Positions 1 through 51,800 of a DNA stretch of 51,800 nucleotides are shown in pieces. Location of the stretch: the NCBI GenBank assembly GCA_027488755.1, contig JAIYAZ010000076.1:1-51800 (forward strand), in the 5' to 3' direction. The stretch's first letter is position 1. Every line of letters starts with the position of its first letter. The DNA comes from Verrucomicrobiaceae bacterium (lineage in GTDB: Bacteria > Verrucomicrobiota > Verrucomicrobiia > Chthoniobacterales > JAATET01). A program made the translations under genes and the position numbers. The notes under the pieces were generated by a model. That model made no database searches, was not told the DNA's origin, and saw nothing but the letters and a program-made list of their open reading frames with translations.

Positions 1-120
1 CATCCCGACGACTATTGGGTCTTCGGCACCGCGCGCGGCTCGATCAAGGAACGCTGGTTTTCCAGCGTCATCACCTGCATGAACGGCCCGCTCGCAGCGC
101 CCGACGAGGGCCTGAGTTAG
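1..120 (+). CDS. C-terminal end of an unrecognised protein (partial, 5' cut)
   Basis: Reading frame 1 is open from the first base of the window to a TAG at 118-120, giving the last 39 residues of a protein (beginning HPDDYWVFGTARGS and ending DEGLS). The aromatic-rich, well-composed sequence looks coding, but the fragment is too short for me to name a family. The following 80 or so codons in a different frame resemble a hydrolase tail, so this reading end may be a junction made by a deletion and not the natural C-terminus. Confidence 0.4.
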   Translation, partial: HPDDYWVFGTARGSIKERWFSSVITCMNGPLAAPDEGLS

Positions 121-311
121 TGGTACTCGGGGCTTCCACCGCTGAATGGCAGATTACTCAGCATGCACACTTTACCGGATCTGATATCACCGACTCCAAT
201 CCCAGTTGGGTCAGCAAACCTCAACTTTCTGCACCGGTTCCGTCTGCGCTAACGATACCCCCCGCCTCGATTACCGTGATCGAGCTAGTGAAAGCGAAAC
301 GACCACGGTGA
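110..311 (+). pseudogene. Probable remnant of a glycoside hydrolase C-terminus
   Basis: The frame ending with TGA at 309-311 reads as a plausible beta-sandwich tail, finishing with LTIPPASITVIELVKAKRPR. The pattern LPP-x-S-V/I-T-V-L/I-E-L is typical of the last strand of clan GH-A hydrolases such as GH51 arabinofuranosidases. There is no start codon or upstream catalytic region in this frame, because frame 1 is occupied by another partial gene. I infer that a hydrolase gene was mostly deleted here. The left boundary is approximate. About 46 bases of apparently empty leader follow before the next gene. Confidence 0.35.
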
Positions 312-357
312 ACCCAGATTACCTCAACCCAAACCCCTCGTCTCGGAAACTCACACC

Positions 358-2685
358 ATGTCCCTTTCTTATTCTTTGAATCAGCCCGCTAACCGCTGGG
401 AAGACGCCATCCCGACCGGCAACGGACCGCTGGGAGCAATGGTGTTTGGCCACATCGTTCAGGATTGGGTCCTGATCAACCATCACCGCTGCTGGCTCGA
501 AAAGCCGCGCAGTGAACTGCCGAATCTGGCTCCCCATCTCCCAGACATTCGCCGCCTACAAAGCGAAGGTCGTTGGGATGAGGCCGCCAAGGTGTTCCCA
601 TCCATCCTTCAGGGCGTTAACTACCGCTGCGAGACGGCCGACTATCACCCGCTCGGCGAGATATGGATTCATCATCACGACATCGCGGTGACCCGGGATT
701 ATCGTTCGTCGCTCGACTTGAAAACCGGCGAGGTGGTCGTCGACTGGACCATGAAAGAGCGCCGCTATGAGCGCCGCCTCTTTGTGTCGCGAGCCGATGA
801 TGTCGTCGCCCTGACGGTGGACGGGTGGGAGCCGGGCGCTTTGCACATGGCCTGCCGCCTGCGGCCGCACGGTGTGGAGGGAGTAACCGATTATGGCTCT
901 GGCCGCATACCACATCGGGAGACTCCGCCCCTCACCTGGGATGCACGCCAGGGAAACGACTGGCACGCCCACATCGGGCGTTACGCCGATGGCCGCGAAT
1001 TCGGTGCAGTGCTCAAGAGCGTGCCCGTTGGCGGAGGCGACACTTGCAGTGATGAGTATTGGGGCGGCCCCTGGACCGGAGTGAAGAATGCCCAGTCTGT
1101 CCTCGTCCTCGTGAAGTGCTGGTATGACGAATCAGCGGAATCCGCGATTCCCCGTTTGCTCAAGGAACTGGCCTCACTGCCCGCCGATTACCAAACGCTT
1201 CTTCAGCGGCATCGTGCGGTTCACGAACCGCTCATCGACACTTTCACTTTCGATCTCGGCGCCCCCGAAGCAGACCGCAACAAGCCGAACAACGTCCTGA
1301 CGCAGGAAGCGTTTGAAGGGAATGTCAGCAACGCGCTGGTCGAACGCATGGTGGCCGGCCAGCGCCATTTGCTCGTCTCGGCGGCTCGCGAAGATTCATG
1401 GCCAGCGAATCTACAAGGTCGCTGGAATGGCGACTACCGACCCGCGTGGCACAGCGATTACCATAACGACATCAATGTTCAGATGACGTATTGGCCAGCG
1501 CCGCAGACGGGCCTCGCCCATCTGATCGAACCGCTGGCGGATTACTACTTTCAGTTCCTCGACGAGTATCGCTTCAATGCCCGCCAACTCTTCGGCTGCC
1601 GCGGGATTTGCCTGCCCATCTCCATGGGAACACATGGGCAAGTGCGACATGGCGACTTCGTCCATTGGACGGCCGGCGCCGGGTGGATGGCGCAACACTG
1701 GTGGGAACACTGGCTAGTGACCGGAGACCGCGAGTTCCTTCGCACGCGCACGTTGCCCTGGCTCCAAGAGACCGCGGCCTTCTACCTCGACTTCGTGGAA
1801 GTGCGCGACGGCGTCGCCCACTTCTCGCCCTCCATCTCCCCAGAAAATTCTCCCGAAGGGCGACCGATGACCGTTGCGGATGCAACGATGGACATCGCGG
1901 TCTGCCGCGAGGTGCTTTGCAATGTTTTAGAAGCGCTACGAGTCCTGGAAGTAACCGATCCAGAGGAAGCGCGCTATCGGCAACTCCTGGCCACATTGCC
2001 AGATTATCAGATCAATCCCGAGGGTGGTTTGCGCGAATGGATGCATCCCGATTTGACTGACATGCAGAATCACCGGCATTTATCACACTTGTATGGGCTG
2101 TTTCCCGGCTGGGAAATCAACCCGGAAGACACACCGGAAATCTACAACCAAGCAGCGCGCGCGCTCGAACTGCGCCAGAATGAACTGAGCAGCATGGCCG
2201 GATGGAGTTTCTCCTTCATGGCGAACCTTTGGGCACGCAGCGGCCAAGGTGAACGAGCGCTGGAAAACTTGGAATTCTTACTGCGCGGATGCACCAAGCC
2301 CAACCTGCTGAGTTGGGGCAACGACTGGCGTGCTCAGGGTCTTTCAATGTTCTGGGGCCAGGGTGGCCTGCCACCTTTTCAAATTGAGGCCGGAATGGGC
2401 TTCGTCTCGGCGGTGTGTGAAATGCTCGTCGGCTCGCGCCCCGGTTTTATTCGCCTCCTACCCGCCCTGCCAAAGGCGTGGCCTCACGGAAGCGTTCAGG
2501 GAATTACGACCCGTTGTGGAATCAGGGTGGATATGTCCTGGTCCCAAAATGGACGGGTGCTTTCGGTAAAACTAAGTTCGCGCACTCCTCAAACTGTCAC
2601 GCTGCACCTTCCCAAACACTACCAGCCTTCGGTCCGGACGATAGAAATACGATCCGGCTTCATCTCGCTCGAACTTTTCTGCTAG
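358..2685 (+). CDS. GH95-type glycoside hydrolase (alpha-L-fucosidase / alpha-L-galactosidase family)
   Basis: This 775-residue protein has the GH95 layout: an N-terminal beta-sandwich (about residues 1-270), a linker and an (alpha/alpha)6 catalytic barrel, then a C-terminal beta domain. Family landmarks are LQGRWNGDYRPAW, HNDINVQMTYWPA (369-381), SPSISPEN with the likely general acid Glu496, and HRHLSHLYGLFPG starting at His572. In characterised GH95 enzymes two asparagines around the NIN motif position the water; here the first is Asp371 and the second is Asn373, so substrate or mechanism may differ. There is no signal peptide, which suggests cytoplasmic action on imported oligosaccharides. 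It is flanked by decayed hydrolase pieces and has no obvious operon partner. The exact sugar cannot be decided from sequence. Confidence 0.85.
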   Translation: MSLSYSLNQPANRWEDAIPTGNGPLGAMVFGHIVQDWVLINHHRCWLEKPRSELPNLAPHLPDIRRLQSEGRWDEAAKVFPSILQGVNYRCETADYHPLGEIWIHHHDIAVTRDYRSSLDLKTGEVVVDWTMKERRYERRLFVSRADDVVALTVDGWEPGALHMACRLRPHGVEGVTDYGSGRIPHRETPPLTWDARQGNDWHAHIGRYADGREFGAVLKSVPVGGGDTCSDEYWGGPWTGVKNAQSVLVLVKCWYDESAESAIPRLLKELASLPADYQTLLQRHRAVHEPLIDTFTFDLGAPEADRNKPNNVLTQEAFEGNVSNALVERMVAGQRHLLVSAAREDSWPANLQGRWNGDYRPAWHSDYHNDINVQMTYWPAPQTGLAHLIEPLADYYFQFLDEYRFNARQLFGCRGICLPISMGTHGQVRHGDFVHWTAGAGWMAQHWWEHWLVTGDREFLRTRTLPWLQETAAFYLDFVEVRDGVAHFSPSISPENSPEGRPMTVADATMDIAVCREVLCNVLEALRVLEVTDPEEARYRQLLATLPDYQINPEGGLREWMHPDLTDMQNHRHLSHLYGLFPGWEINPEDTPEIYNQAARALELRQNELSSMAGWSFSFMANLWARSGQGERALENLEFLLRGCTKPNLLSWGNDWRAQGLSMFWGQGGLPPFQIEAGMGFVSAVCEMLVGSRPGFIRLLPALPKAWPHGSVQGITTRCGIRVDMSWSQNGRVLSVKLSSRTPQTVTLHLPKHYQPSVRTIEIRSGFISLELFC

Positions 2686-2862
2686 AGGCCGGCCATATTC
2701 TGCCCCTGACTCGGGGTCCCCGACTGGTCGCCGCGCCAATCTTTTCGCCGGCGATCATGGGACTCATTAGAATGTTCGGACGCTTGATGCGGGTTCGCTT
2801 ATTTATCACCACACTATGATTCAACTTCATCCAGCCATGTGTGATGGATGCAGGAAGCTTTT

Positions 2863-3533
2863 ATGACCCATCCATCCGCCAACAATCATCCCGGTGTCTC
2901 CATCTGCCCCGGCGAACAGTGGCTCGATACGGATGGTCAGCCGATCCAAGCCACGGCGGTGCGCTGCTCCGTCACGGCGATTTCTGGTATTGGTATGGCG
3001 AAGACAAAACCGCCCACGTCAACTCCAAGGTCACCACTGTCACCGGAGTTTCCTGCTACCGCTCCACGGATTTGCTCAATTGGGAAAACCTCGGCCTCTG
3101 TCTCTCCGCCGATCTCGATCCCGCCTCGCCCCTCCACGCCTCGAAAATCGTGGAACGTCCCAAGGTGCTCTTCCATGCACTCACCGCAAAGTTCGTCATG
3201 TGGATGCACCTCGACGCCTCGGGCTACACCTTTTCCCGTGCGGGCATCGCGGTGGCCGACCGGCCCGAAGGCGCCTTCCGCCTCGTGCGCGTGCAGCGTT
3301 CATTCGCCTATGATTACGGCTACCCCGCCGACGATCCGCGCGACCAGCGGACCCACGGGAATGCCTTCCTGGAAATGAACCTCTTTCTCGAGGACGCCAC
3401 CCGCTCCCTCACCGCCCGCCCCGGCGCACGCTTCCGGGTTCACACGATGGACGACCTCGACGGCCAAGACTTTCCCGCCAACAACACCGTCCCCGTCCCC
3501 GCCCGCTCCCTCGCCGTGCTGGTGGAAAAATAA
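2863..3533 (+). pseudogene. Frameshifted, truncated GH43-like gene fused to another hydrolase tail
   Basis: The translation matches the intact GH43 gene at 25771-27486 over its first 170 residues, but in two frames. ATG 2863 gives MTHPSANNHPGVSICPGEQW up to QPIQA; then a C is missing between 2952 and 2953 (GCC-ACG where the intact copy has GCC-CAC-GGA), and the match continues one frame over with HGGALLRHGDFWYWYGEDK. At about 3394 similarity stops after MNLFLED, and an unrelated stretch ending FPANNTVPVPARSLAVLVEK follows, typical of a hydrolase's last strand. About 400 residues, including the NPCBM-type domain, are therefore lost. It is not expected to give an active enzyme. Confidence 0.85.
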
Positions 3534-3544
3534 CAACCTTCCCA

Positions 3545-3697
3545 ATGAAAAATCTGCTCCCCTCCACCTTCGAACAGGGCGAAAGCACCGTGCGTCTGCC
3601 CGCAAAGCCCGTGTCAATGGGGGCGGGCCTTCCGCTGGTTCCAACGACATGCACCGAGTTGCCCCACGTTGGTGGTGAGTCCAGCCGCGTTATCTAA
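3545..3697 (+). pseudogene. Short ORF, probable N-terminal gene remnant
   Basis: ATG 3545 opens a 50-codon frame beginning MKNLLPSTFEQGES and stopping at TAA 3695-3697. It lies 11 bases after the broken GH43 gene, as the next gene of an operon would, and its tail overlaps the end of the convergent AraC gene by four bases. The start looks gene-like but the later residues do not. I read it as the 5' stump of a lost downstream gene; it could also be noise. Confidence 0.25.
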
Positions 3698-4566
3698 ACC
3701 TTGCTTGCCCCGAATCCTCTGCCTTCCCGGCGGAAGGCGGAAGGTCCGGTGCCGGCCTGCTCGGAAAAAACGCGGGTGAAGTGGTAGCGGTTTGTGAAGC
3801 CCGTGGCGGCGGCAATTTGTTCAATCGAGAGGTCGGTGTAACGGAGAAGACGGCAGGCCGCGACGATCCGCTCGCGCCGGACAAAGCCCGCCGGAGAAGA
3901 GCCCGTCAAATTCTTGAACCATCGGCTGAAAGCGCTTGGTGCAAGCCCGGTCAGTCCGGCGAGAGTTTTTACATCGGGGGGAGTCGTAACATTCTCCCGA
4001 ATCTCGCGCAGCACCCGGTCCAGCCGGGGCTGGGAGGCGGGTGCCAATCTCTCTCCGGCCCGGGCCCAAACCGCGTGCAACCAGGCATTCGCGCAGTGAC
4101 GGATGGCGTCTGCTTCGAGAGGACGAGCGATGGATCGCTGTAATTCTTCAGCGGTCGCCTTTGTTGTCTGCGAAGGCCGCACCACGATCGGCTCGCGCGG
4201 CGGCAGGCCCGCTTGAGACACCGAGAAATGGGCCCAGAGGTGGAGCACTCCCACCGCAGGCACACAGTCGAATTCCACTCCCGGCGGCAAAACCAGCGGC
4301 CGGTCAGCAGCGAGATCGAACCGCTGTCGCCCGACCCGCACAGCGGCTCCGGGAGACGCGTTTTGATAAATCCGCCAGAACGGGCTGCAAACCGACCGAT
4401 AGGACCACTCCCGCCCCAGCGTCATTTCCCCCACTTCCAACACATCAAAAACCGGCATGGCCCCAGTGCCCGCAACGCGCGTCAAGCGCACGCCAGCGCC
4501 CGTAAACGGTTCACGCCACTGCGGCGTGAAAGCATTTTTAGATACGGAATTGCTGCTTTGGGACAT
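3694..4566 (-). CDS. AraC-family transcriptional regulator
   Basis: A 290-residue protein with a cupin-like N-terminal sensing half (about residues 15-160, including a PLVLPPGVEFDCVPAVGVLHLWAHF stretch of beta-strand character) and an AraC/XylS DNA-binding half (about 185-285). The second helix-turn-helix carries the family signature LSIEQIAAATGFTNRYHFTR followed by F and GPSAFRR. It is divergent from the operon at 4649, with 82 AT-rich bases between the start codons, so it most likely controls that operon and responds to a sugar. The ATG at 4566 is the first good start. The inducer is unknown. Confidence 0.9.
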   Translation of the reverse strand: MSQSSNSVSKNAFTPQWREPFTGAGVRLTRVAGTGAMPVFDVLEVGEMTLGREWSYRSVCSPFWRIYQNASPGAAVRVGRQRFDLAADRPLVLPPGVEFDCVPAVGVLHLWAHFSVSQAGLPPREPIVVRPSQTTKATAEELQRSIARPLEADAIRHCANAWLHAVWARAGERLAPASQPRLDRVLREIRENVTTPPDVKTLAGLTGLAPSAFSRWFKNLTGSSPAGFVRRERIVAACRLLRYTDLSIEQIAAATGFTNRYHFTRVFSEQAGTGPSAFRREGRGFGASKV

Positions 4567-4648
4567 TCACAGAAAGTGGAAAGCAAGTATAAGAAGAAAA
4601 GAATCAGATACATATCGCATTTTCTAAAATCCTCATCCTTCTCCACCC
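4567..4648. promoter_or_regulatory. Divergent promoter region between AraC gene and operon A
   Basis: These 82 bases separate two start codons on opposite strands and are markedly A/T-rich (AAGTATAAGAAG, CATATCGCATTTTC) compared with the GC-rich surroundings. Promoters for both directions must lie here unless they sit inside genes. I could not assign a convincing -35/-10 pair or a repeated AraC half-site. Confidence 0.45.
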
Positions 4649-6049
4649 ATGAGCTCAGCTTCCATTACCCCCCGCGAAGTCCAAATCGAAGAATCCAGCC
4701 GCACCAAACCCAAAGTGCTCTTTCGCTTGAACGACTGGCAATATGTCGAGCGCAGCATTCATCGCCTGCTGGCAGCCTGGGGACGGCATTTCGCGGATTG
4801 GGACGACAAAAGCGCGCTGCACCGGCAAATCTGGGAGCAGGCGGAGTGTGTGCGCCGCCTTCGCGAACGCATCTCCGATTTCATCGGCGGTAAGCCGGAT
4901 GCCCCGGTCTCTCAGCAGCTCGAACTGCTGGCCAATACCGTGTTGCTGGCCCCTTCGTTTGAGGACGCAATTGATGGCATTCATGCCCACCTCACCCACG
5001 CCCTGGTGAAGTCCTACATGGATTACGTGCACTCCGCCCATCCGGTGCACGACGCCCCGACGATTGCGATGCTCCACGAAATCTGCACAATCAAGGAGCA
5101 GCAACGCCTCTGGTATCACGACTACCGCCGCCGTCATCCCCATGCGACCAATCCCGACTACGTCGCGGCCATTACCCGGGCGATTGAGGCGGTGGGAGGA
5201 TTCCGCGCCGCTCTCCCCATCGAAGGCGATCCCGCCCGGCCTTGTGGGGTGGCGACGGAGTTCCGGCTGGCCCGATACAGCGCCCGCACGCCCCACTGGA
5301 AGGCGAAGCACGACTTCATGCCCTTCGTGCGGCAGGATTTCGAGACCAGCATCGAGACGCGACGCTTTTGGTGGGCCTACGCTTATCTTTTGGAAAAAAA
5401 TCTCCCGGACGATCAGTTGCGCTGGATTTACTGGGGGCACTTCATGCCCTGGGACTGGCACCGCGACGTCTCGCGCCACCTCTGGGACGAATCGCGCCAC
5501 GGCGACAGCGGCTATTCGCGGCTGAAGGATTTCGGCATTTCCATCGAGGAAGTCGGCTTCCCGCCCTACCAGAACACGGAGGACAACAAGGACGGCATCC
5601 TCGATCTCGGCCCCGGCACACCGCTCAGCGCCAAAGATCTCTACGAGGAAGTTTACTTCATTGGCATGGTGGCCGAGACCGGTCACTTCGAAGTTAAAAA
5701 CGAATCCTACGCGGACTTCCGCGACGGCGGCGACATGGAGAGCGCGGAGATGATGCTCTTTGACGTCATTGACGAAACCACCCACGTCCAATACGCCCAC
5801 CGCTGGCTGCCCGAGCTGGCGAAACATGCGGGGATCACCGACCACGCGGATTACAAAAAGCGCTCCGCCGCCGAGCGCGCCCGCTTTGAGGCCGAAAGTC
5901 AGGAGCGCATGCTGGCGGATAAGGAGCGTCCGCGTGATCCGAACGATCCGGCCTTCGCCTTTTATCAGGAAATGCTCGCACGCGCCCGCCAGGCCAAACC
6001 CCTCACCAACGCCGCGACCTGTCCGCCCCGTCAATTGATGCCGATGTAA
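4649..6049 (+). CDS. Ferritin-like-fold protein of unknown function, possible di-iron enzyme
   Basis: This 466-residue protein has no signal peptide. It is helix-rich with repeated acidic-x-x-His patterns suited to a di-metal four-helix bundle: LHEICTIKEQQRLWYHDYR (about 146-164), DESRHGDSGY (about 278-287) and DETTHVQYAHRWLPEL (about 374-389). I infer a ferritin-like superfamily protein, remotely like DUF455/MiaE-type oxygenases; no family is certain. It is the first gene of operon A, with only five bases before the next start, so it should act with a TIM-barrel sugar-processing protein and ribose-type sugar enzymes. A ferritin-like protein in such a setting is unusual. The last 20 residues look disordered. 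Confidence 0.5.
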   Translation: MSSASITPREVQIEESSRTKPKVLFRLNDWQYVERSIHRLLAAWGRHFADWDDKSALHRQIWEQAECVRRLRERISDFIGGKPDAPVSQQLELLANTVLLAPSFEDAIDGIHAHLTHALVKSYMDYVHSAHPVHDAPTIAMLHEICTIKEQQRLWYHDYRRRHPHATNPDYVAAITRAIEAVGGFRAALPIEGDPARPCGVATEFRLARYSARTPHWKAKHDFMPFVRQDFETSIETRRFWWAYAYLLEKNLPDDQLRWIYWGHFMPWDWHRDVSRHLWDESRHGDSGYSRLKDFGISIEEVGFPPYQNTEDNKDGILDLGPGTPLSAKDLYEEVYFIGMVAETGHFEVKNESYADFRDGGDMESAEMMLFDVIDETTHVQYAHRWLPELAKHAGITDHADYKKRSAAERARFEAESQERMLADKERPRDPNDPAFAFYQEMLARARQAKPLTNAATCPPRQLMPM

Positions 6050-6054
6050 GCCCC

Positions 6055-6894
6055 ATGCTGCGATTCGTCGGAAACTTATGGACCCTCACCGGCCACCCGG
6101 CACCTACGGAGGAATGGCGCATCGAGCGCAAGATCACGGAAATCGCCACTGCCGGATTCCACGCGGCCACCGGAGCGATTGACCCGGTGGCGGTGCGCTG
6201 CGCACGGGACTCCGGCCTCGACTTCATCGGCTGGTTTTGGGCGCTGGACCGCGACTCCATCGAAGGAGGCGTTGCCCAATGCGCGGAGCTGGGCATCACC
6301 CGGGTCACTACTTTTCTCGGGCACCACGACACCCCGGCGGAAGAAGCGCTGGCGCTGGCGATTGAACTGGAGGCCACCGCGCGCGCGGCGGGCATTCATT
6401 GCGCGACCGAGACCCATCGCAACACCGCGACCGAAACCCCGGAGAAAAACGCCGCCCTGCTCGCGGGGTTTCGCCGGCACTTTGGCTCCGAGATGCCGGT
6501 GACGTGGGACTTCTCGCACTACGCGTTGGTCAAACATCTCATGCCGGACGAATACATGACACGACTGCTCACCGAGCCGGACAACGTGTGTGCCGCCGAG
6601 CTGTTCCACTTTCGCCCGTTCAACGGCCAGCACGCTCAGGTTCCCGTTTACCATGCCGGGGAACTGACCCCCGAAGCCCGCTGCTTTCTGAACTTTGTCC
6701 ACGAAGTCATGCAGCGCTGGCGTGACGCACCGGGCAACACCTCCCGCGACATGTGGGTCTGCCCGGAGATGGGCCCCGTCGCCGCCGGCTACGCCCTGAG
6801 CCACCAACCCGAACCTTGGGCGGAAACCTGCGCTCTGATTCCTTTGCTCCGGCAGGCATGGGATGATCGCGACGCGATCGGAAGGACGCCCTGA
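6055..6894 (+). CDS. Xylose isomerase-like TIM-barrel protein (sugar epimerase/isomerase family)
   Basis: This 279-residue protein has the AP-endonuclease-2/xylose-isomerase-like barrel pattern. It contains SGLDFIGWFWALD, GITRVTTFLGHHDTPAEEALALAIELEATARAAGI, ETHRNTATETPEK (a likely metal and substrate strand) and VTWDFSHYALVKHL (a likely metal-binding Asp-x-x-His strand). Family members isomerise or epimerise free sugars, inositol derivatives or keto-sugars in the cytoplasm, normally with a divalent metal. The start lies five bases after the ferritin-like gene, so the two are probably co-translated. The substrate cannot be assigned, but the next genes suggest it feeds a pentose or keto-sugar. 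Confidence 0.7.
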   Translation: MLRFVGNLWTLTGHPAPTEEWRIERKITEIATAGFHAATGAIDPVAVRCARDSGLDFIGWFWALDRDSIEGGVAQCAELGITRVTTFLGHHDTPAEEALALAIELEATARAAGIHCATETHRNTATETPEKNAALLAGFRRHFGSEMPVTWDFSHYALVKHLMPDEYMTRLLTEPDNVCAAELFHFRPFNGQHAQVPVYHAGELTPEARCFLNFVHEVMQRWRDAPGNTSRDMWVCPEMGPVAAGYALSHQPEPWAETCALIPLLRQAWDDRDAIGRTP

Positions 6895-6929
6895 AAAAAG
6901 ACACAGGAAACGACCCTTCTCATTTTCCC

Positions 6930-7865
6930 ATGGCAACCCCTCCATCCGTTTTTGTGCTCGGTAGCTTCGTCGTCGGAGTTACCGTCGGTGTCCCGCGCTG
7001 GCCGGTGCCAGGTGAGACGCTCATCGGCGACGCCTTTGATCTCGGGCCCGGCGGCAAGGGCACCAACCAAGCCATCGCCGCCGCGCGCCAAGGCGCCGAT
7101 GTCACGCTCCTCGTCGCTCTCGGCGACGACCTCTTCGGTCGCATGGCCCGCGATCTCTATCTCCAGGAGGGGTTGCGCACCGAGCATGTTCACACCCTGC
7201 CCGCCGAGCGCACCGGATGTGGCATCGTCACGTTGGTCGGCGGCGAAAACCAGATCGCGCTCTACCCCGGTGCGAACCTCGCGCTCAAGCCCGCCCAGGT
7301 CGAATCCGCCGCTCCGGTCATCACTCGCGCTCGTCTCGTGTTGGCTCAGCTCGAAACCCCGCTCGATTGTGTGGCCGCCGCGTTCCGGCTTGGCCGCGCC
7401 GCCGGTGCCCGCAATGTCCTCAATCCTGCTCCCGCCCGCGCGTTGCCCGCCGAGCTTTTCCCGCTCATCGATTTGCTTACGCCCAACGAAACCGAGGCAC
7501 GCTTGCTCCTCGGCCTCGCCGCCGACGACCCCACGCCCACCAAGGTCCTCCCCGCCCGGCTGCGCGCCCTCGGAGTCGGCTCCGTCGTCATCACCCGCGG
7601 GGCCAAGGGGGCGCTCATCGCCGACGCCCAAGGCGTCCGCACCGTCGCCGCCCCGCCCATCACTCCCGTTGATCCCACCGGGGCCGGGGACACGTTCAAC
7701 GGCGTGCTGGCCCACGCCCTCGCGGCCGGCCTCGACCTCGACACCGCTGTCTTCCGCGCCACTCGCGCCGGGGCCTGGTGCGCCACCCACCTCGGCGTGA
7801 TCGCCGGCATCCCGACCTCCTCCCAGCTCGCCGCCTTTCTTCAAACCCATCCCCACACATCATGA
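6930..7865 (+). CDS. rbsK: Ribokinase (PfkB family)
   Basis: This 311-residue protein has the length and motifs of ribokinase. The N-terminal signature is GGKGTNQAIAAARQGADVTLL near residues 36-56 and the C-terminal signature is DPTGAGDTFNGVLAHAL, with the catalytic base Asp254. It phosphorylates ribose or a related sugar at O5 using ATP. It begins 35 bases after the preceding gene and overlaps the following aldolase gene by ATGA, implying translational coupling. An RbsD homologue two genes downstream supports a ribose-like substrate, although other PfkB substrates cannot be excluded. No ribose transporter is present nearby. Confidence 0.88.
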   Translation: MATPPSVFVLGSFVVGVTVGVPRWPVPGETLIGDAFDLGPGGKGTNQAIAAARQGADVTLLVALGDDLFGRMARDLYLQEGLRTEHVHTLPAERTGCGIVTLVGGENQIALYPGANLALKPAQVESAAPVITRARLVLAQLETPLDCVAAAFRLGRAAGARNVLNPAPARALPAELFPLIDLLTPNETEARLLLGLAADDPTPTKVLPARLRALGVGSVVITRGAKGALIADAQGVRTVAAPPITPVDPTGAGDTFNGVLAHALAAGLDLDTAVFRATRAGAWCATHLGVIAGIPTSSQLAAFLQTHPHTS

Positions 7866-8539
7866 AACTCTGGATCGCAGGCTCCGTCACCCAGGTCAAA
7901 GCCGCCGCCGCCACCGGCCTCACCACCACCATCGTCACCAACCCCACCGTTGTCGCCCAGTGGACCAGTGCGCAGCAACAGCCTATCGAAGACATTGCCG
8001 ATGATGTCGTGCAGTCCACCGGCCTGCCGCTTTACATCCAGTTGCACGGCCCGTCCGCCACTTCCTTCATCGCCGAGGCGCGAGCCTTGCGCCGCCTCCA
8101 CCCGCTGATCCTGCCCAAGCTCCCCTCCACCACAGAGGGCTTCATCGCCTGCCGCGCCCTTGCCTCCGAAGGCATGCCTGTTCTGGTCACCACGGTCTGC
8201 TCGGTCAACCAGGCCTACCTCGCCGCCGTCTCCGGCGCGGCCAGTATCTGCCCCTACTTTGCCCGCCTCGGCGAGAGCGGTCAGGACCCCGCCGCGTTCA
8301 TCGCCACGGTGGCTGCGCTTTATGCCCGGCAAGGCATCAAAACCGAAATTCTCCCGGCCAGCATCCGCACTCTCGCCCAGGCCGAGGCCGCGCTGGTCGC
8401 CGGCGCCTCCGGCCTGATTATCTTCGACGACCTTTTCCGCCAGCTCTGCGACCACGGCGTCACCGATTCCTCGCTCAAGGATTTCGAGACCGACTGGGAC
8501 AAAACCTTCTACCGCTTCGAAAACAAACTCCCCGCCTGA
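7862..8539 (+). CDS. Transaldolase / fructose-6-phosphate aldolase-like protein
   Basis: A 225-residue protein of the short transaldolase class. The Schiff-base lysine is Lys86 in LILPKLPSTTEGF, matching Lys85 of E. coli FSA in its VKIPxTxEG context; other family strands are VLVTTVCSVNQAYLAAVSGAASICPYFARLGESG and LVAGASGLIIFDDLF. Such enzymes make or cleave a C3-C4 bond using dihydroxyacetone or sugar phosphates. The ATG was chosen because it overlaps the ribokinase stop (ATGA); an upstream in-frame start at 7778 would lie inside rbsK. Being between a kinase and a pyranase suggests cleavage of the phosphorylated sugar. The precise reaction is inferred. Confidence 0.82.
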   Translation: MKLWIAGSVTQVKAAAATGLTTTIVTNPTVVAQWTSAQQQPIEDIADDVVQSTGLPLYIQLHGPSATSFIAEARALRRLHPLILPKLPSTTEGFIACRALASEGMPVLVTTVCSVNQAYLAAVSGAASICPYFARLGESGQDPAAFIATVAALYARQGIKTEILPASIRTLAQAEAALVAGASGLIIFDDLFRQLCDHGVTDSSLKDFETDWDKTFYRFENKLPA

Positions 8540-8559
8540 ACCCCCTCCTTCCGCCGCCC

Positions 8560-9021
8560 ATGAAACGCGCCACCATCCTCAACCGAGACCTCTCCGCCGC
8601 CCTCGCCAGCCTCGGCCATGGCGACACCCTCATCGTTTGCGACGCCGGTTTCCCCGTGCCCAACGACGCCCGCCGCATCGACCTCGCCGTCTGCCGCGAC
8701 CTGCCCCGCCTCGAACCTGTGCTCGAAGCCATCGCCGCCGAATGTGTCTTTGAAAAACTCTCCGTCGGCAACGAGGTCCGCGACTACAATCCGCCCCTTC
8801 ACCGCGAACTCACGCGCATCTTCCCCGGCCTGCCGGTCGAGTTTGTTCCTCACGCCGACATCATGACGCAGCTCGTGCAGCGCGCCAAAGTCATCGTCCG
8901 CACTGGCGCCTTCAATCCCTGGGGCAACATCGTCCTCCATTCGATTCCCGATGTCCCAAAATGGTTCGAAGCTCCCGGCGTCATCGTCCCGGAATGGTAT
9001 CAAGCCAGTGTCCAAAAATAG
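8560..9021 (+). CDS. rbsD: D-ribose pyranase-like protein (RbsD family)
   Basis: This 153-residue protein matches RbsD from its first residues. MKRATILNRDLSAALASLGH includes the catalytic His20, then come DTLIVCDAGFPVP, RIDLAVCRDLP and the C-terminal RTGAFNPWGNIVLHS strand. RbsD interconverts pyranose and furanose forms of ribose (and related sugars through the RbsD/FucU family) before kinase action. Compared with the usual 130-140 residues it has an extra tail (DVPKWFEAPGVIVPEWY) that could alter subunit packing. It follows the aldolase by 20 bases and belongs to the same operon as rbsK. Confidence 0.88.
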   Translation: MKRATILNRDLSAALASLGHGDTLIVCDAGFPVPNDARRIDLAVCRDLPRLEPVLEAIAAECVFEKLSVGNEVRDYNPPLHRELTRIFPGLPVEFVPHADIMTQLVQRAKVIVRTGAFNPWGNIVLHSIPDVPKWFEAPGVIVPEWYQASVQK

Positions 9022-9074
9022 TCCAGGGGTCATCGCGCCCACATCGCCTTGATTCCCCAAAGATACATGCACAA

Positions 9075-11198
9075 TTGAACACCTCCTTTCGCCTTAACCC
9101 CAAGGGCTGCGACGCCTCGGCCACCGGCCCCTGGGCCACGCTCACCGGCGCACGCGACGCCCTGCGCAAGCTTCGAGCCGATGGAAAACTCATCGGCCAT
9201 GCCACCGTTCAAGTCGCTCCAGGACACTACTGGCTGACTGAGCCGGTCACCTTCGATCCGCGCGACAGTCACACCACCTACGCCGCCCAGGCGGGGGCGG
9301 GGAAATCTGTTTTCGATGGCGGCCGCGTGCTCACCGGCTGGAAGGAAACCACTCACGCCGGACAACGCGCTTGGACACTAGATCTTCCCGAAGTCTCATC
9401 CGGCGCACTCAATCTCCGTTCGCTCTTCGTTGCCGGTCAACGCCGCCCCCGCGCCCGCCTGCCCAAATTTTCCCCCAACGCCTGTGATGTCGAAAAAACC
9501 TTCCGTCTCGGTGCGATGCGGTTTCCCGAAAAACGGGGGTTGTTTGCCGGCGACCACGTCTTCAAGCCCGCCGAGGGGGACATGCAAGCCTGGCCCAGCC
9601 TTCACGATGCCGAGATTGTTCTCCTTCACTACTGGGTCGAGACCCGGCTGCCCAATCCCCGCCTCGATCCGGCCACCGGATGGGTCCATTGCGCCCGCCG
9701 CTCTGTTTTCAACCTCTATGAGTCCTTCAACCCCAAGTTCGCCCGCTACTACATCGACAACCTCGCCGAAGCCCTCAACGAGCCCGGCGAATGGTATGTG
9801 AACCGCTCGACCGGACGCCTCACCTACCTACCCCTCGAGGGTGAAACAATCGCCACCACCCGCGTGATCCTCCCGCTCATCACCCGTTTCCTCGACATCA
9901 CCGGCTATGCCTACAATCGCGGCCCTGGCGGCATCGGCGACCCCCTTGGTGGGCGACCCGTGGAAAACCTCGTTTTCACCGGCCTCACCTTCCGGCATAG
10001 CGACTGGTATCAGCCCTCCGCCGCGATGCTTCCGCATGACCGGGCATCGGCCATGGGGGTGACGGATGTGCCCATTGGCAGTGCCCCGCAATCCGCCGCC
10101 CATATTCCCGCCGCGGTCCATTTCCAATGGGCACGTGACTGCCGCTTCGAAAACAACACCGTCGAGCAAACCGGCTTCACCGCCCTGGAGTTTGGCTCCG
10201 GCTGCCGCGACTGTTCGGCTAGTCACAATACCCTCCAACATCTTGGTGGAGGCGGTGTGAAAATCGAAGGCTCCGAACTCGATGGCCCGCCCGTTGACCG
10301 CACCGGGCACATCCGCATTACCGACAACACCATCCGGCACGTTGGACGCGTCTTCCACCAAAGTTGCGGCATTCTCCTCACCCACGCCTTTGACTGCACC
10401 CTTGCCCACAACGAGATTGCCCATACCTGCTACACCGGCATCTCCGTCGGCTGGAGCTGGGGCTTCCGCGAGACCATCACCCGCAACATCCGGATTGAAA
10501 ATAACTTCATCCACGACATCTGCGAAGGCGTGCTCAGTGACAACGGAGGCATCTACCTGCTAGGCGTCCAGCCCGGCACCGTCGTGCGCGGCAACCACAT
10601 CACCCGCGTCACCGCCGCCGACTACGGCGGCTCCGGCATCTACCCCGATGAGGGTTGCTCCCACGTCGTCATCGAGCACAACTGGGTGCATGACATCCAG
10701 GGCAGTGCCCTCGGCATTCATTTCGCGCGGGAACTCGTCGTGCGCCACAACGTCCTCGCCCGCACCGGCGAATCCTTTGCCGGCATCGGCCGGGTCGAAA
10801 ATGAGATCCAGGCCACCCTGCTGCATAACCTCTTCCTCGGTCCCGCCAAATCGCTCTACAGCGGTGCCTACAAAGGGGATGTGCGCCACGGCTTCGTGAC
10901 CGACGCCAACGTGCTCGGCTTTGCCACCTCCGCCGACCTTCCTCCCATCACCCACCCCGACTGGCGCAAGGACGCCCCGCACCGCATCAGCTTTGCCGAC
11001 TGGCAGAAAGCCGGACACGATCGCAACTCCCTCGTCACCCGGATCAAGGCCAAAGAAACAAACACAAACTTCGTGCTGCCGAAAAACTCCCCGGCACTCG
11101 CCGCCGGTTTCAAACCCTACGATTGGAGTCTCTGCGGCCCTCGCTCGGCTACCGAAGCCGCCGCAACATCCCAGCCTGTCTCGTCCATTTCCCGTTAG
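9075..11198 (+). CDS. Right-handed parallel beta-helix protein, probable glycan-active enzyme
   Basis: The protein starts like many bacterial beta-helix carbohydrate-active proteins (FRLNPKGCDASATGPWATLTGARDALRKL, then VQVAPGHYWLTEPVTF), which resembles GH141/GH120 or polysaccharide-lyase-type helices. The central part (about residues 290-600) is made of Asn-rich coils such as ITDNTIRHVG, LAHNEIAHTCYTGISVGW, IENNFIHDI and IEHNWVHDI. I chose TTG 9075 as start because it opens directly with the family N-terminus and clears the rbsD gene; ATG starts at 8961 and 8994 would overlap rbsD. No signal peptide is seen with this start. The length is 707 residues. The catalytic residues and substrate are unknown. 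Confidence 0.7.
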   Translation: MNTSFRLNPKGCDASATGPWATLTGARDALRKLRADGKLIGHATVQVAPGHYWLTEPVTFDPRDSHTTYAAQAGAGKSVFDGGRVLTGWKETTHAGQRAWTLDLPEVSSGALNLRSLFVAGQRRPRARLPKFSPNACDVEKTFRLGAMRFPEKRGLFAGDHVFKPAEGDMQAWPSLHDAEIVLLHYWVETRLPNPRLDPATGWVHCARRSVFNLYESFNPKFARYYIDNLAEALNEPGEWYVNRSTGRLTYLPLEGETIATTRVILPLITRFLDITGYAYNRGPGGIGDPLGGRPVENLVFTGLTFRHSDWYQPSAAMLPHDRASAMGVTDVPIGSAPQSAAHIPAAVHFQWARDCRFENNTVEQTGFTALEFGSGCRDCSASHNTLQHLGGGGVKIEGSELDGPPVDRTGHIRITDNTIRHVGRVFHQSCGILLTHAFDCTLAHNEIAHTCYTGISVGWSWGFRETITRNIRIENNFIHDICEGVLSDNGGIYLLGVQPGTVVRGNHITRVTAADYGGSGIYPDEGCSHVVIEHNWVHDIQGSALGIHFARELVVRHNVLARTGESFAGIGRVENEIQATLLHNLFLGPAKSLYSGAYKGDVRHGFVTDANVLGFATSADLPPITHPDWRKDAPHRISFADWQKAGHDRNSLVTRIKAKETNTNFVLPKNSPALAAGFKPYDWSLCGPRSATEAAATSQPVSSISR

Positions 11199-11248
11199 AA
11201 AACTGAAATCAAAACACGCTCAACACAACCTGCTTATCACGCCCTACC

Positions 11249-13318
11249 ATGCCCGCCCCAAGCCGATCCCAAGTTCGCCGCATTCCCTCTGATCCCTGGA
11301 ACGGCAAGTTTCGGCAAATCCATCTCGATTTCCACAACTCACCTTACATCGCCGATCTCGCCGCCGACTTCGACGCTCCCGCCCTGGCCCGCCGTTTCAA
11401 GGCTGCCCACGTGAACAGCGTTATCGTCTTCTCCAAGTGCGTCCACGGGATGGGCTATTACCCGTCCAAAATAGTTGAGCCCCATCCCGCGCTCAAGGGA
11501 CGCGATCTCATGGGCGAAATGATCGAGGCGCTCCAAGCCGAGGGCATTCGCGCACCCATCTACACCATCATCGGCTGGGAAGAAAACCTCGCCCAGAAAC
11601 GCCCCGAGTGGATGCAATTGTGCGCCGACGGCTCGTTCGCCCAAAACGCCTGCGCCTCCGACGGATTTTCCCAGGAACCCGGTCGCTACCGCTGGCTCAA
11701 TTTCAACCACCCCGATTACCAGAACTACTACGAGGCCCATCTCGACGAGTTGCTGAAAAACTATCCCTGCGACGGTTTTTTTCTCGATATGCTCGTTGTC
11801 CACCCCAAGGCCGATTGGAGCGATCAAGCCATCGCCTTTCGCGAAAAGCACCGGCTGCTGGGCCGCGATGCCCTCACGCACTCCCGCTACGAAACCGCGG
11901 TGCAGACCGCCTTCACCCGCCGCTTCACCAAACAAATCCGCGCCCGCGCCCCGCGCGCCTCGATTTTCTACAACGCGGAAAATCGCCTCTTCACCCGCGC
12001 CGATCTCGGCGTCGTCCGCCGCGCCGCCGACCAGACGCATTCCGAGATCGAATCGCTGCCCTCCGGCATGTGGAACTACGCGCACTTTCCCCGCGCCGCT
12101 CGCAACCTCCGGGCCCGCGGCCCTTTTCTTGGCATGACCGGACGTTTCCAAAAAATGTGGGGCGATTTCGGCGGCATCAAACCCGTGCCCGCTCTCGAAT
12201 TCGAGTGCTTCCGCACCCAGGCCCTCGGTGGTGCCAATTCCGTCGGCGATCAACTCCATCCGCGCGGCACGCTCGACGAAGGCGCCTACCAGCTCATCGG
12301 CGAGGTGTTCGCCCAGTGCGCCGCCGCCGAACCTTTCTACGCCGGCACCCGCCCTTGCCCCACCGTGGCCGTCGTGTGTCCCCACGATCCGGAAGGCGAC
12401 GAACACCGCTCCACCCTCGTCGAGGAGGGGCTCGTCGCGCTGTGTCAGGAAAACCACTACGACTGCGCCGTCATCAACGAGGACGACAACCTGCGCCCCT
12501 TCGCCCTCGTGCTCCTCGGCGACGGCACCCGCCTCACCGACAAGCTCCGAAAAAAACTCGCCGCCTACTCCGCCGCCGGGGGCAAAATCCTCGCCGCCAG
12601 CAACACCGCCTTCGCCACCTACGAGCCCGGCACCTGTGGCTGGGGACCGTTTTCCAGTCTCACCTTCCTCGGCGAGGGAGCCTTTGCGCCTGCCTATCTG
12701 AGCGCCCGCGCCTCCGGTCCGCTCGCCGCCGCGCTTGGAACCGACGACCGCGTCATCTACCAGCGCGGCCTACGTGTCAAAGCGGCCAAGGGCGTGGCCG
12801 TCTGGGCCGACCGCGTCGCGCCCTATTTCCGGCGCAGCGACCTGCGGTTTTGTTCCCACTTCCAGACTCCACCCGATAAGAAGATCGCGGGCGAGATCGG
12901 TGTCGCCGGGGGAGAAAATTGGGCCTACTTCGCCGACCCGATTTTTTCGGAATACCGCCAGAGCGCGAACCTCGCCGTCTCCCGCGCCTTCAACGCGACA
13001 ATCGCCCGTCTCATCGGCCCACCCCCGCACGGCCAAGGCCTGAAGAGCACCGTGCGCCTCTACCCGCTGCGTGCGGGTCGCGACCTCAAACTCACGCTCC
13101 TTCACTACCTGCCCGAGCGCCGTGCGCTCAACCAGGACATCATCGCCGAGCGCCTCGGCTTCGGCGGCCAGGTCCTCCGCCTGCCGGACCACGTCGCGAC
13201 CGTGCGCATGCACGCGACCGGCGAAAACCTCGCCCGCACCGTCGACGGGGGCTTCGCCCTGCCCGTCACCGAGGGTCGCCTGTTGCTTGATGTCCCCGGA
13301 TTTTTCCGCAGCCGGTGA
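11249..13318 (+). CDS. GHL6-type hypothetical glycosyl hydrolase with TIM barrel
   Basis: This 689-residue protein resembles the 'hypothetical glycosyl hydrolase 6' family. Matching segments are FRQIHLDFHNSPYIADL, FKAAHVNSVIVFSKCVHGMGYYPSKI, LMGEMIEALQAEGIRAPIYTIIGWEENLAQKRPEWM and CDGFFLDMLVVHP, a strand ending in an Asp that could be catalytic. The middle (about 340-480) looks like a beta-galactosidase-trimerisation or glutamine-amidotransferase-like alpha/beta domain, and the end is beta-rich. Related proteins are often annotated as fucosidase- or galactosidase-like, but no activity can be assigned. It has no signal peptide and follows the beta-helix gene by 50 bases as the last gene of operon A. 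Confidence 0.72.
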   Translation: MPAPSRSQVRRIPSDPWNGKFRQIHLDFHNSPYIADLAADFDAPALARRFKAAHVNSVIVFSKCVHGMGYYPSKIVEPHPALKGRDLMGEMIEALQAEGIRAPIYTIIGWEENLAQKRPEWMQLCADGSFAQNACASDGFSQEPGRYRWLNFNHPDYQNYYEAHLDELLKNYPCDGFFLDMLVVHPKADWSDQAIAFREKHRLLGRDALTHSRYETAVQTAFTRRFTKQIRARAPRASIFYNAENRLFTRADLGVVRRAADQTHSEIESLPSGMWNYAHFPRAARNLRARGPFLGMTGRFQKMWGDFGGIKPVPALEFECFRTQALGGANSVGDQLHPRGTLDEGAYQLIGEVFAQCAAAEPFYAGTRPCPTVAVVCPHDPEGDEHRSTLVEEGLVALCQENHYDCAVINEDDNLRPFALVLLGDGTRLTDKLRKKLAAYSAAGGKILAASNTAFATYEPGTCGWGPFSSLTFLGEGAFAPAYLSARASGPLAAALGTDDRVIYQRGLRVKAAKGVAVWADRVAPYFRRSDLRFCSHFQTPPDKKIAGEIGVAGGENWAYFADPIFSEYRQSANLAVSRAFNATIARLIGPPPHGQGLKSTVRLYPLRAGRDLKLTLLHYLPERRALNQDIIAERLGFGGQVLRLPDHVATVRMHATGENLARTVDGGFALPVTEGRLLLDVPGFFRSR

Positions 13319-13337
13319 ATTCGGACAGCGCGACTCT

Positions 13338-14252
13338 TTACGAGGTCCGCGCAAACGCCCCCGGCGTCACGCCCACATGCCGTTTGAAAACCGTGGAGAA
13401 ATACTGGCTCGACGAAAACCCCAGCGCCTCCGTCACCGCCGCGTTGCTCCTTCCTAACCCCAGCAACACCTTCGCCCGCGCCAGCCTTCGCTCCAGCGCA
13501 TAGGCGTTCAAACTCAGCCCCGTCTCGCGTCGAAAACGCTCCTGCAGTTGCGTCGCCCCCAGCCTGGCCACCCGCGCCAGCTCTTGCACCGTCGGCCAGT
13601 CCGCCGGGCTCTGCTCAAAATGCCGCGCCACCCGCGCCACCGGTTCGGAAAACGCCGCTCCTCCGGCCACCCCCGCCTCGTGCGCCCGCACCACCGCCAC
13701 CAGCAGCCCCGCAACCGCCGCCTGCATGCCCGCCCGAACCCAGCGATCCCGCCGCCGCGCTTCCTCCAACACCCGGTCAAACGCCTCGCCCACGCCCGCC
13801 CCCGCCGCGCGCGGTCGCGAGGCCGCCGCCGCCAGCGCCGACACCAACCGCGCCAGACGCGTGTCGGTCGGCGCCGCATGGATCTGCAGAAAATCCATCC
13901 GACACCGCTCCATCATCGCGCGAGCGCCGCCGTGCTCCGCCGCCGGCGCCAACACCAGCACCTCGCCCGGCCCGAGCAACACCGGCCTCCCGTCGATTTC
14001 CCAAGTCAGGTTCCCTTGCCGTAGTAAACAGATCTCATACGCGTTTTCGTGCCGGTGCGGCGGCAGTTCCGGCAAGGCTCGCCGGTAACGCACCCGCCCC
14101 AGATGCGGCACCTCGCGCAGGTGTGTATCCGGCCATAGATACGTCTCGCGCTCGCCCTCTCGCGAGCTCTCCAGCACCGGCAGGCGCGCCCCCGCGTGTT
14201 CCCGCGCCACCGTGCGAGGCGTCCGGCTGCGGCTGGTTTTTCTTTTCGGCAT
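13338..14252 (-). CDS. AraC-family transcriptional regulator
   Basis: This protein of about 304 residues has an N-terminal cupin sensor (ALPELPPHRHENAYEICLLRQG, then GEVLVLAPAAEHGG, about residues 45-105) and a C-terminal AraC domain. That domain contains TVQELARVARLGATQLQERFRRETGLS and AVTEALGFSSSQYFSTVFKRHVGVTPGAFAR. The HHxN/E-type residues in the cupin may bind a metal or ligand. I prefer ATG 14252 (MPKRKTSRS) over the in-frame start at 14366, which would run into the divergent gene and its operator. It should control operon B across the palindrome at 14266-14285. The C-termini of this gene and the GHL6 gene converge, 19 bases apart. Confidence 0.9.
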   Translation of the reverse strand: MPKRKTSRSRTPRTVAREHAGARLPVLESSREGERETYLWPDTHLREVPHLGRVRYRRALPELPPHRHENAYEICLLRQGNLTWEIDGRPVLLGPGEVLVLAPAAEHGGARAMMERCRMDFLQIHAAPTDTRLARLVSALAAAASRPRAAGAGVGEAFDRVLEEARRRDRWVRAGMQAAVAGLLVAVVRAHEAGVAGGAAFSEPVARVARHFEQSPADWPTVQELARVARLGATQLQERFRRETGLSLNAYALERRLARAKVLLGLGRSNAAVTEALGFSSSQYFSTVFKRHVGVTPGAFARTS

Positions 14253-14265
14253 GTTGTGTATGAAA

Positions 14266-14285
14266 TCAATCGGGCGTCCGATTGA
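14266..14285. promoter_or_regulatory. Perfect 20-bp palindrome, probable operator
   Basis: TCAATCGG-GCGT-CCGATTGA is a perfect inverted repeat with eight-base arms and a four-base centre. It lies in the 73-base gap between the divergent AraC gene and the first gene of operon B, 13 bases before the regulator's start and about 40 before the dehydratase's. Position and symmetry point to an operator controlling one or both directions. AraC proteins usually bind direct repeats, so another regulator such as a LacI-type protein could be the ligand. Confidence 0.65.
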
Positions 14286-14325
14286 AAACATTAAGTGCCC
14301 CGACTCGGTTATTCTTCGCTTACGC

Positions 14326-15552
14326 ATGAAAATCACCCGCGTCTCCACGGCCGTCGTCGAGGCCAACTTCCACTGGACCTACGTTCGCGTTTACAGCGAC
14401 TTGGGCGGCGGCGTTTACGGCACCGGCGAATGTTTCTTCGCCCCCGGCCTCACCAACATCATCCAGGAGTTCTCCGGCATCCTCGTCGGCGAAGACTTCC
14501 GCAACATCGAGCGTCTCGTCGAAAAGATGCGCTGGGCCGCCTCTGGCGCCGGCTCCCTCGGCGGCATCATCTGGAACGCCATCACCGGCATCGAGGCCGC
14601 CCTCTGGGACCTTAAGGGCAAGGCCCTCGGCCTGCCCGTTTACGAGCTGCTCGGCGGCAAGTTCCGCAACCGCGTCCGCATCTACCTCGACTGCCACGCC
14701 GACGGCGCCTTGGAAGCCCTCTCGCCTTTGCTCCAGCCCAGCACCCCTTCGTGGGACAAGACCGGCCATGGCCACGCCGGTCTCGACCGCGCCGCCATCA
14801 TCGAAGCCTCCGCCAACCGGGCCCGCGCCATGGCCAAGCTCGGTTATACCGCCCTCAAGTTCGACCTCGATCTGCCCGACACCCGTTTCGATTCGCCCGA
14901 GGGCTACGCCCTCACCTCGCGCGATATGGACTGGATGATCCAGCTCGTCCACGGCGTGCGCTCCGCCGTCGGTGGCGATGTGGACCTCGCCTTCGACGCC
15001 CACTGGCGTTACCGCCCGAATGAGATTCTCCAGGTCATGCGCGCCATCGAGGGTTGCCGCCTGCTCTGGTTGGAAGACCCCGTGCCGCCGCACGACATGG
15101 CCTCCCTGCGCTACCTGCGCGACCACACCAGCACGCCCATCGGCACCGGCGAAAACCTGCAACTGCGCCAGGGCTTCCGCCAGCTCATCCACGAAGACCT
15201 CGCCGATGTCGTCGCCCCCGATCTCCAGAAAGCCGGCGGTCTCGCCGAGGCCCGCAAGATCGCCGCCATGGCCGATCTCTCCAACAAGCCCATCGCCCCG
15301 CACATGATCGGCAGTCCCCTCGCCCTCATGGCGTCGAGCCACTTCTCGGCAACCATCCCCAACTTCCTCGCGTGCGAATTCCACGCCCACGACGTGCCGT
15401 TCACCCACGAGCTCATCCAGGGCGGCACCGCCTCCTGGTTCCAGCCGGGCTGGGTCACCTTGCCCGACCGCCCGGGCTACGGCATCGAGCTCGACGAAAA
15501 AGTTGCCCGCCGCCACGCCGTCCCCGGCACGCGCTGGTTCGACAGTGTCTAA
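14326..15552 (+). CDS. Enolase-superfamily sugar-acid dehydratase (mandelate racemase/muconate lactonizing family)
   Basis: This 408-residue protein has the enolase-superfamily cap (residues 1-120) and barrel. Visible active-site candidates are Lys178 and Asp180 (ALKFDLDLPD), the metal ligands Asp224 (LAFDAHWRY), Glu250 (WLEDPVPP) and Glu276 (GTGENLQLR), and His326 (APHMIGSP). This arrangement fits sugar-acid dehydratases, which turn an aldonate into a 2-keto-3-deoxy acid. ATG 14326 (MKITRVSTAVVEANFHWTYV) gives the family N-terminus; the longer frame from 14212 would run through the operator. Downstream dehydrogenase, lactonase and aldolase genes support the role. The specific sugar acid is not resolvable. 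Confidence 0.85.
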   Translation: MKITRVSTAVVEANFHWTYVRVYSDLGGGVYGTGECFFAPGLTNIIQEFSGILVGEDFRNIERLVEKMRWAASGAGSLGGIIWNAITGIEAALWDLKGKALGLPVYELLGGKFRNRVRIYLDCHADGALEALSPLLQPSTPSWDKTGHGHAGLDRAAIIEASANRARAMAKLGYTALKFDLDLPDTRFDSPEGYALTSRDMDWMIQLVHGVRSAVGGDVDLAFDAHWRYRPNEILQVMRAIEGCRLLWLEDPVPPHDMASLRYLRDHTSTPIGTGENLQLRQGFRQLIHEDLADVVAPDLQKAGGLAEARKIAAMADLSNKPIAPHMIGSPLALMASSHFSATIPNFLACEFHAHDVPFTHELIQGGTASWFQPGWVTLPDRPGYGIELDEKVARRHAVPGTRWFDSV

Positions 15553-15564
15553 CGCCCACCCGCC

Positions 15565-16311
15565 ATGAGACTCTCTGGAAAAACCGCGCTCATCACCGGG
15601 GCCACCCGCGGCATCGGCGCCGAGCTCGCCCGCGGCTTCGCCCGCGAGGGCGCGCAGGTGTGGCTGCACGGCCGCGATGCCGCCAGTGGAGAAAAACTCG
15701 CCGCCGAACTGGGCGGCGGGTTCCTCGCCGCCGACTTGGGCGACACCGCGCAAGTCGCCGCGTTGACCGCCGCCGTCCTGCGCGAGTGCCCGCGCCTCGA
15801 CATCCTGGTCAACAACGCCGGCGTCGAGCTCATCATGCCGTTCGTCGAACTCGACCTGGCCAAACTCGACCAGATGTGGGCCGTCAATGTGCGCGCCGCC
15901 GCCCAGCTCATCCACGGCTTGCTGCCCGCGTTGCGCACCTCCGGTGCCGCCTCGGTCATCAACGTCACCTCGATCCACCAGACCGTTCCGTATCCGCACA
16001 ACTCCGGTTACTCGCTCACCAAGGCGGCCCTCGGCATGCTCACGCAGACACTCGCCATCGAGCTCGCCCCGTTCGGCATCCGCGTGAACAACTTCGCCCC
16101 CGGCGCGGTCGAGACCGACATCAACCGCGAGGTCGTCGAGTCCATGCGCGCCGAGTTCGCGGACTGGATACCCGCCGGGCGCGTCGCGCAGACCACCGAG
16201 ATGATCGGCCCCGCCGTGTTCCTCGCCTGCGCTGAGTCCGGCTACGTTACCGGTGCCACCTTGGTCGCCGACGGTGGCTACTCGCACCACCTCGTGCGTT
16301 ATCGCCCATGA
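15565..16311 (+). CDS. Short-chain dehydrogenase/reductase, likely sugar dehydrogenase
   Basis: A 248-residue classical SDR with the nucleotide-binding motif TGATRGIGAELARGFAREGA, NNAG (NNAGVELIMPF), catalytic Ser before the active site (INVTSIHQ) and Tyr149-x-x-x-Lys153 (YSLTK). The C-terminal GATLVADGGYSHH is typical of glucose-dehydrogenase-like and sugar-oxidising SDRs. It likely oxidises an aldose to its lactone with NAD(P)+. It begins 12 bases after the dehydratase gene and overlaps the lactonase gene with ATGA, so the three are co-translated in the order needed by a non-phosphorylating sugar oxidation pathway. Confidence 0.85.
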   Translation: MRLSGKTALITGATRGIGAELARGFAREGAQVWLHGRDAASGEKLAAELGGGFLAADLGDTAQVAALTAAVLRECPRLDILVNNAGVELIMPFVELDLAKLDQMWAVNVRAAAQLIHGLLPALRTSGAASVINVTSIHQTVPYPHNSGYSLTKAALGMLTQTLAIELAPFGIRVNNFAPGAVETDINREVVESMRAEFADWIPAGRVAQTTEMIGPAVFLACAESGYVTGATLVADGGYSHHLVRYRP

Positions 16312-17198
16312 ATTCACCCGTGGGCAACGTCACCATATTACCTTCGCCCCGCTGCCTGCTGGGCGAGGGCCCCGTCTGGCGCGATGAAGCCCTATGGTGG
16401 GTGGACATCGAGGGCCGAGCCTTGCACCGCCATGCGCCGGGTTCCGGCGCTGGCGAGGTGCCGCCGGTAGCCACGTTTAACGACACCCTCGGTTGCGTCG
16501 TCCCGCGCCGCTCCGGCGGCTGGGTCGCCGGCGTCGGCTCCGCGCTCGCCTGGCTCACGCCCGCGGGCCGCGTCACGCGAACCCTCCCGTTGCCCGGCAC
16601 GACCGCCGCGAGTCGTTGCAACGACGGCAAGGCCGACCCCTCCGGCCGCCTCTGGATCGGCACCATGGCGCGCGACGCCAGCGATGGTAGCGGTGGGCTC
16701 TACCGGCTCGACACCGACGGCTCGATCCACCGCCTGCTCCAAGGCTGCGGCATCGCTAATGGCCTCGCGTGGAGTCGCGACCGCACCCGCTTTTATTTTG
16801 CCGACAGCCTGCGCCGCAACGTCCGCGTATTTCCTTACGACAACCAAACCGGCTCCATCGGTGAAGGGCGTGTGCTCGCCGAGATTCCCGCCGCCGCCGG
16901 ATTTCCCGACGGCCTCACCCTTGATCGCGATGATCACGTCTGGCTCGCACTCTGGGGCGGACACGCAGTCATCCAGATCGATGGCCGCACCGGCGCCACC
17001 CTGGCCACCGTGAAACTGCCCACACCCCACGTCACCTCTTGTGCCTTCGGCGGTGCGGATCACTCCACGTTGTTCGTCACCACCGCCCACAATGCACTTA
17101 ACCTAGCAGAGCAGTCTGCCTACCCAAATGCCGGACGCACTTTCGCAGTTACTCTGCCTGGCTGCGCTGGCTTCGCCCCCTTTCTCACTTTTCTCTAA
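16308..17198 (+). CDS. SMP-30/gluconolactonase family lactonase
   Basis: This 296-residue six-bladed beta-propeller protein begins with the diagnostic CLLGEGPVWRDEALWWVDI (metal-binding Glu). It continues with SRCNDGKADPSGRLWIGTM, GCGIANGLAWSRD and FPDGLTLDRDDHVWLALWGG, which carry the other metal ligands (Asn and Asp). Family members hydrolyse sugar lactones to aldonates with a divalent cation. The ATG overlaps the SDR stop (ATGA). The last 15 or so residues (ending CAGFAPFLTFL) are more hydrophobic than usual, so a small sequence change near the end is possible. It supplies the substrate for the dehydratase at 14326. Confidence 0.87.
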   Translation: MNSPVGNVTILPSPRCLLGEGPVWRDEALWWVDIEGRALHRHAPGSGAGEVPPVATFNDTLGCVVPRRSGGWVAGVGSALAWLTPAGRVTRTLPLPGTTAASRCNDGKADPSGRLWIGTMARDASDGSGGLYRLDTDGSIHRLLQGCGIANGLAWSRDRTRFYFADSLRRNVRVFPYDNQTGSIGEGRVLAEIPAAAGFPDGLTLDRDDHVWLALWGGHAVIQIDGRTGATLATVKLPTPHVTSCAFGGADHSTLFVTTAHNALNLAEQSAYPNAGRTFAVTLPGCAGFAPFLTFL

Positions 17199-17205
17199 AA
17201 ATCCC

Positions 17206-17901
17206 ATGAACATTCCCGCCCTCCCCGATAACGACCACGATCTATTCGCGCTTATGAAGCGAGACCTCTTCACCGCCGTCGTCGGTGATGTTCTCGATAG
17301 TGCCGGCCTTACCCGCCAGTTCCTCCCGCCCGAGATTCGCGCCCTCAGCCCCGACATGATGCTCGTCGGCCGCGCCATGCCCGTGCTCGAAGCCGATTGC
17401 TTCGATGAAACCGTCACCCACACCGGCAAAAAACTGCCCTTCGGCGTCATGTTCCGCGCCCTCGACGACCTCAAGCGCGACGAGGTTTACATCTGCACCG
17501 GCTCCTCCTTCGACTACGCGCTCTGGGGCGAGCTCATGAGCACCCGCGCCCGGCACCTCGGGGCGTCCGGCGCGGTGGTGGACGGCTTCTCGCGCGACAC
17601 CAAGGGCATCCTCAAACTCGGCTTCCCCACCTTCTCGCGCGGCACCTACGCCCAGGACCAGCGCGTGCGCGGCCGCGTGATCGATTTCCGCTGCTCCATC
17701 GGTTTCCCCAACGGCGTGCGCGTCCAGCCCGGCGACGTGCTCTTCGGCGACATCGACGGAGTTGTTGTCATTCCCTTGGCCCACCTGCGCGACATCGTTC
17801 ATGCCGCCCTCGAAAAAGTCTTCGGCGAAAACAAGGTCGCGAGCGCCATCCGCGCCGGTATGTCCACTCAGGAAGCGTGGGACACCTACGGCATCATGTA
17901 A
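17206..17901 (+). CDS. RraA-like aldolase/decarboxylase family protein
   Basis: This 231-residue protein has the RraA fold sequence. It shows the TAVVGDVLDSAGL start, SPDMMLVGRAMPVLEADCFDE, GELMSTRARHLGASGAVVDGFSRDT (the metal-site loop of this family) and VQPGDVLFGDIDGVVVIP. True 4-hydroxy-4-methyl-2-oxoglutarate aldolases share this fold, and other members act on keto acids. In this operon it replaces the HpaI- or KDPG-type aldolase expected to split a 2-keto-3-deoxy sugar acid, so I infer that activity. ATG 17206 is seven bases after the lactonase stop; the longer frame from 17128 lies inside that gene. Confidence 0.82.
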   Translation: MNIPALPDNDHDLFALMKRDLFTAVVGDVLDSAGLTRQFLPPEIRALSPDMMLVGRAMPVLEADCFDETVTHTGKKLPFGVMFRALDDLKRDEVYICTGSSFDYALWGELMSTRARHLGASGAVVDGFSRDTKGILKLGFPTFSRGTYAQDQRVRGRVIDFRCSIGFPNGVRVQPGDVLFGDIDGVVVIPLAHLRDIVHAALEKVFGENKVASAIRAGMSTQEAWDTYGIM

Positions 17902-17945
17902 GCACGCGACGCCGCCCCGTTCGCCCTCCTAGACCGCATCTCCTC

Positions 17946-19550
17946 ATGACCACCATTTCACCCGCCACGGAAGACAGCCGCCTGCGCATGCCCTGGAAAC
18001 GCCTCGTGACCCTCGGCCGCGCCTACGAGTTGTTGCGCGCCGACCTGCTCGAACACCTGAAAATCCTGCAAGCGCGCATCGGCTTCGACTACACCCGCTT
18101 CCACGCGATTTTCCACGACGAGATGCAGGTCTATACCGAGGACGCGCAGGGCCGCCCGGTTTACCAATGGAAACACGTGGACCGCATCCTCGACGACACG
18201 CTCGCCCTGCGCCTGCGCCACGTCATCGAGCTCAACTCCATGCCCGCCCTGCTGGCCTCCGGCACCCAGTCGATTTTCAACTTCAAGATGAACGTCACCC
18301 CGCCCAAGTGCTACGCCAAGTGGGAGGCCTTGGTGCGGGCCTTCGTCGAACACTGCCTCGAACGCTACGGACTCGCTGAGGTCCAACACTGGTATTTCGA
18401 GTGCTGGAACGAGCCCGACTTGGGCGGCTTCTGGACCGGCACGAAGGAGCAGTATTTCGAACTCTACGCCGCCTCCGCCCGCGCTGTGAAAGCCGCCCAC
18501 CCGTCCCTGCGTGTCGGCGGCCCCGCCACCTCGCGCGGCCAATGGGTCGGCGACTTCATCCGTTGGTGCCGCGAGAAAAACGTGCCGATGGACTTCGTCT
18601 CCACTCACCAATACCCGCAGGACGAATACTGCCTCTACGAAAACCGCGTCGGCTCCCCCCACGCGCCCGACATGTTCTTCATCGACAGCATCCGCTCCGT
18701 GCGTGCCGAGGTGAACCGCGAGGCCGGCCAGGATTTCCCCATCCTCTACACCGAGTGGAACACCCAAAACGCCGCCCCCGGCCGCGCCGTCTCCTGGTCG
18801 CGCAACCCCGAGCTCGATACGATCTACTCCGGCAGCGCCACGCTCCACTACTGCACCGCCCTCGACCGCGAGGTGGATATGCTCGGCTGGTGGACCGCCT
18901 CGGACACCTTTGAGTTTCAGGACGACGTTTGCATGCCCACCACGCCATTCAGCTCCGGCGGCTACGGCCTGGTCACCGTGCGCGGCACGCCCAAACCCGC
19001 CTGCCACGCCCTGCACTTCCTCGCGCAGATGACCGGACGCCTGCAAACCGTCGCCCTCGCCGCCGACCGCCCCGAACACGCCAACCTCATCGCCTGCGTC
19101 CTCCCCGGCCGCGTCCGCGTGCTGGCCTGGAACCACCAATCCCGCGTCGTCACCCCGAGCACCTGGAACGACACCCTGCGCCTCGCGCTCCCCGCCGATC
19201 TCGCCGCCGCCGCCAGCCTGCAAGTTATCCGCCTGCACGTCCGCACCGGCCAAGGTAGTGCCTACGAACTTTGGCGCGCCATGGGCGACCCGCAGAACCT
19301 CACTCGCACCGAAGAAGAGGCGTTGCGCCTGCTCAGCGAGCCGGCCTGCGAAGTCACCTCGCTCCCCGTCGCCAACGGCGCGGTCGAGTTGCCCCTCACG
19401 CTGGCCCCGCACGAGTTCGTCTTCATCGAAATCTCCGTGCCTGGAGCGCCCTGCAAAGAGAAACCCGAAGGCGAGGCGCTCCTGCCCGCCACCCAGTTAA
19501 ACGACTTGCTCAGCTACAAACCCCGCCAGTCCCTGACAGTTGCTACGTAG
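17946..19550 (+). CDS. GH39-like glycoside hydrolase (beta-xylosidase type)
   Basis: This 534-residue TIM-barrel hydrolase has the clan GH-A pair: acid/base Glu156 in YFECWNEPDLGGFW and nucleophile Glu270 in ILYTEWNTQN. The early segment IGFDYTRFHAIFHDEMQVY and VSTHQYPQDEY are typical of GH39 beta-xylosidases and iduronidases. A C-terminal beta-domain follows (about 380-520). There is no signal peptide, so it should cleave imported oligosaccharides in the cytoplasm. The start ATG 17946 begins MTTISPATEDSRL, just after the RraA gene. Feeding the released sugar to the upstream dehydrogenase-lactonase-dehydratase genes is a reasonable inference. Confidence 0.85.
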   Translation: MTTISPATEDSRLRMPWKRLVTLGRAYELLRADLLEHLKILQARIGFDYTRFHAIFHDEMQVYTEDAQGRPVYQWKHVDRILDDTLALRLRHVIELNSMPALLASGTQSIFNFKMNVTPPKCYAKWEALVRAFVEHCLERYGLAEVQHWYFECWNEPDLGGFWTGTKEQYFELYAASARAVKAAHPSLRVGGPATSRGQWVGDFIRWCREKNVPMDFVSTHQYPQDEYCLYENRVGSPHAPDMFFIDSIRSVRAEVNREAGQDFPILYTEWNTQNAAPGRAVSWSRNPELDTIYSGSATLHYCTALDREVDMLGWWTASDTFEFQDDVCMPTTPFSSGGYGLVTVRGTPKPACHALHFLAQMTGRLQTVALAADRPEHANLIACVLPGRVRVLAWNHQSRVVTPSTWNDTLRLALPADLAAAASLQVIRLHVRTGQGSAYELWRAMGDPQNLTRTEEEALRLLSEPACEVTSLPVANGAVELPLTLAPHEFVFIEISVPGAPCKEKPEGEALLPATQLNDLLSYKPRQSLTVAT

Positions 19551-19697
19551 GATGTCCCCTTGCAGTTTTGCGTCCACTGGCGGCGTTACAGTTAACGTGT
19601 AAGTGTCAGGCGATTGGACTCGATACCGTGGCACCGGATTTTCTCTATCATGCAACCCGTAGATGCTGGAAACCCCTTCGGGAAACCTATCCGAATA

Positions 19698-20618
19698 TCA
19701 AGCGCAGAAGCGGTAAGCTTGCGCGGGATTGACGATAAAAATGGCGGCGAATACTTCCGGCGGAAGGGGGAACGCCTTCAGCAAAAAACTCAGGCCCGGC
19801 CCGCCCCCGTAGGACTTCCAGTAGCCCGCCCGCGCCGCGTCCATGCCGAGCATGAGTTGATGCGGATGCTCCGCAAAGAGTGTCTCGATCAGTTCGCGGG
19901 TGGGGTTGCCGGACTTCCAGCGGAAGGCGCTGTCGTATTCCACCTTCACCCCGGTCGAAAGAATCTCCCGATGGTAACCGATGTCCGGTTTGCGGTCGGT
20001 GTGGGAGAGCACGACGTGGTCGAGGTTGGCTCCGTGACGTTGCAGCGATGCGATTTGCTCCAGCGCCAGTTCGCCCTGTTCGGTGTGCGTGAGAATGGGC
20101 GCGCCGGTTGTGCGGTGGGCGATCGCCGCCGCATCGAAAAGCACTTCCTCGCGCCGGCCCCACCTCTCACTGCTGGCGACTTTGATCAGGCCGGCGCGGA
20201 TGGGTAGTGGCTGGCGGTCGGGGCCGTTGAGGTCGTTGGCGTCTATGCCGATTTCGATTTCGTCGCAAAAGAGCGCGGCGCATCCCTCGGCGTCGAGCCG
20301 CTCCATCCAATGGCCGGGAGGGTAGTATTTCGCCAGATGGAGTCCCGTCGGGCAAACGAGGTGAACGCCGCTGCGACGCGAAACCTCGGCCAGCTTCACC
20401 GGGTTGCGCCCGCCGCTCGGCATGGAATCAATCATCGCGCGTCCGCCGTCCTCCTTGAAGCGAAGCAACTCCTCCACCGCGCGGTCCACCGAGCCGATTT
20501 GAAAATCGGGGTGCTTTTCGGTCATGTAGCACGGATCAATGATGACATGCTCGTGCGCGTAGCAGACGCCGAGTTCGGCCGGGGCGATGTCGCCAATGAC
20601 GGTGCGGATGAAGCTCAT
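19698..20618 (-). CDS. Phosphotriesterase-family metal hydrolase
   Basis: This 306-residue protein has the complete binuclear metal site of the PTE family: His22-x-His24 (YAHEHVIID), Lys146 (GLIKVASS, usually carbamylated), His178 (ILTHTEQG), His206 (VLSHTDR) and Asp260 (MLGMDAAR). Most bacterial members are lactonases or deacylases and not phosphotriesterases. ATG 20618 was chosen because it overlaps the stop of the upstream FAD oxidoreductase (ATGA) and begins with the normal N-terminus. It is the last gene of the minus-strand operon. Acting on a lactone or sugar derivative made by the upstream oxidoreductase is inferred. Confidence 0.85.
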   Translation of the reverse strand: MSFIRTVIGDIAPAELGVCYAHEHVIIDPCYMTEKHPDFQIGSVDRAVEELLRFKEDGGRAMIDSMPSGGRNPVKLAEVSRRSGVHLVCPTGLHLAKYYPPGHWMERLDAEGCAALFCDEIEIGIDANDLNGPDRQPLPIRAGLIKVASSERWGRREEVLFDAAAIAHRTTGAPILTHTEQGELALEQIASLQRHGANLDHVVLSHTDRKPDIGYHREILSTGVKVEYDSAFRWKSGNPTRELIETLFAEHPHQLMLGMDAARAGYWKSYGGGPGLSFLLKAFPLPPEVFAAIFIVNPAQAYRFCA

Positions 20619-21988
20619 CGGTTCGCCCTCCAGGCGTCTGCGGCGGTATGCGCGGGAGAGGTCGGAGGCGCGAGCACCGCACCGAGCGCGCGGAGTCGAT
20701 CTTGCAGGGCGCGAATGCCCACCTCGCGCGCGCCGCCGGAATCGTGAAGAGAGAGAGCCGCCGCCACCCCCGCCGCCTGGCCCATGCTCATCGTCTGGGC
20801 CATCGAACGGCAGGAAGCATGGGCGTCGTGCGTGGCACTGAAGCAACGCCCGACCACCCAAATTTCGTCGCGACCGCGCGGCACCAGCGTCCGGTAGGGC
20901 ACGTCGTAGGCGTCGCTGTTGGGCACGTAGGCCCAGACGGTTTCCTCGCCGCCGTCCTTCGCGTCGCGGTGATCTTCAATCGGCGCGCCGCAAAGCAGAA
21001 CCGTGTCGTCGAAGCGGGCGACCCTCAGGCAGTCGTCGCGGGTGAGCCGATATTCGCCAAAAACGCGGCGGGTTTCGCGCACACCGATTTGATGGGAGAG
21101 TCCGACGATGTTCGACTCCGCGAAACCGGGGACGCAGTCGCGGAAAAAGGCCTCGTAGGCGAAGGCCTGGCGACGTCCCTCCATCTCGGCGGCGGTGAGT
21201 TGTTCGAAGTCGGTCGCGTCCACCTCCGCCACGCGCACGGCCACGGTCGAGATGCAGCCCGCCGCGTTCATGCGGTGCAGGCTGCCCGCCTTGCGCGGCA
21301 GGGCGTGGGTGCCGCGTTCCACCGCTTCCGCCATGCGGGCCATGAGCAATTTTTTGCCGCCGGAGCTCTCGTAGGTCGCGAGGTCCACGTTGCTCATGCG
21401 GAAGGTGGTGGTTAGGGTTTGCGCGGGTTCCAGATCACCGGCCTTCTCGTAGGGAATACCGGCGAGATGACAGACGTCGGCGTCGCCGCTGGCATCGACG
21501 AAGCGTTGGGCGGCGATGCGGAAAAAGCCTCGTTTGGTTGCGATCACGACCCCGCTCAAACGCCCGCCGGTCATGTCCACATCCACGAGCGTCGCATGGA
21601 GCAGCACCCGGACACCGGCGGCAGCAAGCATTTCGTCCCAGACAAGTTTGAGGCGCTCGGGGTTGTAGTTCACCCCCGTGCCCGCGCCGTAGGTATTGGG
21701 CCGAAGGAACACCGCCCCGGCGGCGTCGAGACGATCCACGACCCGGTCGGGAATGCCCCCGGCGACTTTCAGCGGCCGCGCCCCCGGCGTGAAAAAACCG
21801 TAGAAGGTGTCGAGCATCTGCGTGCTCGTGCCGCCCAGGAAACCGTAGCGCTCGACGAGCATCACGCGCTCGGTTCCGGTTTCCCGCGCCGCGAGGGCGG
21901 CGCAGCAGCCGGCGGAACCGGCGCCCACTACCAGAAGGTCGGTCTCCGCGAGGAGCGGGATTTTGCTTTTGTCGAGGTAGTCGAACAT
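20615..21988 (-). CDS. FAD-dependent oxidoreductase (FAD-oxidored, PF12831-like)
   Basis: This 457-residue protein has an N-terminal Rossmann dinucleotide motif (LLVVGAGSAGCCAALAARETG, about residues 18-38) and the following FLGGTSTQMLDTFYGF. Further segments, including FVDASGDADVCHLAGIPYEKAG and the C-terminal IWVVGRCFSATHDAHASCRSMAQ with GQAAGVAAALS, match the FAD-dependent oxidoreductases common in Verrucomicrobia and Planctomycetes sugar loci. It is probably cytoplasmic, with no signal peptide. ATG 21988 overlaps the SIS gene stop. The physiological substrate is unknown; oxidation of a sugar-derived alcohol is a guess from context. Confidence 0.8.
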   Translation of the reverse strand: MFDYLDKSKIPLLAETDLLVVGAGSAGCCAALAARETGTERVMLVERYGFLGGTSTQMLDTFYGFFTPGARPLKVAGGIPDRVVDRLDAAGAVFLRPNTYGAGTGVNYNPERLKLVWDEMLAAAGVRVLLHATLVDVDMTGGRLSGVVIATKRGFFRIAAQRFVDASGDADVCHLAGIPYEKAGDLEPAQTLTTTFRMSNVDLATYESSGGKKLLMARMAEAVERGTHALPRKAGSLHRMNAAGCISTVAVRVAEVDATDFEQLTAAEMEGRRQAFAYEAFFRDCVPGFAESNIVGLSHQIGVRETRRVFGEYRLTRDDCLRVARFDDTVLLCGAPIEDHRDAKDGGEETVWAYVPNSDAYDVPYRTLVPRGRDEIWVVGRCFSATHDAHASCRSMAQTMSMGQAAGVAAALSLHDSGGAREVGIRALQDRLRALGAVLAPPTSPAHTAADAWRANR

Positions 21989-22773
21989 CAGGCCCCCAGG
22001 TTGGCGTAGAGTTTGGCGAGACGACGACCGTGCTCGTCGTAGGCCGCCTCGAACAAGGCCACCGCGCGCTCGGCCCCGACCACGGCGGCTCCGCTTAATA
22101 CCTTGGGCGGCTGGCCGGCGCGGGTGAGTCGCAGCGCCACCTCGGCTTTGATCGAGTTGACCAACAAGCATCCGCCCACCGTGGACCCCGGAGCCACCGC
22201 CGTGTCGAGGCCTTCGATCTTCACCATCGCGTCGCCGACCGGGGCACCGGTGTCGAGCACAAGATCCGAGAAGTCCTGGAGCTTTTTCCCGTCCGTGCGT
22301 TTGCTCGTGCTCGCCTCGCTGTGCCTGGTGCTAATGATGGACACCACGCGGACGCCGCGCTTCTGAAACTCCTCGGCCATTTCGATCGGCACCACGTTGC
22401 ACCCGCTGGAGGAAATGATCAGCGCGGTGTCGGTGGGCGAAAGGTCGAAATTGCGGAGGATGCGCGCCGCCAGCCCGCTCACGTTTTCCAAAAACATCGC
22501 CTGGCGTTGGCCGTTGCAGCCGACGACCAGATTGTGGAAGGAGAGCGAGAGTTCGACGATGGGATTGAAGCCGGGAAACGAGCCGTAGCGGGGCCACATC
22601 TCCTCCACCATGATGCGCGAGTGGCCGGAGCCGAAGACATGCACCATGCGTCCGGCGAGGATGGTATCCGCGAACCAGTCGGCGGCCTGCTGGATGGCGG
22701 TTTCCTGTTTAGCCACACCTTCCAGGAGGCGACGGCAATGGTGGAGATACTCAAGGGTGGGCGTGTTGTTCAT
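21988..22773 (-). CDS. SIS-domain sugar isomerase-like protein
   Basis: A 261-residue SIS-fold protein. The phosphosugar-binding pattern is visible as HVFGSGHSRIMVEEMWPR near residue 45 and TALIISSSGCNVVPIEMAEEFQKRGVRVVSIIS near 125-155. Such proteins isomerise or sense phosphorylated amino sugars and keto-sugars. I chose ATG 22773 (MNNTPTLEYL) because it overlaps the ROK kinase stop as ATGA; ATG 22782 three codons earlier is an alternative. With the kinase directly upstream, the likely substrate is the kinase product. Coupling to the broken kinase gene means the frameshift there could also affect its translation. Confidence 0.82.
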   Translation of the reverse strand: MNNTPTLEYLHHCRRLLEGVAKQETAIQQAADWFADTILAGRMVHVFGSGHSRIMVEEMWPRYGSFPGFNPIVELSLSFHNLVVGCNGQRQAMFLENVSGLAARILRNFDLSPTDTALIISSSGCNVVPIEMAEEFQKRGVRVVSIISTRHSEASTSKRTDGKKLQDFSDLVLDTGAPVGDAMVKIEGLDTAVAPGSTVGGCLLVNSIKAEVALRLTRAGQPPKVLSGAAVVGAERAVALFEAAYDEHGRRLAKLYANLGA

Positions 22774-23655
22774 AAGCGGCAAAAGTCATGCGCGGTCTTG
22801 GCGGCTCCGGCGGCGCCGGCCCATTCGCCAAGCGCGGCGGGGACGATGCGGACGCGATGCCCGCCGGGACGCCATTCCAGCTCGTCAAGAAACCCGGCGA
22901 GCGGCTCGAAGAGCGCCTCGCCTGCCTTGGCGATGCCTCCGCCGATGATCACCGCCTCCGGGTCGAAGGCGTTGACGAGAGAGACGATCCCGCACGCCAG
23001 TCGGCGCACGGAGCGGAGCCAGACCTCGCCCGCTTCGGCATCGCCGGCTCGAAACGCGGCGACGAGGGCGTGCGTGTCTGCGAAACGACCTTCCGAGCGC
23101 GCGAAAACCGTGTGGTTGCCAATCGCATCCTCCAGGCTTCCGGGCGTTCCGGCGATGTCTTTCGCGCCGTCGGCATCGAGGCAGATGTGCCCGAAATGTC
23201 CGGCCCGGCCCATACGGCCGACGACTAATTTTCCGTCGAGGGCAAGAGCGCCGCCTACGCCGGTGCCCAGCGTCAGCATCACCACGTCGCGAAGATTCCG
23301 GGCCGCCCCCAGCCACATCTCCCCGACCAGCGCCGCGTGGGCGTCGTTACGAACCGTCACGGGGTGGGGGAGGACTTCGCTCCAACTCAGCCCCTCTAAC
23401 CCCCCCCAATCTTCCGGGCATGGAGGCGATCGCATCGCCGTCCACGCTCGCGAGGCCCGGCGCGCTCACTCCAACCCGTTCTCCCGGTTCGGCGTGCTCG
23501 CGCAACAGATCCCGGATGCTTTCGACGAAGCGGGGCGCGGAAAAGTCAGCCGCGTCCGCCGTCGGCACGCTGGCGCGAACCACACACGCGCCGTCCGCCT
23601 GGTGGCGGGCCAGCTTGATCTGGGTGCCGCCCAGATCGATTCCTGTGCAGATCAT
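22770..23655 (-). pseudogene. ROK-family sugar kinase interrupted by a frameshift in a G8 tract
   Basis: The N-terminal half (from ATG 23655: MICTGIDLGGTQIKLAR to IASMPGRLGG) and the C-terminal half (LEGLSWSEVLPHPVTVRNDAHAALVGE to AAKTAHDFCRL) are in different frames. The break falls in a run of eight C on the plus strand (23400-23407), which is eight G in the coding strand; seven G would restore one protein of about 295 residues. The catalytic Asp (NDAHAA) and GTGVGG are intact. The usual ROK zinc motif CxCGxxGCxE is replaced by a Cys-poor stretch (DADGAKDIAGTPGSLED). It could be a sequencing error, a true mutation or slippage-controlled expression. Its ATG overlaps the SDR stop. Confidence 0.8.
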
Positions 23656-24440
23656 GGAATCTGGCCCTCGCTCACGCCCCACCCGCCGTCCACCGCGAGG
23701 ACCTGGCCGGTGCAAAACCTCGATCCGTCGGAGAGAAAATAGGCCGCCGCCGCGTCGAGATCGGCGGGTCGGCCGATGCGACCCTGATCAAGGGGCTGTT
23801 TGGTTTTGATGAAGGCCTGAATCACCTCGTCCCCGGCCGCCCGCTGCGCCATCGGCGTCTCCACCAAGGCGGGCGCGATCACGTTAAAACGAATATCCTG
23901 CGCGGCGTAGGAGGACGCGGCGGATTTGGTGAAACCGATGATCGCGGCCTTGGCGGCGGCATACACATGGGTCGCGAAGAACCGGGGCGACGGCGAGTAG
24001 CCAAGCACGGAGGCCATGTTCAACACCGAGCCACCCCGTCCCTGCTCGAGAAAGGTTCGCACCGCCGCCCGGTTCGAGAGGATCAGCGACTTCAGGTTCA
24101 AGTTGAGCGTGTAATCAATGCCCTCCTCCGTGACCTCGTGGAGCGGACCGTCGCCAAAGCGTCGACCACTTCCACCCGCCACGTGGTAGAGGCCGTGGAA
24201 ATCGCCGAACGCCTCCCGGCACAGCGCGATGGCGGCGGGCGCGGTTTCGACTTCGGTCGCGTCGGCCGCGAGTCCGCGCGCGTCCCCACCGAGTTGCGCC
24301 AACGCTTCGGCCACCGACTCGGGATTGCGGCCAACCACCACGACCTGAGCCCCAGAGGCGATAAAGGCGTTCGCCGCCGACAGCCCCAGCCCGGTGGTGC
24401 CACCGATCACGACGATTTGTTTTCCGGCCAGCGATTTCAT
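23652..24440 (-). CDS. Short-chain dehydrogenase/reductase
   Basis: This 262-residue classical SDR heads the minus-strand operon. It has the TGxxxGxG-type motif as GGTTGLGLSAANAF, an NAG-equivalent YHVAGGSGRRFGDG, the catalytic Ser region LNMASVLGYS and the YAAAK active-site Tyr/Lys. The C-terminal GQVLAVDGGWGVSEG is typical. The substrate is presumably a sugar or polyol derivative shared with the downstream kinase, isomerase and oxidoreductase. ATG 24440 (MKSLAGKQIVV) gives the standard SDR start; the TTG at 24449 would add only three residues. It diverges from the GntR-like regulator 66 bases away. Confidence 0.83.
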   Translation of the reverse strand: MKSLAGKQIVVIGGTTGLGLSAANAFIASGAQVVVVGRNPESVAEALAQLGGDARGLAADATEVETAPAAIALCREAFGDFHGLYHVAGGSGRRFGDGPLHEVTEEGIDYTLNLNLKSLILSNRAAVRTFLEQGRGGSVLNMASVLGYSPSPRFFATHVYAAAKAAIIGFTKSAASSYAAQDIRFNVIAPALVETPMAQRAAGDEVIQAFIKTKQPLDQGRIGRPADLDAAAAYFLSDGSRFCTGQVLAVDGGWGVSEGQIP

Positions 24441-24484
24441 GGACACCAAAATGGCTGGTCCCGTCCCTACGCCAATTTTTAATG

Positions 24485-24507
24485 TATCACTGTTATTAAA
24501 AGTGGTA
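24485..24507. promoter_or_regulatory. Imperfect inverted repeat in divergent promoter, possible GntR-type operator
   Basis: TATCACT-N9-AGTGGTA is a near-symmetric repeat (six of seven arm positions pair) inside an A/T-rich gap between the SDR operon and the hybrid regulator gene. Its placement suits autoregulation and control of the operon. Binding has to be tested; the arms are short and one position mismatches. Confidence 0.4.
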
Positions 24508-24521
24508 TGATTACTTTTGTC

Positions 24522-25502
24522 ATGTCCCGCCCTCTATGCCTCCGCATTGCCGCGATCCGCGACGAGCTCCTCGCCCGCCTGCAATCCGGGGACTTTGGGC
24601 CGGGAGATCGTTTTTTTTCGCAACGCGCGCTGGCCCGCCATTTCGGCATCAGCCCGCAAACGGCCTTTCGCCTCCTTGATGAACTGCGCCGGCAAGGTCG
24701 CCTGCTGCGTCGTCCGGGTTCCGGCTCGGTCGTGCCGGGTGGGGTCAGGAAAATGACCCGGGTGGTCCTGTGTTTTTCCGCGCGGGCGAAACGGAAGGGC
24801 AGCTTCGGCTCCATTCTTCTCGACGAACTCACGACGGCTTTATCCCAGGCGGGCGTGCCCTGGTCATTGCGCTGGCGCGAAGCCCCGTTGAAGGCAAAGG
24901 ACGTGTTTTCCGTGCTTTGGCCTTCAGCCAGCGCCGTCGCGGTGCGATTTCCGGAAAGGCAGTTTGTGCTTTTGCTGCTGGATCGCCCGTCCCCCGGGAT
25001 CGCCGCGAGTTACATCGACAGTGTGACCATCGACGATTTCGGCGGCGGCGTGGCGGCGGGGGAAATCCTTCGTCTTCACCGCCAGTGCGCTTCGGCTGTT
25101 TTCCTGGCCGGACCGGCGGACGACCCGCGAAGCCAGCGGCGCGAGGCGGGGTTTCGCACCGTCTATCCAGACTCGGTATCCGTGGGTGCGCAGAGCTGGT
25201 TTCGCGAGGCGGGGGAATCCGTGTTCGCCAAGATCCAAGCCCTGGAGCCCAAGGGGGTTTTTTGCGCGAATGATCGGTTGGCGGAAGGGTTCCTGCGCGC
25301 CGCCGCGAAGGCCAACTGGCGACCGCCCCCTACAGTGGGGTTTGACAACGCTCCCGTGGCGCGGCGTCTGGGGCTTTCCACCGTCGCCATTCCATGGAAA
25401 GAATTGGCCGGCTCGGCCACGGGGATCGTGAAGGAGCGACTGAATGGTTCGAAGGCCGCCGCGAGTCACATCGTCATCAATCCCCGCGCCATCATTCGCT
25501 AA
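24522..25502 (+). CDS. GntR-type winged-helix / LacI-type sensor hybrid regulator
   Basis: The N-terminus (about residues 5-75) is a GntR-like winged helix-turn-helix: AAIRDELLARLQSGDFGPGDRFFSQRALARHFGISPQTAFRLLDELRRQGRL, then RRPGSGS. From about residue 85 it resembles the periplasmic-binding-protein sensor of LacI/AraR regulators (SVTIDDFGGGVAAGEILRLH, CASAVFLAGP, GVFCANDRLAEGFLRAA, VGFDN). This is the AraR domain layout, and it implies sugar-controlled repression of the divergent SDR-ROK-SIS-FAD-PTE operon. ATG 24522 (MSRPLCLRI) is preferred because ATG 24507 would overlap the possible operator; both are in frame. The inducer is unknown. Confidence 0.82.
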   Translation: MSRPLCLRIAAIRDELLARLQSGDFGPGDRFFSQRALARHFGISPQTAFRLLDELRRQGRLLRRPGSGSVVPGGVRKMTRVVLCFSARAKRKGSFGSILLDELTTALSQAGVPWSLRWREAPLKAKDVFSVLWPSASAVAVRFPERQFVLLLLDRPSPGIAASYIDSVTIDDFGGGVAAGEILRLHRQCASAVFLAGPADDPRSQRREAGFRTVYPDSVSVGAQSWFREAGESVFAKIQALEPKGVFCANDRLAEGFLRAAAKANWRPPPTVGFDNAPVARRLGLSTVAIPWKELAGSATGIVKERLNGSKAAASHIVINPRAIIR

Positions 25503-25770
25503 CCAGACGAGTTGTTTGGGGAATCCAATTCGCCCGACGATCTTTCCGATTTGGAACCTGAATCCAAGAATCCCGGCATGGCTGCGCACCGCGGTTTTCC
25601 GCCAAGACTATCCCCAGTCCTTCGTGGACCCCAACGGCGATGTGCGCCGCCGCTCCTCAGCCCGCGTCCGGTGATGGGACGTTGATCGCGGGCCACGGGG
25701 TGGTGAACTCGATTAACGATCCTGGATTGGACATTAACGCTCCGTTTCCGATCATTGGATGAGTTTTCAA
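25503..25770 (+). other. Intergenic region upstream of operon D, with a 40-codon ORF
   Basis: These 268 bases separate the hybrid regulator from the GH43 gene. A small frame from ATG 25640 to TGA 25760-25762 encodes 40 residues ending NDPGLDINAPFPIIG, with no recognisable domain and no convincing ribosome-binding site. The promoter of the large operon D should lie here, but I could not define -35/-10 elements. The rest shows no other structure. Confidence 0.3.
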
Positions 25771-27486
25771 ATGTCCAGTCACTCCCCTCAGGCTTCCCCC
25801 TCTCTTTTCATTCATCCCGGCGAACGTTGGCTCGACACCGACGGACAACCCATCCAAGCCCACGGAGGGGCTTTGCTCCGCCTCGACGGCGCGTGGTATT
25901 GGTATGGCGAGGATAAGACCGCGCACGTGAATTCCAAGGTCACGACCGTCACCGGGGTCTCCTGTTACCGCTCAACCGACCTTCTCAATTGGGAAAATCT
26001 TGGCCTCTGCCTCTCCGCTGAAACCGATCCCGCATCGCCTCTGCACCCCTCAAAAATCGTCGAGCGCCCGAAGGTGCTGTTCAACGCATTGACCGGAAAG
26101 TTTGTCATGTGGATGCATCTCGATGCTTCCGGCTACACGTTTTCGCGCGCGGGTATTGCCGTGGCCGACCGGCCTGAAGGTCCGTTCAAGCTGGTGCGAG
26201 TTCAACGTGGTTTCGCCTACGATTACGGCCACCCCGCCGACGATTCCCGGGACCAGCGCACGCACGGCAACTCCTTCCTCGACATGAACCTGTTCCTCGA
26301 CGACGACGGCCGGGCCTACGTGTTTCATGTCTCGGAGAACCTCATGACGCTCTACGTCTCGCAGTTGCGCGACGATTTCACCGATTTCCGTCGCCCCGAA
26401 AAACTGGGCGTGACCTGGAATCGCGCCCTCGTGAACCGCCTCCGCGAAGGCCCCGCGCCCTTCAAACACGACGGCCAGTATTACCTCTTCACGTCCGGCT
26501 GCACGTTCTGGGACCCCAACGCCACCTTGCTTGCCCGCGCGCCGCATCCGCTCGGTCCCTGGGAGAATCTGGGCGAGCCGTTTGTCGGTCCCGGGGCGGT
26601 CCACTCGCATCGGTCCCAACCGACATCGGTATTCGCCATGCCCGGCGCCCCGGCGGGCTCCTTCGTGTTCATGGCGGATCGCTGGAAGCCCCGCGAGCTG
26701 CGCGACAGTCGGCATGTCTGGCTGCCCTTCGTGATGCGCGGCGGCACGACCACGCTCGACTTCCGCCGCCAGTGGGACGCCTCGATCTTCACCCCGAAAC
26801 CCGCGCCCGCCGCGCCCACCCTTCAGGGCGGGTTGCGCTATGCCAACTCCGTCTTTCACCCGGTCGGTATTCGCCTCGAATGGCCAGCCGTGCCCGGTGC
26901 CGACGGTTACCGGTTGTATGCCGATGGCGTGGCGGCGGCTTTCACCGACGAAACCATGATCGAACTGCCGCTCCCCCTGCCCGGAGTGAGCCAGGCTTAC
27001 ACCGTCCGTGCCGAGGCGCTCGCCGGCGGGCAGTCTCCTGATTCCAATCCCGTGACCCTGCGGTTTGGCAAACCGCGTCCGTGTTACTTGAGCGATTGCG
27101 AGCCCTTGAGCGCTTTCACCGGCTTTGGCGAACTCGTGCGCGATCGCGCCTGGGAAGGTGAAGCCCTCCGACTCGGCGACCGCGATTACGCCAAGGGCCT
27201 ACTCGCCCACGTGGACAGCGACCTGACCTATTTGATCGGTAACGCGTATTCCCGCTTCACCGCAACCATCGGCCTGCATGCCCACCGGCCGGCGGGACAG
27301 GCCTGCTTTTCCGTCGAGGCGGATAACCGGGAAATCTTCCGCTCCGAGGCAATTCGCGCCAGCGGCCAGCCGATGGAGATCGATCTTCCCATCCTCGGCA
27401 CCCGGAGATTGCGCCTGCGCGCCTGGAATCCCGAAACCATCGGCGACGGCCATGCCATCTGGGCCGACGCGCTCGTCCATCCATGA
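25771..27486 (+). CDS. GH43-like hydrolase with C-terminal NPCBM-type carbohydrate-binding domain
   Basis: This 571-residue protein has a five-bladed beta-propeller region (about 1-330) like GH43 subfamilies acting on beta-1,3-galactan or arabino/xylosides (HPGERWLDTDGQPIQAHGG, WYWYGEDK, YRSTDLLNWEN, IVERPKVLFN, DMNLFLDDDGRAYVFH). A linker or Fn3-like segment follows (about 355-430), then an NPCBM-like domain (about 440-570, FTGFGELVRDRAWEGEALRLGDRDYAKGLLAH). ATG 25771 is chosen over 25759 because the decayed copy at 2863 starts at the equivalent codon and both have 22 residues before the shared GE-WLDTDGQP motif region ends. No signal peptide is seen. It opens operon D and overlaps the GH4 gene by ATGA. 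Confidence 0.82.
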   Translation: MSSHSPQASPSLFIHPGERWLDTDGQPIQAHGGALLRLDGAWYWYGEDKTAHVNSKVTTVTGVSCYRSTDLLNWENLGLCLSAETDPASPLHPSKIVERPKVLFNALTGKFVMWMHLDASGYTFSRAGIAVADRPEGPFKLVRVQRGFAYDYGHPADDSRDQRTHGNSFLDMNLFLDDDGRAYVFHVSENLMTLYVSQLRDDFTDFRRPEKLGVTWNRALVNRLREGPAPFKHDGQYYLFTSGCTFWDPNATLLARAPHPLGPWENLGEPFVGPGAVHSHRSQPTSVFAMPGAPAGSFVFMADRWKPRELRDSRHVWLPFVMRGGTTTLDFRRQWDASIFTPKPAPAAPTLQGGLRYANSVFHPVGIRLEWPAVPGADGYRLYADGVAAAFTDETMIELPLPLPGVSQAYTVRAEALAGGQSPDSNPVTLRFGKPRPCYLSDCEPLSAFTGFGELVRDRAWEGEALRLGDRDYAKGLLAHVDSDLTYLIGNAYSRFTATIGLHAHRPAGQACFSVEADNREIFRSEAIRASGQPMEIDLPILGTRRLRLRAWNPETIGDGHAIWADALVHP

Positions 27487-28886
27487 GCGCACCGGCACTC
27501 CCCATCAAGATTGCTTACATTGGCGGGGGCAGCCGGTATTGGGCGCGGCTCGTGTTCACCGATCTTGCCCTCGAACCGCGGATCACGGGCGAGGTCGCGC
27601 TTTACGACATTGATCACCCGGCGGCCTTGGCGAACGAGCGGTTGGGGGCGGAACTGGCGGCCCATCCCGACGCCCAAGCGCCGTTCTGCGTTCGGGCCTG
27701 CCACGACCTCGACGACGCTTTGCGGGGGGCGGATTTTGTTTTCATGTCGATCCTCCCCGGGCGCATGCAGCTCATGGCGCACGACCTTGATATTCCGGCC
27801 GAATTCGGCGTGCTCCAGACCGTCGGCGACACGACCGGGCCGGGCGGGATCAGCCGCGCGCTCCGCACGGTGCCGATCTACGAGGATTACGCCCGGCGCA
27901 TCATGGCGATCTGCCCGAAAGCGTGGGTGATCAATTACACCAACCCCATGGCCCTGTGCGTGGCCGCGCTGGATGCCGCCGCGCCGGGAATCAAGGCCTT
28001 TGGATGTTGTCACGAGGTCTTCGGAACGCAGGAAAAACTCGCGGGAATTCTCCATCAGGTCTCCGGCGTCGCCCGGCCGCACCGGCGGGAAATCGCGCTC
28101 GATCTCTCCGGCACAAACCACTTCACGTTCTCCGCTCGGGCTTCCTGGCGCGGACAGGATCTCTTCCCCGTGCTCGATGAATATCTCGAGAAACACTACG
28201 ATTGGTCCGATCAATCGGCCTACACCCGGGACCTACGGGAGTCAGGAAAATTCTTCGACAGCAAGGCGATGGTCGCATGGGATTTTTACCGGCGGTTCGG
28301 GGCCGTTGGCGCGGCGGGCGACCGGCACCTCGTCGAATTTGTCTCCTGGTATCTCAGCTCCCGCGAAAACCTTGAGCGGCACGGCCTCGTCGAAACGCCC
28401 TCCTCGTATCGCCTGGGCCAGTGGCGTCCGCCCGGGAACCGCCCTGCCGCCATCGAGACGGAGGATGCGCGTCCGTTTCATGAAAAGGCCCTGCGTCCAT
28501 CCGGGGAGGAGGGGGTGGACCAGATTCTGGCGCTCCTCGGAATTGCCCCGTTGGATACGAACATCAACCTGCCCAACACCGGCCAAATGCCCGACATGCC
28601 GCGCGGGGCGGTCGTCGAGACGAACGCGAGCCTCCGCCAGGACACGATCACACCGCTGGTGGCCTCCGCCCTGCCTCCGGCCCTTGCCGAGCTGGTTCGA
28701 CGCGCGATTGAGGGACAAAACCTCACGCTCCAAGCCGCGCTCCGTCGCGACCCGCATCTGGCGTTCCAAGCAATGGCCAGCGATCCGCTCTGCGCCCACC
28801 TGCCGCTCCACCGCATCGAGGAAATGCTGCACCGGCTTCTCGAGGCAAATCGCGAGGCTCTGCCCGCCGCATTTTTGTCGCGATGA
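27483..28886 (+). CDS. GH4 family NAD-dependent alpha-glycosidase
   Basis: This 467-residue protein has the GH4 signature. Its N-terminal NAD+ site is KIAYIGGGSRYWARLVFTDLAL (about 7-28), followed by TVGDTTGPGGISRALRTVPIYEDYARRI, NYTNPMALCVAAL and the metal-site strand KAFGCCHEVFGTQE (Cys and His). GH4 enzymes are cytoplasmic and cleave alpha-galactosides, alpha-glucosides or alpha-glucuronides through an oxidation-elimination mechanism needing NAD+ and Mn2+. The NHFTF strand favours the alpha-galactosidase/alpha-glucosidase (MelA/AglA) side. It overlaps both neighbours by ATGA, consistent with digestion of oligosaccharides brought in by the following ABC transporter. Confidence 0.9.
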   Translation: MSAPALPIKIAYIGGGSRYWARLVFTDLALEPRITGEVALYDIDHPAALANERLGAELAAHPDAQAPFCVRACHDLDDALRGADFVFMSILPGRMQLMAHDLDIPAEFGVLQTVGDTTGPGGISRALRTVPIYEDYARRIMAICPKAWVINYTNPMALCVAALDAAAPGIKAFGCCHEVFGTQEKLAGILHQVSGVARPHRREIALDLSGTNHFTFSARASWRGQDLFPVLDEYLEKHYDWSDQSAYTRDLRESGKFFDSKAMVAWDFYRRFGAVGAAGDRHLVEFVSWYLSSRENLERHGLVETPSSYRLGQWRPPGNRPAAIETEDARPFHEKALRPSGEEGVDQILALLGIAPLDTNINLPNTGQMPDMPRGAVVETNASLRQDTITPLVASALPPALAELVRRAIEGQNLTLQAALRRDPHLAFQAMASDPLCAHLPLHRIEEMLHRLLEANREALPAAFLSR

Positions 28887-30265
28887 AGCGGCGGACTTTT
28901 CTCAAGGGCTCGCTCGGCGCGGCGTTGGCGCTGTCGTCGCCGCTGCTCTCGGGATGCCGAAAAGCCACGAGCGACGGGCGCATCCATGTCACGTACTGGG
29001 AGAAGTGGGGAGGCAACGAGGCCCCGGCGATGCGGGCGGTGGTGGATCAATTCAACGCCTCGCAGGATCGCATCACGGTGGATTTTCTCAGTGTTTCGCA
29101 GATCGATCGGAAGGTGACCATCGCCATCGCGGGCGGCGACCCGCCGGACATCGCCGGACTTTGGTCCTACAATCTTGCCGCGCTGGCGGATATGGATGCC
29201 ATTCTGCCGCTCGGGGAGTTCATGGCGGCGGAGGGAGTATCTCGGGAGGAATGGCTGCAACGCTACACCTCAGGATTGACCCCGCTCTTTCGCTACCATG
29301 GCGAGGTTTTCGGCCTGCCGAGCACTCCCTTTGCCAGTGCGCTGCATTGGAACAAAACGATGTTCCGTCAGGCGGGCCTTGACCCCGAGTGGCCTCCCGG
29401 AACGGTGGAAGAGCTGGACGAGATGGCGCGGCAGCTGACCCGGAAAGATCCGCACACCGGTCAACTCAGCCAGCTTGGTTTCCTGCCCTCCGAACCCGGC
29501 TATTGGACGTGGGCTTTCGGACCGTGGTTTGGCGCGCCGCTGTTCAATGCCGCCGGCGCGGTGAATCTCGCGCATGCTCCCGGCCAGCTTGCGGCGATGC
29601 GCTGGGTGCGGCAATACACCGAGGAGTTTGGGCTGGATGCCACGCGCCGTTTTACCAGCGGGTTCAGCGGGGCGAGCACCCAGCAAAGTCCCTTTCTGAC
29701 GGGGAAAATCGCCATGATGTTCCAGGGCCCTTGGATCAACCGCTCAATCCGGCTTTATGCACCGGGGCTCGACTACGGCGTCTCCCCTTGGCCGCATGTG
29801 CCCGGCACCAACCCGGCGCCCTTTGTGACCGTGGATTCGGATGCCGTGGCCATTTGTCGCGGTTCACGCCATCCCGAGGCGGCCTGGGAGTTTATCAAGT
29901 TTTTGAGCAGCTCGAACCCCGCCGCCGAGACGGAGAGCGATCTGCGCGGGATGGAGACCGTCTGTTTTCTCCAGGAAAAACCTTCGCCGCTGCGGGTGTG
30001 GAGTCCGTATTTCACCAACCATCATCCGAACCCCTACGTCGGCAAATTCCGCGAGTTCATGGCGAGCCCGAACGCGACCACTACTCCCGTCGTCGGCATC
30101 TGGCAGGAGTATGCGCGGGAACTGGAGCACGCGACGAACGACGTGCGGTTGTTGAAAGCGACCCCGGAGGAAGCCCTGAACTACGCCCAGCAGCGGGTCC
30201 AGCGAAGCTGGGTGCGGCATCAGAAAAGCATGGAGCGACAAGCCGGGGCGGCCGCGAAGGTATGA
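28883..30265 (+). CDS. Sugar ABC transporter substrate-binding lipoprotein
   Basis: A 460-residue extracytoplasmic solute-binding protein of the sugar type 1 family. The N-terminus has twin arginines (MKRRTFLKG) and a lipobox ending at Cys25 (LLSGC), indicating a lipoprotein, perhaps Tat-exported. After this come HVTYWEKWGGNEAPAMRAVVDQFNAS, IAGGDPPDIAGLWSYNLAALADM and the C-terminal VATKDVDSD-like region (VTVDSDAVAICRGSRHPEAAWEFIKFL) typical of the family. It delivers an oligosaccharide to the two permeases encoded next. The gene overlaps the GH4 and first permease genes by ATGA. Confidence 0.92.
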   Translation: MKRRTFLKGSLGAALALSSPLLSGCRKATSDGRIHVTYWEKWGGNEAPAMRAVVDQFNASQDRITVDFLSVSQIDRKVTIAIAGGDPPDIAGLWSYNLAALADMDAILPLGEFMAAEGVSREEWLQRYTSGLTPLFRYHGEVFGLPSTPFASALHWNKTMFRQAGLDPEWPPGTVEELDEMARQLTRKDPHTGQLSQLGFLPSEPGYWTWAFGPWFGAPLFNAAGAVNLAHAPGQLAAMRWVRQYTEEFGLDATRRFTSGFSGASTQQSPFLTGKIAMMFQGPWINRSIRLYAPGLDYGVSPWPHVPGTNPAPFVTVDSDAVAICRGSRHPEAAWEFIKFLSSSNPAAETESDLRGMETVCFLQEKPSPLRVWSPYFTNHHPNPYVGKFREFMASPNATTTPVVGIWQEYARELEHATNDVRLLKATPEEALNYAQQRVQRSWVRHQKSMERQAGAAAKV

Positions 30266-31161
30266 AACCGCGCTCCCTCCAGCAGGCGTTCACGGGCTTC
30301 GGGTTCATCGGTCTTTGGATCATCGGCCTGGGGGTTTTCACTGTTTATCCCGTGCTGGCGTCGCTCTATTACAGCTTCTGCGATTACTCGATTCTGCAAA
30401 AACCGGTTTGGATCGGCTGGGAAAATTACCACAACCTGGTCCGCGACGATCTGTTCTGGAAATCCCTCTGGAACACGCTTTTCTTCGCGGCGTTCTCCGT
30501 TCCGCTCGGCCTCGTCGTCTCGCTGGCCTTGGCGTTGTTGCTGAACTGCGAGGTGCGCGGGCGAGCGATCTTTCGCACGCTCTTTTTTCTTCCTTCGATT
30601 GTTCCCATCGTGGCCTCTTCGATGTTGTGGCTCTGGATTTTTAACGGGGAGCACGGGATTCTCAACTACGCGCTCACGCCGGTGTTCCAGCTCTGGGGCG
30701 GGATGCCGCCGGCATGGCTGGGAGATCCGGCTTGGGCAAAACCGGCCCTCATCCTCATGAGCCTGTGGGGTGTGGGCAACTCGATGATCATCTATCTTGC
30801 CGGGCTTCAAGGTGTGCCGAAGGAACTCTACGAATCCGCTACAATCGATGGGGCCGGTGCGTGGTCGCGGTTTTGGAACATCACGCTGCCGATGATTTCT
30901 CCGGTGATTTATTTCAATCTCGTCATGGGCATCATTGGCGCCCTGCAGGTGTTCACTCAGGCGTTTATCATGGCCGGCGGGCCGGCGGGCAATCCGTCCC
31001 GCTCCACGCTCTTCTACTCGCTCTACCTGTTCTCCACCGCGTTCTATGATTTGCGCATGGGCTACGCCTCGGCCATGGCGTGGATCCTCTTTCTGATCAT
31101 CGCGCTCCTCACCTGGTTGGCCACTCGCGCGGCGGGGCGGAACATCCATTATTCCAACTAA
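30262..31161 (+). CDS. Sugar ABC transporter permease, MalF/UgpA type
   Basis: This 299-residue membrane protein has six predicted helices, starting with FIGLWIIGLGVFTVYPVLASLYYSF (about 13-37) and ending with AMAWILFLIIALLTWLATRAAG. The cytoplasmic EAA loop that contacts the ATPase reads ELYESATIDGAGAWSRFWNITLPM (about 193-215). It forms the transmembrane pore with the next permease. ATG 30262 overlaps the binding-protein stop (ATGA); the longer frame from 29389 is an accidental extension inside the binding-protein gene. Its stop codon TAA shares a base with the next ATG (TAATG). Confidence 0.92.
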   Translation: MKPRSLQQAFTGFGFIGLWIIGLGVFTVYPVLASLYYSFCDYSILQKPVWIGWENYHNLVRDDLFWKSLWNTLFFAAFSVPLGLVVSLALALLLNCEVRGRAIFRTLFFLPSIVPIVASSMLWLWIFNGEHGILNYALTPVFQLWGGMPPAWLGDPAWAKPALILMSLWGVGNSMIIYLAGLQGVPKELYESATIDGAGAWSRFWNITLPMISPVIYFNLVMGIIGALQVFTQAFIMAGGPAGNPSRSTLFYSLYLFSTAFYDLRMGYASAMAWILFLIIALLTWLATRAAGRNIHYSN

Positions 31162-32333
31162 TGTCGCCGCGATTCCCCACCGCGATGCTGCCGGTTTATG
31201 CCGCCCTGATCGCGGGAGCGGTCCTGTTTTCCTTCCCGCTCCTCTGGCTTGTGCTGACGGCCTTGAAGCCGATTGAGCAAACGATGGTTTTCCCGCCGCA
31301 GTTTGTGCCAAAGGCGTATTACGCTGAGGTGGAAGGCCGCAAGGTCGAGGTCGTGCTGGGTCCCAAGGTGGAGGAACCCTCGTCATGGGGTGAAGTGATC
31401 GCCGGGCCGCAGGCCGGAAGCCGCGTGCTCGTTTCGCCCGACGCGAAAGCGGATCCGAATTTTCGCTGGATCAAGGACGTGCCCGCGGGATGGCGGGTGG
31501 TGACGGAGCGTGGCGAGAAGTTGAGTGCGCCGGGATCCGGAGCGGCTGATGTCGTGCCTCCGGAGGCGATCGAGTCGCGCGTCAAACTCCGCTGGGGGAA
31601 TTTTCCCACGGCCCTTGCCATGATGGGCGGACGGTCCCTGGAGGAATTGGAGGGCACAGCTCCTTCGGTCAACAGCGGCGAGGATGCCCGCGCGGGCTTT
31701 CCCCTCTTTTTGGCGAACACGGTCATCGTCTGCGTTCTCGGTGTCCTTGGCGCGGTGTTCGCAAACGCGATCATTGCTTATGGCTTCGCCCGCCTGCGCT
31801 GGCCGGGACGGGATGCCCTCTTCGCGGTCACGATCGCGACGATGATGATCCCCGCGGCGGTGCTGATGGTGCCCCTGTATGGCGTGTTCAAATCCCTTGG
31901 CTGGATTGGCACTCTGCTGCCGCTCTGGGCACCGGCGTGGTTTGGATCCGCCTTTAACATTTTTCTCCTCCGCCAATTTTTCCGAACCCTGCCCGAGGAC
32001 ATTAGCGAGGCGGCACGCATCGACGGATGCAGCGAGTGGCGCATCTTTTGGAACATCATTCTGCCGCTCAGCACACCGGCCCTGGCGGTGGTCGCGCTGT
32101 TCCATTTTCTTTTTGCCTGGAACGATTTCATGGGACCGCTGATGTATCTCACCAACAAACGCAGCTTCACTCTTGCCCTCGCCCTCCAGGAGTATCAGTC
32201 GCAGCATACCGGCGTGCAGTGGCAGTATCTTATGGCGGCCAGCGCGGTGACGATTCTTCCCATCATCGTCCTGTTCTTTTTCGCTCAGAAAACGTTCATT
32301 CGGGGCATCGCCACCACGGGTGGAAAGGGCTGA
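31161..32333 (+). CDS. Sugar ABC transporter permease, MalG/UgpE type, with large extracytoplasmic insertion
   Basis: This 390-residue permease is about 100 residues longer than usual. The first helix (about 9-34) is followed by ~140 non-hydrophobic residues (AYYAEVEGRKVEVVLGPKVEEPSSW to SVNSGEDARAGF) before helix 2 (LFLANTVIVCVLGVLGAVF). The remainder is standard, with the EAA loop ISEAARIDGCSEWRIFWNIILPLSTP and a final ILPIIVLFFFAQKTF helix. By topology the inserted segment lies outside the membrane, where it could contact the binding protein or the cell wall. The gene begins within the stop of the preceding permease. I do not recognise a named domain in the insertion. Confidence 0.88.
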   Translation: MSPRFPTAMLPVYAALIAGAVLFSFPLLWLVLTALKPIEQTMVFPPQFVPKAYYAEVEGRKVEVVLGPKVEEPSSWGEVIAGPQAGSRVLVSPDAKADPNFRWIKDVPAGWRVVTERGEKLSAPGSGAADVVPPEAIESRVKLRWGNFPTALAMMGGRSLEELEGTAPSVNSGEDARAGFPLFLANTVIVCVLGVLGAVFANAIIAYGFARLRWPGRDALFAVTIATMMIPAAVLMVPLYGVFKSLGWIGTLLPLWAPAWFGSAFNIFLLRQFFRTLPEDISEAARIDGCSEWRIFWNIILPLSTPALAVVALFHFLFAWNDFMGPLMYLTNKRSFTLALALQEYQSQHTGVQWQYLMAASAVTILPIIVLFFFAQKTFIRGIATTGGKG

Positions 32334-32391
32334 GAATTCGTTGATTTCACAGCAACCGCGGGCTCACTTCCAACCCAAGACCCCGATCACC

Positions 32392-33534
32392 ATGGCGACA
32401 GTCTCCCTCAAGAACGTTTACAAAATCTACCCCGGTGAAAAGGGGAGGGAAGTCACCGCCGTTTGCGATTTCAACCTGGAGATTGCCGACCGCGAATTTG
32501 TGGTTTTTGTCGGTCCGTCCGGCTGTGGCAAATCAACGACCCTGCGCATGGTCGCCGGCCTGGAGGAAATCTCCCGGGGCGACATTCTTATCGCCGGACA
32601 TCGGGTCAACGATGTCCCGCCGAAGGACCGCGATATTGCCATGGTCTTCCAGAATTATGCGCTCTACCCGCACATGAGCGTCTTCGACAACATGGCCTTC
32701 GGGCTCAAATTGCGCAAAATCGACAAGCGGGAGATCCGCCAGCGGGTCCAGGCCGCTGCCGAAATCCTCAGCTTGGAGCAGCTTCTCGACCGCAAGCCAA
32801 GGGCGCTCTCGGGGGGCCAGCGACAGCGGGTGGCCCTCGGTCGCGCGATCGTGCGTCAACCGAAGGTCTTCCTGTTCGACGAACCCCTTTCGAACCTTGA
32901 CGCGAAGATGCGCGTGCAGATGCGCACCGAGCTCGTCAAGCTCCACCAACGCCTTCGGGCGACGATGATCTATGTCACCCACGACCAGATCGAGGCAATG
33001 ACGATGGGGACACGCATCGTCGTGATGGATGCGGTGCTGAACCCGAAGACCGGGCAGAAGGAGGGGATTGTGCAGCAGATCGACACCCCGCTGAACCTTT
33101 ACCACCGGCCGCGGAACATGTTTGTCGCCGGATTTCTCGGCAGCCCGCCGATGAATTTCCTGCGCGGCACTCTTCACGCTGTGGGGGAGGGGATCGTCTT
33201 CCGCGAAACGGGAAACCCGGGGATCGAACTCCATCTGGACCCACTGCCTGCCGCCGTCCCGTTTATCGGTCGCGAGATCGTGCTGGGAGTGCGGCCCGAG
33301 GACTGCCTGCTCGCGCCAGAAGGACAGGGGGCGAACACCTTCGAGGCCACCGTTGAAGTCGTCGAGCACATGGGCGCGGAAACCTACCTTCACCTTGTCA
33401 CCGGATCCCACACCGTCATCAGCCGCTCCCCGGCCGCCGCCGAGCATGCCAGGGCCGGACAGCGGCAGCGATTCCTCGTCCACTCCGACCGCGCCCACCT
33501 CTTCGACCCCGCCACGGAGAAGCGAATCCACTGA
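32392..33534 (+). CDS. Sugar ABC transporter ATP-binding protein, MalK/UgpC type
   Basis: A 380-residue ATPase with Walker A GPSGCGKST (41-49), Q-loop Gln87, signature LSGGQRQR (139-146), Walker B VFLFDEP (159-165) and the H-loop VTHDQIEAM. A TOBE-type regulatory extension follows (about 240-380). It powers import by the two permeases upstream. ATG 32392 (MATVSLKNVYKIYP) matches the family start; the frame upstream to 32320 overlaps the permease end. The 58-base gap before this gene is the only break in the otherwise overlapping transporter set, so it could hold a processing or secondary start site. Confidence 0.93.
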   Translation: MATVSLKNVYKIYPGEKGREVTAVCDFNLEIADREFVVFVGPSGCGKSTTLRMVAGLEEISRGDILIAGHRVNDVPPKDRDIAMVFQNYALYPHMSVFDNMAFGLKLRKIDKREIRQRVQAAAEILSLEQLLDRKPRALSGGQRQRVALGRAIVRQPKVFLFDEPLSNLDAKMRVQMRTELVKLHQRLRATMIYVTHDQIEAMTMGTRIVVMDAVLNPKTGQKEGIVQQIDTPLNLYHRPRNMFVAGFLGSPPMNFLRGTLHAVGEGIVFRETGNPGIELHLDPLPAAVPFIGREIVLGVRPEDCLLAPEGQGANTFEATVEVVEHMGAETYLHLVTGSHTVISRSPAAAEHARAGQRQRFLVHSDRAHLFDPATEKRIH

Positions 33535-33631
33535 CCAGCGAAGCACCCATGCAAATCCACAACGCACCTCGCTCAAATCCCATCCTCGAATCCCGCCCCG
33601 GGGTTACGTCGCCTTCCCCCCTTTCGTTCCG

Positions 33632-35902
33632 ATGAACTCCAGCGATTCACCCAATCCCCTCGTTTGGTATTTTCCCCTCAACCGCCCTCACGTCGGCGTG
33701 CCCCTCGGCAACGGCGTCCAGGGGGTGCTGATCTGGGGCGAGGACACACTTCGCCTCACCGTCGCCCGCGCTGGCTTTTGGGACCACCGCAACGGACAGG
33801 ACATCCCTCCAACGACCACGTTCGCGGGCGTTCGACGGGCCCTGGAGACAGGCGACAACGACGCGCTGGCCGCCCTGTTCCCCAAACGTGCCCCGGGGGC
33901 ACCCTTTCCCCAGCAGATGGGAGGTGGGCGCCTCGAACTCACCTTTCCCGACGGACTGCGCCCCATTGACGCCACGCTGGATCTCGCCGCCGCGGAAGTG
34001 GTCGTGCAGATCGCGAGCGAGGTCGGTGCTCCGGCCATGCATGCCCTGCGAATCCGCCAAACGAGCGAGGAGGAGATTTGCTGGATCGAGGGGGACGCTG
34101 CCCTGCTCGGGGCCATGCGGATCGAACTGCAGCCCGCCTATGATCTCATGCCCGATCACGCCATGGCGGCTCTTGGGATCGCCCCACCCTCGCCATGGAC
34201 TGCCGCGGACGAAGGTGGTTTTGTGCAATCCCTGCCTGCTGATGACCCTCTGGCGGTGGCCTGGTGCCGGGCCCCGGGCCTCATCCTGCTCGCCACTCGA
34301 CTTGGGATCGGAGCCGAGGCCGAAGTGAAAGGGGCCATGGAGGGATTTGACGCCCGGGCTGCGGACGCGACGCGGGCATCCTACTGGACCGCGTATTGGT
34401 CCCGCGCGGCCCGGGTCATCTTGCCGGACGCCATCCTCCAGCAGCAATACGACTACGGACTTTACCGCCAGGCTGGCCTTATCCGTCGCCACGCCCCGGC
34501 CGCCACGCTCCAAGGGCCTTGGATGGAGGACACCCGCATCCCGCCATGGAGCAACGACTACCACTTCAACATCAACGTCCAACTCGTCTATGGAGCCGCT
34601 CTTGCCACGGGACAGGCCGAGGAGATGCGACCACTGTGGGACATGCTGCGCGGGTGGATTCCGCGCTTTCGGAAGCTCGGTGAAAGCTTCTACGAAATCC
34701 CCGGGGCCATGCTGCTGCCCCACGCCGTGGATGACCGCTGCCAGATGATGGGGTCATTCTGGGCCGGTGCCATCGACCAGGCCTGCCTTTCCTGGATGGG
34801 TCAGATGGCCTGGCAATGTTATCGCTATACGGCCGAGGTCGAGCACTTGCGGGAGATCGTTTTTCCGCTGCTTGAGGGGGCTTTCCTCGGTTACTGGGCG
34901 ATGTTGGAAAAGATCGGGGAACCCGGCGGCGGATATCGTTACGCGATCCCGATCAGCGTAAGCCCGGAGTTTGGCGGATCGGATCCGCGCCGGTGCTGGG
35001 GCCGCGACGCCAGCTTTCAACTGGCGGCGCTACGCATGACGGTTGATTTGCTGCTCGCCGCCGCCTCGGCGTTGGGGCGGACGTCCGACCCCCGCTGGAT
35101 CGACGTCCTTACGCACCTGCCGCACTACTCGACCATCGCCGCCTCGGACGGTTCCTACGCCTGGATCGGTGAGCCAAAGTTAAGGATCGCCCTTTGGGAG
35201 GGACAGGATTTGCCCGAGAGCCACCGTCACCACAGCCACCTCGCGGCCATCCATCCCTTCCGCACGATCGAGCCATTTGATCCGCCGCACCGGAACATTG
35301 TCGCCCGCAGTCTGAATCGATGGAACACAATGGGCGCGGGGAATTGGACGGGCTGGTGCCTGCCATGGGCCTCGATCCTCTGCTCCCGCTGCGGCCTTGC
35401 CGATGCCGCCCAATCCTGGCTGCACATCCTTGCCGAGCAGTTCACCAACGAAGGTCACGCCACCTTGCACAACGCGGATGGTGCCGGCGTCTTCGGGTGG
35501 GACGATGGTTCCCTGGCTTGGCCCGATCATCGCAAAGGCGCGGATTACGCCCATTATGAAACGATGCAGATGGATGCGGCGATGGGGGCGGTCACCGCGA
35601 TTCTGGAAATGCTCGTCTCGGTTCGCAACGGCGTCGTCCACCTTGCGGATCGCCTGCCCAAGGGCTGGCGCGAACTTTCCTTTACGCGGATGCGCGTCGA
35701 GGGAGGTTTCCTTCTCGACGCGACTTTTCGCCACGGGCGCGTCAAAACCATCTCCGTGCTTTCCCCCCGTGGCGGACCTCTTCGGCTGGCGCACCACCTT
35801 GGCCCCCGTTGGCAACTGGACGACCAACCCCGGACTGAACGGATTCTCTCCATCGACACAGCGCCGGGGCAACAGCTTCAACTTCGGAGGTCGCAGCCGT
35901 GA
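33632..35902 (+). CDS. GH95-like (alpha/alpha)6 glycoside hydrolase
   Basis: This 756-residue protein shows the GH95 arrangement. The N-terminal beta domain has VWYFPLNRPHVGVPLGNGVQGVLIWG and DTLRLTVARAGFWDHRNGQ, and the barrel has DTRIPPWSNDYHFNINVQLVYG, with Asn313 and Asn315 as the water-activating pair. SVSPEFGG holds the likely acid Glu446, and SHRHHSHL follows later. Unlike the gene at 358 it keeps the NIN motif. It has no signal peptide. Sequence outside these motifs is divergent, so substrate could be fucose, galactose or another sugar. It follows the ATPase by 97 bases; the in-frame extension back to 33353 is low-complexity and lies inside the ATPase gene. Confidence 0.75.
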   Translation: MNSSDSPNPLVWYFPLNRPHVGVPLGNGVQGVLIWGEDTLRLTVARAGFWDHRNGQDIPPTTTFAGVRRALETGDNDALAALFPKRAPGAPFPQQMGGGRLELTFPDGLRPIDATLDLAAAEVVVQIASEVGAPAMHALRIRQTSEEEICWIEGDAALLGAMRIELQPAYDLMPDHAMAALGIAPPSPWTAADEGGFVQSLPADDPLAVAWCRAPGLILLATRLGIGAEAEVKGAMEGFDARAADATRASYWTAYWSRAARVILPDAILQQQYDYGLYRQAGLIRRHAPAATLQGPWMEDTRIPPWSNDYHFNINVQLVYGAALATGQAEEMRPLWDMLRGWIPRFRKLGESFYEIPGAMLLPHAVDDRCQMMGSFWAGAIDQACLSWMGQMAWQCYRYTAEVEHLREIVFPLLEGAFLGYWAMLEKIGEPGGGYRYAIPISVSPEFGGSDPRRCWGRDASFQLAALRMTVDLLLAAASALGRTSDPRWIDVLTHLPHYSTIAASDGSYAWIGEPKLRIALWEGQDLPESHRHHSHLAAIHPFRTIEPFDPPHRNIVARSLNRWNTMGAGNWTGWCLPWASILCSRCGLADAAQSWLHILAEQFTNEGHATLHNADGAGVFGWDDGSLAWPDHRKGADYAHYETMQMDAAMGAVTAILEMLVSVRNGVVHLADRLPKGWRELSFTRMRVEGGFLLDATFRHGRVKTISVLSPRGGPLRLAHHLGPRWQLDDQPRTERILSIDTAPGQQLQLRRSQP

Positions 35903-37416
35903 AGGCCCGCTCCGTCTGGTTTGTGACCGTGGGCCTTCTGGCGCTTGATTGCCCGGCGAGCCCGCAGGCGAGGAACGAACCGGTCATCACCGTCAACGCG
36001 GGACACGTTCTGCGCCGATTCGACCACCCACCCATTGGCATCAACGTCAACCATCTGATGGATGAGGATTCCAAGCGCCCGCCGGGCTCGCGCCCGATGG
36101 CCGAAGCGCTCAAGGATCTCGGCGTGCGGAGTTTGCGATTCCCCGAAGGCGAATTGGGCGATTCCTACCTTTGGACGGATGCCCCCTTCCCGGTGACATC
36201 CGCTCCGCGTCCACGGTGGGCCCTGCGGGGGCCGAAACTCTGGCCTTCCCGCGACCCGAGATTTTCCACGCCGGACTTTGAACCCCTCGCCAACATCATG
36301 GGATTCGACCGCTTCATGGAACTTTGCCAGGCGACGAAGGCCGAGCCGATCCTGATTGTCGCCTACGACTCCGCTTACAAAAAGGTCGACCCCGGCTCGC
36401 AGAAACCGACGGTGGAGCAGCTTCGCGCGCTGGCCGTGGAGTGGGTCCGTTACGCCAATCAACGACGGGTGTGGAACATTCGGTATTGGGAAATCGGGAA
36501 TGAAACCGACATCAACCCGGAGGCCCATAGCGGGGCCGACCCCGGGACGCATCAATATGCCACGGACGTCATCACGTTCTCCCGTTCCATGAAGGCCGTG
36601 GACCCTTCCATCAAGATCGGCGTCAACGTCTGGAACAACCAACGCCTTGCCGAGCTGCTCCGAATTCCCTCCCTCTGGCCCGCAGTGGATTTTGTCTCCC
36701 TGCACAACTATCCCACGATGAAGTGGAGCGAAGGTTACGAGCGATTTCGCACCACCCGTCCCGATCTGACCCGCAGTATCCGGGAGGCCAACGACTTGGT
36801 GGACAAATCCGACCTGTCCCCGGAAATCCGCCGTCGTTTGGAGTTTCTGGTCACCGAGACCGCTCCGATCGACTGGGCAAAGAAAAACGGCTGGCCCAAT
36901 GTGGCGGATCATGGCCACGGCTTGGTGCAGTTTGACTTGATCGGTCAAACCCTCAAACAGCCGCGCATCACCTCGTTGCAGCAGTGGGTCACACGCTGGA
37001 TTCACAATGACGAACCGTCTCGCCCCCTCAAGGTTTACGACGCGCTCGATCCGCGCAACCAGCTTACCCCCCTCGGGGAAGCGCTCGGGATCTGGGGGAG
37101 GCACCTGCAGCCTCAACTCGTGGAGGCTCAGGGCACGGATTCGATCCTCGCGTATGCCAGCCTCTCCGACTCCGGTGACCGGCTCGTGGTCTTTCTTTTG
37201 AATCGCGAGCGCACCGAACAAACCGCGCGGCTCGACATAACGAACTTCCACGCCGCGGGTGGCGTCTGGACCCAATCGTATTTCGCCGCCTCGCCCGAAG
37301 CCGAACGTGGGCAATGGAGCAAACGAATCCACCTCTCCCCCGCGCCCACCCAACTGCGACTTCCTCCGCTGTCCATTTCCGTCTTTGACTTCCGCGCCGC
37401 CCCCGTCGCCCCGTAA
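35899..37416 (+). CDS. Exported clan GH-A hydrolase, GH51-like (alpha-L-arabinofuranosidase type)
   Basis: This 505-residue protein starts with GTG overlapping the previous stop (GTGA). A signal peptide (MKARSVWFVTVGLLALDCPASPQA) makes it the only clearly secreted hydrolase of operon D. The barrel has PIGINVNHLMDED, LRFPEGELGDSYLW, acid/base Glu202 in RYWEIGNETDINPEA, DFVSLHNYP and nucleophile Glu320 in FLVTETAPID. The ending LRLPPLSISVFDFR is the typical last beta-strand. GH51 is the best guess; GH39 or GH79 relatives are possible. It probably trims side chains before uptake by the ABC transporter. Confidence 0.8.
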   Translation: MKARSVWFVTVGLLALDCPASPQARNEPVITVNAGHVLRRFDHPPIGINVNHLMDEDSKRPPGSRPMAEALKDLGVRSLRFPEGELGDSYLWTDAPFPVTSAPRPRWALRGPKLWPSRDPRFSTPDFEPLANIMGFDRFMELCQATKAEPILIVAYDSAYKKVDPGSQKPTVEQLRALAVEWVRYANQRRVWNIRYWEIGNETDINPEAHSGADPGTHQYATDVITFSRSMKAVDPSIKIGVNVWNNQRLAELLRIPSLWPAVDFVSLHNYPTMKWSEGYERFRTTRPDLTRSIREANDLVDKSDLSPEIRRRLEFLVTETAPIDWAKKNGWPNVADHGHGLVQFDLIGQTLKQPRITSLQQWVTRWIHNDEPSRPLKVYDALDPRNQLTPLGEALGIWGRHLQPQLVEAQGTDSILAYASLSDSGDRLVVFLLNRERTEQTARLDITNFHAAGGVWTQSYFAASPEAERGQWSKRIHLSPAPTQLRLPPLSISVFDFRAAPVAP

Positions 37417-37449
37417 CGGATTCGCCGGTGCCGCCGGTCGCCTTCAGCC

Positions 37450-39444
37450 ATGTCCACCCATCCCATCCTCGACCTCGGTCTTAAAAATCTCTTCCGCCAC
37501 GATCTTCGCCACCACGGAGATCGGCATAATCTTTTTTGCGACGCCTTCGCGCAGTTTGGGGTCGCCTTTCCCGGCTTGGCCGCCGTGGGGCTGGGGCCGA
37601 CCTGTCCAAAGGCCACCCTTTCCACCTACCACGTCGCGAATCCCACCCTGCAGCTCTGGTTCCGCGAGGGCGACGACCTTGTCTCGCTGCAACGGCAGGA
37701 ACTCGACTGCCTCCCGTGGCTGACCACCGAGAGATCGCTTCTCCCCGTGGCATCGGGTCTGGTCGAGGTCGAGGCCATGCATGTTTTCCAGGACGAACGC
37801 AGTCTCGTCTCCCGCTTCGTGATCACCAATCGCGGAGCGTCCCCCGTCACGCTGTACCCCTGCTGGCAGGGGCGCATTTCGGACGAACACCCGCTCTACA
37901 TGCTGCCCTATTTCCACGGCGCGGAATCGCTTCCGCGCTTGCCATTCCTTGAGGCCGTCGCCGACGGAATCGCGGGTGGCCTCCGCGTCGCGCGGATTGG
38001 TCACGACATGCCGCAGGTCGCCATTCGGCTGCGCACGACGGAACTTTCGGCGAACGCGGGGCCGGACCAAACCTACGCGTTCCAGGCAACGTCGCCGCTG
38101 GTTCTCGTGTCCGGCCAATCGCGGAAATTTTCCTTCCGCCTCGAGATCACCTTCACGAGTCCGGCACACCCGCAAATCCAATGGCCCGACACCCCCGCGG
38201 GGATCACGAATTTCGACACCCTTGTCGCCGGTGCGCGTGAGCGATTCGCGACGGCCATCAACGTGGAACACCCGCCCGCCGCCCCGACCCCCGCGCTCGC
38301 GCTCAAGGCCTGGCGCGCCCGCCACGCACTGCTCCGCGACGGCATGCGCGGCATGGACGGCGAGTTCGGGGACGAACTCGCGTGCCTCTGCACCGCGGAC
38401 AACACCGACTTCTCCTGCGTCTTTTTCTGGGACACGCTTTTCAGCTCCGTGGCCATTGCGGACTTTCACCCGGCCTACGCCCGCGGGGCCATTCGCACGG
38501 CCTTCGTCCGCACCGATCCGCGCGATGGCTCCGCTCCCGAGCGAAAATTTAACTACGCACCGTCCGGGCGCATGGCGCAGCAATCCCCCCAATCGCCCGT
38601 CGCCTCTTGGGCGGTTCGCTCCTATCTCGAGCGCCACGACGATCCCGCCTTCCTCGCCGAGATTTATCCCGTGCTCGTGCGCAACCACGCCTTTTGGGAA
38701 ACCTACAGCGACACCGATCGCGACGGCCTTGCCGAGTATCGGTGGAGCGGGCAGGTCTGTGACAACTCGCCGCTCTGGGATCCCTACGCTGCGCTGGACG
38801 CGACCACCGGCTGCGGCTGGCTTCCGCCCGTGGCTTCGGTCGCCCTCAATAGTTTCCTCTTCTGGGATGCGAACCATCTCGCCGCGTTGGCCGACCAACT
38901 GGGCCTCGCCGCCGATGCCGCGCGCCACCGGGCCCGCGCCGCGCAGCTGCAGCGCGACCTTTTCGCCGTCTGTTACGTGCCGGAGGAACGCCGATTCTGG
39001 GACTACAACCACCACACCGGTCAGCACCGCCGCGTGAAGACGTTTTACATGTTCTGGCCGCTGTTTGCGGGCATGGACGTTCCCGCCGAGACCACGCGCG
39101 ACCTCATCGAAAATGTGCTGCTCGATCCTGCGCAATTCTTTGGAGAGGTTCCCTTTCCCTCCGTCGCTTACGACGAACCCACGCACCAGTCGAAGGGCTA
39201 CTGGCGCGGCCGGGCTTGGCCCCACATCAGCTACTGGCTGATTCAGACGCTGGTGCGCCATGGCTACGTCGAAGAAGCCAAGGCCGCCGCACGTCGCACC
39301 CTCGCGGCCCACTCGCGCTCGGCGGGTTTTGCCGAGAACGTCGCCGCCCGGGCCGCGGACTTCGATGCCGCGGGTTTTGCCGACTACAACTGGGGCTGTG
39401 CCGCCGTCTACCTTATTGCCACGGAAGAATATCTGCGCGGGTGA
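37450..39444 (+). CDS. GH63/MGH-type (alpha/alpha)6 glycoside hydrolase
   Basis: A 664-residue protein with an N-terminal beta-sandwich (about 10-270) and a C-terminal clan GH-G barrel. The catalytic acid candidate is Asp438 in YRWSGQVCDNSPLWDPYAALD, a motif shared by GH63 glucosidases and mannosylglycerate hydrolases. QSKGYWRGRAWPHISYWLIQTL and SAGFAENVAARAADFDAAGFADYNWGCAAVY match the later family strands, including a possible base Glu. It lacks a signal peptide and should act inside the cell on an alpha-linked gluco- or manno-configured unit. It is the last gene of operon D and is convergent with the LacI gene, 42 bases away. Confidence 0.82.
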   Translation: MSTHPILDLGLKNLFRHDLRHHGDRHNLFCDAFAQFGVAFPGLAAVGLGPTCPKATLSTYHVANPTLQLWFREGDDLVSLQRQELDCLPWLTTERSLLPVASGLVEVEAMHVFQDERSLVSRFVITNRGASPVTLYPCWQGRISDEHPLYMLPYFHGAESLPRLPFLEAVADGIAGGLRVARIGHDMPQVAIRLRTTELSANAGPDQTYAFQATSPLVLVSGQSRKFSFRLEITFTSPAHPQIQWPDTPAGITNFDTLVAGARERFATAINVEHPPAAPTPALALKAWRARHALLRDGMRGMDGEFGDELACLCTADNTDFSCVFFWDTLFSSVAIADFHPAYARGAIRTAFVRTDPRDGSAPERKFNYAPSGRMAQQSPQSPVASWAVRSYLERHDDPAFLAEIYPVLVRNHAFWETYSDTDRDGLAEYRWSGQVCDNSPLWDPYAALDATTGCGWLPPVASVALNSFLFWDANHLAALADQLGLAADAARHRARAAQLQRDLFAVCYVPEERRFWDYNHHTGQHRRVKTFYMFWPLFAGMDVPAETTRDLIENVLLDPAQFFGEVPFPSVAYDEPTHQSKGYWRGRAWPHISYWLIQTLVRHGYVEEAKAAARRTLAAHSRSAGFAENVAARAADFDAAGFADYNWGCAAVYLIATEEYLRG

Positions 39445-39486
39445 TTCCGCCCTTGTCCTGGAAATATCTCGTCAAACGGAAAGCTT

Positions 39487-40515
39487 TCATCGTGGTTTAT
39501 GTCGGCGCACGGTGGATCCCGTTTTCCACCCGCCGGGAATGAGCATCGTGCTTCTCGGCGCGGGGGCGAACTGGCGGAGCGTGAGAAGCGCCACGAGTTG
39601 GTCGACCGCCGCGGCGCCGATCGGCTCGTGATTCTGGTTGATGCCTGCCCATCCTGCCACGTCGGCTGCGAGGTTCAGATGTGCGATGCCGATGTCGCGG
39701 GGCACGCGACGCCCGGCTGAGGTGCACCAATTCCGCAGGCGGTTGTCGCTGCCGATGAGCAAGTCGGGCGAGGCCGTGCGAAGAAATCGTGTGATCGTCT
39801 CCGGCTCGGCGCTCGGAGGCAGATCGGTCAGGTGCGGGGTGACGCCCGCCGTGCGGCACCATCCCAGGTAGGCCGAAGAATAGCTGTGCTGGCTGATGCG
39901 ATCGACGTAGGGATCGAGCGCGAGCCCGGGTTTCCGGTAGCCAAGCCGGGAGGTTTCATCAAGAAGTCGGCGCATGTTTCCATGGCGATCCGCCTGCACG
40001 CGGGGGAAGAGGAGTTCGAGTTCCGCCTCGTCAATGACCACCCAGGCGAATTCCTCGCGGGTGAGCGTGCGCAGGAGTGGCTGATCCTCGGGAAGCGGCA
40101 GCAGGACGCCCGCCACACCTCGGGCGCGCAGTTGTCGCGCGAGCGTGGCGGCATTCATGCCGGGTGTTCGCGTCCAAGTTTCATCGAGATGGTAGCCCAG
40201 CTCCTCCGCCCGGCGGCGGGCCCCGGAAAGATACCCGCAAAACCAGGGACGCTCCCGCCAGCGATGAAGTTCGTGCGAGGTGTTCAGCCACGCGAGATTG
40301 CACGTCGGCGTGCCGCGCCGCGACTGGCGCAGGTAGCCCATCAACTGGGCAAGGTGGGGATCCGGTCGCCAGCCCAGCTTGCGGGCGGTGCGCCGAATTC
40401 TCTGGCGCACGTCCTCGGAGACGCGTCCCGAACCTCCGAGAGCGGCAGAGACGGTGGTCTTGGACACGCCGCAGACACGCGCCAGCTCGACCACGCCGAT
40501 GACTTTCCTTGCCAT
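39487..40515 (-). CDS. LacI-family transcriptional regulator
   Basis: A 342-residue repressor with the LacI helix-turn-helix at the N-terminus (VIGVVELARVCGVSKTTVSAALGGSGRVSEDVRQRIRRTARKLGWRPD, about residues 5-53) and a sugar-sensing domain (RARGVAGVLLPLPEDQP, SPDLLIGSDNRLRNW, GIAHLNLAADVAGWAGINQNH). ATG 40515 begins MARKVIGVVELA; the in-frame start at 40551 would translate through palindromes that look like operators. It diverges from the MDR dehydrogenase and probably controls it, itself, and perhaps operon D behind it. Confidence 0.92.
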   Translation of the reverse strand: MARKVIGVVELARVCGVSKTTVSAALGGSGRVSEDVRQRIRRTARKLGWRPDPHLAQLMGYLRQSRRGTPTCNLAWLNTSHELHRWRERPWFCGYLSGARRRAEELGYHLDETWTRTPGMNAATLARQLRARGVAGVLLPLPEDQPLLRTLTREEFAWVVIDEAELELLFPRVQADRHGNMRRLLDETSRLGYRKPGLALDPYVDRISQHSYSSAYLGWCRTAGVTPHLTDLPPSAEPETITRFLRTASPDLLIGSDNRLRNWCTSAGRRVPRDIGIAHLNLAADVAGWAGINQNHEPIGAAAVDQLVALLTLRQFAPAPRSTMLIPGGWKTGSTVRRHKPR

Positions 40516-40516
40516 T

Positions 40517-40533
40517 TGCGGGACGTTCCCGCA
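40517..40533. promoter_or_regulatory. Perfect inverted repeat next to LacI start, probable operator
   Basis: TGCGGGA-CGT-TCCCGCA has perfect seven-base arms and begins two bases upstream of the LacI start codon. LacI proteins bind inverted repeats, so autoregulation is the natural reading. Confidence 0.6.
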
Positions 40534-40536
40534 TCC

Positions 40537-40556
40537 CGCGATTCGCGTCAATCGCG
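40537..40556. promoter_or_regulatory. Second perfect inverted repeat in the LacI/MDR divergent gap
   Basis: CGCGATT-CGCGTC-AATCGCG has perfect seven-base arms and ends seven bases before the ATG of the dehydrogenase gene. It sits three bases from the first palindrome. Its position would let a bound repressor block the dehydrogenase start region. Confidence 0.55.
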
Positions 40557-40562
40557 ATCCGG

Positions 40563-41639
40563 ATGAATCATGACCCCGTGATTCCCACCAAAGCCACCGC
40601 CATTGTCTTTACCGCCCCCGGCGAGGTCTCCCTCACCGAGCACCGCCTGCCGCCCTGCGGTGATGCGGACATCGTGACCGAAACCCTTTACACGTGCGTC
40701 TCCCCGGGGACGGAGCTGCGGATGCTTGCCGGCCACTACGGGGCAGACGGGCAGTTTCCCTATCTGCCAGGCTACAATTCCATCGGGCGCGTGCTCGCGG
40801 TCGGGGCCAAGGCCAAAGGCTACCGCGCGGGTGACCTTGTGAGCGCGATCAACCCAAAGGGGAACGAAGACATCAAGTCCCTCTACGGCGCGCATGCCAG
40901 CCATCAGGTGTTGGCCACGGACATCGACCAGCGTCCCGTGCTTCTGCCCGACGGCGCGCAAGCGCTCGACTACGCCGTCACTGAGATTGCGTCCATCTCC
41001 TACCGCGGGGTTACCGCGGCGCGGCCGCAGGCGGGTGAGACGGCCCTCGTGATTGGCCAGGGAATGATCGGGGCTTTCTCGGCGGCCTGGCTCGTCGCCG
41101 CCGGTTGCCGCGTGGGCGTAATCGATCTGGAGGAATCGCGACTGGAGGGCGCCCGCAAGCTCGGTGCCAGCACGGCGATCACCGCCGCCCAGCCCGACAC
41201 GCTTGATCGCGCGCTGCTCTTCACGCGCTATGGGGCCGACATCGTGGTCGAAGCCTCCGGCTCCACGCCGGGCGTGAAACTCACCTATCAGATTCTCCGG
41301 CAAAAACCCAAAATGCCGGCCGGGAAGTATGTGCGCGAGCCCATCCACTATTTCTCGCACGACTGGCCCCGCCTCGTGTGGCAGGCCAACTACCTGGAGG
41401 AGGTTGCCCTTAACCCGCACGGCTGCCTCATCAGCGAAGGCGTGACGACCATTGCCTCCGGGGATCGCGGCATTGAGGACCGCCATCGCGTGATCGAAGA
41501 ATTGCGCCGGGGATCGATTCGCGGCGCCGATTTCATCGACAAACTCGTTTCGCCACGGGAAGCCCCCGCCGCCTACGCCGGGCTGCAGGCCCGCACGCAT
41601 TTTTCCGTCGTCTTCGATTGGTCCAAGCTCAACGCCTGA
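40563..41639 (+). CDS. MDR-type alcohol/sugar dehydrogenase, zinc-ligand-poor
   Basis: This 358-residue medium-chain dehydrogenase has the GroES-like N-terminal half (AIVFTAPGEVSLTEHRLPP, YTCVSPGTELRMLAGHYG, FPYLPGYNSIGRVLAVG) and a Rossmann half with ALVIGQGMIGAFSAAWLVAAGCRVGVID. The usual catalytic-zinc residues are not evident: the Cys is followed by VSPGTEL, as in BchC-like and bi-domain oxidoreductases. ATG 40563 (MNHDPVIPTKAT) lies just after the second palindrome. It forms a two-gene unit with the Gfo/Idh/MocA gene 25 bases downstream. The substrate is presumably a sugar or polyol. Confidence 0.83.
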   Translation: MNHDPVIPTKATAIVFTAPGEVSLTEHRLPPCGDADIVTETLYTCVSPGTELRMLAGHYGADGQFPYLPGYNSIGRVLAVGAKAKGYRAGDLVSAINPKGNEDIKSLYGAHASHQVLATDIDQRPVLLPDGAQALDYAVTEIASISYRGVTAARPQAGETALVIGQGMIGAFSAAWLVAAGCRVGVIDLEESRLEGARKLGASTAITAAQPDTLDRALLFTRYGADIVVEASGSTPGVKLTYQILRQKPKMPAGKYVREPIHYFSHDWPRLVWQANYLEEVALNPHGCLISEGVTTIASGDRGIEDRHRVIEELRRGSIRGADFIDKLVSPREAPAAYAGLQARTHFSVVFDWSKLNA

Positions 41640-41664
41640 TTCCTCACCCCCCTTCCTGCCATCC

Positions 41665-42687
41665 ATGAATAAACCCTCCTTCCGCTCCGCCATCATTGGT
41701 TGCGGTCCGCATAATGAAACCCGTGGCGGCTGCAACTCCGTGAGTTACGCCCACGCTGCCGCCATCCGTCGCACTCTAGGGCTTGAGCTCGCGGCCGCGG
41801 CGAGCCGCACCCCGAAAAACGTCGAAGACTTCTGCGGTGAGTTCCCCGGCACGAAAGGTTACACCGACTACCGCGAGATGCTTTCGGCCGAGCGACCGGA
41901 TTGGGTGAGTATCTGCGCCTTTCCGCCCGACCGCGAGGAGATGGCCCTCGCCGCCCTGGAAGCGGGAGCGAAGATCCTGTTGGTGGAAAAACCGTTTGCC
42001 GTCACCACGGAGGCCATGCGGGCGATTCAGGATGCCGCGCAAACCATCGGAGCCCGGGTGTTTGTGAATCACCAGCGCCGTTACGGAAAATGGTTCGAAT
42101 GGTTCCGCGAGCAGATTCGCACGGAAGCCTGCGGTCCCCTGCGCGCGCTCACGCTTTATCACGGGGGCCCGGGTTTCATTAACTTCGGCCCGCACCTCAT
42201 CGATGCTGCGCTTTTTGCGTTGGAACCCCGTCGCCCCGTCTCGCTGCAGGCGGCGGTCGACTGGACGAATGCGGGTGATTTTCAGGGGGTGCGCACCGAG
42301 CGATCCCTCCTTGGGGACGTTCTGTTTGAAGACGGAGTTCACCTTGCCATCCACTCAGGCCCGGAGGCCGGCAAGGGCCAGCCTTGCCTGCGCGCGGCCT
42401 GTGAGCATGGTCTGGTGGAACTTTACTTCGGCCCGTTTGGTTCGGCTCCCGCCATCGGTCGTCTGGTCCCCGCCACCGAGTTGTCTCCGAATTTCGGGAC
42501 CGAGCATTTCCACCACAACGACATTGAGCCCAACGTATTCTACGACCGCGCGGTGGCGGACATCTGGGATTGCTTCCAGCGGGGAACTCCCTGCCGGCTT
42601 GATGCCGTGCATGCCGCCAGCGGGACGGCGATCCTGCTTGGATGTTACGAATCCGCCCGCCTGGGCACCCGGCAACCGCTGGGTTAA
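41665..42687 (+). CDS. Gfo/Idh/MocA family oxidoreductase
   Basis: A 340-residue protein with an N-terminal Rossmann fold (SAIIGCGPHNETRGGCNSVSYAHAAAI, a GxGxxx variant carrying an insertion) and the family's Glu108-Lys109-Pro110 motif (LLVEKPFAVT), in which the Lys binds substrate and nicotinamide. The C-terminal half has the open beta-sheet and the GGPGFINFGPHLIDAALFALE motif with a catalytic His. Family members oxidise sugars, inositols or amino sugars, or open glycosidic bonds by transient oxidation. Pairing with an MDR dehydrogenase and LacI regulator suggests sugar or polyol oxidation. It is the last gene of the catabolic region. Confidence 0.88.
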   Translation: MNKPSFRSAIIGCGPHNETRGGCNSVSYAHAAAIRRTLGLELAAAASRTPKNVEDFCGEFPGTKGYTDYREMLSAERPDWVSICAFPPDREEMALAALEAGAKILLVEKPFAVTTEAMRAIQDAAQTIGARVFVNHQRRYGKWFEWFREQIRTEACGPLRALTLYHGGPGFINFGPHLIDAALFALEPRRPVSLQAAVDWTNAGDFQGVRTERSLLGDVLFEDGVHLAIHSGPEAGKGQPCLRAACEHGLVELYFGPFGSAPAIGRLVPATELSPNFGTEHFHHNDIEPNVFYDRAVADIWDCFQRGTPCRLDAVHAASGTAILLGCYESARLGTRQPLG

Positions 42688-42740
42688 CGCCCCGCCGGGG
42701 CGGCGGAGGCAGCGAATTCCGCGGCTATTTGCAGGGTTCG

Positions 42741-42974
42741 ATGATAAGGCTGATCAAAGCATACGGAGTGAATTTCACTGAGGTCGTCGCGGCCGTGCGC
42801 CCGCCGACAGGTTGCTCCCGTAAATCCACGCGACGTGCCCTGATCCTAGACGTCGTTGTCATCGGGAAAAAGGCCTTCGAGGCACTCAGTGACGAGGAGC
42901 GCGAAAAGCTCATCAAGGAAGCGCAGCCTTTGCGGGACGAAATCATCGCCGCTGGTCGCCCCCGATTCTCGTGA
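42741..42974 (+). pseudogene. Small ORF, possible remnant of a solute-binding protein
   Basis: ATG 42741 gives 77 residues. The first third (MIRLIKAYGVNFTEVVAAVR) is unlike the rest. The second half reads ALILDVVVIGKKAFEALSDEEREKLIKEAQPLRDE, which resembles the conserved 'D-V-V/L-x-I-S-K-K-x-W/F-x-x-L-S-x-E' segment near the end of TRAP-type DctP solute-binding proteins. I read it as a degraded fragment at the border between the catabolic region and the mobile element. It could also be a small unknown protein. Confidence 0.3.
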
Positions 42975-43174
42975 CCAGAATCAGCGAAAACGTTCTTTCG
43001 GAATCCACGTAAAACCGGAGCTCATTTCCTCGTGTGTTACCCCACGTTGAAAGTGGAGCCTCATGGACACTCATCTTGGAGGAATTTCACAGAGAAAGTG
43101 GACGAAACAAGGGGTTGCTGAGAAGGATCCAATTCGAAGCGGTACTTTTATTCGAAGGCTGCATGGGTGTCGGG
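42975..43174. other. Non-coding stretch at the mobile-element border
   Basis: No convincing coding frame is visible on either strand here. An ORF from 43063 on the plus strand has poor composition and runs through the terminator. If the tyrosine recombinase belongs to an integrated element, its left attachment or transposon end would be expected in or just beyond this stretch; I could not find a clear end repeat. Confidence 0.35.
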
Positions 43175-43209
43175 TAAAAAAGAACGCGGAGAGCTTGCGC
43201 TCTCCGCGT
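43175..43209 (-). terminator. Intrinsic terminator for the tyrosine recombinase gene
   Basis: Positions 43184-43209 form a perfect hairpin, ACGCGGAGAGC-TTGC-GCTCTCCGCGT (11-base stem, four-base loop). Read on the minus strand it is followed by a T-rich run (TTCTTTTTT), the standard rho-independent layout. It lies about 140 bases after the recombinase stop. There is no T run in the plus direction, so it acts on minus-strand transcription. Confidence 0.8.
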
Positions 43210-43350
43210 GGCTACCCATGGCATTCCCCCGATACCGAGGCAGCCAAACTTGAGGCCGGTGGTATCACCTCGTTCATCGACGAAGAAATTGGCGCATCAG
43301 GTGCCCCGGTTCAACGGCATACAAACGCAGGTAGTTTACGTTCTTCACCG

Positions 43351-46300
43351 CTACGGAATCATTGAAGAGCCGGCGTAGTCGCAGGAAGTCACGGCAGTGG
43401 AAACATGCCCGAGTTGGCAGCTATGGGCGATGTAGGTCAGGATGTTGTTCCGGCGGGGGGTCCCCATCACGAGAATCTGGTTAGCCGCAATGGCACTTCG
43501 GCGCAGGCAGTGAGGGGTAAGTGGTTTTCCCGGGAGCGCATGGGAAAGGATGTATTCCATGGCTCCTTCGCTGAAGGCGGAGTGAGCGCCGTGGATCGAC
43601 AACACCGCCTGCTGAAGTTCCGGAACATACTGGCGCAGCGTGGGCGGGCAGCAGGTCGCGGTCGACGTAGTCCGAACACCGGCTGGTGTTTTGGCCTTCG
43701 GGATCGCGAGGTAAACTTCATTTCCGAGAACTTTGGTGCCGCGCGAATTAATGATGCTGCTTTGAGCAACCGGAACGTGGAGCGCGAACGCGCGTTTGAT
43801 TTCCCCGATTCTCAATCCGGCGAGCAACATTGCGTAGAACGCGGCGAGAAGATTTGTCTGCAGCCGCTGCTTTGCGGTTTGCCGGTCTTTGGGTGAAAGC
43901 TTCACCCCTTTGCGGGCGAGCTTGGGCTTGATGTCACAGATGCCCTGCTTCACGGCAACAACGAGCGGATCTATTTCACCCGCGAGAAGAACTCGTGACG
44001 GAGGCGAGACGGCGTGTAATCCACGATTCCAAAGAAGCCGAGAAATGTGACGCTCGACGGATTGCGGGTGATTTGGATTGAAGGCGACCAACTTCGCGGC
44101 TGCCTTGATGGATTCAGTGGATACGGCGTAACGATCCGGCCGGAGAATCCGAAGAGCGATTTCTGCGCGCCCTGCAATGTCCGCTGGCGGCAGATCGCGA
44201 ACCTCGAGACGTTGCCGAGTCGAGCATTTCACCTCGCCCCGCAAGGGCCGCTCGTGAGGCATGAGGAATGTCGACCCATCGGAAAGATGGACGAGTTGGG
44301 GATTTGGCATGCCACGGAGTTCGAAATCATCACGGTAGTCGATGTGGTTTAGGATGCGGAGCGGCGAACCCAGCAATTGGCCCGCGACGAAGCCAGGCAG
44401 GAGCCAACGGCATCGCACGCGCGCGCATTCCTCGATGAGGCCTTCTGTTGTCGATATGCCCAGATTCGAGAGGGCCGCAACAACCTCGGTGTAAAACTTG
44501 TTTGGCGTAGGCACACCAAAAGTGGTCTTACTCACCGCATCGCATGCCCGGATGATCTCACCAATCTGTTCCCCGTCTCCAGAGGGCAACGGAACAAAAT
44601 ACGGGCTCATGAACCCCGCATTCGAGTCAGCCGCGAGCATCAAAAAGTGGAGGGAGCCGGATTGTTGTTCTCGGAGGAAGTGCTTGGTGGAGTAGTAATG
44701 CCGATAGTCGTAAAGATTCTCCGGTGGGACGCCCCGAAGCGCGGCAAACAGCGCAAAGCGCGTGAAGGGTTTAACCTGGAACGTCGGAGAGTTGACCAAC
44801 AGCTCAAGCTGCAATCCGATCTGATCCGCCGGTCCGCTGATTCCGACGGGCATGTCTTTCCGCTCATGAGGAAGGGGGACAGTTTCCGATGGCAGCTTGG
44901 CCGGTAGGCAGCATTCATCCAAAAGGGAGGCGAGATCTTGCGCGAGCGAATCGACGCCGTGACGGAGGAAGAACTCCGTGAGTTTCTCGCAAACGTCACG
45001 AGCAACGAAGTCGACCGATTCTGGCCGGTGACAATCCCAAAGGTGCATCTGCGGCGAATGACCAGCGGCCGCGTAGCCGGTGCGTTCGTCGAATCCGTCG
45101 ATGAGCATTTGGTTCACAAATGCCGTGCGGCCCGGTTGAGCGGCATCGCCCGTGCGGGCAAAGATCGGTCGGATCACGCCAAAGGATGTCCTTGGGAGCG
45201 TTGCGAGCGAACATGTAGTGCCACTTGCGTCGAGGTATGGGAGCTCACCCTCGCTTCCGAAAAGACACTTCAGCTTGGTGAGGAGGATCTGCAGCCCACG
45301 CGTGATGGGGAGGATACGGGCGACCAACTCGCCGCTGACGACCTTGTCCGCAATTTGGAGGTGCTCAAAGGGCCATTCGCGCCGGCGGGCATTGAGATTA
45401 AGGTGTTGACGGCAGCGACGCAGCCCCAAAGCGCCCTCGAAATGGCGGAGACATGCCAGAGCGCAGTTGTGCAGCGCATATTGGTCCGTGCTCTTGATGG
45501 ATTGGTCTCGGACTTGTGCGATCCACCGCCGGGTTGAATCCAGATACTCCTTGTAGGTTGGGGCCTGAGCGCCGTGAAACTGGGCGGGTGAATTTGGTGG
45601 CGCCAGCGTCGGGGTCGGTAATCCCGCCGTGTGGTAGATGCGAGCGAGGTATTTGGAGTGCGTGGCCCAAAGCTGATCGGATGCGGCGCGCACGTAGTAC
45701 CACGGACCGCGGGAGCCAAGGATGGGGTGGCCCTCAATGAGGGAAACGTATTGGATCGGGGTATCGAGCTCCAACAGTTGCACGTGGCGGTGCGCCCGGT
45801 GCATTCCTGCGGCCTGTTTAAGCGGGGAAAGAACGCCAAAACGCGACTGCCAGAGTTTCTGGTCTTCGGCATATTCATCGGCAAACTCACTCGTCCCGAA
45901 AAGTTCGCCGAGTTTTCCGGACGAGTGGTCGATGCCGAGGATTTTGAGCAGGGCAGTGATCTGGGGGAGGAGTGCCAGTTCAAGGTGCGACTCACGCCGG
46001 CAGTCGGCCGAGTAATAATCGCCGCCCAGCTCGCGGATGGTTTTGTTGGCTTGAGGCCAAAGCGAGATCGGGCCGCCCAGGCAGTTGATTCGAACGTGGG
46101 GACAGGCGTCCGGCGCGACCGCGTAGTAGATCCCGAGTGCGTTGACAAGAAACCAGCGTGCAGTCCGCCGTCGGCTGCTCGGCGGTTCTTTCGAAGACAA
46201 AAAGTCTTCCAACTCATTGAGAAAATTGGGAACGGCGGCGAGAAGGGGATCGGTGGGGTCGTAGCTCGGGCGACCGTATGCATTGGAGAGAAGCGGCTCC

Positions 46301-46839
46301 GGTTGAGCGTGGTCGCTCGGACCGCTGGGGCGAAGCACTGGTTCCCCCGAGGCGAGCCGCTTGAGGCGGTTGACTTCCTGCGATGCAAATCCAGAAGTGA
46401 GATGAGCAAGATCGTCATTCGGGAGCGCCCGGGCACGAATGAGCATGGTGTTCCCGTCGAGAACGTCGTCGTGGAAAAGGTGCGCGTCGGAATGGACCGG
46501 GTTGCGGAACGCGGCTGCCAGCCAGCGCCGGGCGAGTCGGGGCAACTGCTGGTATGCTCTCTTCCGTGTCTCGGGATCAGCCGAAGCGAACAGCTCTTTT
46601 TGCTGCAGGATGAGCAGAGCGATTTCCTCGGCCAGATCGAGAAGCCAAGGAAGCGAGGCAAGCAGCAGCAACCACACCTTGCGGGATAGCCCGCGGACGT
46701 AGCAACTCAGTGGGGCGGTGCTGGCTTTGGGGTGGCTCCAATCTGGCTCCTCCGTGACGGCGGCAAGGACGCCGGAGTCCTTGAACGAGGAGAGGATCGG
46801 ATAGGTTTGCTCGGGTGTAGGTGATGATTTTTCGTGCAC
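43351..46839 (-). CDS. Giant tyrosine recombinase / integrase (1,162 residues)
   Basis: The last 170 residues hold a complete tyrosine-recombinase catalytic set: Arg1010 (LLAGLRIGEIKR), a Lys in the beta-hairpin region (AIPKAKT), His1110-x-x-Arg1113 (LTPHCLRRSAIA), His1145 (QLGHVSTAV) and the nucleophile Tyr1155 (CDYAG). Spacings are canonical. The preceding ~970 residues are unlike normal integrases, which are 300-400 residues in total, and I recognise no domain in them; there are Leu-rich helical parts near residues 45-80. The start is GTG 46839, directly after an AGGAGG sequence and only two codons after an in-frame stop, so it is well defined although the spacing is odd. It diverges from the transposase gene and ends at its own terminator. 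Confidence 0.85.
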   Translation of the reverse strand: MHEKSSPTPEQTYPILSSFKDSGVLAAVTEEPDWSHPKASTAPLSCYVRGLSRKVWLLLLASLPWLLDLAEEIALLILQQKELFASADPETRKRAYQQLPRLARRWLAAAFRNPVHSDAHLFHDDVLDGNTMLIRARALPNDDLAHLTSGFASQEVNRLKRLASGEPVLRPSGPSDHAQPEPLLSNAYGRPSYDPTDPLLAAVPNFLNELEDFLSSKEPPSSRRRTARWFLVNALGIYYAVAPDACPHVRINCLGGPISLWPQANKTIRELGGDYYSADCRRESHLELALLPQITALLKILGIDHSSGKLGELFGTSEFADEYAEDQKLWQSRFGVLSPLKQAAGMHRAHRHVQLLELDTPIQYVSLIEGHPILGSRGPWYYVRAASDQLWATHSKYLARIYHTAGLPTPTLAPPNSPAQFHGAQAPTYKEYLDSTRRWIAQVRDQSIKSTDQYALHNCALACLRHFEGALGLRRCRQHLNLNARRREWPFEHLQIADKVVSGELVARILPITRGLQILLTKLKCLFGSEGELPYLDASGTTCSLATLPRTSFGVIRPIFARTGDAAQPGRTAFVNQMLIDGFDERTGYAAAGHSPQMHLWDCHRPESVDFVARDVCEKLTEFFLRHGVDSLAQDLASLLDECCLPAKLPSETVPLPHERKDMPVGISGPADQIGLQLELLVNSPTFQVKPFTRFALFAALRGVPPENLYDYRHYYSTKHFLREQQSGSLHFLMLAADSNAGFMSPYFVPLPSGDGEQIGEIIRACDAVSKTTFGVPTPNKFYTEVVAALSNLGISTTEGLIEECARVRCRWLLPGFVAGQLLGSPLRILNHIDYRDDFELRGMPNPQLVHLSDGSTFLMPHERPLRGEVKCSTRQRLEVRDLPPADIAGRAEIALRILRPDRYAVSTESIKAAAKLVAFNPNHPQSVERHISRLLWNRGLHAVSPPSRVLLAGEIDPLVVAVKQGICDIKPKLARKGVKLSPKDRQTAKQRLQTNLLAAFYAMLLAGLRIGEIKRAFALHVPVAQSSIINSRGTKVLGNEVYLAIPKAKTPAGVRTTSTATCCPPTLRQYVPELQQAVLSIHGAHSAFSEGAMEYILSHALPGKPLTPHCLRRSAIAANQILVMGTPRRNNILTYIAHSCQLGHVSTAVTSCDYAGSSMIP

Positions 46840-46861
46840 CTCCTAGTTTATTTTCCCGAGG

Positions 46862-46884
46862 GGGGGGTGTTCAAATGACCCCCC
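46862..46884. promoter_or_regulatory. Inverted repeat GGGGGGT-N9-ACCCCCC between recombinase and transposase genes
   Basis: A perfect repeat with seven-base arms and a nine-base A/T-rich spacer (GTTCAAATG) sits in the 78-base gap between the divergent recombinase (start 46839) and transposase (start 46918). It is the obvious candidate for an operator that controls both mobility genes. A recombination or transposase-binding site is an alternative. Confidence 0.5.
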
Positions 46885-46903
46885 GGAGCGGAGGTGGCCG
46901 ATG

Positions 46904-46910
46904 GGTATCT
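46904..46910 (+). promoter_or_regulatory. GGTATCT start-proximal motif, copy 1 (transposase)
   Basis: GGTATCTCCCGCCC ends directly at ATG 46918, with the motif starting 14 bases before the start codon. Nearly the same string precedes the genes at 50758 and 51403. There is no Shine-Dalgarno sequence, so this may be a -10-like promoter element for leaderless or near-leaderless mRNA. Confidence 0.45.
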
Positions 46911-46917
46911 CCCGCCC

Positions 46918-48423
46918 ATGAAGACCCCAAATACACTGATAGATGAGCGGCAACTGCGCCGAATCACCGAATCCCAAGCCCTACTGAGCCGTTTCCGGGA
47001 TTCGGGATTGAGCCCCTATCACTTCGCGTTGGAGACGGGCGTGCCGGCCAGCCGGATCTACCGTTTGGAGGCGCGAGAAGCGGCGGGCGGGCTTACGGGA
47101 TTCGCCGATGGGCGGGCGAAGAATGGGCGGAAATCCTCCGTTTCACCAGAAGCCGTCCTGTGGACGTTGGGCTACCTTGCGGAGCATCGCCGCGGCACGC
47201 TCACCGGGGCGTGGCGAAATCTTCGCCAGGTTTGCGAGGTTCGCGAATGGCGGTATCCCAGCTATGCTCAACTTGCCCGGGCGGTGCGGATGTTGCCGGC
47301 CGATATCCGGGCCCACATGGTGCAGGGCTCCCGGCACCACTTTGAATCCTGGGGGTTGGTCAAACGCGTCGAAGTGGAAACGCCGAACCTGTGCTGGCAG
47401 GTGGATGCGACCGAAATTCCCGTCTGGGTTCTGGACCCTGTCACCGGCAAAACCTTCAAACCCTGGGCGATCGGCATGATCGACTGTGCCACGCGGGTGG
47501 TGATGGGATACCACGTGATGCCGGCGGCCCCCAATACTGGGGACCTCGTGCTCGCCTTGCGGAGCGCCATCCTCCCGAAGGACGACCCGCGCTTCCCGTT
47601 CTTTGGGCGGCCTCAGGCCGTGCAGTCCGACAACGGCAGCATCTTCAAGTCAGCCGACTTCTTGGATGCGCTTCTCAAGCTGGGGGTTGTGCACCGCCCC
47701 ATTGAGAACGATTGCCCCAGCGCGAACGGAAAGATCGAGCGGTTCTTCCGAACGATCCACGATGGGTTTGCGCGCAACCTGATCCAATTCGCCGAGCAGC
47801 ACCGCGCCCTCCAAACCGCGCGGGCCATGCCCCTGCCGTTTCCGCTCCTTGCCCGGCAGGCCGAAGCGTTCCTGGTCGAATACCACCTGCGTAAGCACAA
47901 AACGCTCGGCATCTCTCCGTGGGAGGCCTGGCAGAACGGGCTCGCGGATGCCTGCGGTTTCAACTTTGACCGAGGCGAGGTCATCGATGCGTGCAAAATC
48001 CGCCTTGAGCGGCGGGTGGCACGGGACGGGATCGAAATGGGCGCGGGGGTTCACTTTTCGGCGCCGGAACTGGCGGGACTCGTGGGAGCCACGGTCACGC
48101 TGCGACTGAGCCCGGATCGGACGGAAACCGCGATCCCTTGCTTCTATCGCGGGGAACTCATCGCCGAACTCCGCCGCGTGGAGGGTGACGATGCTCTCAG
48201 CCAAGCGATCCGCAGCGCCCGCCTTGAGCGCGCCAAGGAGGTCGCCCGGCTGCGCAAGTCGCTTCTCAAGGCGGCGGCGCGCATCAGTCCAAATCAACCG
48301 ACGGCATTGCCCCCGGGAATGCCGATCACCCTTGGAGACGAAACGGCCGCCGGCGAGGGAGAAGCCGAAGGAACCCAAGGATTGGAGATCCCGGACCTCG
48401 GCCGGGAGGAGGACGAGGAGTAA
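46918..48423 (+). CDS. DDE transposase of the Mu/TniA/TnsB (rve) type
   Basis: This 501-residue integrase-core transposase has the DD(35)E triad Asp163 (CWQVDATEIPVW), Asp238 (AVQSDNGSIF) and Glu274 (SANGKIERFFRTI). An N-terminal helix-turn-helix region (about 10-60, SPYHFALETGVPASRIYRLEAREAAGG) would bind the ends, and a beta-barrel Mu-transposase-C-like part (about 345-430) is followed by an acidic tail (LGREEDEE) that could contact the ATPase. ATG 46918 (MKTPNTLIDERQ) is preferred over GTG 46894, which would include the GGTATCT motif in the coding region. The AAA+ partner is encoded downstream across an antisense toxin-antitoxin pair. Confidence 0.9.
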   Translation: MKTPNTLIDERQLRRITESQALLSRFRDSGLSPYHFALETGVPASRIYRLEAREAAGGLTGFADGRAKNGRKSSVSPEAVLWTLGYLAEHRRGTLTGAWRNLRQVCEVREWRYPSYAQLARAVRMLPADIRAHMVQGSRHHFESWGLVKRVEVETPNLCWQVDATEIPVWVLDPVTGKTFKPWAIGMIDCATRVVMGYHVMPAAPNTGDLVLALRSAILPKDDPRFPFFGRPQAVQSDNGSIFKSADFLDALLKLGVVHRPIENDCPSANGKIERFFRTIHDGFARNLIQFAEQHRALQTARAMPLPFPLLARQAEAFLVEYHLRKHKTLGISPWEAWQNGLADACGFNFDRGEVIDACKIRLERRVARDGIEMGAGVHFSAPELAGLVGATVTLRLSPDRTETAIPCFYRGELIAELRRVEGDDALSQAIRSARLERAKEVARLRKSLLKAAARISPNQPTALPPGMPITLGDETAAGEGEAEGTQGLEIPDLGREEDEE

Positions 48424-48472
48424 GTGGGCAGGAATCCGTCTTCCCTCGTAGGACGTCCATTCAACTCAATGT

Positions 48473-48796
48473 CTAGAGCGCGAGAAGGTCGCGGATGGCG
48501 CTCTTCACGGAGGCTAGGTGCGAATCGGTGAGCTTCCCGAGTCTGCGAAGGAGTGCGCTCTGGTCGATGCTGGCAAGCCCCTGGACGTTGACGGCGGACG
48601 GCTTGGAGAGCCAGCGCGGCTTTCCAAGGTCCACTTCTCCGCGCAGACCTCGAAGCTGGGAGGTGAGGGGAGCAACTACCACCAAAGCCCGCGCGTCCTC
48701 GGGTTGGGGAAAGGCCAGAACAACGACCGGCCGTTGCTTGGCGGCCAGGCCAAAATCCACCACCCAAACTTCTCCGGGCTGCGGATCAGTATTCAC
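48473..48796 (-). CDS. MazF/PemK-family endoribonuclease toxin
   Basis: This 107-residue protein has the MazF/PemK fold pattern: PQPGEVWVVDFG start, KQRPVVVLAF, LVVVAPLTSQ, and the closing LASIDQSALLRRLGKLTDSHLASVKSAIRDLL. MazF toxins cut mRNA at short sequences and are neutralised by a partner bound across the active site. Its ATG at 48796 overlaps the end of the upstream antitoxin gene by 11 bases. It lies antisense to, and between, the transposase and its ATPase, so it probably stabilises the mobile element. Confidence 0.88.
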   Translation of the reverse strand: MNTDPQPGEVWVVDFGLAAKQRPVVVLAFPQPEDARALVVVAPLTSQLRGLRGEVDLGKPRWLSKPSAVNVQGLASIDQSALLRRLGKLTDSHLASVKSAIRDLLAL

Positions 48797-49013
48797 CGAG
48801 GCTCTGATCCCACGTCTTCCCTTGCTCGGCGGTCGTTAAAACCCGATCCGGCTGCGTGGAAACGACAAACGGTAGATCCCCGCGCATTTCAACCTGAGCG
48901 AGGAAGATATTGAAGGCATCGCCAGGTTTCATTCCCAACTTGGCAAACACCTTTTCAGCCTTGCGCAAGCGGGCCGTCGGAACGCGCGCCCGAAAGAGAG
49001 TCGTCGATGCCAT
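48786..49013 (-). CDS. RelB/DinJ-family antitoxin
   Basis: This 75-residue protein looks like RelB/DinJ, with the N-terminal ribbon-helix-helix stretch ASTTLFRARVPTARLRKAEKVFAKLGMKPGDAFNIFLAQVEMRGDLPFVV. The second half (STQPDRVLTTAEQGKTWDQSLGEY) would wrap the toxin. DinJ-type antitoxins usually pair with YafQ/RelE toxins, so its partnership with a MazF-type toxin is a cross-family pairing. As in most such pairs the antitoxin comes first and is translationally linked to the toxin. Its start codon is preceded by three 10-base-spaced repeats likely bound by this protein. Confidence 0.82.
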   Translation of the reverse strand: MASTTLFRARVPTARLRKAEKVFAKLGMKPGDAFNIFLAQVEMRGDLPFVVSTQPDRVLTTAEQGKTWDQSLGEY

Positions 49014-49014
49014 G

Positions 49015-49039
49015 GCTCAAAAAGGCTCAATTAAGCTCA
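49015..49039 (-). promoter_or_regulatory. Three phased GCTCA repeats upstream of the antitoxin gene
   Basis: GCTCA occurs at 49015-49019, 49025-49029 and 49035-49039, exactly ten bases apart and therefore on one face of the helix (TGAGC read on the coding strand). The first copy is one base from the antitoxin start codon. A TTGACA-like -35 box (TGTCAA on plus, 49042-49047) lies next to them. They are good candidates for autoregulatory binding by the ribbon-helix-helix antitoxin. Confidence 0.55.
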
Positions 49040-49133
49040 CGTGTCAATCCCGGGGGCCTCCAAACCCGAATTGGCTCTGCCAAAAGATTTCTGCATAGGT
49101 CGGCCGGATTCATCCCTCTTGAGAGGTATAGCC

Positions 49134-49955
49134 ATGGAAGAGCCACCTACTGATCCCGAGGGATCCCGCCCCGCCCCTGCCGCCGATGACCTTGCCCGCG
49201 TCGTCCTGCCTCACACCGAAGCCGCGCTCGCCCTCGCCCGCGAGTGTTCAATCCTGCACTGCTTGGGAGCGATCGCCGGGATCCCCGGGACGGGAAAAAC
49301 GACCGTGCTGCGATCCATCGTTTCCCGGCATGAAAGCATCTCAGGCGAAGGGCGAGCCCTCTACGTGCGGGCCACGCGGGGATTGGGGGCCACGCGCGGC
49401 ACGCGGGATCTCCTTGAGGCGCTGGGTTTGGCGCCCGGTCTATTTCCCCCGAGTTCACCCGCGCAGCATCTGAAGCGGCTTGCGCTCCACCACCTGCGGC
49501 AACAGAACGTCCGGCTCATCTGCGTGGACGAGGCCGACGGCTGGAGCCCGGAGGCCTTTCAGACCTTCGTTGGGTTATATGACCATGCGTTGAGCAGTGA
49601 GCTGCCGTTGAGCGCGATCTTTGCCGGATCGACCAACATGCTGGGGTGGCTCAAGGCCTACGCGGCCGGGATGTCCCGCACCCTGCGCTGCGAAACCTTC
49701 GTGAACCTTTCCCCGGCCCATGTGGTTGCCGTCCTTCGGCAATGGAATCCGCTCTTCGGGGAATTTGCGACGGGCGTGTCCCGCGGAGATAAGGAAAGTC
49801 GCCGGGCTCTCACGGTCGTGATGCGGAACACCGGCGGGAATCTCCGCCGGTTGAGTTTCTTCGCGCGCCTCTTCCGGCTGCATTTTCCGGACGGACCGGT
49901 AACGACGGCAAACTTTGAGATCATCGAGCGCCTTCTCATGAAGGTGGATATGTGA
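49134..49955 (+). CDS. TnsC/MuB/TniB-like AAA+ ATPase
   Basis: This 273-residue protein has Walker A GIPGTGKT (49-56), Walker B LICVDEAD with Asp132-Glu133, a sensor-1-like SAIFAGSTNM and a C-terminal helical lid (RNTGGNLRRLSFFARLFR). Such ATPases load on target DNA and deliver the DDE transposase. ATG 49134 (MEEPPTDPEGSRP) has a GAGAGG ribosome-binding site seven bases upstream, so the longer frame from 49041 is rejected. The start region also contains the short inverted repeat CCTCT-TG-AGAGG. The stop overlaps the next gene as TGATG. Confidence 0.88.
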   Translation: MEEPPTDPEGSRPAPAADDLARVVLPHTEAALALARECSILHCLGAIAGIPGTGKTTVLRSIVSRHESISGEGRALYVRATRGLGATRGTRDLLEALGLAPGLFPPSSPAQHLKRLALHHLRQQNVRLICVDEADGWSPEAFQTFVGLYDHALSSELPLSAIFAGSTNMLGWLKAYAAGMSRTLRCETFVNLSPAHVVAVLRQWNPLFGEFATGVSRGDKESRRALTVVMRNTGGNLRRLSFFARLFRLHFPDGPVTTANFEIIERLLMKVDM

Positions 49956-50722
49956 TGGCCGACGTTGCTTATCCGATCAGCCAAAAGCGGCGCTTGATTG
50001 AGCTGGTTGAACGCCTCTGCGCGGAACTGGAACGTCCGGTGTGCAGCGGTGATCTTCAACGTCATCTTCGCCTCGTTCCCGACGACCGCCCGTTCCTGCT
50101 CAAATGCTTCGGGCAGCAGTTGTTGAGCGCGGCTCAGCCGCTCAAGGGAAAAATCGGCCGGCGCCTCTACCGGGTCGGCACCTATGGCGCGAAAAACTAC
50201 TATGCGCCGGCGCCCGGTGAGCCGTGGACCTCGCGTTTCGCGGCCATGGTGGCGGCAAAGGAATGGGCGAACTTCGAACACCTGGGCATCGCAGCCGCGT
50301 TCCACGAGGTTCGTTCCCGGGTGTCTGCGCCCAAGTTGGAAGCGGCGCTCGCCGCTTACGAAGGGGAACGGGAGTTCCTCCATTCGGGTGGTTCCCCTCG
50401 TTCAAGAGCGATCCATGAACCCACCAACGAAAGTTTGGCCCGCATCCGCACTGCGCAGGCATTGATCAACCGCCGCGAGGCTTCCGGCGTTCTCACGCGG
50501 CTTGTCGCCTCCCGCCGTGAATCGCTCTACGCGTTTTCTCCGTGGCGGCACTTGAGCGAATTGCGATGGCCGCAATGCGCAGGTGCGCCCGAGCGTTATC
50601 GCCAGGGTTACCTCGTGCCGCAGATGGAAAGCTACGTCGTTTGGCGCTGGCCCCAACGGGGAGAGGACGTGGCGCTTGCCCGGGCAAGGTTTTACGGCTG
50701 GAGATACGGCGTTGAGCTCTGA
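49955..50722 (+). CDS. Unrecognised protein encoded next to the transposition ATPase
   Basis: This 255-residue basic, soluble protein belongs to no family I can name. Its start ATG shares a base with the ATPase stop (TGATG), with GTG 49952 as an alternative. It has a helical N-terminus (ISQKRRLIELVERLCAELERPVCSGDLQRHLRL) that could be a winged-helix domain, a central helical region (about 85-160) and a C-terminal aromatic-rich stretch (YVVWRWPQRGEDVALARARFYGWRYG). The position corresponds to that of target-selection proteins such as TniQ/TnsD in related elements, but no CxxC zinc motifs are visible, so that identity is unsupported. DNA binding is likely. Confidence 0.55.
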   Translation: MADVAYPISQKRRLIELVERLCAELERPVCSGDLQRHLRLVPDDRPFLLKCFGQQLLSAAQPLKGKIGRRLYRVGTYGAKNYYAPAPGEPWTSRFAAMVAAKEWANFEHLGIAAAFHEVRSRVSAPKLEAALAAYEGEREFLHSGGSPRSRAIHEPTNESLARIRTAQALINRREASGVLTRLVASRRESLYAFSPWRHLSELRWPQCAGAPERYRQGYLVPQMESYVVWRWPQRGEDVALARARFYGWRYGVEL

Positions 50723-50743
50723 ACCGGGCGGTTTCCGGCGGGC

Positions 50744-50750
50744 GGTATCT
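50744..50750 (+). promoter_or_regulatory. GGTATCT start-proximal motif, copy 2 (sigma-like gene)
   Basis: GGTATCTGCCCGGC precedes the GTG start at 50758 by 14 bases, the same spacing as copy 1. The preceding sequence is GC-rich with no Shine-Dalgarno site. Confidence 0.45.
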
Positions 50751-50757
50751 GCCCGGC

Positions 50758-51288
50758 GTGAAGATTACGCAAGGAACGGCCTGGCAGCGCGAGTTTTTGG
50801 AGCAGGGGAGTGTTTACCGTCGCCGCATCGAGGCCCTTTTGGCCGCCAACGGAATCTGCGACGACGCGTTGTCGGCGTCCCTCTTCACCGATGTCTACTT
50901 TGCCCTCGGGCGGGCGAGGGAAGCGGAGGGCCGCACGCTGCCTTCGGCCTACGCGATGATGGTTGCCCGGCGCAATCTCTGGCGGGAACTCGCCGCCATC
51001 GCCCGCCGCCGCCAGCACGAAGTTCCGCTCACCGAGGTGAACGCGGATATTGCCCTGCCCGTACGGGCAGATTCTTCGCTTTCGCTGCGGGACCTTCAGG
51101 AAGCACTTGCGGTTGCTTCCTCGAAGGATGTCTCCATTCGGATCGCCCGAATGATCGTTGCCCTCGTTGCGGAGAATCAGATCCCCACGCAAACCGTGGT
51201 CGCACGCCAACTCGGCATCGATCAATCGACGGTTTCCCGTCACTGGAAGTCTGCTGGCCGCCTCCTCCGCCGGCTCTGGCTGAATTAA
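50758..51288 (+). CDS. Small sigma-70-like / HTH protein of the mobile element
   Basis: This 176-residue protein begins with GTG, eight bases after the GGTATCT motif. The N-terminal half (RRRIEALLAANGICDDALSASLFTDVYFALGRAREAEGRTLPSAYAMMVARRNLWRELAAIARR) resembles the helical region 2 of ECF sigma factors, including an ALxxARN-like segment. The C-terminal end (IPTQTVVARQLGIDQSTVSRHWKSAGRLLRRLWLN) is a region-4-like helix-turn-helix. I infer a sigma-like regulator that may read the element's own promoters. A simple DNA-binding regulator is possible because the region 2 match is weak. It lies 35 bases after the previous gene. Confidence 0.5.
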   Translation: MKITQGTAWQREFLEQGSVYRRRIEALLAANGICDDALSASLFTDVYFALGRAREAEGRTLPSAYAMMVARRNLWRELAAIARRRQHEVPLTEVNADIALPVRADSSLSLRDLQEALAVASSKDVSIRIARMIVALVAENQIPTQTVVARQLGIDQSTVSRHWKSAGRLLRRLWLN

Positions 51289-51387
51289 AGGCCATCCATT
51301 CACTGCGAGCGCCGTCGTCGAAATTTCGTCTCCGCTTTTGCCCCGCCGAATGACGTCCGGAGGCCTGCTCGTTCAAAAATCCCGCCC

Positions 51388-51394
51388 GGTATCT
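51388..51394 (+). promoter_or_regulatory. GGTATCT start-proximal motif, copy 3 (last gene)
   Basis: GGTATCTCCCGGCCG precedes ATG 51403 by 15 bases and is followed by ATGAAAACACCAA, close to the ATGAAGACCCCAA of the transposase start. The similarity to copy 1 therefore extends through the first codons. Confidence 0.45.
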
Positions 51395-51402
51395 CCCGGC
51401 CG

Positions 51403-51800
51403 ATGAAAACACCAACCCAACGCATCGGTCGCCGGCTCCAGTCATTCAACCTGCCGAAGGGCCCAGACGAGCAGTCGTTCGTGATTCAAGCGCGTCGCTA
51501 CTTTACCGAGATGCAGGAATTGCTCCGGCAGTGGACCGACGAAACCGCCGCAGCACAGGCAACCCTGGCGGCCATCGACAAGGAACTCTACGGGCACTTC
51601 GGATTAACGTCGCAGATCCTTCGGCACTTCCACCAACTCCACCTCGCGGAAGGCTGGGACCGAAAGAAGCTTCTCGAAGTCGGCCTCGCGATCGCATCGG
51701 TTCACATCCTTGCCTTGGGGGATGCCCTCGCGGACGACTCTCCGGACTTCCAGTTCCTGCTCTCGATTGACCGTTCGATCGGGAATTATTTCGGGGTCAG
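51403..51800 (+). CDS. Unknown element protein, 3' end cut by the window
   Basis: The frame is open from ATG 51403 to the last base, at least 132 residues (MKTPTQRIGRRLQSFNLPKG onward). It is predicted to be mostly helical (YFTEMQELLRQWTDETAAAQATLAAIDKELYGHFGL, then LLEVGLAIASVHILALGDAL), with no motif I recognise. It shares the MKTP start and the upstream GGTATCT motif with the transposase gene, so it belongs to the same element. In transposable phages the genes after the transposition pair are small regulators or replication helpers, which is only a loose parallel. Confidence 0.6.
   Translation, partial: MKTPTQRIGRRLQSFNLPKGPDEQSFVIQARRYFTEMQELLRQWTDETAAAQATLAAIDKELYGHFGLTSQILRHFHQLHLAEGWDRKKLLEVGLAIASVHILALGDALADDSPDFQFLLSIDRSIGNYFGV

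Follow-up and report, generated by a model that had tools for sequence, protein, structure and literature searches.

A giant tyrosine recombinase directly adjoining a TnsB-type transposase: a candidate resolvase of a probable replicative transposon

Two recombination chemistries, those of a tyrosine recombinase and of a DDE transposase, are encoded back to back close to the end of contig JAIYAZ010000076.1, which raises the question of whether one element uses both systems or two elements are nested. An earlier note on this DNA had described a tyrosine recombinase, a DDE transposase, and an AAA+ ATPase together, and all three genes are indeed present in the window, i.e., the whole 51,800-base contig, whose final 8.8 kb are filled by the left part of the element, E1 (Table 1). 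The sequence of E1 stops at 51800, before any right end, which is unreadable because the contig terminates there. The host genome carries two further copies, E2 and E3, and one more, E4, is found in a congener. Each of the four pairs a tyrosine recombinase of 1,162-1,306 residues with a directly adjoining DDE transposase of the TnsB/Tn552 type; the two genes are divergent in E1 and E4 and co-directional in E2 and E3. The pairing is recurrent, not a one-off, and the copies occupy differing neighbourhoods. E4 retains the recombinase and the transposase, is flanked by atpG, and lacks neighbouring ATPase genes. Of the 213 genomes of the order, the same two hold both protein families, and none of the others among the 388 sampled in the phylum holds either; the element family is known so far from two species of one genus.

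The left end of E1, missed by the start at 43351 proposed earlier, begins TGTTACCCCACGTTGAAA at 43035, outside the recombinase gene. Exact TGTTACCCCACNTNGAA occurs three times in the genome: in E1, on the left side of E2 (C15:18614), and as a solo end (C101:59294), where the terminator hairpin and T-run of the recombinase are also kept. In both E1 and E2, this end lies outside the recombinase gene. The subterminal copy of the end motif is a candidate site at which the transposase may bind, and the spacing of the pair (about 50 bp) recurs in E2, C101, and C129:18811. The 194-bp repeat on the target side is 94% identical to C129:15436-15629 and C7:11057-11250, whose mutual homology continues past the junction point, with no element there. 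Repeats at the E1 junction also occur near tRNA genes. For E3, a tentative left end was found; E4 has a weak candidate, TGTTAGAGCAC, and nothing stronger. The search for the right end covered four contigs (C19, C119, C98, and C30) that carry the second AAA+ gene's 3' half; it turned up terminators and repeats, and no end of the TGTTAC type. Of the TG-starting inverted ends with repeated binding sites and a short target duplication that mark Tn552/Tn402-like elements, the left end was thus the part found, whereas no right end or target duplication was found before the contig break. Four linked copies and a left end beyond the recombinase gene, both read directly from the sequence, support the view that the two chemistries belong to one element, which was one of the options originally left open. 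In the close family, the recombinase is neither missing from the transposase modules nor placed outside the ends, as the earlier note had envisaged for the opposite case; distant relatives of the transposase do exist without the giant recombinase and have a serine resolvase instead.

Table 1. Coordinates of features at the left part of E1 and its junction
Feature	Position	Strand	Remarks
194-bp repeat, target side, outside element	42841..43034	.	last base directly adjoins element
Element left end, TGTTACCCCACGTTGAAAGTGGA	43035..43057	+	recurrence in genome
Subterminal second end-motif copy (TTTCACAGAGAAAGTGGA), candidate transposase-binding site	43085..43102	+	50 bp in
Hairpin and T-run, likely recombinase terminator	43176..43208	-	read from sequence
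Giant tyrosine recombinase, 1162 aa	43351..46839	-	uninterrupted reading frame
Imperfect inverted repeat in gap	46862..46884	.	arms of 8, spacer of 7
GGTATCT leader motif directly ahead of transposase start	46904..46910	+	
DDE transposase (TnsB/TniA type), 501 aa from internal ATG	46918..48423	+	likely start ATG 46918
MazF/PemK-like toxin	48473..48796	-	PF02452 6e-14; only E1 has it
RelB/DinJ-like antitoxin	48786..49013	-	TIGR02384 5.5e-9, under its cut-off; only E1 has it
TnsC/TniB/MuB-type AAA ATPase	49134..49955	+	start ATG 49134 set by E3 comparison
256-aa protein, function unassigned	49952..50722	+	conserved: 303 aa in E2, 258 aa in E3
GGTATCT leader motif ahead of HTH gene	50744..50750	+	
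176-aa protein, sigma-region-4-like helix-turn-helix (HTH)	50758..51288	+	TIGR02937 1.1e-4, under its cut-off
GGTATCT leader motif ahead of second AAA+ gene	51388..51394	+	
Second AAA+ ATPase gene, start only	51403..51800	+	interrupted by contig end

The transposase matches rve (PF00665) above the Pfam cut-off and Mu-transpos_C slightly below it; its catalytic residues D171, D246, and E282 are invariant, and its nearest solved relative is ShCAST TnsB (PDB 7svw, 1.6e-26). The initial label "Mu/Tn7-like" is roughly right, although those plasmid relatives that are annotated belong to transposons of the Tn552 type, which have a serine resolvase. Membership in the Tn3 family was rejected, as there is no Tn3 TnpA and the transposase is of the rve/Mu-C type. 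The ATPase matches AAA_22 above the cut-off and TniB slightly below; an ATPase of this TniB/TnsC type lies downstream of the transposase in E1-E3 and is missing beside that of E4. Both the recombinase and the transposase pair E2 with E3, and the ATPase block pairs E1 with E3. No TnsA was found among the proteins scanned, which represent the left part of the element only, and no recognisable serine resolvase is present up to the contig end.

The 256-aa protein has no Pfam or NCBIfam match. The position it holds, previously likened (for a 255-residue protein) to that of targeting proteins in Tn7-like elements, is conserved in three copies; however, the protein has no recognisable similarity to TniQ (E = 0.22 against one TniQ, hhalign), and a targeting role is a guess. 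Its single-sequence AlphaFold model (mean pLDDT 40) was set aside. The HTH protein is 61% identical to its E3 counterpart, and the ATPase core of the second AAA+ gene is visible in E2. The gap between the recombinase and the transposase measures 78 bases (46840-46917), as had been stated. The inverted repeat described within it is there as one imperfect repeat; however, its arm length is equalled by 19% of shuffles, as is that of the E4 intergenic repeat, and it is therefore not beyond chance. Both repeats were dropped as evidence; for that of E1, a role as crossover site or operator is a candidate reading at best. In E2-E4, too, [GC]GTATCT precedes the transposase.

The recombinases of the four copies share 24-58% identity. 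All six residues expected of the tyrosine recombinase superfamily (R-K-H-R-H/W plus tyrosine) are present, and R1010, K1050, H1110, R1113, H1145, and Y1155 are invariant across the four relatives at an overall identity of 24-28%, which bears out the full catalytic set noticed at the outset. The C-terminus, where the active-type catalytic domain lies (about residues 990-1160), aligns with eight integrases at E = 3e-7 (hhalign). The preceding ~970 residues, originally said to contain no recognisable domain, indeed have no Pfam match; nevertheless, the N-terminal half is conserved across all four relatives and holds a second recombinase-like motif set. The residues at about 460-604 probably form a second recombinase-like domain, and its tyrosine is missing in three of the four copies. 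Compared by hhalign as a whole block, the N-terminal half matched neither integrases nor its own C-terminus; shorter realigned blocks gave a weak peak against the catalytic domain alone. Even the catalytic domain at the C-terminus of the E1 recombinase is barely picked up by HMMER, and the silence of this program on the N-terminal half therefore carries little weight. The recombinase contains no CxxC zinc motifs. A single-sequence AlphaFold model of residues 415-665 (mean pLDDT 36) was set aside.

Nine annotated plasmid regions that carry distant relatives of the transposase were compared, and in seven of them a serine resolvase (190-199 aa; PF00239, E 1e-35 or better each) lies directly beside the transposase. 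This gene is divergent from the transposase in four regions and co-directional in three, the ATPase following immediately downstream; both orientations are also those found for the giant recombinase. Further searches, of which those by back-translation mainly reach close relatives, found no relatives of the recombinase or (by profile) of the transposase in genome contigs, none of the recombinase or ATPase in viral contigs, where the transposase gave two weak matches, none of the E3/E4 recombinases, the 256-aa protein, or the ATPase on plasmids, and none of the recombinase in phages.

Transposons without TnsA leave cointegrates. The reading that we favour, and regard as reasonably probable, is that E1 is a replicative Tn552/Tn402-like transposon in which the place of the serine resolvase is taken by the giant tyrosine recombinase. 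In this scheme, whose cointegrates, resolution step, N-terminal function, and target choice are all inferred, the DDE transposase (TnsB type), together with the AAA ATPase, would bind the repeated sites at the TGTTAC ends, nick the 3' ends, and join them to a target. As no TnsA would cut the second strand, the product would be a cointegrate holding two copies of the element. The position of the recombinase, in the slot of its relatives' small serine resolvase, suggests that it separates fused DNA molecules: it would recombine both copies at a site within the element and thus free donor and target. The second, N-terminal domain (tyrosine-less in three of four copies) may hold DNA or a partner subunit and would not cut. 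In favour of this reading, ShCAST, a TnsA-less element, produces >85% cointegrates (PMC8188705), and the Tn3 family includes elements that use tyrosine resolvases (PMC7157771). Against the resolvase model, the giant recombinase is far larger than the resolvases found in that slot, E4 has no ATPase genes beside its recombinase and transposase, and TnsA or another resolvase could lie beyond the contig end. Nor was a recombination site identified in the element up to that point.

Unlikely, albeit the best placed of the alternatives, is a dual-mode element whose tyrosine recombinase acts as an integrase, taking the element out as a circle and reinserting it without involvement of the DDE transposase. 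The complete active site, the junction repeats shared with tRNA neighbourhoods, and known islands that are driven by several tyrosine recombinases, including a degenerate one (GInts, PMC5385486), would suit such an element; however, no attL/attR pair was seen, the element starts on its left with a TGTTAC end of the transposase type, repeated 50 bp further in and common to copies elsewhere, and serine resolvases fill the slot in distant relatives. It is improbable, and we rank it next, that the protein is a pre-assembled, two-headed single-chain recombinase, with an active catalytic-type domain joined to a mostly non-cleaving one, and that it adds circle excision and reintegration to DDE copy-and-paste. 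Doubtful as well, in third place, is a target selector that guides the transposase by binding the insertion site, as does TnsF of Tn6022, a tyrosine-recombinase derivative that selects targets in a Tn7-like element (PMC10293859). Although a mostly tyrosine-less recombinase-like domain is conserved here, TnsF has lost its active site and works together with TniQ, whereas all four copies here retain an intact C-terminal active site, no TniQ was found up to the contig end, CxxC zinc motifs are absent from the recombinase, and the copies lie in differing neighbourhoods (E4 beside atpG). A transposable prophage, with the DDE transposase and ATPase as MuA/MuB and the remaining phage beyond the contig end, is very unlikely. 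In its favour, the top PHROG matches are phrog_310 (phage transposase, 9e-51) and phrog_296 (DNA transposition protein, 2e-13); but no other module gene up to the contig end matches a phage structural family in PHROG, where Mu-like phages would have head, tail, and lysis genes behind A and B, phage records match at most 59% of the transposase, and the E3 side, read by eye to its tentative left end, shows no phage-like genes. Least credible is the nested option, an unrelated tyrosine-recombinase element inserted beside the transposase: only one element end is readable, but the two genes stay side by side in all four copies although the recombinases are no more than 24-58% identical, and both proteins group the copies alike (E2 with E3).

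To our knowledge, cointegrates in the TnsA-less branch are dealt with by a small serine resolvase or by host recombination. A giant tyrosine recombinase in the resolvase slot would, if the resolvase model is true, be an independent solution, and a single chain that joins an active to a non-cleaving recombinase domain would lend itself to the question of what keeps half of a tyrosine-recombinase complex catalytically silent. Moreover, we know of no identifiable resolvase in V-K CAST elements, and a resolvase type associated with a related transposase is therefore of practical interest.

Among known systems, the Tn552-like plasmid transposons (transposase p480, ATPase p271, and serine resolvase) resemble E1 in having a transposase beside a site-specific recombinase with the ATPase downstream, and share both gene orientations with E1-E4. 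Unlike in E1, their recombinase is a small serine enzyme, and no 256-aa, HTH, or second AAA+ gene is apparent in the annotated regions. Tn402/Tn5053 elements (tniA, tniB, tniQ, and tniR) have TniQ and a serine resolvase; E1 shares the TniA-like DDE transposase, the TniB-like ATPase, and, in the part up to the contig end, the lack of a visible TnsA, but neither TniQ nor a serine resolvase was found in it up to 51.8 kb. The serine resolvase that marks Tn552/Tn402 elements is absent beside the transposase in all four copies, a tyrosine recombinase standing there instead. Type V-K CAST (ShCAST) has a related TnsB, lacks TnsA, and forms cointegrates (PMC8188705); it differs in having no resolvase, and E1 in having no recognised TniQ. 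In Tn3-family elements, TnpI or TnpS/TnpT are cointegrate resolvases, and toxin-antitoxin pairs lie near the transposase (PMC7157771). Both the tyrosine recombinase slot, divergent or colinear, and the toxin-antitoxin pair recall E1, whereas their transposase is unrelated and their recombinases are small. With Tn6022 TnsF and Tsy, the resemblance is a tyrosine-recombinase-type protein in a TnsB-type transposon (Tn6022); however, TnsF is an inactive protein of 498 aa with zinc fingers and a TniQ partner (PMC10293859), and the giant recombinase shows neither N-terminal zinc fingers, nor a lost active site, nor a recognisable TniQ partner up to 51.8 kb. Finally, GInt islands (GinABC) encode their recombinases as separate proteins, with no DDE transposase among the four defining genes, but in them active and degenerate tyrosine recombinases act together (PMC5385486), a combination of units that the E1 recombinase resembles.

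The giant tyrosine recombinase and the DDE transposase, which the earlier note had left as either one element using both systems or two nested elements, appear, as far as sequence can tell, to form a single unit whose right half is mosaic. The host draft genome comprises 3.48 Mb in 169 contigs and is 99.8% complete; contig C38 is the window in full, and the gene positions reported in the earlier note were confirmed. The toxin-antitoxin pair in the window's copy of the element (E1) is reminiscent of such pairs in Tn3-family transposition modules (PMC7157771).

Coordinates of element features in the window (E1)
Feature	Position	Strand	Remark
Giant tyrosine recombinase	43351-46839	-	
Gap recombinase/transposase			78 bp
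rve-type DDE transposase	46918-48423	+	
MazF-like toxin and RelB-like antitoxin	48473-49013	-	between transposase and ATPase, E1 only
AAA ATPase	49134-49955	+	
256-aa protein			right of AAA ATPase; no matches
176-aa protein			right of 256-aa gene; sigma-region-4-like helix-turn-helix (HTH)
Second AAA+ gene			rightmost; start only, interrupted by contig end
[GC]GTATCT	46904, 50744, 51388		before starts of three element genes

A recombinase search of the same genome revealed two extra genes of this kind, on contigs C15 (E2) and C129 (E3), each adjoining a transposase of the same family; C38, C15, and C129, all the module carriers in this genome, each end within the second AAA+ gene. One further copy (E4) was found in the congener G002, where the recombinase is terminal on C73 and the transposase on C131. 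The two contig ends share exactly 141 identical bases; joined on this assembly overlap, the E4 genes would be divergent with 68 bp between them, and the ATPase block is missing at that place. The recombinase-transposase pair recurs in E2, E3, and, given this join, E4. At L068:2541-5123, approx. 210 bp separate the end of the E4 transposase from a gene read as atpG, which would place E4 in or beside an ATP synthase gene cluster. Among the order's 213 genomes, recombinase and transposase families are confined to the same two, and a phylum-wide sample (388 genomes) holds both in the window's genome only; searches of public sequence beyond the phylum had limited sensitivity. A more distant transposase (32-36% identity) lies on C111 of G002, with no giant recombinase among the ORFs listed nearby.

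The left end of E1 is at 43035. The 194 bases preceding it are a repeat with two other genomic copies (94%), which stay alike beyond the base ahead of TGTTACCCCACGTTGAAA, at which the copy in the window breaks off. The exact motif TGTTACCCCACNTNGAA occurs at three genomic sites: at E1, in E2 1.4 kb to the left of the 313-aa gene, and at a solo end on contig C101. A second motif copy lies approx. 50 bp inward at all three and also at a two-mismatch site (C129:18811). Since the exact motif lies outside the E1 and E2 recombinase genes, both genes fall within the left end of their element. The E3 left end is placed only tentatively, at C129:16129, because two-mismatch sites alone occur at chance level genome-wide (3 seen versus approx. 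6 expected by our own estimate). In L013:9755-14954, between this tentative end and the E3 recombinase operon, a 1326-aa and a 390-aa protein, each with a P-loop-like motif by reading, are probably cargo and possibly serve in defence.

By both recombinase (58%) and transposase (79%), E2 and E3 are the closest pair, all remaining pairs showing 24-28% and 49-62% identity, respectively. To the right of the transposase, E1 pairs with E3 by the ATPase (90%), 256-aa (66%), and HTH (61%) genes, for which E2 stands apart (29-38%). These differing pairings fit recombination between elements right of the transposase, with the recombinase/transposase pair moving jointly.

The motif [GC]GTATCT stands just ahead of the transposase start codon in all four copies; in E1-E3 it likewise precedes the second AAA+ gene and the HTH gene (or 298-aa gene), making 10/10 in total. 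Across the other 43 kb of the window, the two strands together hold four occurrences. The motif may serve as a promoter or leader specific to the element, perhaps recognised by the putatively sigma-like HTH protein.

Elsewhere in the genome, relatives of the second AAA+ gene (43-70% identical; L029:9029-9679, L030:1-651, L028:3650-5107) are each followed by a strong hairpin. Dispersed repeats of the GGATCAACGAGCGCCTACA type (L026:10688-11775, L030:1318-1564, L093:870-1000, L012:3678-3752) lie close to one tRNA-Asn and one tRNA-Ser gene, after second-AAA+ remnants, and just inside the E2 left end. C97:28300-32252 (L031) and C98:1-2100 (L028) carry approx. eight repeats, each about 60-146 bp long and 77-90% identical, spaced 0.4-1.2 kb with short ORFs in between; the two contigs share a 119-base identical overlap, both carry small integrase frames, and the array looks like an integron cassette array.

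The C-terminal 200 residues of the giant recombinase match an eight-integrase profile (hhalign E = 3e-7), and catalytic residues R1010, K1050, H1110, R1113, H1145, and Y1155 are invariant. The stretch N-terminal of them is conserved throughout, with invariant residues densest at 451-550, and holds a second invariant set: R474, K499, R571, G582, G593, and H594. Its spacing (R-25-K-72-R-23-H) is close to that of XerD. This set, picked as a motif after being seen, never arose in 20,000 shuffles of the invariant-column labels. At the tyrosine position (603), only E4 has Y; E1 has C, whereas both E2 and E3 have L. Sliding blocks of the recombinase were aligned by hhalign with the integrase catalytic domain; those over 421-651 align 131-134 columns (E about 0.03) and score about 20, versus 8-14.5 for every block avoiding both that region and the C-terminus. 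On this basis, the N-terminal part probably contains a second recombinase-like domain, mostly unable to cleave.

Because no recombination site for the giant recombinase was found, a role as an integrase, providing a second mobility mode, keeps a small probability. Slightly less likely is a role as target selector, as in TnsF, a recombinase-derived protein able to choose targets (PMC10293859); The active site, however, is lost in TnsF, which carries zinc fingers and partners with TniQ; the giant recombinase keeps its active site, and neither zinc fingers nor TniQ were found in the element up to the contig break. Given that the right side is truncated, a Mu-like prophage keeps a low probability; among the genes read, phage-family likeness is limited to the transposase and ATPase.

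We favour, with moderate confidence, a model in which the element would transpose replicatively and the giant tyrosine recombinase would then resolve the product. The model draws on analogy with known systems. Among solved structures, ShCAST TnsB comes closest to the transposase; the ShCAST element has no TnsA, >85% of its products are cointegrates, and no resolvase can be identified in it (PMC8188705). In Tn3-family elements, tyrosine recombinases serve as cointegrate resolvases (PMC7157771). The open-access papers searched yielded no Tn552/Tn402-type element with a tyrosine recombinase in the slot beside the transposase. Plasmid relatives of the transposase (23-34% identity), including staphylococcal Tn552-type transposases, were compared in nine annotated regions. 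A serine resolvase gene directly adjoins the transposase in seven, divergently in Novosphingobium, Methylobacterium, Pseudosulfitobacter, and Acetobacter and co-directionally in Citricoccus, Enterococcus, and Staphylococcus, and all seven resolvases match PF00239; the Ancylobacter region has a recombinase gene beyond TniQ, and the Megaera region has recombinase genes farther away. Unlike in these plasmid relatives, it is the giant recombinase that occupies the slot of the serine resolvase, in the same two orientations.
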